Part shown: in pieces, positions 1 through 32,620 of the stretch
Position numbering within the stretch: the stretch's first letter is position 1
Layout of the letters: each line of letters starts with the position of its first letter
Source of the DNA: a virus
DNA: 32,620 nucleotides
Virus record (IMG/VR): IMGVR_UViG_3300037114_000034
Span: 1-32,620 of that record
Reading direction: 5' to 3' (one strand)
Notes under the pieces: model-generated
The model's input: only the letters and a program-made list of their open reading frames with translations
Databases searched by the model: none
What the model was told of the DNA's origin: nothing
Made by a program: the position numbers and the translations under genes

Positions 1-1
1 T

Positions 2-235
2 ATGAAGCCCGGCGTGCTCGACGCGGTCATCCACGGCCGCAAGGTCTACATCAATCGTCGTCCTTGGGACGGGTCGGTGTACGCGACTGTCGAGGACTTC
101 TCCGACTTCGGCGTCAAGGCGCTAAAGATTGTGCGCGTACCACTTGACTGTCCCTCCCCGGAGAACCATCCTGACGTGGTGAAAGCGGTTGAGGCTTTGG
201 ATCATTGCGACTGGCAGGATGACCACTGGTCATGA
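2..235 (+). CDS. Hypothetical protein, 77 aa
   Basis: Not recognised. A small soluble protein with an acidic, His/Asp-rich C-terminus and no membrane segment. The ATG is at base 2, so its ribosome binding site lies outside the window and the gene could begin further upstream. Its stop overlaps the next ATG as ATGA, which suggests translational coupling within the accessory operon. Confidence 0.6.
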   Translation: MKPGVLDAVIHGRKVYINRRPWDGSVYATVEDFSDFGVKALKIVRVPLDCPSPENHPDVVKAVEALDHCDWQDDHWS

Positions 236-420
236 ACCACCACCTAAGCTCGGCTATCCTTGTGCTGGTCATCGTGCTCCTCGTATGTTGGGGGCCGTGG
301 ACGCTCGCGCTGTTGCGCGCCCGCAAGCTCGACAAGCGCATGTTCTACAGCGAGGCCGAGTGTAAATGCGACGAACAGAACGGGTCGTCGCTGTGCCCGA
401 TCCATCGGAGCGGCGAATGA
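232..420 (+). CDS. Small single-pass membrane protein, 62 aa
   Basis: One strongly hydrophobic segment at about residues 6-28 is followed by a basic stretch (RARKLDKR), so the C-terminus is probably cytoplasmic. That tail carries C44, C46, C55 and H58, a possible small metal-binding or disulfide cluster. No family recognised. It overlaps both neighbours by ATGA. Confidence 0.6.
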   Translation: MNHHLSSAILVLVIVLLVCWGPWTLALLRARKLDKRMFYSEAECKCDEQNGSSLCPIHRSGE

Positions 421-665
421 TTACGAGCGACAACATCGGCGGCAAGCTCGACAAGACGGCGGGCGAACCCGCGCCGCCCGGCGACGGCTTCAAGGTCAAG
501 CCGAGCGTCATGTTCACCCGGGAACTTTCATTCGCCGCCGCGCAGCTTCGGCATGCCTACATGCAGCTTGCCGCTGGCACAGTCGTCAACCAAAAGGAAT
601 TCGCGGAGGGGCTAATCTCGCCGCAGATCGAGCGCATCGAGAAGGTGCTGCGGAGACTCGCGTGA
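417..665 (+). CDS. Hypothetical protein, 82 aa
   Basis: Not recognised. The N-terminal 30 residues are Gly/Pro/Lys-rich and probably flexible. The rest looks helical (AAAQLRHAYMQLAAG, then ISPQIERIEKVLRRLA). I chose the ATG at 417 because it overlaps the preceding stop as ATGA; an in-frame start at 366 would run deep into the previous gene. The stop overlaps a GTG start of the next gene. Confidence 0.6.
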   Translation: MITSDNIGGKLDKTAGEPAPPGDGFKVKPSVMFTRELSFAAAQLRHAYMQLAAGTVVNQKEFAEGLISPQIERIEKVLRRLA

Positions 666-853
666 ACATCGTCACCAAACGCGGCGGGAAGCTCATGTTG
701 ATCGACCGACTCGGTAGGGTCGTCTACTGCCCGCCGGATTTCATTCAGCACGTCAACCGTACGGCGCTCCGGGCGCTCGCGGAGACGCCGCTCGACATCG
801 ACGACATCATGCGCTACGAGACATCGCAGCGGCGAAACAGGACGCTCCAATGA
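662..853 (+). CDS. Hypothetical protein, 63 aa (GTG start)
   Basis: Not recognised. A small basic soluble protein beginning MNIVTKRGGKLML. The GTG at 662 overlaps the preceding stop as GTGA, the coupling seen repeatedly here, and this decides the start. Confidence 0.5.
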   Translation: MNIVTKRGGKLMLIDRLGRVVYCPPDFIQHVNRTALRALAETPLDIDDIMRYETSQRRNRTLQ

Positions 854-875
854 AACTGCGTTGGAGAACAAAGTG

Positions 876-1043
876 ATGTCGCCGTATCCGCTCTCGCGCG
901 AAGGCTGGCCGTGCATCTTCTTGCACCCGAGCGAATTCGCAGCGGCGGATAAAGCCGGGTACGTGGATCGCGAACCTGACCGGATGGTGCTACGGCACCC
1001 GGACTTCAACGCGGTCATCCTTATTTTGAGGCCGATCACATGA
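876..1043 (+). CDS. Hypothetical protein, 55 aa
   Basis: Not recognised. I prefer the ATG at 876, preceded by GGAG at 863-866, over an in-frame TTG at 861. Its stop overlaps the next ATG (ATGA). Confidence 0.5.
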   Translation: MSPYPLSREGWPCIFLHPSEFAAADKAGYVDREPDRMVLRHPDFNAVILILRPIT

Positions 1044-1177
1044 TGACCTTCACTGTCACGCTCTACGGAACGAATGAGCACGCCGAACGCAACGCGGCAC
1101 AAAGGTTGTGGGGTGCACTTGAAAAGGAACACACCACGCACGAATTTCAATCGCGAAGTGGTGGCGATGTTGATTAG
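1040..1177 (+). CDS. Hypothetical protein, 45 aa
   Basis: Not recognised. It begins MMTFTVTLYG, a plausible beta-strand, followed by an amphipathic helix (ERNAAQRLWGALEKE). It starts on an ATGA overlap with the previous stop. Support is mainly the tight coupling. Confidence 0.4.
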   Translation: MMTFTVTLYGTNEHAERNAAQRLWGALEKEHTTHEFQSRSGGDVD

Positions 1178-1209
1178 CAAAGTTGAGTACGAGCCACCGG
1201 GCCGCACGC

Positions 1210-1284
1210 ATGAGTGATTTGAAATTTGCTATAGTCCACGGCGAGGGCTCAGACGGCGCGGAGGATGTTGGCGGTGGCTGGTAG
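1210..1284 (+). CDS. Possible 24-aa peptide
   Basis: A short reading frame (MSDLKFAIVHGEGSDGAEDV...) bridges the gap between the 1040 and 1265 genes. It has no similarity I can name and only position in a tightly packed operon to support it. Confidence 0.25.
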   Translation: MSDLKFAIVHGEGSDGAEDVGGGW

Positions 1285-1507
1285 CTCTTACTGCCCGGTC
1301 TGCGGCGGGGCGCTCGACCATGACGAGGTTGACATCGGCGTCGGGACAATGGTAGGTCCGTCCTTCTGCATTGACTGCGGATGGAGCGATAGCGATGGCG
1401 ACGAAACCCCCTTTGACTCCTATGAGGAACCCGAGTCCGACGACGATGAAGCCGCCGTTGCGCGAAAGCGTCGCCGAGGCCGTCGCTCGCGAGCACAAGA
1501 GACTTGA
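1265..1507 (+). CDS. Small zinc-ribbon-like protein, 80 aa
   Basis: Two Cys pairs, CPVCGG (C10, C13) and CIDCGW (C35, C38), form a likely four-cysteine zinc ribbon. An acidic segment (DSDGDE...EEPESDDDE, about 42-63) and a basic tail (ARKRRRGRRSR) follow. Such small zinc-ribbon proteins often bind nucleic acid or protein; the target here is unknown. The acidic and basic segments overlap in another frame with the next gene, which may explain their biased composition. Confidence 0.55.
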   Translation: MLAVAGSSYCPVCGGALDHDEVDIGVGTMVGPSFCIDCGWSDSDGDETPFDSYEEPESDDDEAAVARKRRRGRRSRAQET

Positions 1508-1643
1508 CGACGAACTTGCGCATCGGATGGCAATGAACGTGTTCGGTCTCGCCGACGACCCGCTCAAGGCGGCCATTGAGAAGGCGGTCACCGGGCGCGT
1601 GGACGTGAAAGGCAACCTAACCAAAGGACCCGGGAGTATTTGA
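1395..1643 (+). CDS. Hypothetical helical protein, 82 aa, overlapping the previous gene
   Basis: The C-terminal half looks like a real protein (REHKRLDDELAHRMAMNVFG, then LKAAIEKAVTG), mainly helical. The start is uncertain: ATG 1395 gives a long overlap with the zinc-ribbon gene, while ATG 1446 would begin MKPPLRESVAEAVA and cut the overlap to about 60 bases. The Pro/Thr-rich first 20 residues lie opposite the acidic codons of the other frame. No family recognised. Confidence 0.5.
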   Translation: MATKPPLTPMRNPSPTTMKPPLRESVAEAVAREHKRLDDELAHRMAMNVFGLADDPLKAAIEKAVTGRVDVKGNLTKGPGSI

Positions 1644-1644
1644 T

Positions 1645-1824
1645 ATGGACGATAAACGGCTTCGGCAAATTCTAGCGGAGGAGCTTGAGAAGGCGGAGGG
1701 CCTTCCGGCAAACGCGGCTGAGCATATCACCAAGATACGCGGCGGCGAGCTTACCCCCGGCATCAAAGCGGCAGTGAATGCCATGCGGCGCGCCGTAGAG
1801 GAAGATCGGGACCCGCTCGCGTGA
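1645..1824 (+). CDS. Hypothetical protein, 59 aa
   Basis: Not recognised. Acidic and probably all helical (RLRQILAEELEKAEGLP, then IKAAVNAMRRAVEED). GGAG at 1633-1636 is well placed before the ATG. Its stop overlaps the next GTG start (GTGA). Confidence 0.6.
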   Translation: MDDKRLRQILAEELEKAEGLPANAAEHITKIRGGELTPGIKAAVNAMRRAVEEDRDPLA

Positions 1825-2138
1825 CCAACACCTACGAGATGGATGGCTGCGAACTGTTCGCGCAACTCGCCGACAAGGTTGCGCGAGGCGAGTTGCTCAT
1901 AACGCATTTCGTGGCGAAGGCCAATCCGATGACGGATCGCTTCGACATCGGCGTGCGCGGGGAAATCTTCGCGGCGCAGTCGCCTCGCACGACGCTCGAT
2001 ATGAAGGTCACCGCAGTCGGGAACCCGACCGGGATGCCGCCGAGGAAGCAAACCATCGTCACGATGCCGAGGCAGGTTCGCGAACTAATCTTCGACGAGC
2101 CCGATCCGCCGCCAGTTTACGACGAGGAGTTGGGATGA
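1821..2138 (+). CDS. Hypothetical protein, 105 aa (GTG start)
   Basis: Not recognised. The central part (residues 10-85) looks like a compact alpha/beta domain. The GTG at 1821 couples to the upstream stop. The C-terminus is Pro/acid-rich (FDEPDPPPVYDEELG). It overlaps the next gene by ATGA. Confidence 0.6.
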   Translation: MTNTYEMDGCELFAQLADKVARGELLITHFVAKANPMTDRFDIGVRGEIFAAQSPRTTLDMKVTAVGNPTGMPPRKQTIVTMPRQVRELIFDEPDPPPVYDEELG

Positions 2139-2251
2139 GCAAGGACCCGCCGACGCCGCCGCCAGTCACAGTCACCGTCGTGCCTAAGAGCGTACGGAAG
2201 CCTGCGCGCACTCCGGTCTTGGTGCCGCCGAGTGTGAGGAAGCCGAAGTGA
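2135..2251 (+). CDS. Pro/Lys-rich small protein, 38 aa
   Basis: Almost entirely Pro, Val, Lys and Thr, with a repeated element (VPKSVRKPA at about 16-24 and VPPSVRKPK at the end). It is probably disordered and basic. Overlaps of ATGA and GTGA with both neighbours support expression. Function unknown. Confidence 0.45.
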   Translation: MSKDPPTPPPVTVTVVPKSVRKPARTPVLVPPSVRKPK

Positions 2252-2469
2252 ACGACGTTACCATCATCAAGCCAAAGCGCCGACGCAACGAGTCCCCGGT
2301 GCAGTATTACAATCGCACTAAACGGATGGGGTGGCCGTGCGTTGATGACCACTTCACCGACCGCTGGCACGGCTATTACTATTGCAACCCGGCGCATTGC
2401 AAAGGCCGCTGGAAATCGAAAATCCAACGTGACCTTCATCTGGACATGGCCTATGCCGCCCTCGGGTGA
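2248..2469 (+). CDS. Basic small protein, 73 aa (GTG start)
   Basis: Not recognised. The N-terminus is basic (KPKRRRNES) and the middle aromatic-rich, with two Cys and two His (HGYYYCNPAHCKGRW) that could form a small metal site. Nucleic-acid binding is possible but unproven. Confidence 0.55.
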   Translation: MNDVTIIKPKRRRNESPVQYYNRTKRMGWPCVDDHFTDRWHGYYYCNPAHCKGRWKSKIQRDLHLDMAYAALG

Positions 2470-2659
2470 TCCCAACCAATTCATCATCCACCGGCTGCGC
2501 GCGAAGCCGGTCGAGTACACCGTCAAGATCAGGCACTTTGTCAGCGGCGGCGAATGGTACATGGGCGTGACTGTCTGTGACCTTGCCGACACCGAGCGCG
2601 ACCGATTCTCGGTCATTGCGGACCTGCGGCACGCTCTCGAAATCCTTGAAGGGGGCTAA
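2453..2659 (+). CDS. Hypothetical protein, 68 aa
   Basis: Not recognised. The sequence suggests a beta-sheet with a terminal helix (VEYTVKIRHFV, WYMGVTVCDL, IADLRHALEILEGG). The ATG at 2453 keeps the overlap with the previous gene short; a farther start at 2342 would double-code most of it. It ends a transcription unit, since a promoter follows. Confidence 0.5.
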   Translation: MPPSGDPNQFIIHRLRAKPVEYTVKIRHFVSGGEWYMGVTVCDLADTERDRFSVIADLRHALEILEGG

Positions 2660-2664
2660 CCCGC

Positions 2665-2694
2665 TTGACAAACTACTCCCGCCCCGGCTAAGGT
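2665..2694 (+). promoter_or_regulatory. Sigma70-like promoter
   Basis: TTGACA at 2665-2670 and TAAGGT at 2689-2694 with an 18-bp spacer, in the gap before the lipoprotein gene. The -35 is perfect and the -10 weak. Confidence 0.5.
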
Positions 2695-2719
2695 TTGGTT
2701 AATTCCTCGGGAGGCGGCA

Positions 2720-3157
2720 ATGGCAAAAGCAATTCTAGCACTCGGACTCGCGTTCGCGTTGACAGCCTGCGGGCCGTCACAGAAATTCCCCATGTCCCCG
2801 CACGCCAGCCAAGAGACCGGGCTTATCCGGGTCGCGGGCGTGGACCTATTCAAAAAAGCTGACCCGAATGACCCGCGTCTCAAGTACCCGTGGAAGATCA
2901 TGCTCGGCATTACACTCGCCCGCAGCGGGACGTTGATCGGCGTCGGCGCGGTCAAGGAAGGCTTTTTGACGGAGAAGGAATGCAACGGCGCGTTGAAGGA
3001 CCCGGCGTTCAAGAAGGGCATCGACTTCATCGGGAAGGATATGTCGAAGAAGTCCGGCGACCACATCGTCATTCTTCCCGCCTGCCTCGACTCGACGAAG
3101 ATACCCAAGAGTGACGAGGGCGACAGCATTACGCCGCACGAAGGCGAGAAAATCTAA
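2720..3157 (+). CDS. Lipoprotein, 145 aa
   Basis: Signal peptide with lipobox: basic start, hydrophobic residues 4-15, then L14-T15-A16-C17. Cleavage by signal peptidase II before C17 would leave a lipid-anchored protein; Gly at +2 argues against inner-membrane retention in proteobacteria. The mature part is Lys/Asp-rich with no recognised domain. A GGGAGG ribosome site precedes the ATG. Phage lipoproteins of this kind can be superinfection-exclusion or lysis (spanin) factors; the length exceeds a typical Rz1 spanin, so exclusion or another envelope role is my preferred guess. Confidence 0.7.
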   Translation: MAKAILALGLAFALTACGPSQKFPMSPHASQETGLIRVAGVDLFKKADPNDPRLKYPWKIMLGITLARSGTLIGVGAVKEGFLTEKECNGALKDPAFKKGIDFIGKDMSKKSGDHIVILPACLDSTKIPKSDEGDSITPHEGEKI

Positions 3158-3177
3158 CCGTGTTAGAGAGAGTTTCA

Positions 3178-3555
3178 ATGAGCAAGCGCCGGGCTTCCCA
3201 TGCTAGGAAGATCGCGCCCACGGGGTTGTCGTGGGTCCTTATAGCTCTCGGCGTCATCGTGGTCGGCCTCATGATTGTGGTCGCTGCGCATGGTGAGGAA
3301 GCAGCCCCGTGTGCGCCGTGCGAGATTATCGGCACGATAGCGAAGGCGGATGGCACTCCCGTCAAGGAATATAAATACCCGTTCTATTATGCCACCCTCG
3401 TGCAGTGCGAGAACGAGCGCAGTCAGGACTACTTCAAATCGGCGATGGAGGACCTGCAAGCGAAGGCCGACAGTTTCGTCCAGCTTGGTCTCACAGACCT
3501 TAAAGCCACGTCCGCGTGCGTGCAGTTGGGGCCAATAGGCGGTCTAAACAAATGA
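3178..3555 (+). CDS. Membrane-anchored protein with Cys-rich periplasmic domain, 125 aa
   Basis: A basic N-terminus (MSKRRASHARK) precedes one hydrophobic segment at about 16-37, then a putative periplasmic domain with CAPC (C45, C48) and two later Cys, which could form disulfides. ATG 3178 follows a GAGAGAG ribosome site; a GTG at 3160 is an alternative. Encoded directly after the lipoprotein, so the two may act together in the envelope. No family recognised. Confidence 0.6.
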   Translation: MSKRRASHARKIAPTGLSWVLIALGVIVVGLMIVVAAHGEEAAPCAPCEIIGTIAKADGTPVKEYKYPFYYATLVQCENERSQDYFKSAMEDLQAKADSFVQLGLTDLKATSACVQLGPIGGLNK

Positions 3556-3914
3556 GCGTCCAGCAGCCCCCGCCGAAAGTGACTCGTGTCACAACCGTCT
3601 CCAACATCTCGACCACGTCGCGCTTCCCCGTTGAGCGCGCCAGCAATGCTCAGCGGCCGCCGCAAACGCGCCCGCCGCAGGCCGCGCGCCCGGCTCCGGT
3701 CATTGTCTCGAAGCCCTCGACGGGGGTCTCGAAGGAAATGACGCCGCTGCGCATCTCACTTGAAGCGATGGTCAAGCAGCCCGGTCCCTCCGCCGGTCGG
3801 CGCACTGCGCCCGTGCGCATGATCCGCCCGCCCGTCCATACCGGGGGGATCAATGATCCACCGGAGGGCGTTGGCTCCGGGTCGCCGCCGCCCGGTGGGG
3901 TAAAAATGCGTTAA
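3552..3914 (+). CDS. Pro/Ser/Thr-rich protein, 120 aa
   Basis: Rich in Pro, Arg, Thr and Ser throughout, with no hydrophobic core, so probably disordered. It begins on an ATGA overlap with the previous stop. Low-complexity proteins of this style recur later in the window. Function unknown. Confidence 0.5.
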   Translation: MSVQQPPPKVTRVTTVSNISTTSRFPVERASNAQRPPQTRPPQAARPAPVIVSKPSTGVSKEMTPLRISLEAMVKQPGPSAGRRTAPVRMIRPPVHTGGINDPPEGVGSGSPPPGGVKMR

Positions 3915-3933
3915 GCATTCCCGAGCTTGTCTC

Positions 3934-3961
3934 TTGACAGTTTCCCGGCTCTCCGTTAGAT
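3934..3961 (+). promoter_or_regulatory. Sigma70-like promoter
   Basis: TTGACA at 3934-3939 and TTAGAT at 3956-3961, 16-bp spacer, with the next ATG only 7 bases downstream, so the transcript may be almost leaderless. Confidence 0.5.
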
Positions 3962-3968
3962 CGGCACC

Positions 3969-4085
3969 ATGACTCAAATCTGCACAGACTGTTCGCAGCT
4001 TGATATAGCTGCATTCGCATTTGTCGCTGGCGTGGTCGCCGCCTTCGCGGTCGTTCTCATTCTCATCGCGCTAGTCGGTCGATGA
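3969..4085 (+). CDS. Tiny single-helix membrane protein, 38 aa
   Basis: A Cys-containing head (MTQICTDCSQ; C5, C8) is followed by a hydrophobic segment from about 12 to 37. A promoter lies just upstream and the stop overlaps the next ATG (ATGA). Function unknown; a membrane-active peptide is possible. Confidence 0.5.
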   Translation: MTQICTDCSQLDIAAFAFVAGVVAAFAVVLILIALVGR

Positions 4086-4246
4086 CCCGCATCGCAAGAC
4101 GAAACGGGTTCTGCGTTCGGGGTCGCAAGTGCTTTTGCGATCTTAACCGCGCGCAGCGGTGCGGCAACTTCCGAAAAGTCACCATCTATGATTTGCTTGA
4201 AGGCTACTGCCGCGTCCTTAAACGTAAGCAGGCAAAGGCGTTGTGA
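4082..4246 (+). CDS. Cys-rich basic protein, 54 aa
   Basis: C11, C17, C19 and C27 within a basic segment suggest a small zinc-binding fold, followed by a helix and a basic end. No family assigned. The stop overlaps the next GTG start. Confidence 0.5.
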   Translation: MTRIARRNGFCVRGRKCFCDLNRAQRCGNFRKVTIYDLLEGYCRVLKRKQAKAL

Positions 4247-4560
4247 GTTTCCTTTTTCGCGAAAATAGGTCGCGCGTAATGACAGATCAAATCAAAGAAC
4301 GCAAAGCCAAGAAACTACTCAAGCGAGTAGCGAGCGCCTGCTATTTGCATGAGCGTGACCTTGAGAAATATGTTGAACCGCGATCACCGAGCGGTTTCGG
4401 GGTGCGTCCGCTCGATCAGCCCGACCGCAACGCCCGCATTTCGAGCGGGGCTCGCCCGTCTATCGCGTTGCTGTGCAAGCTCGGCAGCATCGCCGTTCAT
4501 GTTGACGAGGCACTGACTCGGCTTTCCAAGCGTATAACCAAGCTCGATGAAAACCAGTGA
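4243..4560 (+). CDS. Hypothetical protein, 105 aa (GTG start)
   Basis: Mainly helical and basic at the N-terminus (KERKAKKLLKRVASACYLHE), with a terminal amphipathic helix (VDEALTRLSKRITKLDENQ). The middle (ARISSGARPSIALLCKLGSIA) is the best-ordered part. The GTG at 4243 overlaps the upstream stop; ATG 4279 is an alternative. No confident family. Confidence 0.5.
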   Translation: MSFLFRENRSRVMTDQIKERKAKKLLKRVASACYLHERDLEKYVEPRSPSGFGVRPLDQPDRNARISSGARPSIALLCKLGSIAVHVDEALTRLSKRITKLDENQ

Positions 4561-4858
4561 CTTCATCCTGCGGCGCGTGCGCTTTATGCCGGACACTCTT
4601 GAGCCGGGCGTGCTGTACGTGTCTGAGCAGTATCGAACCGCCCAACACCTTTGCGCGTGCGGTTGCGGCGCTAAAATCCGAACGCCGCTTGGCTCCACCG
4701 AATGGACGTTCACCGATACCACTGGTGGTCCGACACTTTCCCCTTCGATCGGGAATTGGCAGCAGGCTTGCCAATCCCACTATTTGATTAAGGGCGGTAA
4801 AGTGAGATGGGCCGGCAAGTGGACCGAGAGCCCGACGTCGCCGGGCGCGAGGACATAG
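4547..4858 (+). CDS. DUF6527-like protein, 103 aa
   Basis: The layout GVLYVSEQYRTAQHLCACGC, TPLGSTEWTFT, LSPSIGNW, CQSHYLI matches my memory of the DUF6527 family: C36, C38 and C40 in the CxCxC core, then C75 and H78, a likely metal site. In bacteria DUF6527 proteins are found in cassettes with ubiquitin-like, E1-like and E2-like proteins, and they also occur alone in phages. No such partner is visible nearby, so the role here is unknown; interaction with a host conjugation-type defence is a speculation. It overlaps genes on both sides. Confidence 0.65.
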   Translation: MKTSDFILRRVRFMPDTLEPGVLYVSEQYRTAQHLCACGCGAKIRTPLGSTEWTFTDTTGGPTLSPSIGNWQQACQSHYLIKGGKVRWAGKWTESPTSPGART

Positions 4859-4950
4859 ATTGGACCGTGACGCGCATGTTACTCGCCGATCCAGAAGTGA
4901 AACAGTGGATCGCCGATATGGGTGCGTTGCTCCCGCGAAAGCGGCGTTGA
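4807..4950 (+). CDS. Hypothetical protein, 47 aa
   Basis: Not recognised. An acidic N-terminal half, a helix (TVTRMLLADPEVKQWIADMGALL) and a basic end (PRKRR). It overlaps the end of the DUF6527-like gene by about 50 bases. Confidence 0.45.
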   Translation: MGRQVDREPDVAGREDIDWTVTRMLLADPEVKQWIADMGALLPRKRR

Positions 4951-4971
4951 CGCATCGTTAACCACCCTAAG

Positions 4972-5008
4972 AGATGCCGCTTGCGGCGAGCCCTGCGGAG
5001 GCGCATCT
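4972..5008 (+). promoter_or_regulatory. Structured leader upstream of the 5053 gene
   Basis: AGATGC (4972-4977) pairs with GCATCT (5003-5008), enclosing a small CCGC-TT-GCGG hairpin. It lies in the 102-base gap before a strong AGGAGG site and ATG 5053. It could be a weak terminator or a leader structure. An overlapping TTGACG at 4947 lacks a good -10. Confidence 0.3.
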
Positions 5009-5052
5009 TCCGGGGGTCGGCAGTTAAACCTTTGCCTTTTTAGGAGGGCGAC

Positions 5053-5151
5053 ATGGACACCGTTAATATCGACCGCGAGCTACTGGAAATCCTTTTGAGA
5101 GCCTTTGAGTCTGAGACTGATAGTCTCCTGCTCGCGCCGAGTGCGCGCTAA
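5053..5151 (+). CDS. Hypothetical peptide, 32 aa
   Basis: An AGGAGG ribosome site at 5042-5047 is well placed before ATG 5053, the main support. The peptide is one acidic amphipathic helix (IDRELLEILLRAFESETDSLLL). Function unknown. Confidence 0.5.
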   Translation: MDTVNIDRELLEILLRAFESETDSLLLAPSAR

Positions 5152-5184
5152 GTGGGCTGACACTGACAAGGAAGGTTTTAGATC

Positions 5185-5388
5185 ATGCGTAACCCCGGAA
5201 ATGACTTCCATCGTCGCGACGCCGACGCGCTTAAGTGCGCAGAGCTTATTCGCGGCGAGGCCCAAGCCAAGCTCAATGCAGCCGAGTGGATGCGGCGCGC
5301 GGTCGTAGTGGCCAAGGGCGGCGACTCCGTGATGGGTTTCCGCCTCGTCGAGCAAGCCGGTCTCGAACTGCGACCCTACCGGCATTGA
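5185..5388 (+). CDS. Hypothetical helical protein, 67 aa
   Basis: Not recognised. Mainly helical (DADALKCAELIRGEAQAKLNAAEWMRRA), preceded by AAGGAAGG. Soluble. Confidence 0.6.
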   Translation: MRNPGNDFHRRDADALKCAELIRGEAQAKLNAAEWMRRAVVVAKGGDSVMGFRLVEQAGLELRPYRH

Positions 5389-5408
5389 CGTAGCAGAGAA
5401 CCCCACCG

Positions 5409-5663
5409 ATGGCAGAAGAATTTGGCTGGCTGATCGAAACTTCCAGTGCTCGCTATTGGAATGGACGCAAATGCGGTGACGATTGCAGCGATGCCTTCGT
5501 TCACAATCCGAATGAGGCCGTGAGATTCTGCCGGTACGAAGATGCCGAAGTTGTCCGCTGTTGGTTGTTTGGCCAGCCAGGCCGGGGCCTCGGCTGGTCA
5601 CTCCGGTCAGTGCAGCATAAATGGATCGGCGCGCGGTGGCTTCGGAAATGGGCAGTGACATGA
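5409..5663 (+). CDS. Hypothetical protein, 84 aa
   Basis: Trp- and Cys-rich (FGWLIETSSARYWNG, RCWLFGQ, GLGWSL). The first half resembles small phage proteins with a strand-turn-strand start (GWLIE...YW), but I cannot name a family. The stop overlaps the next ATG as ATGA. Confidence 0.6.
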   Translation: MAEEFGWLIETSSARYWNGRKCGDDCSDAFVHNPNEAVRFCRYEDAEVVRCWLFGQPGRGLGWSLRSVQHKWIGARWLRKWAVT

Positions 5664-5911
5664 CGTTCCACAGGGATGTAAACACTTCTGGCCGTTGGCA
5701 CGCGGGCGATGTCGTCCGGCTCTATGACGGCGCATTCAGCGACGGCATCGTGCTCGGCTTTGACGACAACGACAACGCACTTGTCCAGCGCCCATACGCC
5801 TACGCCTCTTGCGTCGGCACCACGGGCCCGGGCGTGTTGCTCGGCTCCGAAAAAATAGTTTACCCCACGCTTGATTGCTTCACGCAAGTCGGGAACGGCC
5901 GAACCACATGA
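5660..5911 (+). CDS. Hypothetical beta-rich protein, 83 aa
   Basis: The pattern GDVVRLYDGAFSDGIVLGFDDNDNALVQRPYAYA resembles a small SH3-like beta barrel, though no family is identified. Start chosen by ATGA overlap; further in-frame ATGs at 5621 and 5648 lie inside the previous gene. Confidence 0.55.
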   Translation: MTFHRDVNTSGRWHAGDVVRLYDGAFSDGIVLGFDDNDNALVQRPYAYASCVGTTGPGVLLGSEKIVYPTLDCFTQVGNGRTT

Positions 5912-6090
5912 AACTGCAACCGCTCAGCCCTGCCGAGTACGGCAATCAGTTTCGCTTCGCTTGCCGCGAGTGCGGTCACGTCAAGGTCGCGGACGCGCGC
6001 ACGCACGTCCGTCCCAAGATAGCTCCCGATTACATTGTGCCTCACTATTACATTTGCGGCGAGTGCATGGAGCGAGTGCTCGCGTCATGA
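5908..6090 (+). CDS. Zinc-ribbon-like small protein, 60 aa
   Basis: Two CxxC pairs (C19-C22 and C50-C53) separated by 27 residues indicate a zinc ribbon. ATG 5908 overlaps the upstream stop. A nucleic-acid-binding role is plausible but unproven. Confidence 0.6.
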   Translation: MKLQPLSPAEYGNQFRFACRECGHVKVADARTHVRPKIAPDYIVPHYYICGECMERVLAS

Positions 6091-6329
6091 GTCAACTAGC
6101 CGCCATCCGTGCGCGTCAAAATAGCTGCGCTACATTTTGGACAGCCGACCGTGAGTCGGCGGGGCGACCAGCGGGCGGTGTCCCCTCGCAAAAAACAACA
6201 CCCGCAGCGGCGGACGCGGGTCCCTTTCCCCCCGGGCCGCCGCAACTCTCTTGTGGATGGCCCGGGCACGACTCAATCCGGCCGATTGATTGGGGCTGGT
6301 GGCGGGGACTCCTCGGGACTTGGATTTAG
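6087..6329 (+). CDS. Hypothetical low-complexity protein, 80 aa
   Basis: Starts on an ATGA overlap but has irregular composition, Pro/Gly-rich with a Trp-rich end (DWGWWRGLLGTWI). It may be a real peptide or an RNA-level spacer. Confidence 0.35.
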   Translation: MSQLAAIRARQNSCATFWTADRESAGRPAGGVPSQKTTPAAADAGPFPPGPPQLSCGWPGHDSIRPIDWGWWRGLLGTWI

Positions 6330-6333
6330 ATTG

Positions 6334-6546
6334 ATGAAGTACGTCAGCATCAACGGCCACATCATTCGTAAGCGCGGCGACAAGCCGATCCGTATCGCGC
6401 GGACGCCGAGCGATCAGAAGCCGATCTATGCGAACGAGATTGAGATTGTGGGACCCGCCCGACTCGTCTATGATCGGGACCAACGGCTACTCCGGTGCGG
6501 CGCTCGCTTAGTTCTCGAATGCGCCGATGCGAAGGTGACCCGCTAA
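6334..6546 (+). CDS. Hypothetical protein, 70 aa
   Basis: Likely all-beta (MKYVSINGHIIRKRG, ANEIEIVGPARLVYD, CGARLVLECADAKVTR). ATG 6334 is the first start outside the preceding frame. The end overlaps the next start. No family named. Confidence 0.55.
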   Translation: MKYVSINGHIIRKRGDKPIRIARTPSDQKPIYANEIEIVGPARLVYDRDQRLLRCGARLVLECADAKVTR

Positions 6547-6953
6547 TGATGGATCGTCCCCCCGGCTTTCAGAAGCGCGACTTGCTTGTCGGCGTGCTAG
6601 TCGGCGGCGCCATAAAGCTCAACTTGCACCCGGCGCTCGACATCGCCTCGAAGGCGTGCGCGCCGTTGTTCGATGATTACCCGCCCGACACGCGGCTATG
6701 GTATCCGGTCATCACGTCGGCCCACGCTCAGGCCGCCATAGCCTACGCCGGGCGAGTGCGCGACGCCGATGCGATCACCGTCGAAGAATATGAGTGGGTC
6801 TGCGACATGGCGCGCAAGGCGATCATGCGCGGCAATCCGTTGGAGCCATCTCTCTCGACGGAATTCCCCGACGCGCTCGGGGGCGCGAAGGCTAGACCGC
6901 GCCTACTACTCAAGGATGGAGGAGACGATGGCAACGATCCACAAGCGGCTTAA
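6546..6953 (+). CDS. Hypothetical protein, 135 aa
   Basis: Not recognised. Helical segments near residues 12-40 (LLVGVLVGGAIKLNLHPALDIASKACAPL) and a mid helix (AHAQAAIAYAGRV, ITVEEYEWVCDMARKAIM). Hydrophobic residues 12-22 are too short for a clear membrane span. Tandem ATGs at 6546 and 6549 both fit. Confidence 0.55.
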   Translation: MMDRPPGFQKRDLLVGVLVGGAIKLNLHPALDIASKACAPLFDDYPPDTRLWYPVITSAHAQAAIAYAGRVRDADAITVEEYEWVCDMARKAIMRGNPLEPSLSTEFPDALGGAKARPRLLLKDGGDDGNDPQAA

Positions 6954-7335
6954 ACGGCTCGTCAATGATAGCGGCGTGCCCGGCGCGCTAATGCGGCCCG
7001 AGTACAACATGGGCGCGGCGGCGCGAGTCGCCTACGAAACTTTCGTGCGGGAGGCTGGTGTCGATAAGGATGCCCGTGTCGGAACGTGGGATCAACTCAA
7101 AACATTTCACAAAGCTCGGTGGCGCACGGTGGCGCAAGCGGTGATTGACGCCGCCACTGGCGTGCAGCGAAAGGTCGGCTTGACTTCGGCACCGGATGTG
7201 CGAGGATCGACGAAGGAAAAAGGAAGGCCCCACGGGGGACGCCATGAGCAAAACATTTCAGTTCGGGGACGGCAACTCGCCAAACGGCGCACATCTCGAC
7301 GCACGTCGAAGTCGTCCGCTCAATCAGGTTCGTGA
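6928..7335 (+). CDS. Hypothetical protein, 135 aa
   Basis: GGAGGAG precedes ATG 6928. The first 85 residues look ordered and helical (ARVAYETFVREAGVDKDARVGTWDQLKTFHKARWRTVAQAVIDAA). The last 45 are Arg/Ser-rich and overlap the next gene, so the stop may be late. The first part resembles small Trp-containing phage proteins, but no family is certain. Confidence 0.55.
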   Translation: MATIHKRLKRLVNDSGVPGALMRPEYNMGAAARVAYETFVREAGVDKDARVGTWDQLKTFHKARWRTVAQAVIDAATGVQRKVGLTSAPDVRGSTKEKGRPHGGRHEQNISVRGRQLAKRRTSRRTSKSSAQSGS

Positions 7336-7588
7336 AGGCCAATCCGCCACATGGACACGCGCCGATCTTTACTCCGCTGTGCTCACGTATTGCAAGACTC
7401 ATACCAAGGAAGAAGCGACTGATATTTTCTACCACTGTTGCCGGGCCAAGCATCCAGATGACGTTCCGAACTATGCTTTCGGCACGGTCATCGGCATGAT
7501 GGTTCAAGAGATGACCGACCGGCCTCACGAAAGTGAAGTCGCACATCGACCGCCGGTTCTCCGGCTACCGAGAAAAGACAACGCATGA
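7244..7588 (+). CDS. Hypothetical protein, 114 aa
   Basis: Not recognised. A core with two adjacent Cys (TDIFYHCCRAKHPDDVPNYAFGTVIGMMVQEM), mostly helical. ATG 7244 follows a purine-rich stretch (AAAAAGGAAGG). It lies within the tail of the previous gene. Confidence 0.55.
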   Translation: MSKTFQFGDGNSPNGAHLDARRSRPLNQVREGQSATWTRADLYSAVLTYCKTHTKEEATDIFYHCCRAKHPDDVPNYAFGTVIGMMVQEMTDRPHESEVAHRPPVLRLPRKDNA

Positions 7589-7920
7589 GTGACTCAGCGG
7601 TTAGGCTTCCGGTCTCTCGTTTCGTGAAAGGCGGGGGCAGTCTGAAAGTCAAACGGGGCGGCACCGGCAAAATCTCGAACAGCGGCGGCAGCGGCGCGAG
7701 GCTGCGCACGCGAAATTTTAACGTCGCGTTGCGGAACTTCAAAAAGCCGAGCAAGAAGCATAAGCGCACCCACGACCACCGTCATGAGCCGTTGATCCCG
7801 CGCGCTCCGGCTGTGTGGGACCCGACCGACCCTATCATCGTCGCGTACCGGGAAGCGCACCCGCGAGTCGAAGCGGCGTGGCGCTTTTACGGGGCCCGCC
7901 TCGGAGGCCCGGATGTCTGA
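7585..7920 (+). CDS. Basic hypothetical protein, 111 aa
   Basis: A strongly basic first half (Gly/Lys/Arg, with KKPSKKHKRTHDHRHEP) and a short ordered C-terminal segment (DPTDPIIVAYREAHPRVEAAWRFYGARL). Probably nucleic-acid binding. Coupled by ATGA. Confidence 0.5.
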   Translation: MSDSAVRLPVSRFVKGGGSLKVKRGGTGKISNSGGSGARLRTRNFNVALRNFKKPSKKHKRTHDHRHEPLIPRAPAVWDPTDPIIVAYREAHPRVEAAWRFYGARLGGPDV

Positions 7921-8212
7921 GCTTGAAACTGCATTGCGGCAACTCGCCAAGAACGGCGAGCTTTGCTACCTGAGCGTTGTCCCGGTAGCCGGGAAAGGCG
8001 AGAACGGCATCATCTTTACCGCGCAGGTTTCCCCGGCTTCGCGCTTCGGGCATAGCGAAGGCCGCGATGCCGATCCGGTCAAGGCGCTTTTGGCGGCCAT
8101 TGACGGCCTGCCGAAATCGTTTGTGAAAGAAAAGTCGAAGCCGAAACGGACTGTAATCCCGCCCCCGCGATACGATCATGCGATGGTGGAAGAACCATGG
8201 GACCTTGTATGA
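7913..8212 (+). CDS. Hypothetical protein, 99 aa
   Basis: The layout ELETALRQLAKNGELCYLSVVPV, then GIIFTAQVSPAS..., DPVKALLAAIDGLP, resembles a small double-stranded-RNA-binding-like or phage alpha/beta fold (helix-strand-strand-helix), but no family is certain. The C-terminal third is basic and Pro-rich. It overlaps both neighbours. Confidence 0.55.
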   Translation: MSELETALRQLAKNGELCYLSVVPVAGKGENGIIFTAQVSPASRFGHSEGRDADPVKALLAAIDGLPKSFVKEKSKPKRTVIPPPRYDHAMVEEPWDLV

Positions 8213-8562
8213 GCGCGATAAACAAAATATGGGGTACGACCGAGCCGTTGGTCATCACCCCGTTGTTTGAAATGCACCGGCTGGTCATAAATCCCGAGCA
8301 TCGTTGCTCACTGCATGTTCACCGCTACAAATGGAATGCCTTTTACGTTATCAGCGGTTCGCTGTTCATCGACACCGTTGTCGGGGACCTCGGCGCTCCG
8401 GTCATCACGGTCGGGCTTGACGCCGGGGATCACACGACTCTCGCGCCGGGGCTGCACCATCAATTCCGCACGGCAGTTCACCCGTGCTGCGCAATCGAAA
8501 TGTACTACACCGAACCGCTGAGTGAGGACATCATTCGGCGCAACGTGGGGGGCCCGATATGA
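8209..8562 (+). CDS. Cupin-domain protein, 117 aa
   Basis: A single cupin barrel resembling the C-terminal metal-binding domain of mannose-6-phosphate isomerase-type proteins. Motif 1: H36, H38 and G50 (SLHVHRYKWNAFYVISG), with N43 where the classic motif has Glu. Motif 2: P80-G81 and H83 or H84 (LAPGLHHQF). A metal site is likely but the Glu change makes activity uncertain. ATG 8209 overlaps the preceding stop. Possible roles include nucleotide-sugar or small-molecule chemistry; nothing nearby identifies a substrate. Confidence 0.65.
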   Translation: MSAINKIWGTTEPLVITPLFEMHRLVINPEHRCSLHVHRYKWNAFYVISGSLFIDTVVGDLGAPVITVGLDAGDHTTLAPGLHHQFRTAVHPCCAIEMYYTEPLSEDIIRRNVGGPI

Positions 8563-8804
8563 CCTATCTTAAATGGGTGCAGGAGCTTGCTGAGCATGTT
8601 GCGGAGGGGACCACACTCGGGTTCTCCCCCGAGCAACAGGCTGAGATGAACGATGTTCCCGTGAGCTTGATCTACGAATTACTGGCGTACTTTGACAGCG
8701 GCTTCAAAGGTGAGCCCCCGCAGATTTCGGTGGAGTTGGCTCTCCATGCTGCCGATCACAGCAAAGGATACATCAAAGCATGCATCAAAGGAGCAAACCT
8801 ATGA
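8559..8804 (+). CDS. Hypothetical helical protein, 81 aa
   Basis: Not recognised. Acidic, helical throughout (YLKWVQELAEHVAEG, PVSLIYELLAYFDSG, ISVELALHAADHSKGYIKACIK). Coupled on both sides by ATGA. Confidence 0.6.
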   Translation: MTYLKWVQELAEHVAEGTTLGFSPEQQAEMNDVPVSLIYELLAYFDSGFKGEPPQISVELALHAADHSKGYIKACIKGANL

Positions 8805-8968
8805 CGAAACGAGTCGTGTGGACCTGCATCTTGGGTCACGAGTGTGCTTGCGCTCACGCGCTCGGGGCTGTTGACCAATTCTGTATCAATTCGCGCCGTA
8901 AAGAAATCAAGGAGGACGATAATGAGGAAGCGTATGAAGAAAAAGCTCCGTTCTTGTCCCTTGTGTAA
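8801..8968 (+). CDS. Small Cys/His protein, 55 aa
   Basis: CILGHECACAHALG contains four potential metal ligands. The acidic tail (KEIKEDDNEEAYEEKAP) coincides with the ribosome site of the next gene, so tail composition is partly forced. Confidence 0.45.
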   Translation: MTKRVVWTCILGHECACAHALGAVDQFCINSRRKEIKEDDNEEAYEEKAPFLSLV

Positions 8969-9068
8969 ACCGCACAAGACTGGCGGCGAGAACCGATGGA
9001 GCGCCAAAGAGCGGGACCGGCTCGAACGCGCTGAACGGCAGATGCGAAATGCTCGCGCCAGTTCGTGA
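8922..9068 (+). CDS. Small basic protein, 48 aa
   Basis: AAGGAGGACGAT precedes ATG 8922, one of the clearest ribosome sites in the region. Very basic, with CPLC near the N-terminus and a charged helix (RWSAKERDRLERAERQMRNA). Possibly binds nucleic acid. Confidence 0.5.
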   Translation: MRKRMKKKLRSCPLCKPHKTGGENRWSAKERDRLERAERQMRNARASS

Positions 9069-9249
9069 TCCCAAGACGGGCGAAATAATCCTCCACGATA
9101 TTTACGTTGCAGGGAAGTGGGTCGGCTCGCGCCGCACGATCCGTCAGTGCATAGACTGGCTCACCTACCTGAATTGGCCCTCCGCAGTGATGGCGGGCGA
9201 CTTCAAGATTAACCAAGACAACTTTATTTCGGGTCTTGATGACGCGTGA
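9049..9249 (+). CDS. Hypothetical protein, 66 aa
   Basis: The motif KTGEIILHDIYVAGKWVGSRRTIRQCIDWL looks like a compact beta-hairpin plus helix. No family identified. Last gene before the regulated promoter region. Confidence 0.55.
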   Translation: MLAPVRDPKTGEIILHDIYVAGKWVGSRRTIRQCIDWLTYLNWPSAVMAGDFKINQDNFISGLDDA

Positions 9250-9281
9250 GAATTTTTGGAACCTCGCCGCTAAGTCATTGA

Positions 9282-9356
9282 CGATCACAAATACCTCCGT
9301 GAGTCCGATTTGCGATCAAACAACAAACATGCTATATTAGTTTCACGATCAAACAA
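9282..9356 (+). repeat. Operator-like direct repeats CGATCAAACAA
   Basis: Exact copies at 9313-9323 and 9346-9356, 33 bases apart, with a degenerate copy (CGATCACAAAT) at 9282-9292, 31 bases upstream. The two exact copies flank the -10 element; spacing near three helical turns puts them on the same DNA face, as expected for a cooperative regulator. Confidence 0.55.
9310..9338 (+). promoter_or_regulatory. Strong sigma70-like promoter
   Basis: TTGCGA at 9310-9315, 17-bp spacer and TATATT at 9333-9338. Start is expected near 9345, giving a leader of about 65 bases. The leader holds small hairpins (TCGGC-GAGAA-GCCGA and GTTG-TTTGA-CAAC) before the 9410 gene. The best -10 in the window. Confidence 0.65.
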
Positions 9357-9409
9357 AGATCGTTCGGCGAGAAGCCGAGTTGTTTGACAACTGAGTAGGA
9401 GTTACTAAC

Positions 9410-9625
9410 ATGCGTGTGAGCGGAACCATCCAGCCATCTCGTAGCAGAGTACCGCGCGTCAACGACCTTGCGCGCGTCATCCAGTCGGGCGGCACACTCG
9501 GCCCGACGCTCTACCTCGTCGATTGGGTTGGCGAGAGAGGGTACTGCACCATCCGGGAGGCCGGGAACCCGCTGGCTGGTAGCCAAGAGTTCGACCTGTC
9601 CCTATTGGAAAAGGTGGAGCGATGA
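9410..9625 (+). CDS. Hypothetical protein, 71 aa
   Basis: Beta-rich (TLYLVDWVGERGYCTIREAGNP, then EFDLSLLEKVER). First gene after the operator-flanked promoter, preceded by TAGGAG. Its stop overlaps the next ATG. Function unknown. Confidence 0.65.
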   Translation: MRVSGTIQPSRSRVPRVNDLARVIQSGGTLGPTLYLVDWVGERGYCTIREAGNPLAGSQEFDLSLLEKVER

Positions 9626-9963
9626 ACGACGAACTGGACATCCCGGAATTCCTCCGGCGGCCGAAGCCGACGCCGGAGGAGAAAAAGAAGCTCGCGCGCA
9701 AGCGGGCGCGCGAGGCGCAGCCGTTGGCAGTCCTGCCCCCGGCCGCGAGAGTCAAGATCAACCGGGACAAGGACGGACGCCCGCTGCCCCGGGGAATGGA
9801 CGCCGGATCGTGGGCGCTCCTCGCCAAGATCGAGGCGGCCGCAGTCGTCAAAGGCAAAGAGGACGAGGCGGCGAAGAAGGAACGCTTCCGCATTCTCGGG
9901 GCCGAACGCGCAGCACAAGCCGCCATCAAGCGGGCGGCGAAGGCGGCGCACACGAAGGGTTAA
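9622..9963 (+). CDS. Basic helical protein, 113 aa
   Basis: Lys/Arg/Ala-rich (KPTPEEKKKLARKRAREAQ; ILGAERAAQAAIKRAAKAAH), likely long helices and possibly a coiled coil that binds nucleic acid. Second and last gene of the unit, followed at once by a terminator hairpin. Confidence 0.6.
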   Translation: MNDELDIPEFLRRPKPTPEEKKKLARKRAREAQPLAVLPPAARVKINRDKDGRPLPRGMDAGSWALLAKIEAAAVVKGKEDEAAKKERFRILGAERAAQAAIKRAAKAAHTKG

Positions 9964-9965
9964 CC

Positions 9966-10002
9966 AAAGCCGGGGATTGGACTTGCGCCTTTCCCCGGCT
10001 TT
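9966..10002 (+). terminator. Terminator-like hairpin
   Basis: Perfect 11-bp stem: AAAGCCGGGGA (9966-9976) pairs with TCCCCGGCTTT (9992-10002), 15-base loop. There is no long T run after it. A promoter overlaps its loop and 3' arm. Confidence 0.6.
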
Positions 10003-10010
10003 GCTATGTT
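9983..10010 (+). promoter_or_regulatory. Promoter for the structured RNA region
   Basis: TTGCGC at 9983-9988, 16-bp spacer, TATGTT at 10005-10010. No coding gene starts for about 350 bases, so its product would be a non-coding or long-leader transcript. Confidence 0.45.
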
Positions 10011-10068
10011 CTCGGTTGCGGACCCGGCGGCAAACGCTGGCGCGGCATCTTCCGGCGCTAACCCCGGA

Positions 10069-10333
10069 GTCGCGATATGGGCTGAAACCCCGAAGTCCGC
10101 TTCTTGCTACTTCGACGTGGCATGCTAAGTCAGTACGGGGCGTGCGGTAGCTGCGCACGGCACATAAGAGGATAGCTTCCTCTCTGACCATGCCACGTCG
10201 AAGTCGCGAGAGCATGATGGACAGATGCTTATGGCCGAGAGGCCGAACCGTAGGTCGTCTGCGCAGACGACTTTGGTTGAAGGCGAAAAAAGTCGGCCGC
10301 GCAGCCGATTGGGTTCGAGTCCCCGCCGCGACC
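10069..10333 (+). ncRNA. Candidate structured RNA with tRNA-like 3' part
   Basis: The stretch 9964-10361 has no convincing gene but much pairing. (1) ACTTCGACGTGGCATG (10109-10124) pairs perfectly with 10189-10204; after one mismatch the helix continues through 10102-10107 and 10206-10211. (2) Inside, GTCAG/CTGAC (10129-10133, 10184-10188) encloses hairpins CGTGCG/CGCACG (10141-10159) and AGAGGA/TCCTCT (10167-10183), a three-way junction. (3) GGCC-GAGA-GGCC at 10233-10244 is a GNRA-capped hairpin. (4) GTCGTCTGCGCAGACGAC at 10254-10271 is a perfect palindrome. (5) A 7-bp hairpin lies at 10291-10310. (6) GGTTCGAGTCC (10312-10322) is a typical T-loop sequence. GTCGCG at 10069-10074 or 10203-10208 can pair with CGCGAC at 10327-10332. 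It is not a canonical tRNA and shows no tmRNA tag. A degenerate tRNA or attachment-site remnant is an alternative. Confidence 0.5.
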
Positions 10334-10361
10334 ACCCGTTAACTGAGGTTGGAGTTTCGAC

Positions 10362-10499
10362 TTGGCGACGATGAAGAAGGGGATTACTGTTCCGGCTGGC
10401 GAGTGGTGGAAACACCTTCGCAAGATCGGTCGCCGCTTCTTCTGGAAGCGGCAACGCAAAGAGTTTAAGCGCGAGACGCGCGAGAGAGTAGACGAATGA
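10362..10499 (+). CDS. Small basic protein, 45 aa (TTG start)
   Basis: The ribosome site GGAG at 10351-10354 fits TTG 10362 better than ATG 10371, which would give 42 residues. Very basic (WWKHLRKIGRRFFWKRQRKEFKRETRERVDE), an amphipathic Trp/Arg helix that could bind RNA, DNA or membrane. Encoded just after the structured RNA. The stop overlaps the next ATG. Confidence 0.5.
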   Translation: MATMKKGITVPAGEWWKHLRKIGRRFFWKRQRKEFKRETRERVDE

Positions 10500-10738
10500 A
10501 ATCCCGACTTCACCACGCGCCGCACGCCGACTCGATGAAGTGCATTCAGCTTCTCGGGCAGGGCATCCCGATCCGCGTCACCAACGACGACGCCGACTTC
10601 CTTGTCCGCACCGACCACGACGCGGAGTTTTGTCCGAAGTCGGTTTTCAAAGAATATCGTAAGGCGCACCCGGAACATCCGGCGCGGAGTCGGATCGACG
10701 TGCGCCGACATGCTGTGCGGGCGTCGCAGCGTCCATAA
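10496..10738 (+). CDS. Hypothetical protein, 80 aa
   Basis: The layout CIQLLGQGIPIRVTNDDADFLVRTDHDAEFCPKSVFKEYR is a likely small alpha/beta fold with an Arg/His tail. No family named. Coupled to the previous gene. Confidence 0.6.
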   Translation: MKSRLHHAPHADSMKCIQLLGQGIPIRVTNDDADFLVRTDHDAEFCPKSVFKEYRKAHPEHPARSRIDVRRHAVRASQRP

Positions 10739-10754
10739 CCTAGACCGGGTACCC

Positions 10755-10883
10755 ATGACGCAGGATCGGTTTTGGTACAGCGCGGCTCGGCTCTCGCTTT
10801 GGTTCAACAAAGTGACATGGCGAGTCTACGCGTTTAGCGAGAGGCTTCGCGTGGCGTGCCTCAACATTTGGCTGCAACCATGA
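10755..10883 (+). CDS. Hypothetical peptide, 42 aa
   Basis: Aromatic-rich and amphipathic (RFWYSAARLSLWFNKVTWRVYAF). The stop overlaps the next ATG. An in-frame ATG at 10710 is possible. Weak ribosome site. Confidence 0.4.
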   Translation: MTQDRFWYSAARLSLWFNKVTWRVYAFSERLRVACLNIWLQP

Positions 10884-11341
10884 ACCTCACCCTCACCGAC
10901 ATGCGCGACGCGCTCAAGGGCCAGCGCAAAGCCACCGAAGCAATTTTTTGGTTTGGGCTGTTTTGGAACAGCGGACCCGACAGCGATCTATACCGCGCGA
11001 TGTGCGAGACCGGCTTCGAGCCGCAACTTTACACGCAGAAGCAGATCGAGAACGATCCCGAAATCATTTACTGTCATGCGGTGCTCAAAGAAAAATACGA
11101 AGAAGCGTTCGGCCCACTGCACGAGTACCCGCTCCGACGAATTCCGTTTTTAGCGGTGAAGGAAAATGACGTGCTTATTTGCGGACCCGGCCGACAATTT
11201 CCGTGCATCGAAGCCGACTGGCCTTGCCGAGTCCATCTCCATCACGGCGATCTTGGTGTGCCGTGCGCGGAGGATCACATGACGCGATCCTTTCATCCGC
11301 TCGCTAATCGGGATGGCTACGTGATTGGCTTCCGTCGATAG
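10880..11341 (+). CDS. Hypothetical protein, 153 aa
   Basis: Not recognised. A mixed fold with many aromatics and six Cys. Segments include TEAIFWFGLFWNSGPDSDLY near the N-terminus and HLHHGDLGVPCAEDHMTRSFHPLANRD with several His, so metal binding is possible. ATG 10880 overlaps the upstream stop. The stop codon lies inside a long inverted repeat. Confidence 0.6.
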   Translation: MNLTLTDMRDALKGQRKATEAIFWFGLFWNSGPDSDLYRAMCETGFEPQLYTQKQIENDPEIIYCHAVLKEKYEEAFGPLHEYPLRRIPFLAVKENDVLICGPGRQFPCIEADWPCRVHLHHGDLGVPCAEDHMTRSFHPLANRDGYVIGFRR

Positions 11342-11386
11342 GCTATACCCTATTGAAGCCGTCAAAAAATATAGGATATAGCCTAT
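11338..11386 (+). repeat. Near-perfect AT-rich inverted repeat
   Basis: ATAGGCTATACCCTAT (11338-11353) is complementary to ATAGGATATAGCCTAT (11371-11386) at 15 of 16 positions, with a 17-base A-rich spacer. It includes the stop of the preceding gene. It may be a terminator (the T run would be on the minus strand) or a two-site operator. Confidence 0.55.
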
Positions 11387-11412
11387 AGGTTCTTAAGATC
11401 GCACGAAATTAT

Positions 11413-11492
11413 AATCTTCGTGTTATCGCGCGACCCGAGCGAGCGATTTGCTCGAACACCGGGTTGATAGTTTCGGCCGTCTGTGCGATCCT
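11413..11492 (+). promoter_or_regulatory. Regulatory stretch with hairpins and a weak promoter
   Basis: CACGAA pairs with TTCGTG around the palindrome ATTATAAT. Next, CGAGC-GATTT-GCTCG sits inside an ACCCG/CGGGT pair. TTGATA (11464-11469), 17 bp and GATCCT (11487-11492) make a possible promoter for the 11521 gene. Confidence 0.35.
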
Positions 11493-11520
11493 TCGGCTCA
11501 CTCAAAAGCGGGAGGAATAC

Positions 11521-11655
11521 ATGGGCAAGAAGCATCAGCATAAGCACGACGCGCCGGAGACCCCGGCCCCGGCTCCTGAGACGGAGACACCGGAGACGGA
11601 GACCCCGACTCCGGTCGAGGACGACGATGGGGGCGACCCGCCCTTCTCGACGTAA
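11521..11655 (+). CDS. Pro/Thr/Glu-rich peptide, 44 aa
   Basis: A basic His-rich start (MGKKHQHKHD) is followed by PETPAPAPETETPETETPTP and an acidic end. Disordered. GGGAGGA is well placed before ATG 11521. Function unknown. Confidence 0.55.
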   Translation: MGKKHQHKHDAPETPAPAPETETPETETPTPVEDDDGGDPPFST

Positions 11656-11689
11656 GCCACGGCGAAAGCCGTAACCCTTGGAGGATGAC

Positions 11690-11947
11690 ATGGACGAAGA
11701 TCGCATCCTCCGCTTCTTAAAAGAGTGGAGAACTAAAATGGACGCACAGGTACTAGCCCTTGAGGCAAACGTCACTCAGTTGCAGACCGACGTGGCTGCA
11801 ATTCTGGTTACGTTACAGGCGGCACAGACGCAACTTGCGGCCGGAATTGACGCCAGTGACGAAGCAGCGATCACGGCCGCCAACGTCGCGTTGGTTGCCG
11901 CGAATGCAAAACTGGCCGCCGCCATCCCGGCGTCCCCGACCAGTTAA
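11690..11947 (+). CDS. Coiled-coil protein, 85 aa
   Basis: Heptad-like helices (LALEANVTQLQTDVAAILVTLQAAQTQLAAG, then AAITAANVALVAANAKLAAAI), typical of small phage coiled-coil proteins. GGAGG at 11680-11684 supports ATG 11690. A perfect terminator follows. Probably oligomeric; partner unknown. Confidence 0.65.
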   Translation: MDEDRILRFLKEWRTKMDAQVLALEANVTQLQTDVAAILVTLQAAQTQLAAGIDASDEAAITAANVALVAANAKLAAAIPASPTS

Positions 11948-11957
11948 CCAAGACTCT

Positions 11958-11987
11958 GACCCGCTCACATCGCAATGTGAGCGGGTC
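11958..11987 (+). terminator. Strong terminator hairpin
   Basis: Perfect 13-bp stem: GACCCGCTCACAT (11958-11970) and ATGTGAGCGGGTC (11975-11987), CGCA loop, followed by AATTTGG. It ends the coiled-coil unit. Confidence 0.75.
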
Positions 11988-12005
11988 AATTTGGCTGTTA
12001 GTGAC

Positions 12006-12034
12006 TTGACATCCGGTCAGAAATCGGGCAGAAA
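12006..12034 (+). promoter_or_regulatory. Possible promoter
   Basis: TTGACA at 12006-12011 directly after the terminator; the best -10 at 17 bp is CAGAAA (12029-12034), which is poor. Confidence 0.3.
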
Positions 12035-12076
12035 AACGGAGACATCACTTCCCCGCTACAGGTGGAGACGACTCCC

Positions 12077-12256
12077 ATGAACATGAGAACCTACTTCTAT
12101 ATCTTGATGCTACTTTTCTTTCTCAGTTTGGTCGGAGCCTTCGCGCTGACCTACGGCCCGTACACCGGCTACATCCACGGCATCGGCGGCTTGGTCGAGT
12201 TCTTGCTGTTCTTGTTGCTCGGCTGGAAAGTGTTCGGCCGACCCGTCGAGGGATAA
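12077..12256 (+). CDS. Two-helix membrane protein, 59 aa
   Basis: Two hydrophobic segments, about residues 6-24 and 38-53, joined by a short polar loop (YGPYTGYIHGIGG). Size and topology are compatible with a small class II-like holin, but no lysis gene is adjacent, so this is only one option. GGAG at 12063-12066 supports ATG 12077. Confidence 0.6.
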   Translation: MNMRTYFYILMLLFFLSLVGAFALTYGPYTGYIHGIGGLVEFLLFLLLGWKVFGRPVEG

Positions 12257-12259
12257 GTA

Positions 12260-12361
12260 GTGAAGAAATTCCTCGGGCTTGACTATCACTTGGTCAACCT
12301 CTACACGATCAGCCTAGTGGCGCTCCTCATTGCGATCTTCGCATACTGCGGGGTCCACTAG
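12260..12361 (+). CDS. Tiny membrane peptide, 33 aa (GTG start)
   Basis: A single hydrophobic helix (LYTISLVALLIAIFAYC). It begins four bases after the previous stop, so it is likely co-translated with the two-helix protein. Confidence 0.45.
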   Translation: MKKFLGLDYHLVNLYTISLVALLIAIFAYCGVH

Positions 12362-12374
12362 GCGGGGGGTCTTT

Positions 12375-12701
12375 GTGACAAAGCTCGCGTATCCAAAGAG
12401 CAAGCCGGGCGAGTGGGAATATCCCACGATGCCGTTCTCGTTCGCATCATGCTGCGACTGCGGACTCGTTCACCGATACCAATATCAAATAACGCCAGAC
12501 GACTTTGCTGTCCGCTCGAAAGGGAAGTGGCGATACGGTCGGCGCGTGCGCATCAAGGTCTCCCGCGACTACCGCAAGACGGCGCAGGTTCGGCGCGGGA
12601 TGGTCAAGCGCAAGGAATTGTACGAAGCATGGTACGAAGATCGTCGGCGCAATACCTACGTTCAAATCTTCACGATCAGCCAAAGGAAACGAGGCCGCTA
12701 G
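12375..12701 (+). CDS. Basic Cys-containing protein, 108 aa (GTG start)
   Basis: SCCDCGLVHR gives C26, C27, C29 and H33, a possible metal site. Then a strongly basic region (KGKWRYGRRVRIKVSRDYRKTAQVRRG). The look is that of a small nucleic-acid-binding protein. GTG 12375 follows GGCGGGGGG. Confidence 0.6.
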   Translation: MTKLAYPKSKPGEWEYPTMPFSFASCCDCGLVHRYQYQITPDDFAVRSKGKWRYGRRVRIKVSRDYRKTAQVRRGMVKRKELYEAWYEDRRRNTYVQIFTISQRKRGR

Positions 12702-12709
12702 GTCACGGG

Positions 12710-12738
12710 TTGCCCGAACGGACGGTTCGGGATATAAG
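12710..12738 (+). promoter_or_regulatory. Promoter with inverted repeat in spacer
   Basis: TTGCCC at 12710-12715, 17-bp spacer, TATAAG at 12733-12738. CCCGAAC (12713-12719) and GTTCGGG (12725-12731) are perfect inverted repeats filling the spacer, so a regulator bound there would block polymerase. First promoter of the tag island. Confidence 0.6.
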
Positions 12739-12773
12739 GTGGCATCCCCCCTCCCGATTTTTGGGAGAGTGAC

Positions 12774-13007
12774 ATGGCCGTACTCACCACTGCACAACGC
12801 AAAAACCACACCGGCGGGGCGAGCAAGTTCGCGCTGCCCGGCGGCAAGTTCCCGATTGGCGACAAGGCTCACGCGGTCGCCGCCGAGCGGCTTGTCGGTC
12901 GGTCGCTCGCAAAGGGCAACATCACCCCGGCTCAAGCCGCTACGGTACGCCACAAGGCGGCGTCCGTGCTCGGCGAGACCGACTCCACGTACCATAACGG
13001 AAAATAA
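12774..13007 (+). CDS. Small conserved phage-type protein, 77 aa
   Basis: The pattern MAVLTTAQRK...FALPGGKFPIGDKAHAVAA resembles widespread small phage and prophage proteins with a KFPIxDxxHAxxA core, often encoded near head genes (known to me as uncharacterised DUF-type proteins). Helical C-terminal half. A GGGAGAG site precedes it. Confidence 0.65.
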   Translation: MAVLTTAQRKNHTGGASKFALPGGKFPIGDKAHAVAAERLVGRSLAKGNITPAQAATVRHKAASVLGETDSTYHNGK

Positions 13008-13027
13008 ACCAAGCTCTCGGCATTCAG

Positions 13028-13056
13028 TTGCCGGTGGCGTTTCGCCGAGCTATCTT
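13028..13056 (+). promoter_or_regulatory. Promoter before the first tagged gene
   Basis: TTGCCG at 13028-13033, 17 bp, TATCTT at 13051-13056. An imperfect hairpin (AGCTCTCGGC at 13012 with GCCGAGCT at 13044) overlaps it and may terminate the 12774 transcript. Confidence 0.5.
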
Positions 13057-13076
13057 GTGCGCAGGAGCAATGGAAC

Positions 13077-13475
13077 ATGAAAGACGCGGGAGGCCATGGC
13101 AGTAACGCACGCGGCGGTGACATTCCCGTCGTGCGGCTCGATAATGCCAGAAGCCGCCAGCCAAAGACCGGCTATCTCGCCTCGCCGCAGCTAAAGGCGG
13201 GTCGGGCCGCCACTGCCACGGACCCCGGCGTTCCCGGCGGGGGCCATCTATCGTCGGCCGCAGGTGAGCGTATCGCCATGCGGCAGGGAGCGGACGAGGG
13301 GCGCAATCCTCCGTCCACGATCACGGATCGAATGGCCGCTATGTCACTCGGGCAAGGCCACCCGAAATCAGACCCGGTTCCGCTCGGGTCAAGTTTCTCG
13401 GCGGCGAAGTCTGCGCTGGATCGAGGCCGCACCGTTGCGCTTCCGCGCGGCGCGGAGAGTCGGAGGAAGTCATGA
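13077..13475 (+). CDS. Tag-island protein, 132 aa
   Basis: Tag at residues 1-14 (MKDAGGHGSNARGG). The rest is Gly/Ala/Arg-rich and probably disordered. LGQGHPKSDP at 91-100 recurs near the C-terminus of the 20231 protein. GGAG at 13063-13066 supports the start. First of ten tagged proteins; its end overlaps the next tagged gene. No known domain. Confidence 0.7.
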   Translation: MKDAGGHGSNARGGDIPVVRLDNARSRQPKTGYLASPQLKAGRAATATDPGVPGGGHLSSAAGERIAMRQGADEGRNPPSTITDRMAAMSLGQGHPKSDPVPLGSSFSAAKSALDRGRTVALPRGAESRRKS

Positions 13476-13960
13476 GCAAGGACGCCAAGGGACACGGCAG
13501 CGAAAGTCGCGGCGGCGTAAGCTCACCCGCTGTGAAAGCCAACATTAAAAAGGCGGTGCAACTCGCGCATACGCTCGGGCCCGATCATCCGTCCGTGGGC
13601 GCTGCGTTGCATGATGCGATAATGGCTACACGGCCGCCCGGAGGTTTCTATAAGATCGGCGGCAGCGGCGGTCAGCCGGTCGAGTCGAATGCCCACGCGG
13701 CGGCGACGCTCGCGGGCGGTGGCGACAAGTCGGCTCCGGTGCCGGTACACGGTGCGATGAAAATGTCGTCGGGGGATTTCGCGGCTCTGAGCGCCGCCGT
13801 CACCCCGCATCTGGCATCAACTGCCGACCCGGCGCACTCAGCGATGCGTCAGCGTTGGGACGCGATGCACGCGTCAGGTTTCGGGACCGCCCCACTTTAC
13901 AAGTCGGGCTTGAATGACGACCACATCGACACGGCGCTGCGCAAAATTCAGGGGAAGTGA
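13472..13960 (+). CDS. Tag-island protein, 162 aa
   Basis: Tag MSKDAKGHGSESRGG, then a helical segment (AVKANIKKAVQLAHTLG), a GGFYKIGG turn and a helical C-terminus (HSAMRQRWDAMHASG...DHIDTALRKIQGK). The body looks globular but is not recognised. ATGA overlap with the preceding gene. Confidence 0.7.
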   Translation: MSKDAKGHGSESRGGVSSPAVKANIKKAVQLAHTLGPDHPSVGAALHDAIMATRPPGGFYKIGGSGGQPVESNAHAAATLAGGGDKSAPVPVHGAMKMSSGDFAALSAAVTPHLASTADPAHSAMRQRWDAMHASGFGTAPLYKSGLNDDHIDTALRKIQGK

Positions 13961-13961
13961 C

Positions 13962-14324
13962 ATGGCAAAAGATCAAAAAGGACACGGCAGCGAGAAGCGT
14001 GACGGCAGTTCCGGGCAGCGCGATCCGGTCGAACAGACTGATCCATCGCAACATACATTGGTCGGTGGTGGTCAGCCGGGCTTCATTCCGACAAAACCGG
14101 CGGGTCCCGGCGGCGACCAGACGCGCGGCGGTCCGCAAGACCGCAGCACGACGGATATTGCTGCGCAGCACGGCATCCCGACCGATCATCTAGCGGATGG
14201 ATCACCGGCCGCGCTCAAGGCGTTCACCGACAAGTACGGTGGCCCGCGTGACAACGCGGCCGAACAGCGCGGCTTCAACAGCGGGGCACGCGAGATAAAC
14301 CGGCTCAAGCGGCAGGGGAAGTGA
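13962..14324 (+). CDS. Tag-island protein, 120 aa
   Basis: Tag MAKDQKGHGSEKRDG, a Pro/Gly-rich linker, then AAQHGIPTDHLADGSPAALKAF. The HGIxTxHLA motif at 70-78 recurs in the next two proteins. A basic end (EINRLKRQGK) resembles the tail of the 13472 protein (RKIQGK). Confidence 0.7.
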   Translation: MAKDQKGHGSEKRDGSSGQRDPVEQTDPSQHTLVGGGQPGFIPTKPAGPGGDQTRGGPQDRSTTDIAAQHGIPTDHLADGSPAALKAFTDKYGGPRDNAAEQRGFNSGAREINRLKRQGK

Positions 14325-14326
14325 TA

Positions 14327-14713
14327 ATGGCTAAGGACGCAAAGGGTCACGGCAGTGAGAAGGGTGGCGGCGGAATGCCGCTGCAAGGTCACCCGTTTCA
14401 CACAAAGACCAATGACGAGCTTCGTTTCATAGCGAAGGACGCGAACGCGGCGGCGAACGCTACGCGCGGCATGTCGCTGTATGATCCGAACAGTCATTTT
14501 CGGCAAGACACCGAAGGCAAGTATCTCGATCAGGTGAACGACGCCTCGACCGTGCTCGGCTATCGTGCGCGCGGCGGTGCGGACCTTTCGCAAAGCCCGG
14601 CGGTCGGCGTCGCGGCGGCGCACGGGATCGACACGTCGCATCTGGCGGAACGCTTTCCGGCGGCTCACTACGACTCAAACTTCAAGCCGCGAGCAGGATG
14701 GGCAAAGGGGTAA
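14327..14713 (+). CDS. Tag-island protein, 128 aa
   Basis: Tag MAKDAKGHGSEKGGG, then a helical middle (NDELRFIAKDANAAANATRG) and AAAHGIDTSHLAERFPAAHYD, the same motif as in the 13962 protein. ATG 14327 with upstream GCAGGGGAAG; a GTG at 14321 overlaps the previous stop and could be used. Confidence 0.7.
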   Translation: MAKDAKGHGSEKGGGGMPLQGHPFHTKTNDELRFIAKDANAAANATRGMSLYDPNSHFRQDTEGKYLDQVNDASTVLGYRARGGADLSQSPAVGVAAAHGIDTSHLAERFPAAHYDSNFKPRAGWAKG

Positions 14714-14716
14714 GCA

Positions 14717-15172
14717 GTGGCGTGGACCGAAGAAGCTCGCGAGGCATCGGCCGCAACTCGCGAAGGTGACGCAAAGGGCAAAGCACAGCCGCAGCCGCAG
14801 GCACGTCCCGCTGCGCAGGCGAAGCCTATTCATTTTCACGGCGTCGGCGGCAAGAAGCATAATCAACGCGGCGGTCGCGGCGGTGGCGGCGGGGGCGGGG
14901 GCGGCGGCGGCGGCGGCGGTCGCGGCGGTGGCGGCGGTCGCGGCGGCGGCGGCGGCGGCGGTATGGGTCCCGGCCAGAAGCATGTGCAAGACCTTGCCAA
15001 GCAACACGGTATCGAAATGCAGCACTTGGAACAGCAGCAGAAACAGCACGTACAAGGAAAACAACAACGTATTCAAAACGTCCTGAATTCGTGGGATGGT
15101 GGACGCGAGACGGTGAAGCCGCAGCATATGATGGCGGGCATGAAGGGCGGCGTTGAAGTTGATAGGAGATGA
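14717..15172 (+). CDS. Poly-glycine protein, 151 aa (GTG start)
   Basis: No tag, although DAKGK occurs at 18-22. Residues 51-82 are nearly all Gly with a few Arg, in GGC-rich DNA prone to slippage. C-terminal to this is QDLAKQHGIEMQHLEQQQKQ, echoing the HGIxTxHLA motif of the two preceding proteins, then a Gln-rich helix. Reads as a flexible linker joining a basic/His head (IHFHGVGGKKH) to a coil. Confidence 0.6.
   Translation: MAWTEEAREASAATREGDAKGKAQPQPQARPAAQAKPIHFHGVGGKKHNQRGGRGGGGGGGGGGGGGGRGGGGGRGGGGGGGMGPGQKHVQDLAKQHGIEMQHLEQQQKQHVQGKQQRIQNVLNSWDGGRETVKPQHMMAGMKGGVEVDRR
14876..14964 (+). repeat. GGC-rich simple repeat
   Basis: Imperfect GGC triplets interrupted by CGC and GGT, encoding the polyglycine tract. 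Likely to vary in length between related genomes. Confidence 0.75.
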
Positions 15173-15173
15173 C

Positions 15174-15701
15174 ATGAAAGACGCAAAAGGTCACGGCAGT
15201 GAGGCACGCGGCGGCGCAGCCGGTTCGGCGCGGCCCGGCATGAAAGTCGGCGACGTGCTCAAGAACCAAGCGGCGCATCAAGCGGGCGTCAGCAGGCTCG
15301 GGCCGACTCCGCGAGCGGTCAGTCAAAAAGCACTTGACGTGGTTCGCGGTACGCCGCCCGGACAGGGCTTCTCGGTTACACCCGGCGGCAGGCAACCGAC
15401 TGGCGGCTACATGGTCAGCTTGCCGGGGCGCACGCAATCTCTTGACGCGGCCGATCTTGCCGGGCCAAACGCTAGAGGCATTCTCAATTCCTACGCGGCA
15501 ACTCACGCCGACGTTTTCGCTAACCCGGCGATGCACTACGGCGGATGGAATGATCCCGATACTCACAAGATGTCGCTCGACCCGTCTGAAAATATCATGA
15601 GTCGCTCGGCAGCGGTGGCCGCAGGCGTCGCGAGAAACCAAAAAGAGATTTGGGACGTGAAGAATAAGGTGGGCATCAAAACAGGCGGCACAGGCAAATG
15701 A
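15174..15701 (+). CDS. Tag-island protein, 175 aa
   Basis: Tag MKDAKGHGSEARGG and, after a 19-residue linker, second box AAHQAGVSRLG (33-43). A probable globular domain follows (GYMVSLPGRTQSLDAAD, ILNSYAATHADVFANP, SRSAAVAAGVARNQKEIWDV). The body's pattern suggests a folded enzyme or inhibitor domain, but I cannot name it. TAGGAG ribosome site before ATG 15174. Confidence 0.7.
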   Translation: MKDAKGHGSEARGGAAGSARPGMKVGDVLKNQAAHQAGVSRLGPTPRAVSQKALDVVRGTPPGQGFSVTPGGRQPTGGYMVSLPGRTQSLDAADLAGPNARGILNSYAATHADVFANPAMHYGGWNDPDTHKMSLDPSENIMSRSAAVAAGVARNQKEIWDVKNKVGIKTGGTGK

Positions 15702-16003
15702 AAGACGCAAAAGGACACGGTTCGGACAGCAAGGGCGCGCACTCGGATGGCGTGCAGCAACTTCCGTCACACCTGAATGAACAAGGTTTCCCCCGACCCG
15801 GCACTCCGCCGTGGATGTCCGCGAAGGCCAGCGGCCCGCGCTGGTCATATGAAGATGGGACTGGCGTCAAGCGTGAAGGTTACATGGGGCTAACCATTGA
15901 TCGGGGCGGCACTGACGTTTCGCATCCTATGTATCGTATACCGGACGGCCGTCTAGACATCGTGAGCGGCTCCCGCGCCAAAGCAATGCAGCGAGTGAAG
16001 TAA
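15698..16003 (+). CDS. Tag-island protein, 101 aa
   Basis: Tag MKDAKGHGSDSKG followed directly by box B (AHSDGVQQLP, 14-23). The remainder is short and beta-rich (YMGLTIDRGGTDVSHPMYRIPDGRLDIVSG) with a basic end. ATGA overlap with the previous gene. Confidence 0.7.
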   Translation: MKDAKGHGSDSKGAHSDGVQQLPSHLNEQGFPRPGTPPWMSAKASGPRWSYEDGTGVKREGYMGLTIDRGGTDVSHPMYRIPDGRLDIVSGSRAKAMQRVK

Positions 16004-16408
16004 ATGACCAAATTCCGAAAGACCGGGCACGATCTAATGCCACCGAAGTCCAAGAAGCCGGAGGAGAAGCCCGGCACTTTGAATGAGCATCACATCCCGA
16101 TCTACGATCACAAGGACCGAATGCGCGGTCACGTTGGCCCCAAAGCCACGGAGGTTACCGTTGCGCGCTTCACCGGCCAGCATGGCTCGAAGCTCGGCAA
16201 GAGAGATGGGAAGCCCGCGTGGATCAGTCCGCCGCCCCCGCCGCCGAAGCCGCCGCAAGTTGATCCGACCGCGCTCGCCGTCGCCGAGACGCAAGCCAAG
16301 GCGGGGCCGCAGGAGCACAAACTCTCCATCGAGCTTAATCAGGCGAAGGGCAGCGTGACCAAGACGCCGACCAAGCCCGAGACACGCGCCCGCCCGAAGC
16401 GAGGCTGA
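16004..16408 (+). CDS. Untagged island protein, 134 aa
   Basis: Starts immediately after the previous stop. IYDHKDRMRGHVGPKATEVTVARFTGQHGSKL is the ordered part (about 33-64). A Pro-rich linker (PPPPPPKPP) and a Lys/Thr-rich tail follow. No tag, no family recognised. ATG 16037 is an alternative start. Confidence 0.6.
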   Translation: MTKFRKTGHDLMPPKSKKPEEKPGTLNEHHIPIYDHKDRMRGHVGPKATEVTVARFTGQHGSKLGKRDGKPAWISPPPPPPKPPQVDPTALAVAETQAKAGPQEHKLSIELNQAKGSVTKTPTKPETRARPKRG

Positions 16409-16409
16409 C

Positions 16410-16670
16410 ATGAAGGACGCCGGTGGACACGGCAGCGCGGCGCATGGCGCGCACGCGAGCGGCGTCGATCAAGTCGGCGGCGGCCTCCCGCGTTCTGGTA
16501 AATGGAAGCGGGATAAGATGGGCGGCTATGTTCATCCGGCTTCGGGCTGGACGATAACCCCGAGTGCAGACATCAAGGGCAACTGGATTGTTTCGCGGCC
16601 GAGCGGGGCCGTATTTGACTCGCACCCATCGGTCAATTATTTGAAGCGAGTGTATGGGGGTCCCGAATGA
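16410..16670 (+). CDS. Tag-island protein, 86 aa
   Basis: Tag MKDAGGHGSAAHG and box B (AHASGVDQVG, 14-23). The body looks like a small beta domain (GGYVHPASGWTITPSADIKGNWIVSRPSG) and resembles the 15698 body in size. Ends on an ATGA overlap with the next tagged gene. Confidence 0.7.
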   Translation: MKDAGGHGSAAHGAHASGVDQVGGGLPRSGKWKRDKMGGYVHPASGWTITPSADIKGNWIVSRPSGAVFDSHPSVNYLKRVYGGPE

Positions 16671-17239
16671 AAGACGCCAAGGGACACGGCAGTGAGGCGC
16701 ACGGCGCGCACGCGCAGGGAGTCGATAAGGTCGGCCGTCCGAAATATGTGTATCACGCTACTATCGAACCGAACCTCAAGAGCATCGCCCAAAAAGGTTT
16801 GACGCCATCCCCGGAGACTCAGAATTGGGCGTTCTCTAACAACCCGACTGACAAAGTGTTTTTGTCGCCGACACCGAGCGGGGCGAATTATTACGGTGCG
16901 CTCGCCTCAAAGAATTACGGAAGCCTATGGGGTCAACCCGAACCGCCGTCCGTTTTGTTGCGCTCACCTGTGACCGGCAATGAACAGCCATTTTCGCACG
17001 GCGCAAAGCAAGAGCTTGTTGGAGACCCGATCCATCCGTCAAAGTTGGAATTCAACACCGGGGACGGTCAGTGGCGTCCGATGACTGCGGGTGCTCTACA
17101 CGAAGCGGGGGTGAAAGAATACCCGGACCCCGAGAAGTTTTATCCGACTGGCCAGCCTAGAAGCGGCCCACTTCCGCCGCGCTGGCCCGGCGATACGGGA
17201 TTGGGCTATGATGAAATGAAAAAGAGGGCCGGGCTATGA
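16667..17239 (+). CDS. Tagged ADP-ribosyltransferase-like protein, 190 aa
   Basis: Tag (1-13) plus box B AHAQGVDKVG (14-23), then a domain with ART-like features: YVYHATIEPNLKSIAQKGLTP (H30), FLSPTPSGANYYGA (Y75/Y76), and QELVGDPIHPSKLEF (E116, with the usual xGxIxPxxLE pattern). This fits an H-Y-E ADP-ribosyltransferase fold, the group that includes tRNA 2'-phosphotransferase and many phage and toxin proteins. It would transfer ADP-ribose from NAD to a host target, unknown here. T4 Alt is a precedent for a virion-delivered ART. Confidence is moderate. Confidence 0.6.
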   Translation: MKDAKGHGSEAHGAHAQGVDKVGRPKYVYHATIEPNLKSIAQKGLTPSPETQNWAFSNNPTDKVFLSPTPSGANYYGALASKNYGSLWGQPEPPSVLLRSPVTGNEQPFSHGAKQELVGDPIHPSKLEFNTGDGQWRPMTAGALHEAGVKEYPDPEKFYPTGQPRSGPLPPRWPGDTGLGYDEMKKRAGL

Positions 17240-17469
17240 AAGACGCCAAGGGACACGGCAGTGAGGCGCACGGCGGCCCGAGCAATCAGGCGGCCGTTCA
17301 AGATATGTTCCACGCGCTTCGGCCGCCTCCGCCAGCGGCGCACCAAGCGGGCGTGAACAAAATAGGGAAGCTCGCCAAACTCGGTGCAGCCCTCTATGTC
17401 GCGCAAGCGGCGGCCGGGGCGGCCGCAGGAGTTGGATGGGCGCTTTGGCACACTTTCGGCGGAGGATAA
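17236..17469 (+). CDS. Tagged membrane protein, 77 aa
   Basis: Tag MKDAKGHGSEAHGG, whose first 39 bases are identical to the 16667 gene. Box B (AAHQAGVNKIG, 34-44) follows a Pro-rich linker. Residues 45-74 are hydrophobic and Ala/Gly-rich (LGAALYVAQAAAGAAAGVGWALW), a membrane segment. Shows that the tag is combined with very different bodies. Confidence 0.7.
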   Translation: MKDAKGHGSEAHGGPSNQAAVQDMFHALRPPPPAAHQAGVNKIGKLAKLGAALYVAQAAAGAAAGVGWALWHTFGGG

Positions 17470-17473
17470 CGCC

Positions 17474-17566
17474 ATGACAGTCAAGCACGACAACGGCTAC
17501 TTCGGCAATCTTGCTCAAGTCAAACTGTTCTACGCGAACACCTTTGAAACAGACAATGGGTTCTAG
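17474..17566 (+). CDS. Hypothetical peptide, 30 aa
   Basis: Starts 5 bases after the previous stop with GGAGGATAACGCC before it, a good ribosome site. Sequence starts MTVKHDNGYFGNLAQVKLFY. Function unknown. Confidence 0.45.
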   Translation: MTVKHDNGYFGNLAQVKLFYANTFETDNGF

Positions 17567-17602
17567 GGACACCCCAGAAAACCCAACGCGAGGGAAATCA
17601 CT

Positions 17603-17707
17603 GTGAACGGGCTTATCATACTCGCCATAACTTACGGCATCATCATTGACTTTTGGTCGGGCTATTGGTATGCGGTATGGCTCGCAAAACGGGGGACACT
17701 GATATGA
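17603..17707 (+). CDS. Tiny membrane peptide, 34 aa (GTG start)
   Basis: Single helix (LIILAITYGIIIDFWSGYWYAVWLA) with a basic end. GAGGG precedes GTG 17603. The stop overlaps the next ATG. Confidence 0.45.
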   Translation: MNGLIILAITYGIIIDFWSGYWYAVWLAKRGTLI

Positions 17708-17976
17708 GCTATTCGTTTGAAAGTCATTTCCGCACCAAGGAGTCGGCTCGCCGCACGATCATGAAGGACCCGCGCCTGCCCGACGTGATCCGTGAGGTTT
17801 TGCTCGGCGCGATCAATGCGCTGTCGGCCGATACCGACGACCGCTTCATTTACGTGAAAGCGAATGGGCATCAAATGACTGATAGCGGCAACAGTTACGA
17901 GCGCACCAGCGCGGATATTGTGGTCGAGCCACGGGTCTTTTCCCCGGCTCCTACCTATGGCCGAAGCACGGCCTAA
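17704..17976 (+). CDS. Hypothetical protein, 90 aa
   Basis: A plausible alpha/beta fold (FRTKESARRTIMKDPRLPDVIREVLLGAINAL, DDRFIYVKANGHQM, YERTSADIVVEPRVF). It resembles small soluble phage proteins; family not named. Untagged. Followed by a promoter. Confidence 0.6.
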   Translation: MSYSFESHFRTKESARRTIMKDPRLPDVIREVLLGAINALSADTDDRFIYVKANGHQMTDSGNSYERTSADIVVEPRVFSPAPTYGRSTA

Positions 17977-17984
17977 GACCCCGG

Positions 17985-18013
17985 TTGCCCAAAGGGTTAA
18001 TTTAGGCTAGGTT
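17985..18013 (+). promoter_or_regulatory. Promoter with hairpin at the start site
   Basis: TTGCCC at 17985-17990, 17 bp, TAGGTT at 18008-18013. GCTAGG (18006-18011) can pair with CCTAGC (18024-18029), so a hairpin or operator overlaps the -10 and the expected start. Confidence 0.55.
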
Positions 18014-18080
18014 CTCCAATGAGCCTAGCTCACGAAGTCGCCGTTGTGCGGCTGAAAACGAATTTCTTTTGGAGGGTGCC

Positions 18081-18521
18081 ATGGCAGTCAAAGGTTCAGG
18101 ATTGGGCGCAGGCCCCGACGCGGCAATGGTCGATCAGACCGGCAGTTTCGATGCTCGCAACGGTAAGCCGAAGCACCCGCAGACATCCTTCCCGATCAAG
18201 GAAGGCATGAAGGATCAAAACGCGCCGTCAGGTGTGACGAACGCGATTGGCCCGACTAACCCCGGCAAGGGTCCCGACGCGGGCGCGACCGACGTTCTCG
18301 ATCCGCAGAGTTCGGGCGAACGCGGCAAGGTTCTTCGCCGTCAACCCGATCCGATCCAAGCCAAGTGGGGCATGAAGGGCGGCGACGGTCAAGGCATCGA
18401 CGCCAACAGCGGCGGCAAGGTTCTCGGCGAGGCCATTCTTTCGGGCTCGACCAAGCTCCCGGCCACGGTGTCATCGGCGAAGGGCTCGGCCCCGGCGTAC
18501 ACGGGCAAGGACTCGAACTAA
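18081..18521 (+). CDS. Gly/Ser/Lys-rich island protein, 146 aa
   Basis: No hydrophobic core; rich in Gly, Ala, Asp and Lys with NP/GP turns. Short elements such as NPGKGPDAGATDVLDPQ look disordered. It resembles other low-complexity head-adjacent phage proteins. GGAGGG precedes ATG 18081. Untagged. Confidence 0.6.
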   Translation: MAVKGSGLGAGPDAAMVDQTGSFDARNGKPKHPQTSFPIKEGMKDQNAPSGVTNAIGPTNPGKGPDAGATDVLDPQSSGERGKVLRRQPDPIQAKWGMKGGDGQGIDANSGGKVLGEAILSGSTKLPATVSSAKGSAPAYTGKDSN

Positions 18522-18839
18522 TTGCGTGCTTTTCACGGAGCGCGACAAGGCACACAGTCGGCGATGGCGGGCCAAGCGCCCGGTGGCGACGACCCGTCTA
18601 AGGCTCCGGCCTCTCAAGGTGCTGAAACGAAAACGGCTGTCGGCTTTGACAAGGTAAGCCCTGTCGAAGCCGCAGCCACGATGCACAACGATCTTGCCGA
18701 TGACACGAAACAGATCGCAGACGGGTCAAAGAACGTGCCTCTCCACCCCTCGCAAGTCCCCACCGAAGGGACGGACACTCAGGAGACCGAAGGCGACGGA
18801 TCAGTGAGAGACCCGACTGGACAAGGATTTGGGACATGA
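18522..18839 (+). CDS. Low-complexity island protein, 105 aa (TTG start)
   Basis: TTG directly after the previous stop, or ATG 18564. The region SPVEAAATMHNDLADDTKQIADGSKNVPLHP resembles DPVSAAKMQHYGLNDESPAEKGDVPVHP in the 19111 protein, a further shared motif. Ends on an ATGA overlap with the next tagged gene. Confidence 0.5.
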   Translation: MRAFHGARQGTQSAMAGQAPGGDDPSKAPASQGAETKTAVGFDKVSPVEAAATMHNDLADDTKQIADGSKNVPLHPSQVPTEGTDTQETEGDGSVRDPTGQGFGT

Positions 18840-19108
18840 AAGACGCAGGCGGTCACGGCAGCGACGGGCGAGGCGGCTCGCAATCCGCGTGGGGGGAACT
18901 GGCGAATGAAGCGCCGGGTGCCACTCTTGTGAATGTCGAAAATCGCTTTATGGCCGCGCGTCAACATGGAATTTTCACAAGTGTCCCCACGGTCAGCGGC
19001 GCTTACGCCCGAGACGAAACCGGGGTGAACCTCTACAATCTGCTGGCGGGGCGCGGGCATCCGGGTGTTGAGGACCCGAAAGTGCTACGTGACATGGCGG
19101 CGGTGTAA
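18836..19108 (+). CDS. Tag-island protein, 90 aa
   Basis: Last tagged gene. Tag MKDAGGHGSDGRGG, then a helical and beta body (SAWGELANEAPGATLVNVENRFMAARQHGIFTSV). Body unrecognised; HGIFTSV loosely echoes the HGIxT motif of the 13962-14717 proteins. Confidence 0.7.
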   Translation: MKDAGGHGSDGRGGSQSAWGELANEAPGATLVNVENRFMAARQHGIFTSVPTVSGAYARDETGVNLYNLLAGRGHPGVEDPKVLRDMAAV

Positions 19109-19110
19109 CC

Positions 19111-19563
19111 ATGGCGAAGGTCAAACAAAATGGAACAGGCTACTCCGGTCCAAATTCCACACGTCCGACACAACCGCAAGAGTCTGATGTTGCGAACGAA
19201 GGCGGCACTGCGCCGGGAGGCACGGTCGCGTTCATGGGTGCGGCATCCCAATGGAGCACGTCCAATGCGGCGAACCGGAACAACTTCCCGACCGGCTCCC
19301 CTAACATCGACCCCGTAAGCGCGGCGAAGATGCAGCACTACGGTTTGAATGACGAGTCGCCCGCTGAGAAGGGCGACGTACCAGTTCACCCGGGACTTGC
19401 TCCGGGACAGTTTCGGACGGCGCGTGACGCCAACTACGACGCGCCGGATGGTCAGACCTTCTCGCCTAGTGAGACGGGCGGTCATCCATTGGCACCCGAT
19501 GGCCGGTCGCGCGGCCAATCGCCAGAGATTGAAAATCAACCGCGAGGGGGCTACCGGCCATGA
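19111..19563 (+). CDS. Asn/Pro/Gly-rich island protein, 150 aa
   Basis: Untagged. Disordered in appearance, with motif PVSAAKMQHYGLNDESP and VPVHPGLAPGQF shared in part with the 18522 protein. Possibly a structural or scaffold-type protein; no family recognised. Ends on an ATGA overlap. Confidence 0.55.
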   Translation: MAKVKQNGTGYSGPNSTRPTQPQESDVANEGGTAPGGTVAFMGAASQWSTSNAANRNNFPTGSPNIDPVSAAKMQHYGLNDESPAEKGDVPVHPGLAPGQFRTARDANYDAPDGQTFSPSETGGHPLAPDGRSRGQSPEIENQPRGGYRP

Positions 19564-19739
19564 CAAAACCGCTAAAGCGAAAACCGCGAAAGAAGAAACT
19601 CGCTCAGCCGCCGTTCGAGGGGCTTCACGATTTGCCCAAGACGAGTAAGTCATCGTCGTGGGGAGTTTTCTTGGTCGTGGTAGGCATACTGGCTTTGGCG
19701 GCATTCAGTTACGCCTACTCAGGGGGATGGCGGCTATGA
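19560..19739 (+). CDS. Small membrane protein, 59 aa
   Basis: A very basic N-terminus (KPLKRKPRKKK), then one membrane helix at about 34-52 (WGVFLVVVGILALAAFSYAY), giving an N-in topology. Paired with the next membrane peptide by ATGA. Confidence 0.55.
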   Translation: MTKPLKRKPRKKKLAQPPFEGLHDLPKTSKSSSWGVFLVVVGILALAAFSYAYSGGWRL

Positions 19740-19840
19740 CCGGAGTGTTCGTAGTGTGGACAGCTTTTCTAACCGGCGCGCTTTTGCTGCGCTGGCGCAA
19801 ACCGATCATCGCGTATGTCCGCGAAGGGTATGGAGGCTAA
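19736..19840 (+). CDS. Tiny membrane peptide, 34 aa
   Basis: One hydrophobic helix (VFVVWTAFLTGALLL) and a basic C-terminus (RWRKPIIAYVREG). ATG 19736 overlaps the preceding stop, so the two membrane proteins are probably made together. Confidence 0.5.
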   Translation: MTGVFVVWTAFLTGALLLRWRKPIIAYVREGYGG

Positions 19841-19842
19841 AC

Positions 19843-20151
19843 ATGGCACAGGATGTTGTAGGATCAAAAGACCCGACGTTCGCATCGGATGCAGGGAAGA
19901 AGCCTGCGGACAATACGAAAACCGGATACGGGCAAAACGGCTACATGGGCCCAAGCTCGGACACGGACCTAAAAAATCCGACGCGCAGCGCGCTGGCTGT
20001 CGAGCTTTTCCCGGTCGTCGATTTGAAGGACGCGACCGCGAAGGGCGATCATAAGCAGCCCGCGTTCGACGCTCCGCAGACGCGAGATGTTTCGTCCGAG
20101 TCGTATCCGCTCAGTTTCGGCATGGACAAGCGGTCAAGTCGGAACACTTAA
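19843..20151 (+). CDS. Hypothetical protein, 102 aa
   Basis: Ala/Asp/Lys-rich with TGYGQNGYMGPSSD and SALAVELFPVVDLKDA, the latter possibly a beta-strand. Untagged. TGGAGG precedes ATG 19843. No family recognised. Confidence 0.55.
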   Translation: MAQDVVGSKDPTFASDAGKKPADNTKTGYGQNGYMGPSSDTDLKNPTRSALAVELFPVVDLKDATAKGDHKQPAFDAPQTRDVSSESYPLSFGMDKRSSRNT

Positions 20152-20163
20152 CGGACAACCCAT

Positions 20164-20179
20164 GTGCTCTTGAGAGCAC
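20164..20179 (+). terminator. Short hairpin, possible terminator
   Basis: GTGCTC-TTGA-GAGCAC, a perfect 6-bp stem after the 19843 gene, followed by CTTAAGG. Too short to be sure. The remaining 50 bases before 20231 show only repeated CTTAA-type words. Confidence 0.35.
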
Positions 20180-20230
20180 CTTAAGGCGCTTAACGGTAGC
20201 TCAAGGCAACATTTAGAGGACTTAAGCCAA

Positions 20231-20434
20231 ATGGATGGCCCATCAAGCGCCGGTCCCGCAGGACCGTCAACTACGGTCGCCGATGTGATCGTGCCGAAGG
20301 GCACCTTCGGGTCGAATGCTGTCTCAACGAAGAAAAAGCGACGTGCCAAGGAGTCATACATCCAGCAAATTTCGGATGAACATGCTGCGCTGGTACTCGG
20401 GCAAGGTCACCCGAAATCGCAGCCGATGAGGTAA
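20231..20434 (+). CDS. Island protein sharing the LGQGHPKS motif, 67 aa
   Basis: The C-terminal LGQGHPKSQP (56-65) matches the 13077 protein at protein and DNA level. Middle part basic (KKKRRAKES). The gene carries small perfect hairpins, e.g. CGGTCC-CGCA-GGACCG at 20251-20266. AGAGGA lies just upstream. Confidence 0.55.
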   Translation: MDGPSSAGPAGPSTTVADVIVPKGTFGSNAVSTKKKRRAKESYIQQISDEHAALVLGQGHPKSQPMR

Positions 20435-20821
20435 ATGAAAATGTTTCCGCCGAACATGAACCGCACCCCTCCGCCGCCGCCCCCGCCGGGACCGCAAGGT
20501 CCCGCACCCGGGGCCCCGCCCGCACTCGTTCAACAGCGGCCGTCATCCATGACGCTCGCCGAAGTGGGCGCGATGGGCACCACGGCGGGAGCCCCGGCTA
20601 TGGCAACAAGCAAGGGTCCGCCGGGCGGCTCGGGCCTTCCCGGCTCGGGACCGCCTCCGGCAATGCCGGGTCAAGACCCCGCGCCAGCGGCGCAAGGCGC
20701 GGGCGTCGCACCGGCCCGGCCGGTCGTTGCAAGGCACGCGAACCAGCCGTCAATCGGAACATGCACGACGGCAATGACTCAGAAACAAGGCAATCCGGTT
20801 CACGGGATGGCAAATGACTAA
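20435..20821 (+). CDS. Pro/Gly/Ala-rich protein, 128 aa
   Basis: Starts directly after the previous stop. A poly-Pro stretch near residue 12, collagen-like GP runs, and a Cys-containing end (IGTCTTAMTQKQGNPVHGMAND). The last codons are part of a 40-bp tandem duplication that continues past the stop. Disordered; function unknown. Confidence 0.55.
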   Translation: MKMFPPNMNRTPPPPPPPGPQGPAPGAPPALVQQRPSSMTLAEVGAMGTTAGAPAMATSKGPPGGSGLPGSGPPPAMPGQDPAPAAQGAGVAPARPVVARHANQPSIGTCTTAMTQKQGNPVHGMAND

Positions 20822-20867
20822 CATACGAGGCAATCCGGTTCACGGGATGGCAAACGACTAACATACG
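20788..20867 (+). repeat. 40-bp tandem duplication
   Basis: Two copies, 20788-20827 and 20828-20867, differ at one base. The first includes the end and stop codon of the 20435 gene; the second repeats the GNPVHGMAND codons and stop outside the gene. A third copy begins (AGGCA at 20868) but is lost. Confidence 0.85.
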
Positions 20868-20876
20868 AGGCAGAAT

Positions 20877-21047
20877 ATGCGCGGAGCGCCGGTCATCTTT
20901 TTGCATACCTTGGATGGCCGCGCGATAGCGTTCAACATCCATGAGGATCAATTGTACTCGGAAAATGTCGAAGTAGGAATTCGCGGAGAGCGGCATCGGG
21001 TTCGTGAGACCTTAGAAGAAATCGAACGGTTTATCCGCGAGGCATGA
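20877..21047 (+). CDS. Hypothetical protein, 56 aa
   Basis: VIFLHTLDGRAIAFNIHEDQL then a helix (VRETLEEIERFIREA). The first part is like small proteins that begin with a strand, dG turn, strand; the layout recalls FlbD-type proteins, but similarity is too weak to name it. A conserved-looking start after the tandem repeat. Confidence 0.55.
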   Translation: MRGAPVIFLHTLDGRAIAFNIHEDQLYSENVEVGIRGERHRVRETLEEIERFIREA

Positions 21048-21070
21048 GCCTCGGGAGGTTTTTGTAAAAA

Positions 21071-21086
21071 GCGCGGATGGCCGCGC
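21071..21086 (-). terminator. Short hairpin with T run on the minus strand
   Basis: GCGCGG-ATGG-CCGCGC. Read on the minus strand it is followed by TTTTT, so it could stop antisense transcription before the terminase genes. On the plus strand there is no T run. Confidence 0.3.
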
Positions 21087-21130
21087 CCGCTAGGAATGGT
21101 CCGGCGGTCTGAAAAACGGGAGTGCTTGTC

Positions 21131-21817
21131 ATGGGACAAGAAGTACGTCGCATTGGCCCGGGACGACGGCCGCTGGCAGATGGCGGTCGCATCACTGCTG
21201 GCTCGGTCGCCAAGGGACGCTCGCCAGAGCGCCTTATAAAATTCCTCGACCAGCTAATGAAAATTACGAAGGTCAATCGTGCCGCCGAGATGGCTGGCTT
21301 TAGCAAGGGCGCGCTCCGCTATTACCTCCAAAGAAGCAAGGATGGCAAGCCCGGTGATGGCTATGACTTAACCTACGGCGAGGAGACCAAACGATTTCAT
21401 GAACACTACGCCGACACTATCGATTACGGCATTCAAGAAACGGAGGATGAATTAAAGTGGCGCGCCCTAAAGGGTTACGAGGAACAACTCCACGACAAAG
21501 GTCGCGTGATCTATCGTATTGACCCCTCGCTTGCAAACTTGGGGCTCACTGGCCCCGACGCCTACCTCTGTGACGAAAATAACAGACCAATCCCCGAGAG
21601 CATTCATCATCAAGACCCCGAACTCATGCTCGCTGTGCTGCGCGCTTTCCGTAAAGAGCGTTGGGGTCAGAAAACTGACGTGGATGTGAACGTGCGCGGC
21701 GGCGTGATGGTCGTCGGCGTGCGGGCAAAGCCCAAGGAAGTTGAGGAGGGGGAGCAAGAAGCTCTCACCGCCCCAATGGATGTTGAATTTCGTGAAGTTA
21801 AGGACGAAGTAAAATGA
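21131..21817 (+). CDS. terS: Terminase small subunit, 228 aa
   Basis: Recognises phage DNA and recruits the large subunit for packaging. The N-terminal half carries a helix-turn-helix-like segment (NRAAEMAGFSKGALRYYLQRSKDG, about 50-73), and the middle holds the typical helix with WRALKGYEEQLHDKGRVIYRID, followed by LMLAVLRAFRKERWG. The C-terminal acidic tail probably contacts TerL. ATG 21131 sits 8 bases from GGGAG; a GTG at 21122 is possible. It lies immediately upstream of terL with an ATGA overlap. Confidence 0.8.
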   Translation: MGQEVRRIGPGRRPLADGGRITAGSVAKGRSPERLIKFLDQLMKITKVNRAAEMAGFSKGALRYYLQRSKDGKPGDGYDLTYGEETKRFHEHYADTIDYGIQETEDELKWRALKGYEEQLHDKGRVIYRIDPSLANLGLTGPDAYLCDENNRPIPESIHHQDPELMLAVLRAFRKERWGQKTDVDVNVRGGVMVVGVRAKPKEVEEGEQEALTAPMDVEFREVKDEVK

Positions 21818-23502
21818 CCCTCCCCCCGGACGATGACGGTTTGCCGGAAGGCCCCCGTGCGATCATCAAGGCATTCGAGAAAATCGGAAACGAGTATTTC
21901 CCGATTGTCCTTGATGATTACGGCAACGAGAAGCGCGTGATTTGGGCACCGCTTCCATGGTCGCAGCAATACTTCCTCGGCGCGCCTGAATTCGAGGCGC
22001 TGTACGAAGGGACTCGCGGCCCGGGTAAAACGCTCACGCTCCTCATGGACTTCTGTCAGGAAGTCGGGAAGGGTTACGGCGCTGAGTGGAGGGGGATGCT
22101 TATTCGGCGCACGTATCCAGAACTCGACGACATCAAGAACATGAGCAAGAAATGGATTAAGCGCATGTGGCCCGAGGCGTTCTTCAACGAGATTAAAAAT
22201 GTTTGGCAATGGCCCACGGGCGAGCTTCTGTCTTTCCGCGCTATCCCGACTGTCAATGAAACGGACGCGCACCTTGGAACGAACTATACGTGGCTCGGGT
22301 GGGAAGAATTGACGCTGTGGCCCGACCCCGCCGCGTTCAAGCGAATGCAAGCGGTCGTCCGCTCCTCGTTGAAAGACATTCCGAAGCGTATCCGCTCGAC
22401 CACCAACTCCTACGGCAAGGGGCACAATTGGGTGCAGGCCCGTTATAATTTGGTCAACTGGCCGGTCAAGATCGGGGAGGACCCGAATGCGAAGGACCCG
22501 TGTCTCCGGGACATCTGGAAAGTCTGCGGGCCGCTCGTTGAGGGAACGACTGACGAGGATGGCATCCCGGAGCCGACGCGTCGCGCGTATCACGGATCGC
22601 TGCGCGAGAACATAATCCTCATGCGCGTGCAGCCTCAATATATCAACCAACTAAAATCATCGGCGCGCAATCAAGCCGAGCTTGACTCTTGGCTCTACGG
22701 GCGATGGGACATCACCGCTGGCGGCATGTTCGATGACATTTGGGCCACGCATCGCGAGTACATTGTGGTCAAAGATTTCGTAGTCCCGGGAGCTTGGCGC
22801 ATCTATCGCGCCTACGACCATGGTTCAACGAAGCCGTGGTCTTGCGGATGGTACGCGGAAAGCAACGGCGAGGACCTGACGTTCGAGGATGGGTCCGTGT
22901 TGTCCACGCTACGGGGCGATCTATTCCGCTGCGGTGAGCTTTACGGTAACCTGAAAAACTCCTCGGATCAAAACACCGGACGGCGTCAAACCATTCCGTC
23001 TATCTGTAAAGAACTAATCGAGTACGAGATTGCTCGGGGCTGGCGTGACGCGAACTCGGGCAAGTCCCGAGTTCGACGCGGCCCGGCCGACACGCATATT
23101 TTTGCCGAAGAAGATGGCAGACCGTCAGTCGCCAGTGACTTTGAGACGCCATGCATCATCAACGGCCACCGCTGGCGCGGCATTATTTGGGAGCGGGCCG
23201 ACAAGCGCCCCGGCTCCCGCGAACAGGGGTGGGAGCAATCCCGCAAGCGGCTCAAGGCGACCAAGCGCGAGCCCGGCGGTATCCGCGAGGAGAAGGCTCT
23301 TTTCATTGTTGGATCGCGGTGCCCCCATTGGCTGCGAACAGTCCCGGTGCTCCCCCGTGACGACGGAGGCGGCGGTCGGGTGGCGCATCTCGACGACGTG
23401 GACACCGAGTCTGAGGACCACATCGGCGACGAAATGCGGTATATGCTGCGGTACGATCCGGGCACGATGCGTTCGGGTACGACGACCGATTTCCGCAGGT
23501 AG
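21814..23502 (+). CDS. terL: Terminase large subunit, 562 aa
   Basis: ATP-driven packaging motor and nuclease. Walker A is GTRGPGKT (66-73). The Walker B/catalytic Glu region is YTWLGWEEL (E164/E165). A coupling motif STTNSYGKGHNW follows at 195-206. The RNase H-like nuclease has YRAYDHGSTKP (D335), GPADTHIF (D426) and DTESEDHIGDEMRYML (D535/D539). GSREQGWEQSRKRLKA (467-482) is typical of the nuclease domain. Length is normal; no frameshift or intron was seen. Confidence 0.95.
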   Translation: MTLPPDDDGLPEGPRAIIKAFEKIGNEYFPIVLDDYGNEKRVIWAPLPWSQQYFLGAPEFEALYEGTRGPGKTLTLLMDFCQEVGKGYGAEWRGMLIRRTYPELDDIKNMSKKWIKRMWPEAFFNEIKNVWQWPTGELLSFRAIPTVNETDAHLGTNYTWLGWEELTLWPDPAAFKRMQAVVRSSLKDIPKRIRSTTNSYGKGHNWVQARYNLVNWPVKIGEDPNAKDPCLRDIWKVCGPLVEGTTDEDGIPEPTRRAYHGSLRENIILMRVQPQYINQLKSSARNQAELDSWLYGRWDITAGGMFDDIWATHREYIVVKDFVVPGAWRIYRAYDHGSTKPWSCGWYAESNGEDLTFEDGSVLSTLRGDLFRCGELYGNLKNSSDQNTGRRQTIPSICKELIEYEIARGWRDANSGKSRVRRGPADTHIFAEEDGRPSVASDFETPCIINGHRWRGIIWERADKRPGSREQGWEQSRKRLKATKREPGGIREEKALFIVGSRCPHWLRTVPVLPRDDGGGGRVAHLDDVDTESEDHIGDEMRYMLRYDPGTMRSGTTTDFRR

Positions 23503-23571
23503 AGATAAGGCAGCTTGCCCCGCAGACTGGAATAGGGTAAACGGGGGTCCCCCGCCGACCGGAGAGACGCC

Positions 23572-24090
23572 ATGGAATTGCAAATAATACCCGACGCTCG
23601 TGCTGGACGCCAAAAAGGCGTTGTTCGGTTTACTCCGCAACAGCGCAGTGCGCGTTGGCGCGCTCGGAACCCGCAAGAAGTCAAAGATTATGCTGCGGGC
23701 TACCGGCTCGCCAATCCTCGTTTTGGCAGTCAAGTGAGCGCGAAGGAACAGCGTCGTTGGTATGCTAATCAAAGTCCTATCGTGCGGCTTTTGCGGAACG
23801 CTATGAGGCGAGCGGAAGAACGCGGTCTTGAGTTTGATCTTGAGCCATCAGATTTTTTGACGCTGCCTACTGATTGTCCGGTTTTAGGTTTGAAATTGAT
23901 TTACGGAGCGACTATAGGTGCTCACCCCCGTCGCCGTGATCGCGACGCGTTCGCGTCACTCGACCGAAAAGATAATTCAAAAGGCTACGTGCGCGGAAAT
24001 GTTTTCATCGTTAGCTGGCGCGCAAACCAACTAAAGAGCAACGCGACACCGCAAGAAATTGCCGCACTCTCAAAATGGATGGGAGGATAA
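23572..24090 (+). CDS. HNH-like endonuclease, 172 aa
   Basis: The C-terminal half matches a phage HNH/endonuclease VII-like layout: CPVLG (102-106), SLDRKDNSKGYVRGN (129-143), VSWRANQLKS and a final helix. The first 95 residues are basic and Arg/Gln-rich. Located between terL and portal, and visibly more AT-rich in codon choice than its neighbours, consistent with a mobile homing-type gene. HNH proteins beside terminases also assist DNA packaging in some phages, an alternative role. Confidence 0.75.
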   Translation: MELQIIPDARAGRQKGVVRFTPQQRSARWRARNPQEVKDYAAGYRLANPRFGSQVSAKEQRRWYANQSPIVRLLRNAMRRAEERGLEFDLEPSDFLTLPTDCPVLGLKLIYGATIGAHPRRRDRDAFASLDRKDNSKGYVRGNVFIVSWRANQLKSNATPQEIAALSKWMGG

Positions 24091-24091
24091 C

Positions 24092-25744
24092 ATGGCCTTG
24101 GATGACAAACACCCCGAGTACGTTCAAAAAGTAGGGGAATGGATACAGATGGATGATTGCTACAAGGGTGAACGCGCCGTCAAGCGCAAGCGTCTCGACT
24201 ATCTCCCGCCGAGCGAAGCCATGATCCAAGACGGCATGGTCACGCCGACATCGCCCGGCTGGCGCGACTATGAAGCATATTTGACCCGGGCCTATTTCCA
24301 CGACTGCGTGCGCGACGCCGTGAAGGCCATGCTCGGCATCATGCACATGAAGCCCGCCGTCATCCAACTACCGGATCGGCTCGCGCCGATGATGGACAAG
24401 GCGACCATCCAAGGCGAAGGCTTGCAGATGCTTTTGCGCCGCATCAACGAGGCGCAGTTGACGAAGGGCCGTTGCGGATTGCTGGTCGATGCGCCTACAG
24501 GCGTCGATCCATATCAGGCGATGCCGTACATCGCATTCTACGATCCCGAGCGGATCATCAATTGGGACGCCGGTCGTCGCGACGAGGGCCGCAACATCCT
24601 CGATCTTGTCGTGATCGACGAGTCGGGTTTCCAGCGTGAAGGCTTTACGTGGGTCACGGAGCGCAAGCACCGCATCCTGACGCGAGGCACTCCCGATAGT
24701 TTGGAGAGCGGATGGGTACGCCCGCCGCTCGACGCGCCGTATCAGGTATGCGTAAAGGTCAACGATATGTCGATGCCTATCCCGGGCGATTTCGTTATGC
24801 CGTCCATCGCGGGTCGGTCGATGCCTGAAATTCCATTCGTGTTCGTTGGCGCAAACGATCTTGTGCCCGAGCCGGACGAGTCGCCGTTGCTCGGCCTGAG
24901 CAACCTTGCGCTTTCGATCTATCGCGGCGAGGCCGACTACCGCTCGACCCTCCACTATCAGGGTCAGCAAACCCTTATCATCATCGGCGGCAACGTGTCG
25001 GACGTTGACGAGAACCAACAGCTTCGCGTCGGCAACAAGGGCGTCATCGACCTACGCATCGGTGGCGACGCGAAGTACATCGGCGTCAGTTCCGCCGGTC
25101 TCGGTGAGATGCGGCAGGCGATCAAGAACGACGACGAGAAGGCCGCCAGCTTCGGCGTGCAATTCATGGATGTCGGCAGCGCACGCGGCGCTTCGGGGGA
25201 AGCCCTGCGCATCCGCGTCGCCGCGCGTACCACGACCATTCAGCAAATCGCTGTCGCCGCTGGCGCGGCGCTTGAGCAATGCCTCAAGTTCGCCGCGCAG
25301 TGGGTCGGCGAGGACCCGGCAGAAGTTTCCGTTGCTCCGCAGACTGACTTCGCCGACGCTAACGTCGCGGGCGCTTCGCTCCTCGCGTTCATGCAGGCTA
25401 AGCAGTTGGGCCTGCCGCTGTCGCTTAAGTCTCTGCACCGCATGATGGTGCTCAACGACATGACCGACATGACCTACGACGGCGAGAGCGATCAGATCGA
25501 GCAAGAGAGCGAGAGCCTCGTCGGCATGATGGTTCACGGCCCTATACCGGACGATGGAGGCGATGACGACTCGTACCTCGATACCGGAGGCAGCGGCACC
25601 GGCGTCGATCCGGTCGATCCGACCGACGTTCCGCCCACTCCCACGGGCGGGGGTTCGCCGGTCCCCGTCACGCCACATACGCGTGGCTCGCCTAAGCCCC
25701 TAAAAGTAAAAGTCGGCGGTAAGGGCGCGTCGGCCGGGAAGTAA
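24092..25744 (+). CDS. Portal protein (DUF4055-type), 550 aa
   Basis: Forms the dodecameric DNA channel at the head vertex. The opening DDKHPEYVQKVGEWIQMDDCYKGERAVK, then YLPPSEAM, WRDYEAYLTRAYFHDCVRDAVKAMLGIMHMKP, and RCGLLVDAP resemble DUF4055 portals. The Pro/Gly/Ser-rich tail (from about 500) ends KPLKVKVGGKGASAGK. ATG 24092 follows GGGAGG; an upstream in-frame TTG at 24059 lies in the HNH gene. Confidence 0.85.
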   Translation: MALDDKHPEYVQKVGEWIQMDDCYKGERAVKRKRLDYLPPSEAMIQDGMVTPTSPGWRDYEAYLTRAYFHDCVRDAVKAMLGIMHMKPAVIQLPDRLAPMMDKATIQGEGLQMLLRRINEAQLTKGRCGLLVDAPTGVDPYQAMPYIAFYDPERIINWDAGRRDEGRNILDLVVIDESGFQREGFTWVTERKHRILTRGTPDSLESGWVRPPLDAPYQVCVKVNDMSMPIPGDFVMPSIAGRSMPEIPFVFVGANDLVPEPDESPLLGLSNLALSIYRGEADYRSTLHYQGQQTLIIIGGNVSDVDENQQLRVGNKGVIDLRIGGDAKYIGVSSAGLGEMRQAIKNDDEKAASFGVQFMDVGSARGASGEALRIRVAARTTTIQQIAVAAGAALEQCLKFAAQWVGEDPAEVSVAPQTDFADANVAGASLLAFMQAKQLGLPLSLKSLHRMMVLNDMTDMTYDGESDQIEQESESLVGMMVHGPIPDDGGDDDSYLDTGGSGTGVDPVDPTDVPPTPTGGGSPVPVTPHTRGSPKPLKVKVGGKGASAGK

Positions 25745-25747
25745 GCC

Positions 25748-28138
25748 ATGACTACCGATAACGAAGCCCGCGACTATCATGGACGATGGACGGCGGGCGG
25801 CGGCGGCGTTCCCGGCGAGACGCGGAACATCGCCTTCCACGGCACCACAAAAGCATTCGACAAGTTCCAGCCGGGCGATCCGACCGAGTTCATGTTGGAT
25901 CGCGCGCTCGGGCCGCACTTCGCCAAGGACCCGGAGATTGCTAACAGCTTTACCCTTGATCGCGTCAACGGTCGCGATGTCGGCGCGAAAGAAGGCGGCC
26001 GTATTATTCCGGTCGTGTTACCGCCGGATGCGAAGTTCCTCGCCGCCGATCAACCACTCTATGATCGAGCCAAGTTGCCGGATGGATCGAAAGACCCGGC
26101 AATGCCTGAGTGGTCATCCCGGTTGACGGATCAAAACGCTATCGCCCAAATGGCCGCAAAGGAAGCATTCACGAAAGACCCGGCGATACTCGCGCGCTAC
26201 ATTGAGCAATCTCGCGCTCTCCCCGCCGATCAAGCGTCACAGTTGGCGGCCGGTCTTATCGCGGGAAAGACGGCCGGGTTGCCCGGCGCTGACCACATCG
26301 GTAAGGAGGGCGAGGATCAAACTTTGGATCACTTCCTCGCCAACTACGGCGGCCGACCGTACAACGACGCGGATCGAGCGGCCCTCGTCACGACGGCAAA
26401 GCAGTCGTGGATGGACCAAGGATACGCGGGCATCAAGTACGTCAACACGTCTCCGATGGAGAATGCGACTGCGACGAACCCGACCAGCTACATAGTGTTT
26501 GACCCTGACAAGAGTGTGAAGCCACTCTACGGCGACGACCATCACCCCGAGACTGAAAAGTACATCAATTCCTTCACAACGGGCGGCCCTACAGACGGGC
26601 GCGGCCGCTGGCCTGCTCTCGCGGGGAGCGCGGGCGGCCATGAGTCTCAAATAGCTACCGCACAGTCGAATGCAGTCAAAGCCACCAACGAAAATTATCG
26701 ACAACCAAGCGTCGCCTTGATGGCGCAAGAAATCAAGAAAGGAAAAGATGGCCTCACGCCGCTTGAGCACAACCTCAACCTATTCAACAATGCGAAGGAG
26801 TTTCCTAATTTCCGCCCGGATGAATTGAAAGGATCGCTGATGGAGCGGGCCGCCGCCGTTGAAAAGAACTTGGCGACCAATATCGAATTTCTCTACAATC
26901 ACGCAAGCCCCGAACTTCAACATGAAGGTCAAATTTGGTATCAGAGCGCGCACAACATTGCGGGCCAACTGGCAACAACGAACAATCAAAATTTTGTCAG
27001 TGTGGCGGGTGTCTTGGCTCGGCTGTCGCCACAAAAGGATTGGGACCAGAATGTTGAAATGACAAAACGACTCGTAGGCATTTACTCCACGAAGCAGGAT
27101 TATAAGTTCGACGCGGCCATGGCGCAGCAGTCCCCCTTGACGTGGGATGCCGGGAAGCCGGGCAAAGGTGGCAAACCACTTGAGGGCGACGCGCGTGTGG
27201 AAAAGGAAGCATTGTTCAAATCGTATCGGGACGATATTGCGGGTAAAACTCTCGGGCAGCTAAAGGACAGTCCGCTGCTACAAGGGGTGTGGATTAGAAC
27301 CTACGACGAGTCGCGGGCGCTAGTACCCCACATAGAGAACGGTCAACTCGTACATTTCGACGGAAAGGATATGGTCCCCACAAAAGGCACCCCCGACCCG
27401 ACGTACCGCGACCGGAGCTATCACACGTTTTTACCGGACGGCAGCGAGGGTCCGATTGCGCGGAATATGCCGAACGCCGAATTCCCCGAAGGTAAGACGA
27501 CGCCTCTAGTGTGGCAAACGACGGATGGGATAGCGGACTCGGTTCGCCTGTTAGGGTCAAAAGGAGACCCCCGTGAAATCAGCGACTATCTCAGCGACGC
27601 TCACAAAGTACGGTCATTTTTCAATAACATCTTAGACCCTCATTCACCAAACCAAGACGTTACCGTTGACACGCACCAAGTTCGGGCGTCACTTATGCGG
27701 GGAGATGTTGCGGCAGCGGTTAACCAGAACTTCGGAAACAACAAAAAAGCGTTGGGTATGGGGGCCGCCGCCAATACAGTCAACTCGAAAGGCACCTATG
27801 GATTTTACGCGGACGCAACTCGAACGGCGGCGAAACATCTAGGAGTTTCGGACGCCCAAATGGTGCAGGCCGCGACCTGGAATGTGGCGCGTAACCTGTT
27901 CGGCGAAACATCGGACAACGCCAACGCCGCCATTGAAGGAATTTGGAAAGATTATCACGACAGCAAAATATCTCAGTCCGAGGCGCAGGAGAAGGTTTGG
28001 AAATTGGCGAATGAGGATGTGAAAGCTCAGAGCGATGCTCGTGCCGTGCAACTAGCTAAGATTGCTGAAACCCGTGTTCCGCTGCATGAAGCATTGACCG
28101 CTTCGCTCAAGAAAGAAAAGCAAGGGAAGTTGTTATGA
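25748..28138 (+). CDS. ART-like / endonuclease III-like fusion protein, 796 aa
   Basis: Residues 5-17 (NEARDYHGRWTAG) have the RDxxGRW pattern that I know from phage head-associated proteins, echoed at 281-290 (PTDGRGRWPA). An ART-like domain spans about 27-258: FHGTTKAFDKF (H31), GPHFAKDPEIANSF (55-68), GYAGIKYVN (225-233) and SYIVFDPDKS (247-256), as in polyvalent-protein ARTs. The C-terminal domain has VAGVLARLSPQKDWDQN (419-435) and VTVDTHQVR (638-646), similar to LSxQxxDxxVN and VDTHVxR of Nth-type glycosylases, with K620 upstream. The hairpin LPGVGRKTA and Fe-S cysteines are absent. Located between portal and head-morphogenesis gene, hence probably virion-associated. Confidence 0.6.
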   Translation: MTTDNEARDYHGRWTAGGGGVPGETRNIAFHGTTKAFDKFQPGDPTEFMLDRALGPHFAKDPEIANSFTLDRVNGRDVGAKEGGRIIPVVLPPDAKFLAADQPLYDRAKLPDGSKDPAMPEWSSRLTDQNAIAQMAAKEAFTKDPAILARYIEQSRALPADQASQLAAGLIAGKTAGLPGADHIGKEGEDQTLDHFLANYGGRPYNDADRAALVTTAKQSWMDQGYAGIKYVNTSPMENATATNPTSYIVFDPDKSVKPLYGDDHHPETEKYINSFTTGGPTDGRGRWPALAGSAGGHESQIATAQSNAVKATNENYRQPSVALMAQEIKKGKDGLTPLEHNLNLFNNAKEFPNFRPDELKGSLMERAAAVEKNLATNIEFLYNHASPELQHEGQIWYQSAHNIAGQLATTNNQNFVSVAGVLARLSPQKDWDQNVEMTKRLVGIYSTKQDYKFDAAMAQQSPLTWDAGKPGKGGKPLEGDARVEKEALFKSYRDDIAGKTLGQLKDSPLLQGVWIRTYDESRALVPHIENGQLVHFDGKDMVPTKGTPDPTYRDRSYHTFLPDGSEGPIARNMPNAEFPEGKTTPLVWQTTDGIADSVRLLGSKGDPREISDYLSDAHKVRSFFNNILDPHSPNQDVTVDTHQVRASLMRGDVAAAVNQNFGNNKKALGMGAAANTVNSKGTYGFYADATRTAAKHLGVSDAQMVQAATWNVARNLFGETSDNANAAIEGIWKDYHDSKISQSEAQEKVWKLANEDVKAQSDARAVQLAKIAETRVPLHEALTASLKKEKQGKLL

Positions 28139-28821
28139 CCTACGAAAGCCCGCTCGTCACATATTGCAGGGAACGCGGCCTTAAGCTCAGCCGGGAGTCC
28201 TACATCGCTGGCTGCTATCCGCAAGGCGAGCCCGATCCATGGACGCCGGAGCACGAAGCGGAACTGCCCGAGCAATTTCGGTGGACCATCGCCGGTCACG
28301 ACGCCACGTTTCGGCCTGACTCGCCAAAGTTAGCAGACGCCGAGCCTACTGATCGCGATCATTTACTCGCGTGGTCGAAGGCGGTCATGGTTCTCGATGC
28401 TTCCGAAGTCCTAGTCCGCGATCTAATCGAGCGTGAGCTTGTGGACATCGCGGGCGGCTCGATGTCTTTCGCCATGCTCGATGCTGCGGCTCGTCGGCTC
28501 ATGCAAAAGATCAAGCCTATCCGCGAAGAAGCTATCAAAACCGCCTTCCGTCTAGTCCAGTCCCGGGTCGGCGACAAGCCGATACTCGACCGCTCCCTCG
28601 CCGCTTGGGCGCAAGAGTTTGCGCGAGAGGACGCGCGGAACATTGATACTGCGATCCGGGTCGGGCTTACGGAGGGCCACAAAAGTGACGAAATTGCTCG
28701 GAAAGTCGTGGGGTCCATGGGCATGAACGGGATCGACGGCGTGACGGAATACACTCGGCACAGGATGGGGCATTTGGGTCGCGCGGCGATCCTAGCGATT
28801 GTGCGGGGGAAGCAGGGCTAA
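28135..28821 (+). CDS. Head-morphogenesis (MuF/SPP1 gp7-like) protein, 228 aa
   Basis: Helical throughout. AWAQEFAREDARNIDTAIRVGLTEGHKSDEIARKVVGSMGM-type sequence (about 157-197) followed by TEYTRHRMGHLGRAAILAIV (204-223) resembles the helical region of SPP1 gp7/MuF proteins, which attach near the portal. Encoded next to the portal region as expected. Shorter than typical MuF; the N-terminal 60 residues are unrecognised. ATGA overlap with the fusion gene. Confidence 0.55.
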   Translation: MTYESPLVTYCRERGLKLSRESYIAGCYPQGEPDPWTPEHEAELPEQFRWTIAGHDATFRPDSPKLADAEPTDRDHLLAWSKAVMVLDASEVLVRDLIERELVDIAGGSMSFAMLDAAARRLMQKIKPIREEAIKTAFRLVQSRVGDKPILDRSLAAWAQEFAREDARNIDTAIRVGLTEGHKSDEIARKVVGSMGMNGIDGVTEYTRHRMGHLGRAAILAIVRGKQG

Positions 28822-28829
28822 GACCCCGC

Positions 28830-28858
28830 TTGCGCTCGACCCCGAAATATGGTTAATG
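28830..28858 (+). promoter_or_regulatory. Possible structural-gene promoter
   Basis: TTGCGC at 28830-28835, 17 bp, TTAATG at 28853-28858. The sequence before it (TAAGACCCCG) also precedes the promoter at 17985, suggesting a shared upstream element. Confidence 0.4.
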
Positions 28859-28893
28859 ACCCGGCTGGACCCCTTTTAGAGGAATGATCCGCC

Positions 28894-29334
28894 ATGGCAA
28901 CCTATAACAAGTTCAACAAGTTCACGGACTACCTTGTCGGGAACGTCTCCGGGCAGGTCATCAAGTTCCTGACCGACACCTTCAACGTCATGCTGACCAA
29001 CACGTTGCCGGTGGTGACGAACACGAAGTATTCCGACGTTTCGGGCACCGAGCTTGCGAACGGCAACGGTTACACGACGGGGGGCAGCGCGAGCGCCGTC
29101 TCGGCCGCGAACGCATCCGGCACCGAAACGATCACAGCCGCCGACGTGACCTTCACGGCGACTGGCGCGTTGGGCCCGTTTGAGTACGCCATTTTCTACG
29201 ACACGACCCCGACCGACAAGCCTCTCATCTGTTGGTTCAGTTACGGCTCCGCTCAGACGCTCGCCAGCGGCGAGTCGTTCACTTGCGAACCCAACTCGGC
29301 GAACCCAAACGGAACGCTGTTCACTCTCGTTTAA
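28894..29334 (+). CDS. Phage structural protein, 146 aa
   Basis: The start MATYNKFNKFTDYLVGNVSG and the segment MLTNTLPVVTNTKYSDV...ELANGNGYTTGG match a common family of small phage virion proteins that often begin MATxNKF. Beta-rich end (TFTATGALGPFEYAIFYDTT, CWFSYGSAQTLASGESF). Probably a head or tail structural component; exact location unknown. GAGG precedes ATG. Confidence 0.75.
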   Translation: MATYNKFNKFTDYLVGNVSGQVIKFLTDTFNVMLTNTLPVVTNTKYSDVSGTELANGNGYTTGGSASAVSAANASGTETITAADVTFTATGALGPFEYAIFYDTTPTDKPLICWFSYGSAQTLASGESFTCEPNSANPNGTLFTLV

Positions 29335-29349
29335 CCGGGAGGGCGCGTT

Positions 29350-30180
29350 ATGCTTCTGCTAGTCGAAGCGAGCGGCACGGCCGCTCTCGCGGTTACTGTT
29401 GGGGCTGGCGGCACTATTTCCATGCAGTGCTCGGCGTCCTACGCGGACAACAACGCGGGTACGATCACGCCCGGCACGCAAAACACAGCCATCGCCAACA
29501 CGACCAAGACGACCATCGTCGCGCAAAACGGTACGTCGGGCGTGCAGCGGAACATCAAGTCAGCCTCGATCTTCAATGGGGGGACCGCGCCGAACACGGT
29601 CACAGTGAACCATACCGATGGCACGACAGCGGTAAACGTCTATCAGGCCACGCTCCTCGTCGGCGAAAGCATCCACTACGACGAGGGCGACGGCTGGAAC
29701 CACTACAGCGCAAACGGTGCCAAGTATTTGCAGCAACTCGGCGCTGGCGCATCCGGGCAAAACTCCTCCGTAGCGTCTATTGTTCCGACTTCGACTACCC
29801 TTTACACCATGGCGGGCACGGGGGTCCTTATCACACCGCAGCGGTCGGGCACCATTCTTGCAATGTTTTGCGGTTTCGGAACGCCGAACGCGACCACCAT
29901 CGACGAAGGCGTCCTTGCGCAGTTCTCATGGGCGGCCGGGTCGGTGCTCCCGGCGGCGGCGGCGGCGGCGGCCGGGACGGTTGTCGGCAAGCCGATAGAA
30001 TACTCGAATGCTATCGTATGGACGACGGCCGCCGATGCACGTAACCCGATTGCATTGCAATCCCTCATTACCGGGCTCACCATCGGAACGGAGTATTGGG
30101 TTGACCTTCAACTTGAAGGGCTCACGGGAGCCGCTGTTATGACCATTTACAATCCAGTGCTCACGCTAATCGAAATTTAA
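29350..30180 (+). CDS. Phage structural protein, 276 aa
   Basis: Beta-rich and Thr/Gly/Ala-rich, as in phage tail or fibre-associated proteins. Segments QRNIKSASIFNGGTAPNTVTVNH and LVGESIHYDEGDGWNHYSANG fit domains seen in phage structural proteins with a carbohydrate- or protein-contact role. The last third has a poly-Ala stretch (LPAAAAAAAGTVVG). No enzymatic motif. Confidence 0.7.
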   Translation: MLLLVEASGTAALAVTVGAGGTISMQCSASYADNNAGTITPGTQNTAIANTTKTTIVAQNGTSGVQRNIKSASIFNGGTAPNTVTVNHTDGTTAVNVYQATLLVGESIHYDEGDGWNHYSANGAKYLQQLGAGASGQNSSVASIVPTSTTLYTMAGTGVLITPQRSGTILAMFCGFGTPNATTIDEGVLAQFSWAAGSVLPAAAAAAAGTVVGKPIEYSNAIVWTTAADARNPIALQSLITGLTIGTEYWVDLQLEGLTGAAVMTIYNPVLTLIEI

Positions 30181-30201
30181 CGGGCGGAGGGCGTTTCCGC
30201 C

Positions 30202-32620
30202 ATGACACTTTCAGTACGATCATCGGTGGCCCAATCACCGTGGTCCGGGGCGTTTAACGGCACGCAGGCCGGGGCTCTCTCCCTCACCATCGCACCCGAC
30301 GATATTGTTGTCGTCGTCGCGGGCTTCTTCACGAGCCTAGCTGCGTCGGCTGTCGGCGTCTCCGGGATCACCGGCGGCGGCGTTACCGGATCGTGGACGC
30401 TACGCAAGCGCACGGTGGTGACGTGTAACGACGGCCTTCCGATGGTTCAAGAAGTGTGGTGGGGTCTCGCGACCACGGCAGCCACATCGGTCACGGTCGC
30501 TGTTAATGACGCGACCACGACCTACGCCTCCATGGTTATATTCAGCATCGAAGGCGCGAGCCCGACAGCGCCGTTCGATGTCAACGCTTCACTGCCTGCC
30601 GTCGCGTCTGCCGCAGAGAGTGGCTTGGTCACAACTCGAAATGTAACCGGCGTCTCGACGACTGCCTCCAACACATTGTTGATCGCGGCACTCGTAGGCA
30701 ATTCTGAGGCGGGGACTTCCACACCGTATAGCTATTCGACCCCCGACGCCAGTTTCACCCTTCTCCCCAACGCTCCCGCCATAGATTATTTAGGTATAGG
30801 TTCGGAGTATCAGAACTTATCGTCTCCGATTATCAATCAAACATTCAATCTTTTCAGCGGCATCGACTCGACCGATTGGATTGGCTACGTTGATGCGATC
30901 CAAGCAACGCCCGCACCTGTTCTCGATACTACAAACCCTCCGCAAACTGTTGCCGGTATTTCGGGCAGTGCTTCATTCACGGCGTCAGTTTCAACGGCCG
31001 TCGCCAATGAACTCATTGTGCTCGTAGTCTCATGCTATAATGATGATAATAGCGGAAGCTATGCAACAATGCCGTCTGTCTCGTCCATTTCAGGTGGGGG
31101 TCTGACATGGCAAAAGCGGGCCGCGTCTGGCTCCGTAGACTTGGGCCTCAACGGTACGAAGTACGTTTCTGAGACTTTGGAAATTTGGTATGCGATTGCC
31201 CCGACAACCATAAGCTCACAGACGATCACTATTACATTAAGCGCGGCTCTCTCGTCCAACAGTGCTAAAGCTTTAGTCTTTGGAGTGGAGGGGGCCTACG
31301 CGGCAGCGCCGTGGGACGCCAACCCTTCGCTACCGGCGATAGGAACGACGCAGACGGCAGGCGTGATCCCATCGGTGAGTGGCGTCTCGACGACCAACTC
31401 GAATACGATGTTGGTGGCCTTCAATAGCGGGGACCAAAGTGCGGTGGGATACGGTGCGGGGTTCTCCGAAGTTGGAGGGTCTGGTCCCGATGGCGAGTAT
31501 AAAGTGGTGGCGTCACCACAATCTTCAATAACTGTCGCCTTCGGGGCCGCGAACGCGAACTTCGGGTTCTTAATGTACGCCGACGCCATAGCCCCCAATG
31601 TACCTCCCGGGAGCTACATGCGCGATTACGACGTAGACGTAAACGCATTTTTCGATCCCAACTCTAAGTTTCTCATAGATTGGTTCGATGAGGATTACCC
31701 TGACCCGGGGGCGACGAACCTCGTACTCGACTTCGCAGTCGGGTCCTACGCGATCACTGGCACCGCCGCCGCGCTTCACTACAACCGCGTGCTTGACTGC
31801 GCGCCCGGGTCCTTCTCGATAAACCCCATAACTTACTCGGCGAACGTCATTTACCTATCCGGGTTCTTTGGCGACGGCCCCAACGAGGGAATTGAAATAG
31901 AACTCTCGACTATCTCGGGCACGATCAACTATAGCGAAGATTTGTTGGTGAGCGGCGTAACTGCGGAGCCGGAAGCGAACGGCCTGTGGCCTATTACTAA
32001 TGCCACCGGCGGGTTTGTGAATTTGTGGGGAACTAACCCACCCACCTTTACCGGCGCTACCAGCGCGGGAACAGCAACGCAACAGGAAGGCTACGTCTCA
32101 CTTCTTGTGCAGCATGTGCTCGACTTCGCAGTCGGGTCCTACTCGATGAATGGTGACGCGGCGTTGCTCACCATCAGTGCAGGGAACCTTGTACTCGACA
32201 TGGCGGTCGGCACCTACGCGATCACGGGTGACGCCGCCGCGCTTCTTTATCATCACGTCCTTGACTTCGCGGTCGGCACTTACGCGATCACCGGATCGCC
32301 GTTGGCCTTCGCCGATATGCTCGGGTTCACACCGGGCGCGTACACGATCACGGGTGACGCTGCGGCACTTCTCCGCAAGCGTGTGTTGGATTTCGCGGTC
32401 GGCACCTACGCGATCACCGGCAGCGCGGCATTGCTCGAAGGCGTTCTCGACATGGCGGTCGGCACCTACGCGATCACGGGTGACGCCGCCGCCCTTCTTT
32501 ATCATCACGTCCTTGACTTCGCGGTCGGCACTTACGCGATCACCGGATCGCCGTTGGCCTTCGCCGATATGCTCGGGTTCACACCGGGCGCGTACACGAT
32601 CACGGGTGACGCTGCGGCAC
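30202..32620 (+). CDS. Tail-fibre-like repeat protein, partial (806+ aa)
   Basis: Open through the window end, with no stop found. Residues 1-500 contain two related domains: EIWYAIAPTTISSQTITITLSA and VFGVEGAYAAAPWDANPSLPA in the second match VWWGLATTAATSVTVAV and IEGASPTAPFDVNASLPA in the first. From residue 509 come about 20-residue repeats of the LDFAVGTYAITGDAAAL type. Such repeats and domains occur in tail fibres and similar adhesins of phages of GC-rich hosts. A role in receptor contact is inferred. ATG 30202 with upstream GGAGGG. Confidence 0.8.
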   Translation, partial: MTLSVRSSVAQSPWSGAFNGTQAGALSLTIAPDDIVVVVAGFFTSLAASAVGVSGITGGGVTGSWTLRKRTVVTCNDGLPMVQEVWWGLATTAATSVTVAVNDATTTYASMVIFSIEGASPTAPFDVNASLPAVASAAESGLVTTRNVTGVSTTASNTLLIAALVGNSEAGTSTPYSYSTPDASFTLLPNAPAIDYLGIGSEYQNLSSPIINQTFNLFSGIDSTDWIGYVDAIQATPAPVLDTTNPPQTVAGISGSASFTASVSTAVANELIVLVVSCYNDDNSGSYATMPSVSSISGGGLTWQKRAASGSVDLGLNGTKYVSETLEIWYAIAPTTISSQTITITLSAALSSNSAKALVFGVEGAYAAAPWDANPSLPAIGTTQTAGVIPSVSGVSTTNSNTMLVAFNSGDQSAVGYGAGFSEVGGSGPDGEYKVVASPQSSITVAFGAANANFGFLMYADAIAPNVPPGSYMRDYDVDVNAFFDPNSKFLIDWFDEDYPDPGATNLVLDFAVGSYAITGTAAALHYNRVLDCAPGSFSINPITYSANVIYLSGFFGDGPNEGIEIELSTISGTINYSEDLLVSGVTAEPEANGLWPITNATGGFVNLWGTNPPTFTGATSAGTATQQEGYVSLLVQHVLDFAVGSYSMNGDAALLTISAGNLVLDMAVGTYAITGDAAALLYHHVLDFAVGTYAITGSPLAFADMLGFTPGAYTITGDAAALLRKRVLDFAVGTYAITGSAALLEGVLDMAVGTYAITGDAAALLYHHVLDFAVGTYAITGSPLAFADMLGFTPGAYTITGDAAA
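32194..32620 (+). repeat. Tandem 252-bp higher-order coding repeat
   Basis: Copy 1 (32194-32445) and copy 2 (from 32446, truncated at the window end) are almost identical, e.g. one change in the GCCGCCGC region near 32241/32493. Each 84-codon unit holds four shorter repeats of 20-22 residues (ending LLYHH, FADM, LLRKR and LLEG). Confidence 0.9.

Follow-up and report, generated by a model that had tools for sequence, protein, structure and literature searches.

A candidate phage-encoded RNA with a conserved three-way junction and two complementary loops

What does a phage make from about 350 bases that fold strongly and hold no convincing gene? The stretch in question, 9966–10345, lies in a 32.6-kb viral contig (IMG/VR record IMGVR_UViG_3300037114_000034, 32,620 nt, analysed whole and referred to as the window; 601 tested bases are identical in IMGVR_UViG_3300048817_000028), which carries TerS (phrog_4044), TerL (phrog_979) and portal genes of ordinary type. 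A sequence-only reading had proposed a new structured RNA here, with a tRNA-like 3′ part. Our analysis bears out the structured RNA, with compensatory changes in every core helix, two distant homologs found by covariance model and no Rfam match, and gives no support to the tRNA-like part. In our main reading, to which we give a probability of roughly 0.55, the phage encodes here a non-coding RNA that stands alone, acts in trans and belongs to a family (family A) undescribed within the reach of these searches.

The individual elements named by the earlier reading are present in the DNA. In particular, the perfect 16-bp stem (P2 in Table 1) is part of an inverted repeat, 10102–10129/10184–10211, that is 86% complementary over 28 nt and is the window's best long spaced inverted repeat; the GNRA hairpin (GGCCGAGAGGCC, GAGA tetraloop) lies at 10233–10244, the 18-nt palindrome at 10254–10271, a further hairpin at 10293–10308 and the T-loop-like sequence GGGTTCGAGTCCC at 10311–10323; and no ORF in the region has family support. 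The segment 10069–10332 folds at −129.9 kcal/mol versus −96.4 ± 4.8 kcal/mol for shuffled sequences (z = −7.05; 0 of 200 as good), and its opposite strand gives a z of −5.58. The proposed closure of the whole molecule by GTCGCG/CGCGAC (10069–10074/10327–10332) has to be corrected: both sequences are there and pair strongly in the isolated fragment, but a competing pairing, GGTTGCGG/CCGCGACC, replaces them in folds that take in the transcript's 5′ end. Elsewhere in the window, about ten consecutive ORFs at 13077–19108 have the N-terminal motif MKDAxGHGSxxxG or a close variant (for example at 13472, 14321, 15698, 16410, 16667, 17236 and 18836) and form a tandem family of unknown proteins with an N-terminal tag in common; a minus-strand ORF at 32098–32508 contains GADRHVE/DRVGAD-like repeats, which point to repetitive sequence close to the end of the contig.

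A related region (L087) occupies the same position in another phage, whose neighbouring protein is 81% identical. Alignment of the two regions reveals an apical segment of ~55 nt that is nearly identical, and a P2 stem in which 16 of 16 pairs are kept: three differ by double compensatory changes, one by a wobble, and none is broken. A covariance model of the window and L087 (R1), searched over 31 terminase-related phage contigs, identified two distant homologs in larger phages: L116 in G016 (E 9.4e-10) and L117 in G026 (E 3.8e-7). The terminases of G016 and G026 are ~51–52% identical to that of the window, and a model that includes both homologs (R2) scores them at 4e-22 and 3e-21.

Comparison of the four loci shows a conserved, predicted head of ~60 nt on the plus strand, carried on a stem of variable sequence and bearing two mutually complementary loops (Table 1). 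The head is a three-way junction: P3 has 5 bp; P4 has a G–C pair, a small internal loop, 6 bp and a 7-nt loop, GUNGYUG; P5 has 6 bp and the loop UARC; and the junction strands UACG and ACAUA are conserved in all four phages. In this sample of four members, comprising two pairs of relatives, 9 of the 22 core pairs have changes on both sides, and the covariation score is 0.492, versus 0.230 ± 0.050 for shuffled controls (0 of 500); slid structures reach no more than 0.098. With P3 of L087 aligned by hand (a 3-nt shortening beside P3 had been misplaced by MAFFT), all 86 base-pair cells are standard: 78 Watson-Crick, 8 G-U and 0 A-C, an imbalance of wobbles that places the RNA on the plus strand. 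The stems are thus conserved by covariation, the opposite of what the earlier reading said would refute the RNA, with compensatory changes in P2 as well as in the core helices. The complementary loop segments are GCUG/UAGC in the window and L087 and GUUG/UAAC in L116 and L117, so that one pair covaries from C-G to U-A; with four members in two pairs of relatives, the predicted kissing pair rests on this one covarying position. Outside the core, single-sequence folds of L116 and L117 are weakly better than shuffles (z about −1.7). Given this fold, the matching paired changes in three other phages and the lack of a match to any known RNA family, the phage probably makes an RNA of a new kind.

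Table 1. Features of the candidate RNA locus in the window
Feature	Position	Strand	Evidence and remarks
Terminator-like hairpin of upstream gene	9966–10002	+	11-bp stem 9966–9976/9992–10002; loop holds −35 box; sequence; layout common to L087 and L108
Candidate sigma70-type promoter	9983–10010	+	TTGCGC - 16 nt - (TGC)TATGTT; expected transcript start ~10016; consensus match only
5′ variable region of RNA	10014–10098	+	GGTTGCGG (10014–10021) may close molecule with CCGCGACC; fold only; not conserved in homologs
P1 5′ strand, GCTTCTTGC	10099–10107	+	pairs with GCGAGAGC 10206–10213; fold; L087 pairs GCTCTC with same GAGAGC
P2 5′ strand	10109–10124	+	16 bp with 10189–10204; L087 comparison
Conserved core P3/P4/P5	10129–10188	+	86/86 cells paired over 4 phages, L087 P3 hand-aligned
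P3 5′ strand, GUCAG	10129–10133	+	pairs with CUGAC 10184–10188; 4/5 pairs change on both sides
P4 hairpin	10138–10161	+	G10138-C10161 plus 10141–10146/10154–10159; 7-nt loop GUAGCUG; 3 pairs with double compensatory changes
P4 loop, GCUG	10150–10153	+	complementary to P5 loop UAGC (kissing); 4/4 pairs kept in 4/4 phages
P5 hairpin, AGAGGA-UAGCU-UCCUCU	10167–10183	+	double compensatory change at columns 45–53; G-U wobbles elsewhere
P5 loop, UAGC	10173–10176	+	kissing partner of 10150–10153
P3 3′ strand, CUGAC	10184–10188	+	covariation analysis
P2 3′ strand	10189–10204	+	L087 comparison
P1 3′ strand, GCGAGAGC	10206–10213	+	fold, L087 comparison
3′ variable region	10214–10335	+	GNRA hairpin, palindrome, hairpin, GGGTTCGAGTCCC; sequence and fold; not conserved in L087, L116, L117

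An Rfam scan of the window and the region gave 0 matches at the gathering threshold and, at E<10, chance microRNA and sRNA matches only. Blastn found nothing significant for the window, L116 and L117 RNAs among 50,697 phages, or for the window RNA among 72,556 plasmids. Neither pattern scans nor R2 searches of additional phage contigs and of 385 alphaproteobacterial genomes yielded a further credible member, the best R2 match in those genomes (E 0.0024) being at chance level for that many genomes; a search for a host prophage via TerL in 190 alphaproteobacteria, run without a positive control, found nothing. Several candidates were rejected: the sequences that relaxed core patterns picked up in the viral and in the bacterial collections were judged chance matches, either on reading them or by models; L149, an R2 match from the alphaproteobacterial search, reads as terminase-coding sequence; a weak R2 match in G432 (E 2e-4) looks coding and has no core; and weak matches in G022 and G023 are one coding-like sequence common to both. 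Family A is either rare in the searched collections or diverged beyond the reach of the searches. Judged from the loci compared, it is accessory in its phage group, being absent from the close relatives G005 and G007 (terminase 85–87% identical to that of G016), where the homologous flanking genes are separated by a terminator alone. As to genomic surroundings, tRNA islands of 5–10 tRNAs occur in the window's larger relatives (L203 2969–4001, L204 8907–9418, L207 7374–8220 and L210 5388–5906), and islands lie about 6–7 kb upstream of family A in G026 and of the corresponding empty site in G005.

In a model consistent with these features, the RNA would be transcribed from its own promoter, sited within the terminator that ends the operon before it; P5 would stack on P3, P4 would fold alongside and the loops would kiss, generating a rigid Y-shaped head that could bind a specific partner, with the variable 5′ and 3′ parts as putative scaffolding. 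The RNA would act in trans as a regulator, decoy or scaffold, most probably through the binding of a protein, of host or phage, to its kissing-loop junction. Since the junctions and loops are conserved in sequence while the stems drift, protein binding is likelier than antisense pairing, and our best guess at function, reached purely by inference, is a protein-binding or decoy RNA.

The chief rival explanation, which we regard as unlikely, is that the complementary loops pair between molecules and that the RNA self-assembles and works as an oligomer, either as part of a packaging motor or as an RNA particle, after the manner of phi29 pRNA rings or the cages of ROOL and GOLLD. A three-way junction with two mutually complementary 4-nt loops is present in four of four phages, as would be expected of a phi29 pRNA-like molecule, but the equal 6-bp stems on one junction also permit intramolecular pairing, and pairing within and between molecules look alike in the sequence. 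An oligomer would also be consistent with the phage origin of the RNA, with the conserved 3′ part and variable 5′ part of L116 and L117, and with the tRNA islands of the relatives (in G026, 10 tRNAs ~6.7 kb upstream of the RNA), as for ROOL and GOLLD (PMC12286853). Against it, the terminase of these phages is ordinary (phrog_979, phrog_4044) and not of the phi29 type, Rfam gives no match to pRNA, ROOL or GOLLD, and close relatives lack the RNA, indicating that it is not an essential motor part.

The ends of the transcription unit bear on a second rival, slightly less probable than the oligomer: a cis-acting, riboswitch-like leader or attenuator of the small genes downstream. The earlier reading had placed a promoter in a terminator loop; a candidate is there, but its −35 box differs from the obvious one, being TTGCGC (9983–9988) in the hairpin loop, followed after a 16-nt spacer by the extended −10 element TGCTATGTT (10005–10010), and a stricter promoter scan of the window reported none. 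L087 and L108, the corresponding locus of the relative G002, have the same hairpin-plus-promoter layout, with TTGACC-16-TGTTATGTA or TGCTATGTA (TTGACC-16-TATGTA) and an extended −10 element, and the distant homologs have promoter-like sites too (TTGACA-17-TAGGTT in L117, TTGACT-18-TAAGAA in L116); all of these are consensus matches only. At the other end, no clear terminator was found in 10214–10335, where the 3′ end of the window RNA is not defined, and in the window and L087 the ORF that follows begins a short way downstream and in the same direction, an arrangement that would suit a leader, as would the likeness of the P3/P4/P5 topology with kissing loops to the purine riboswitch fold. In L116 and L117, by contrast, a strong hairpin with a T-rich tail lies directly 3′ of the core and the next genes are convergent, so that the RNA there looks like a terminated stand-alone transcript. 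In addition, the downstream genes vary among members, and the core and terminator do not overlap, all of which speaks against a leader.

It is improbable, and was already disfavoured, that the locus is the remnant of a tRNA or tmRNA-like gene or an attachment site that copies the 3′ end of a host tRNA. Suggestive of it are GGGTTCGAGTCCC and GTCGCG/CGCGAC in the window and, at this locus in G002 (L108 10089–10250), a genuine tRNA-like RNA with perfect acceptor and T-arm, which ARAGORN calls only with an intron allowed. The L108 RNA is a different one, however: a covariance model of its family (R3) does not match the window. In the window fold, the T-arm has a probability of 0.000 and forcing it costs ~7 kcal/mol; L087, L116 and L117 have no such arm, and the tmRNA-style closure is not common to the homologs. 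ARAGORN finds no tRNA or tmRNA in the window at default settings, ARAGORN -m is negative for the window RNA, and Rfam gives no tmRNA match even at E<10. A search of 289 alphaproteobacterial genomes for the 26-nt T-arm/acceptor stretch, the supposed attachment site, allowing up to 2 mismatches, found nothing. We reject both the T-arm and the tmRNA-like closure for the window; the attachment-site proposal gained no support. Least probable of all is a DNA-level palindrome (a protein-binding site, origin or cruciform): long inverted repeats kept as pairs would also suit DNA hairpins, but the 8 G-U versus 0 A-C cells on one strand only, the conservation of unpaired loops and junctions, and a promoter-like site and terminator in matching orientation argue against it.

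The tRNA-like RNA of G002 represents a second family, family B. In L108 (IMGVR_UViG_3300021420_000114) it occupies 10062–10312 and comprises GAGAG, an 8-bp P1 around the tRNA-like domain, a covarying hairpin and GAGCAAnUAACACGAGGCG...CGCCUACUC. Blastn with this segment matched 65 isolated-phage records, some over short pieces only and possibly by chance. P1 is perfect in 13 of 13 loci (L108 and twelve fetched loci, L222–L233), its sequence differing while pairing is kept; in L226, GAG...CUC becomes GUG...CAC, suggesting a further closing helix. The twelve fetched loci are from cultured phages, including Ounavirinae, jumbo phages, Chaseviridae, Demerecviridae and Vequintavirinae, and in an Rfam scan of them only tRNA reaches the cut-off. 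Family B records often lie in tRNA islands and are mostly unannotated or labelled 'tRNA-OTHER/Undet'. The family also occurs in G023 (E 1.5e-10; L235, 37389–37500), with a TTGACA-17-TATAAG promoter-like site above it and a perfect P1 with no T-arm visible inside, suggesting that the enclosed domain is replaceable. Family B is widespread in the tRNA islands of cultured enterobacterial phages, where it is mostly annotated as nothing or as an odd tRNA, and it is directly testable. Beyond the first RNA, on its downstream side, L087 and L108 have in common another stretch of conserved noncoding sequence (L087 480–630, L108 10450–10620; 118 of 172 aligned columns identical, the last ~20 columns overhanging), whose consensus fold has three double and one single pair-preserving changes and 0 breaks; it is absent or unrecognisable in the window.

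Families A and B are different RNAs, since R3 misses the window, L112, L116 and L117 and R2 misses every family B locus. Between the window and G002, family A is replaced by family B at the same locus; G005 and G007 have weak family B matches only. No contig examined has both families at significant score; this is suggestive, though no proof, of mutual replacement. We tentatively propose, as a possibility well short of even odds, that one locus accommodates interchangeable, unrelated RNAs, A in the window, G003, G016 and G026 and B in G002 and G023, perhaps with the same job; in that case A might be an RNA machine of a new class, one that forms oligomers or captures proteins, in analogy to pRNA, ROOL and GOLLD. 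L108 has, where the core would lie, a three-way junction (GGGAGUACGGGG...CUCCC) that scores nothing with R2 but may be a diverged family A homolog.

Phages have yielded few known families of structured RNA, several of which turned out to be unusual machines, such as packaging RNA and RNA cages. Family A is compact, supported by covariation and patchy among relatives; it has a promoter-like site of its own and, in two phages, a terminator as well, and it is a tractable target for cloning, probing and pull-down. The purine riboswitch aptamer has a stem and two parallel ~6-bp hairpins with kissing loops on a three-way junction; its likeness to family A is in architecture only, the sequence being unrelated, and in L116 and L117 family A is a terminated gene that stands alone, not a leader. 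The phi29 pRNA, whose complementary loops are 4 nt long, is likewise phage-encoded, with a three-way junction and two hairpin loops complementary over 4 nt, and in both RNAs structure is kept while sequence drifts. However, family A has no match to Phage_pRNA (Rfam, E<10), its phages have ordinary TerL (phrog_979) and TerS (phrog_4044) and no phi29-type packaging ATPase, and its RNA is accessory, about 330–520 nt long and equipped with extra domains. Sequence drift is marked among pRNAs, which share only about 12% sequence (PMC5340915). ROOL and GOLLD are ornate phage RNAs of unknown function, found near tRNA islands and having kissing loops, and GOLLD has a conserved 3′ region and a variable 5′ region (PMC12286853). 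Near family A, G026 has a tRNA island ~6.7 kb upstream and G016 one tRNA ~5.5 kb upstream, with none in the window or L112, both fragments; family A is much smaller than ROOL and GOLLD and differs from them in sequence and fold, with no Rfam match. Family B differs from family A in its conserved core, with the 8-bp P1 and GAGCAAnUAACACGAGGCG...CGCCUACUC, but is likewise a stand-alone phage RNA and, in G002, has the same locus and promoter context as family A in the window.
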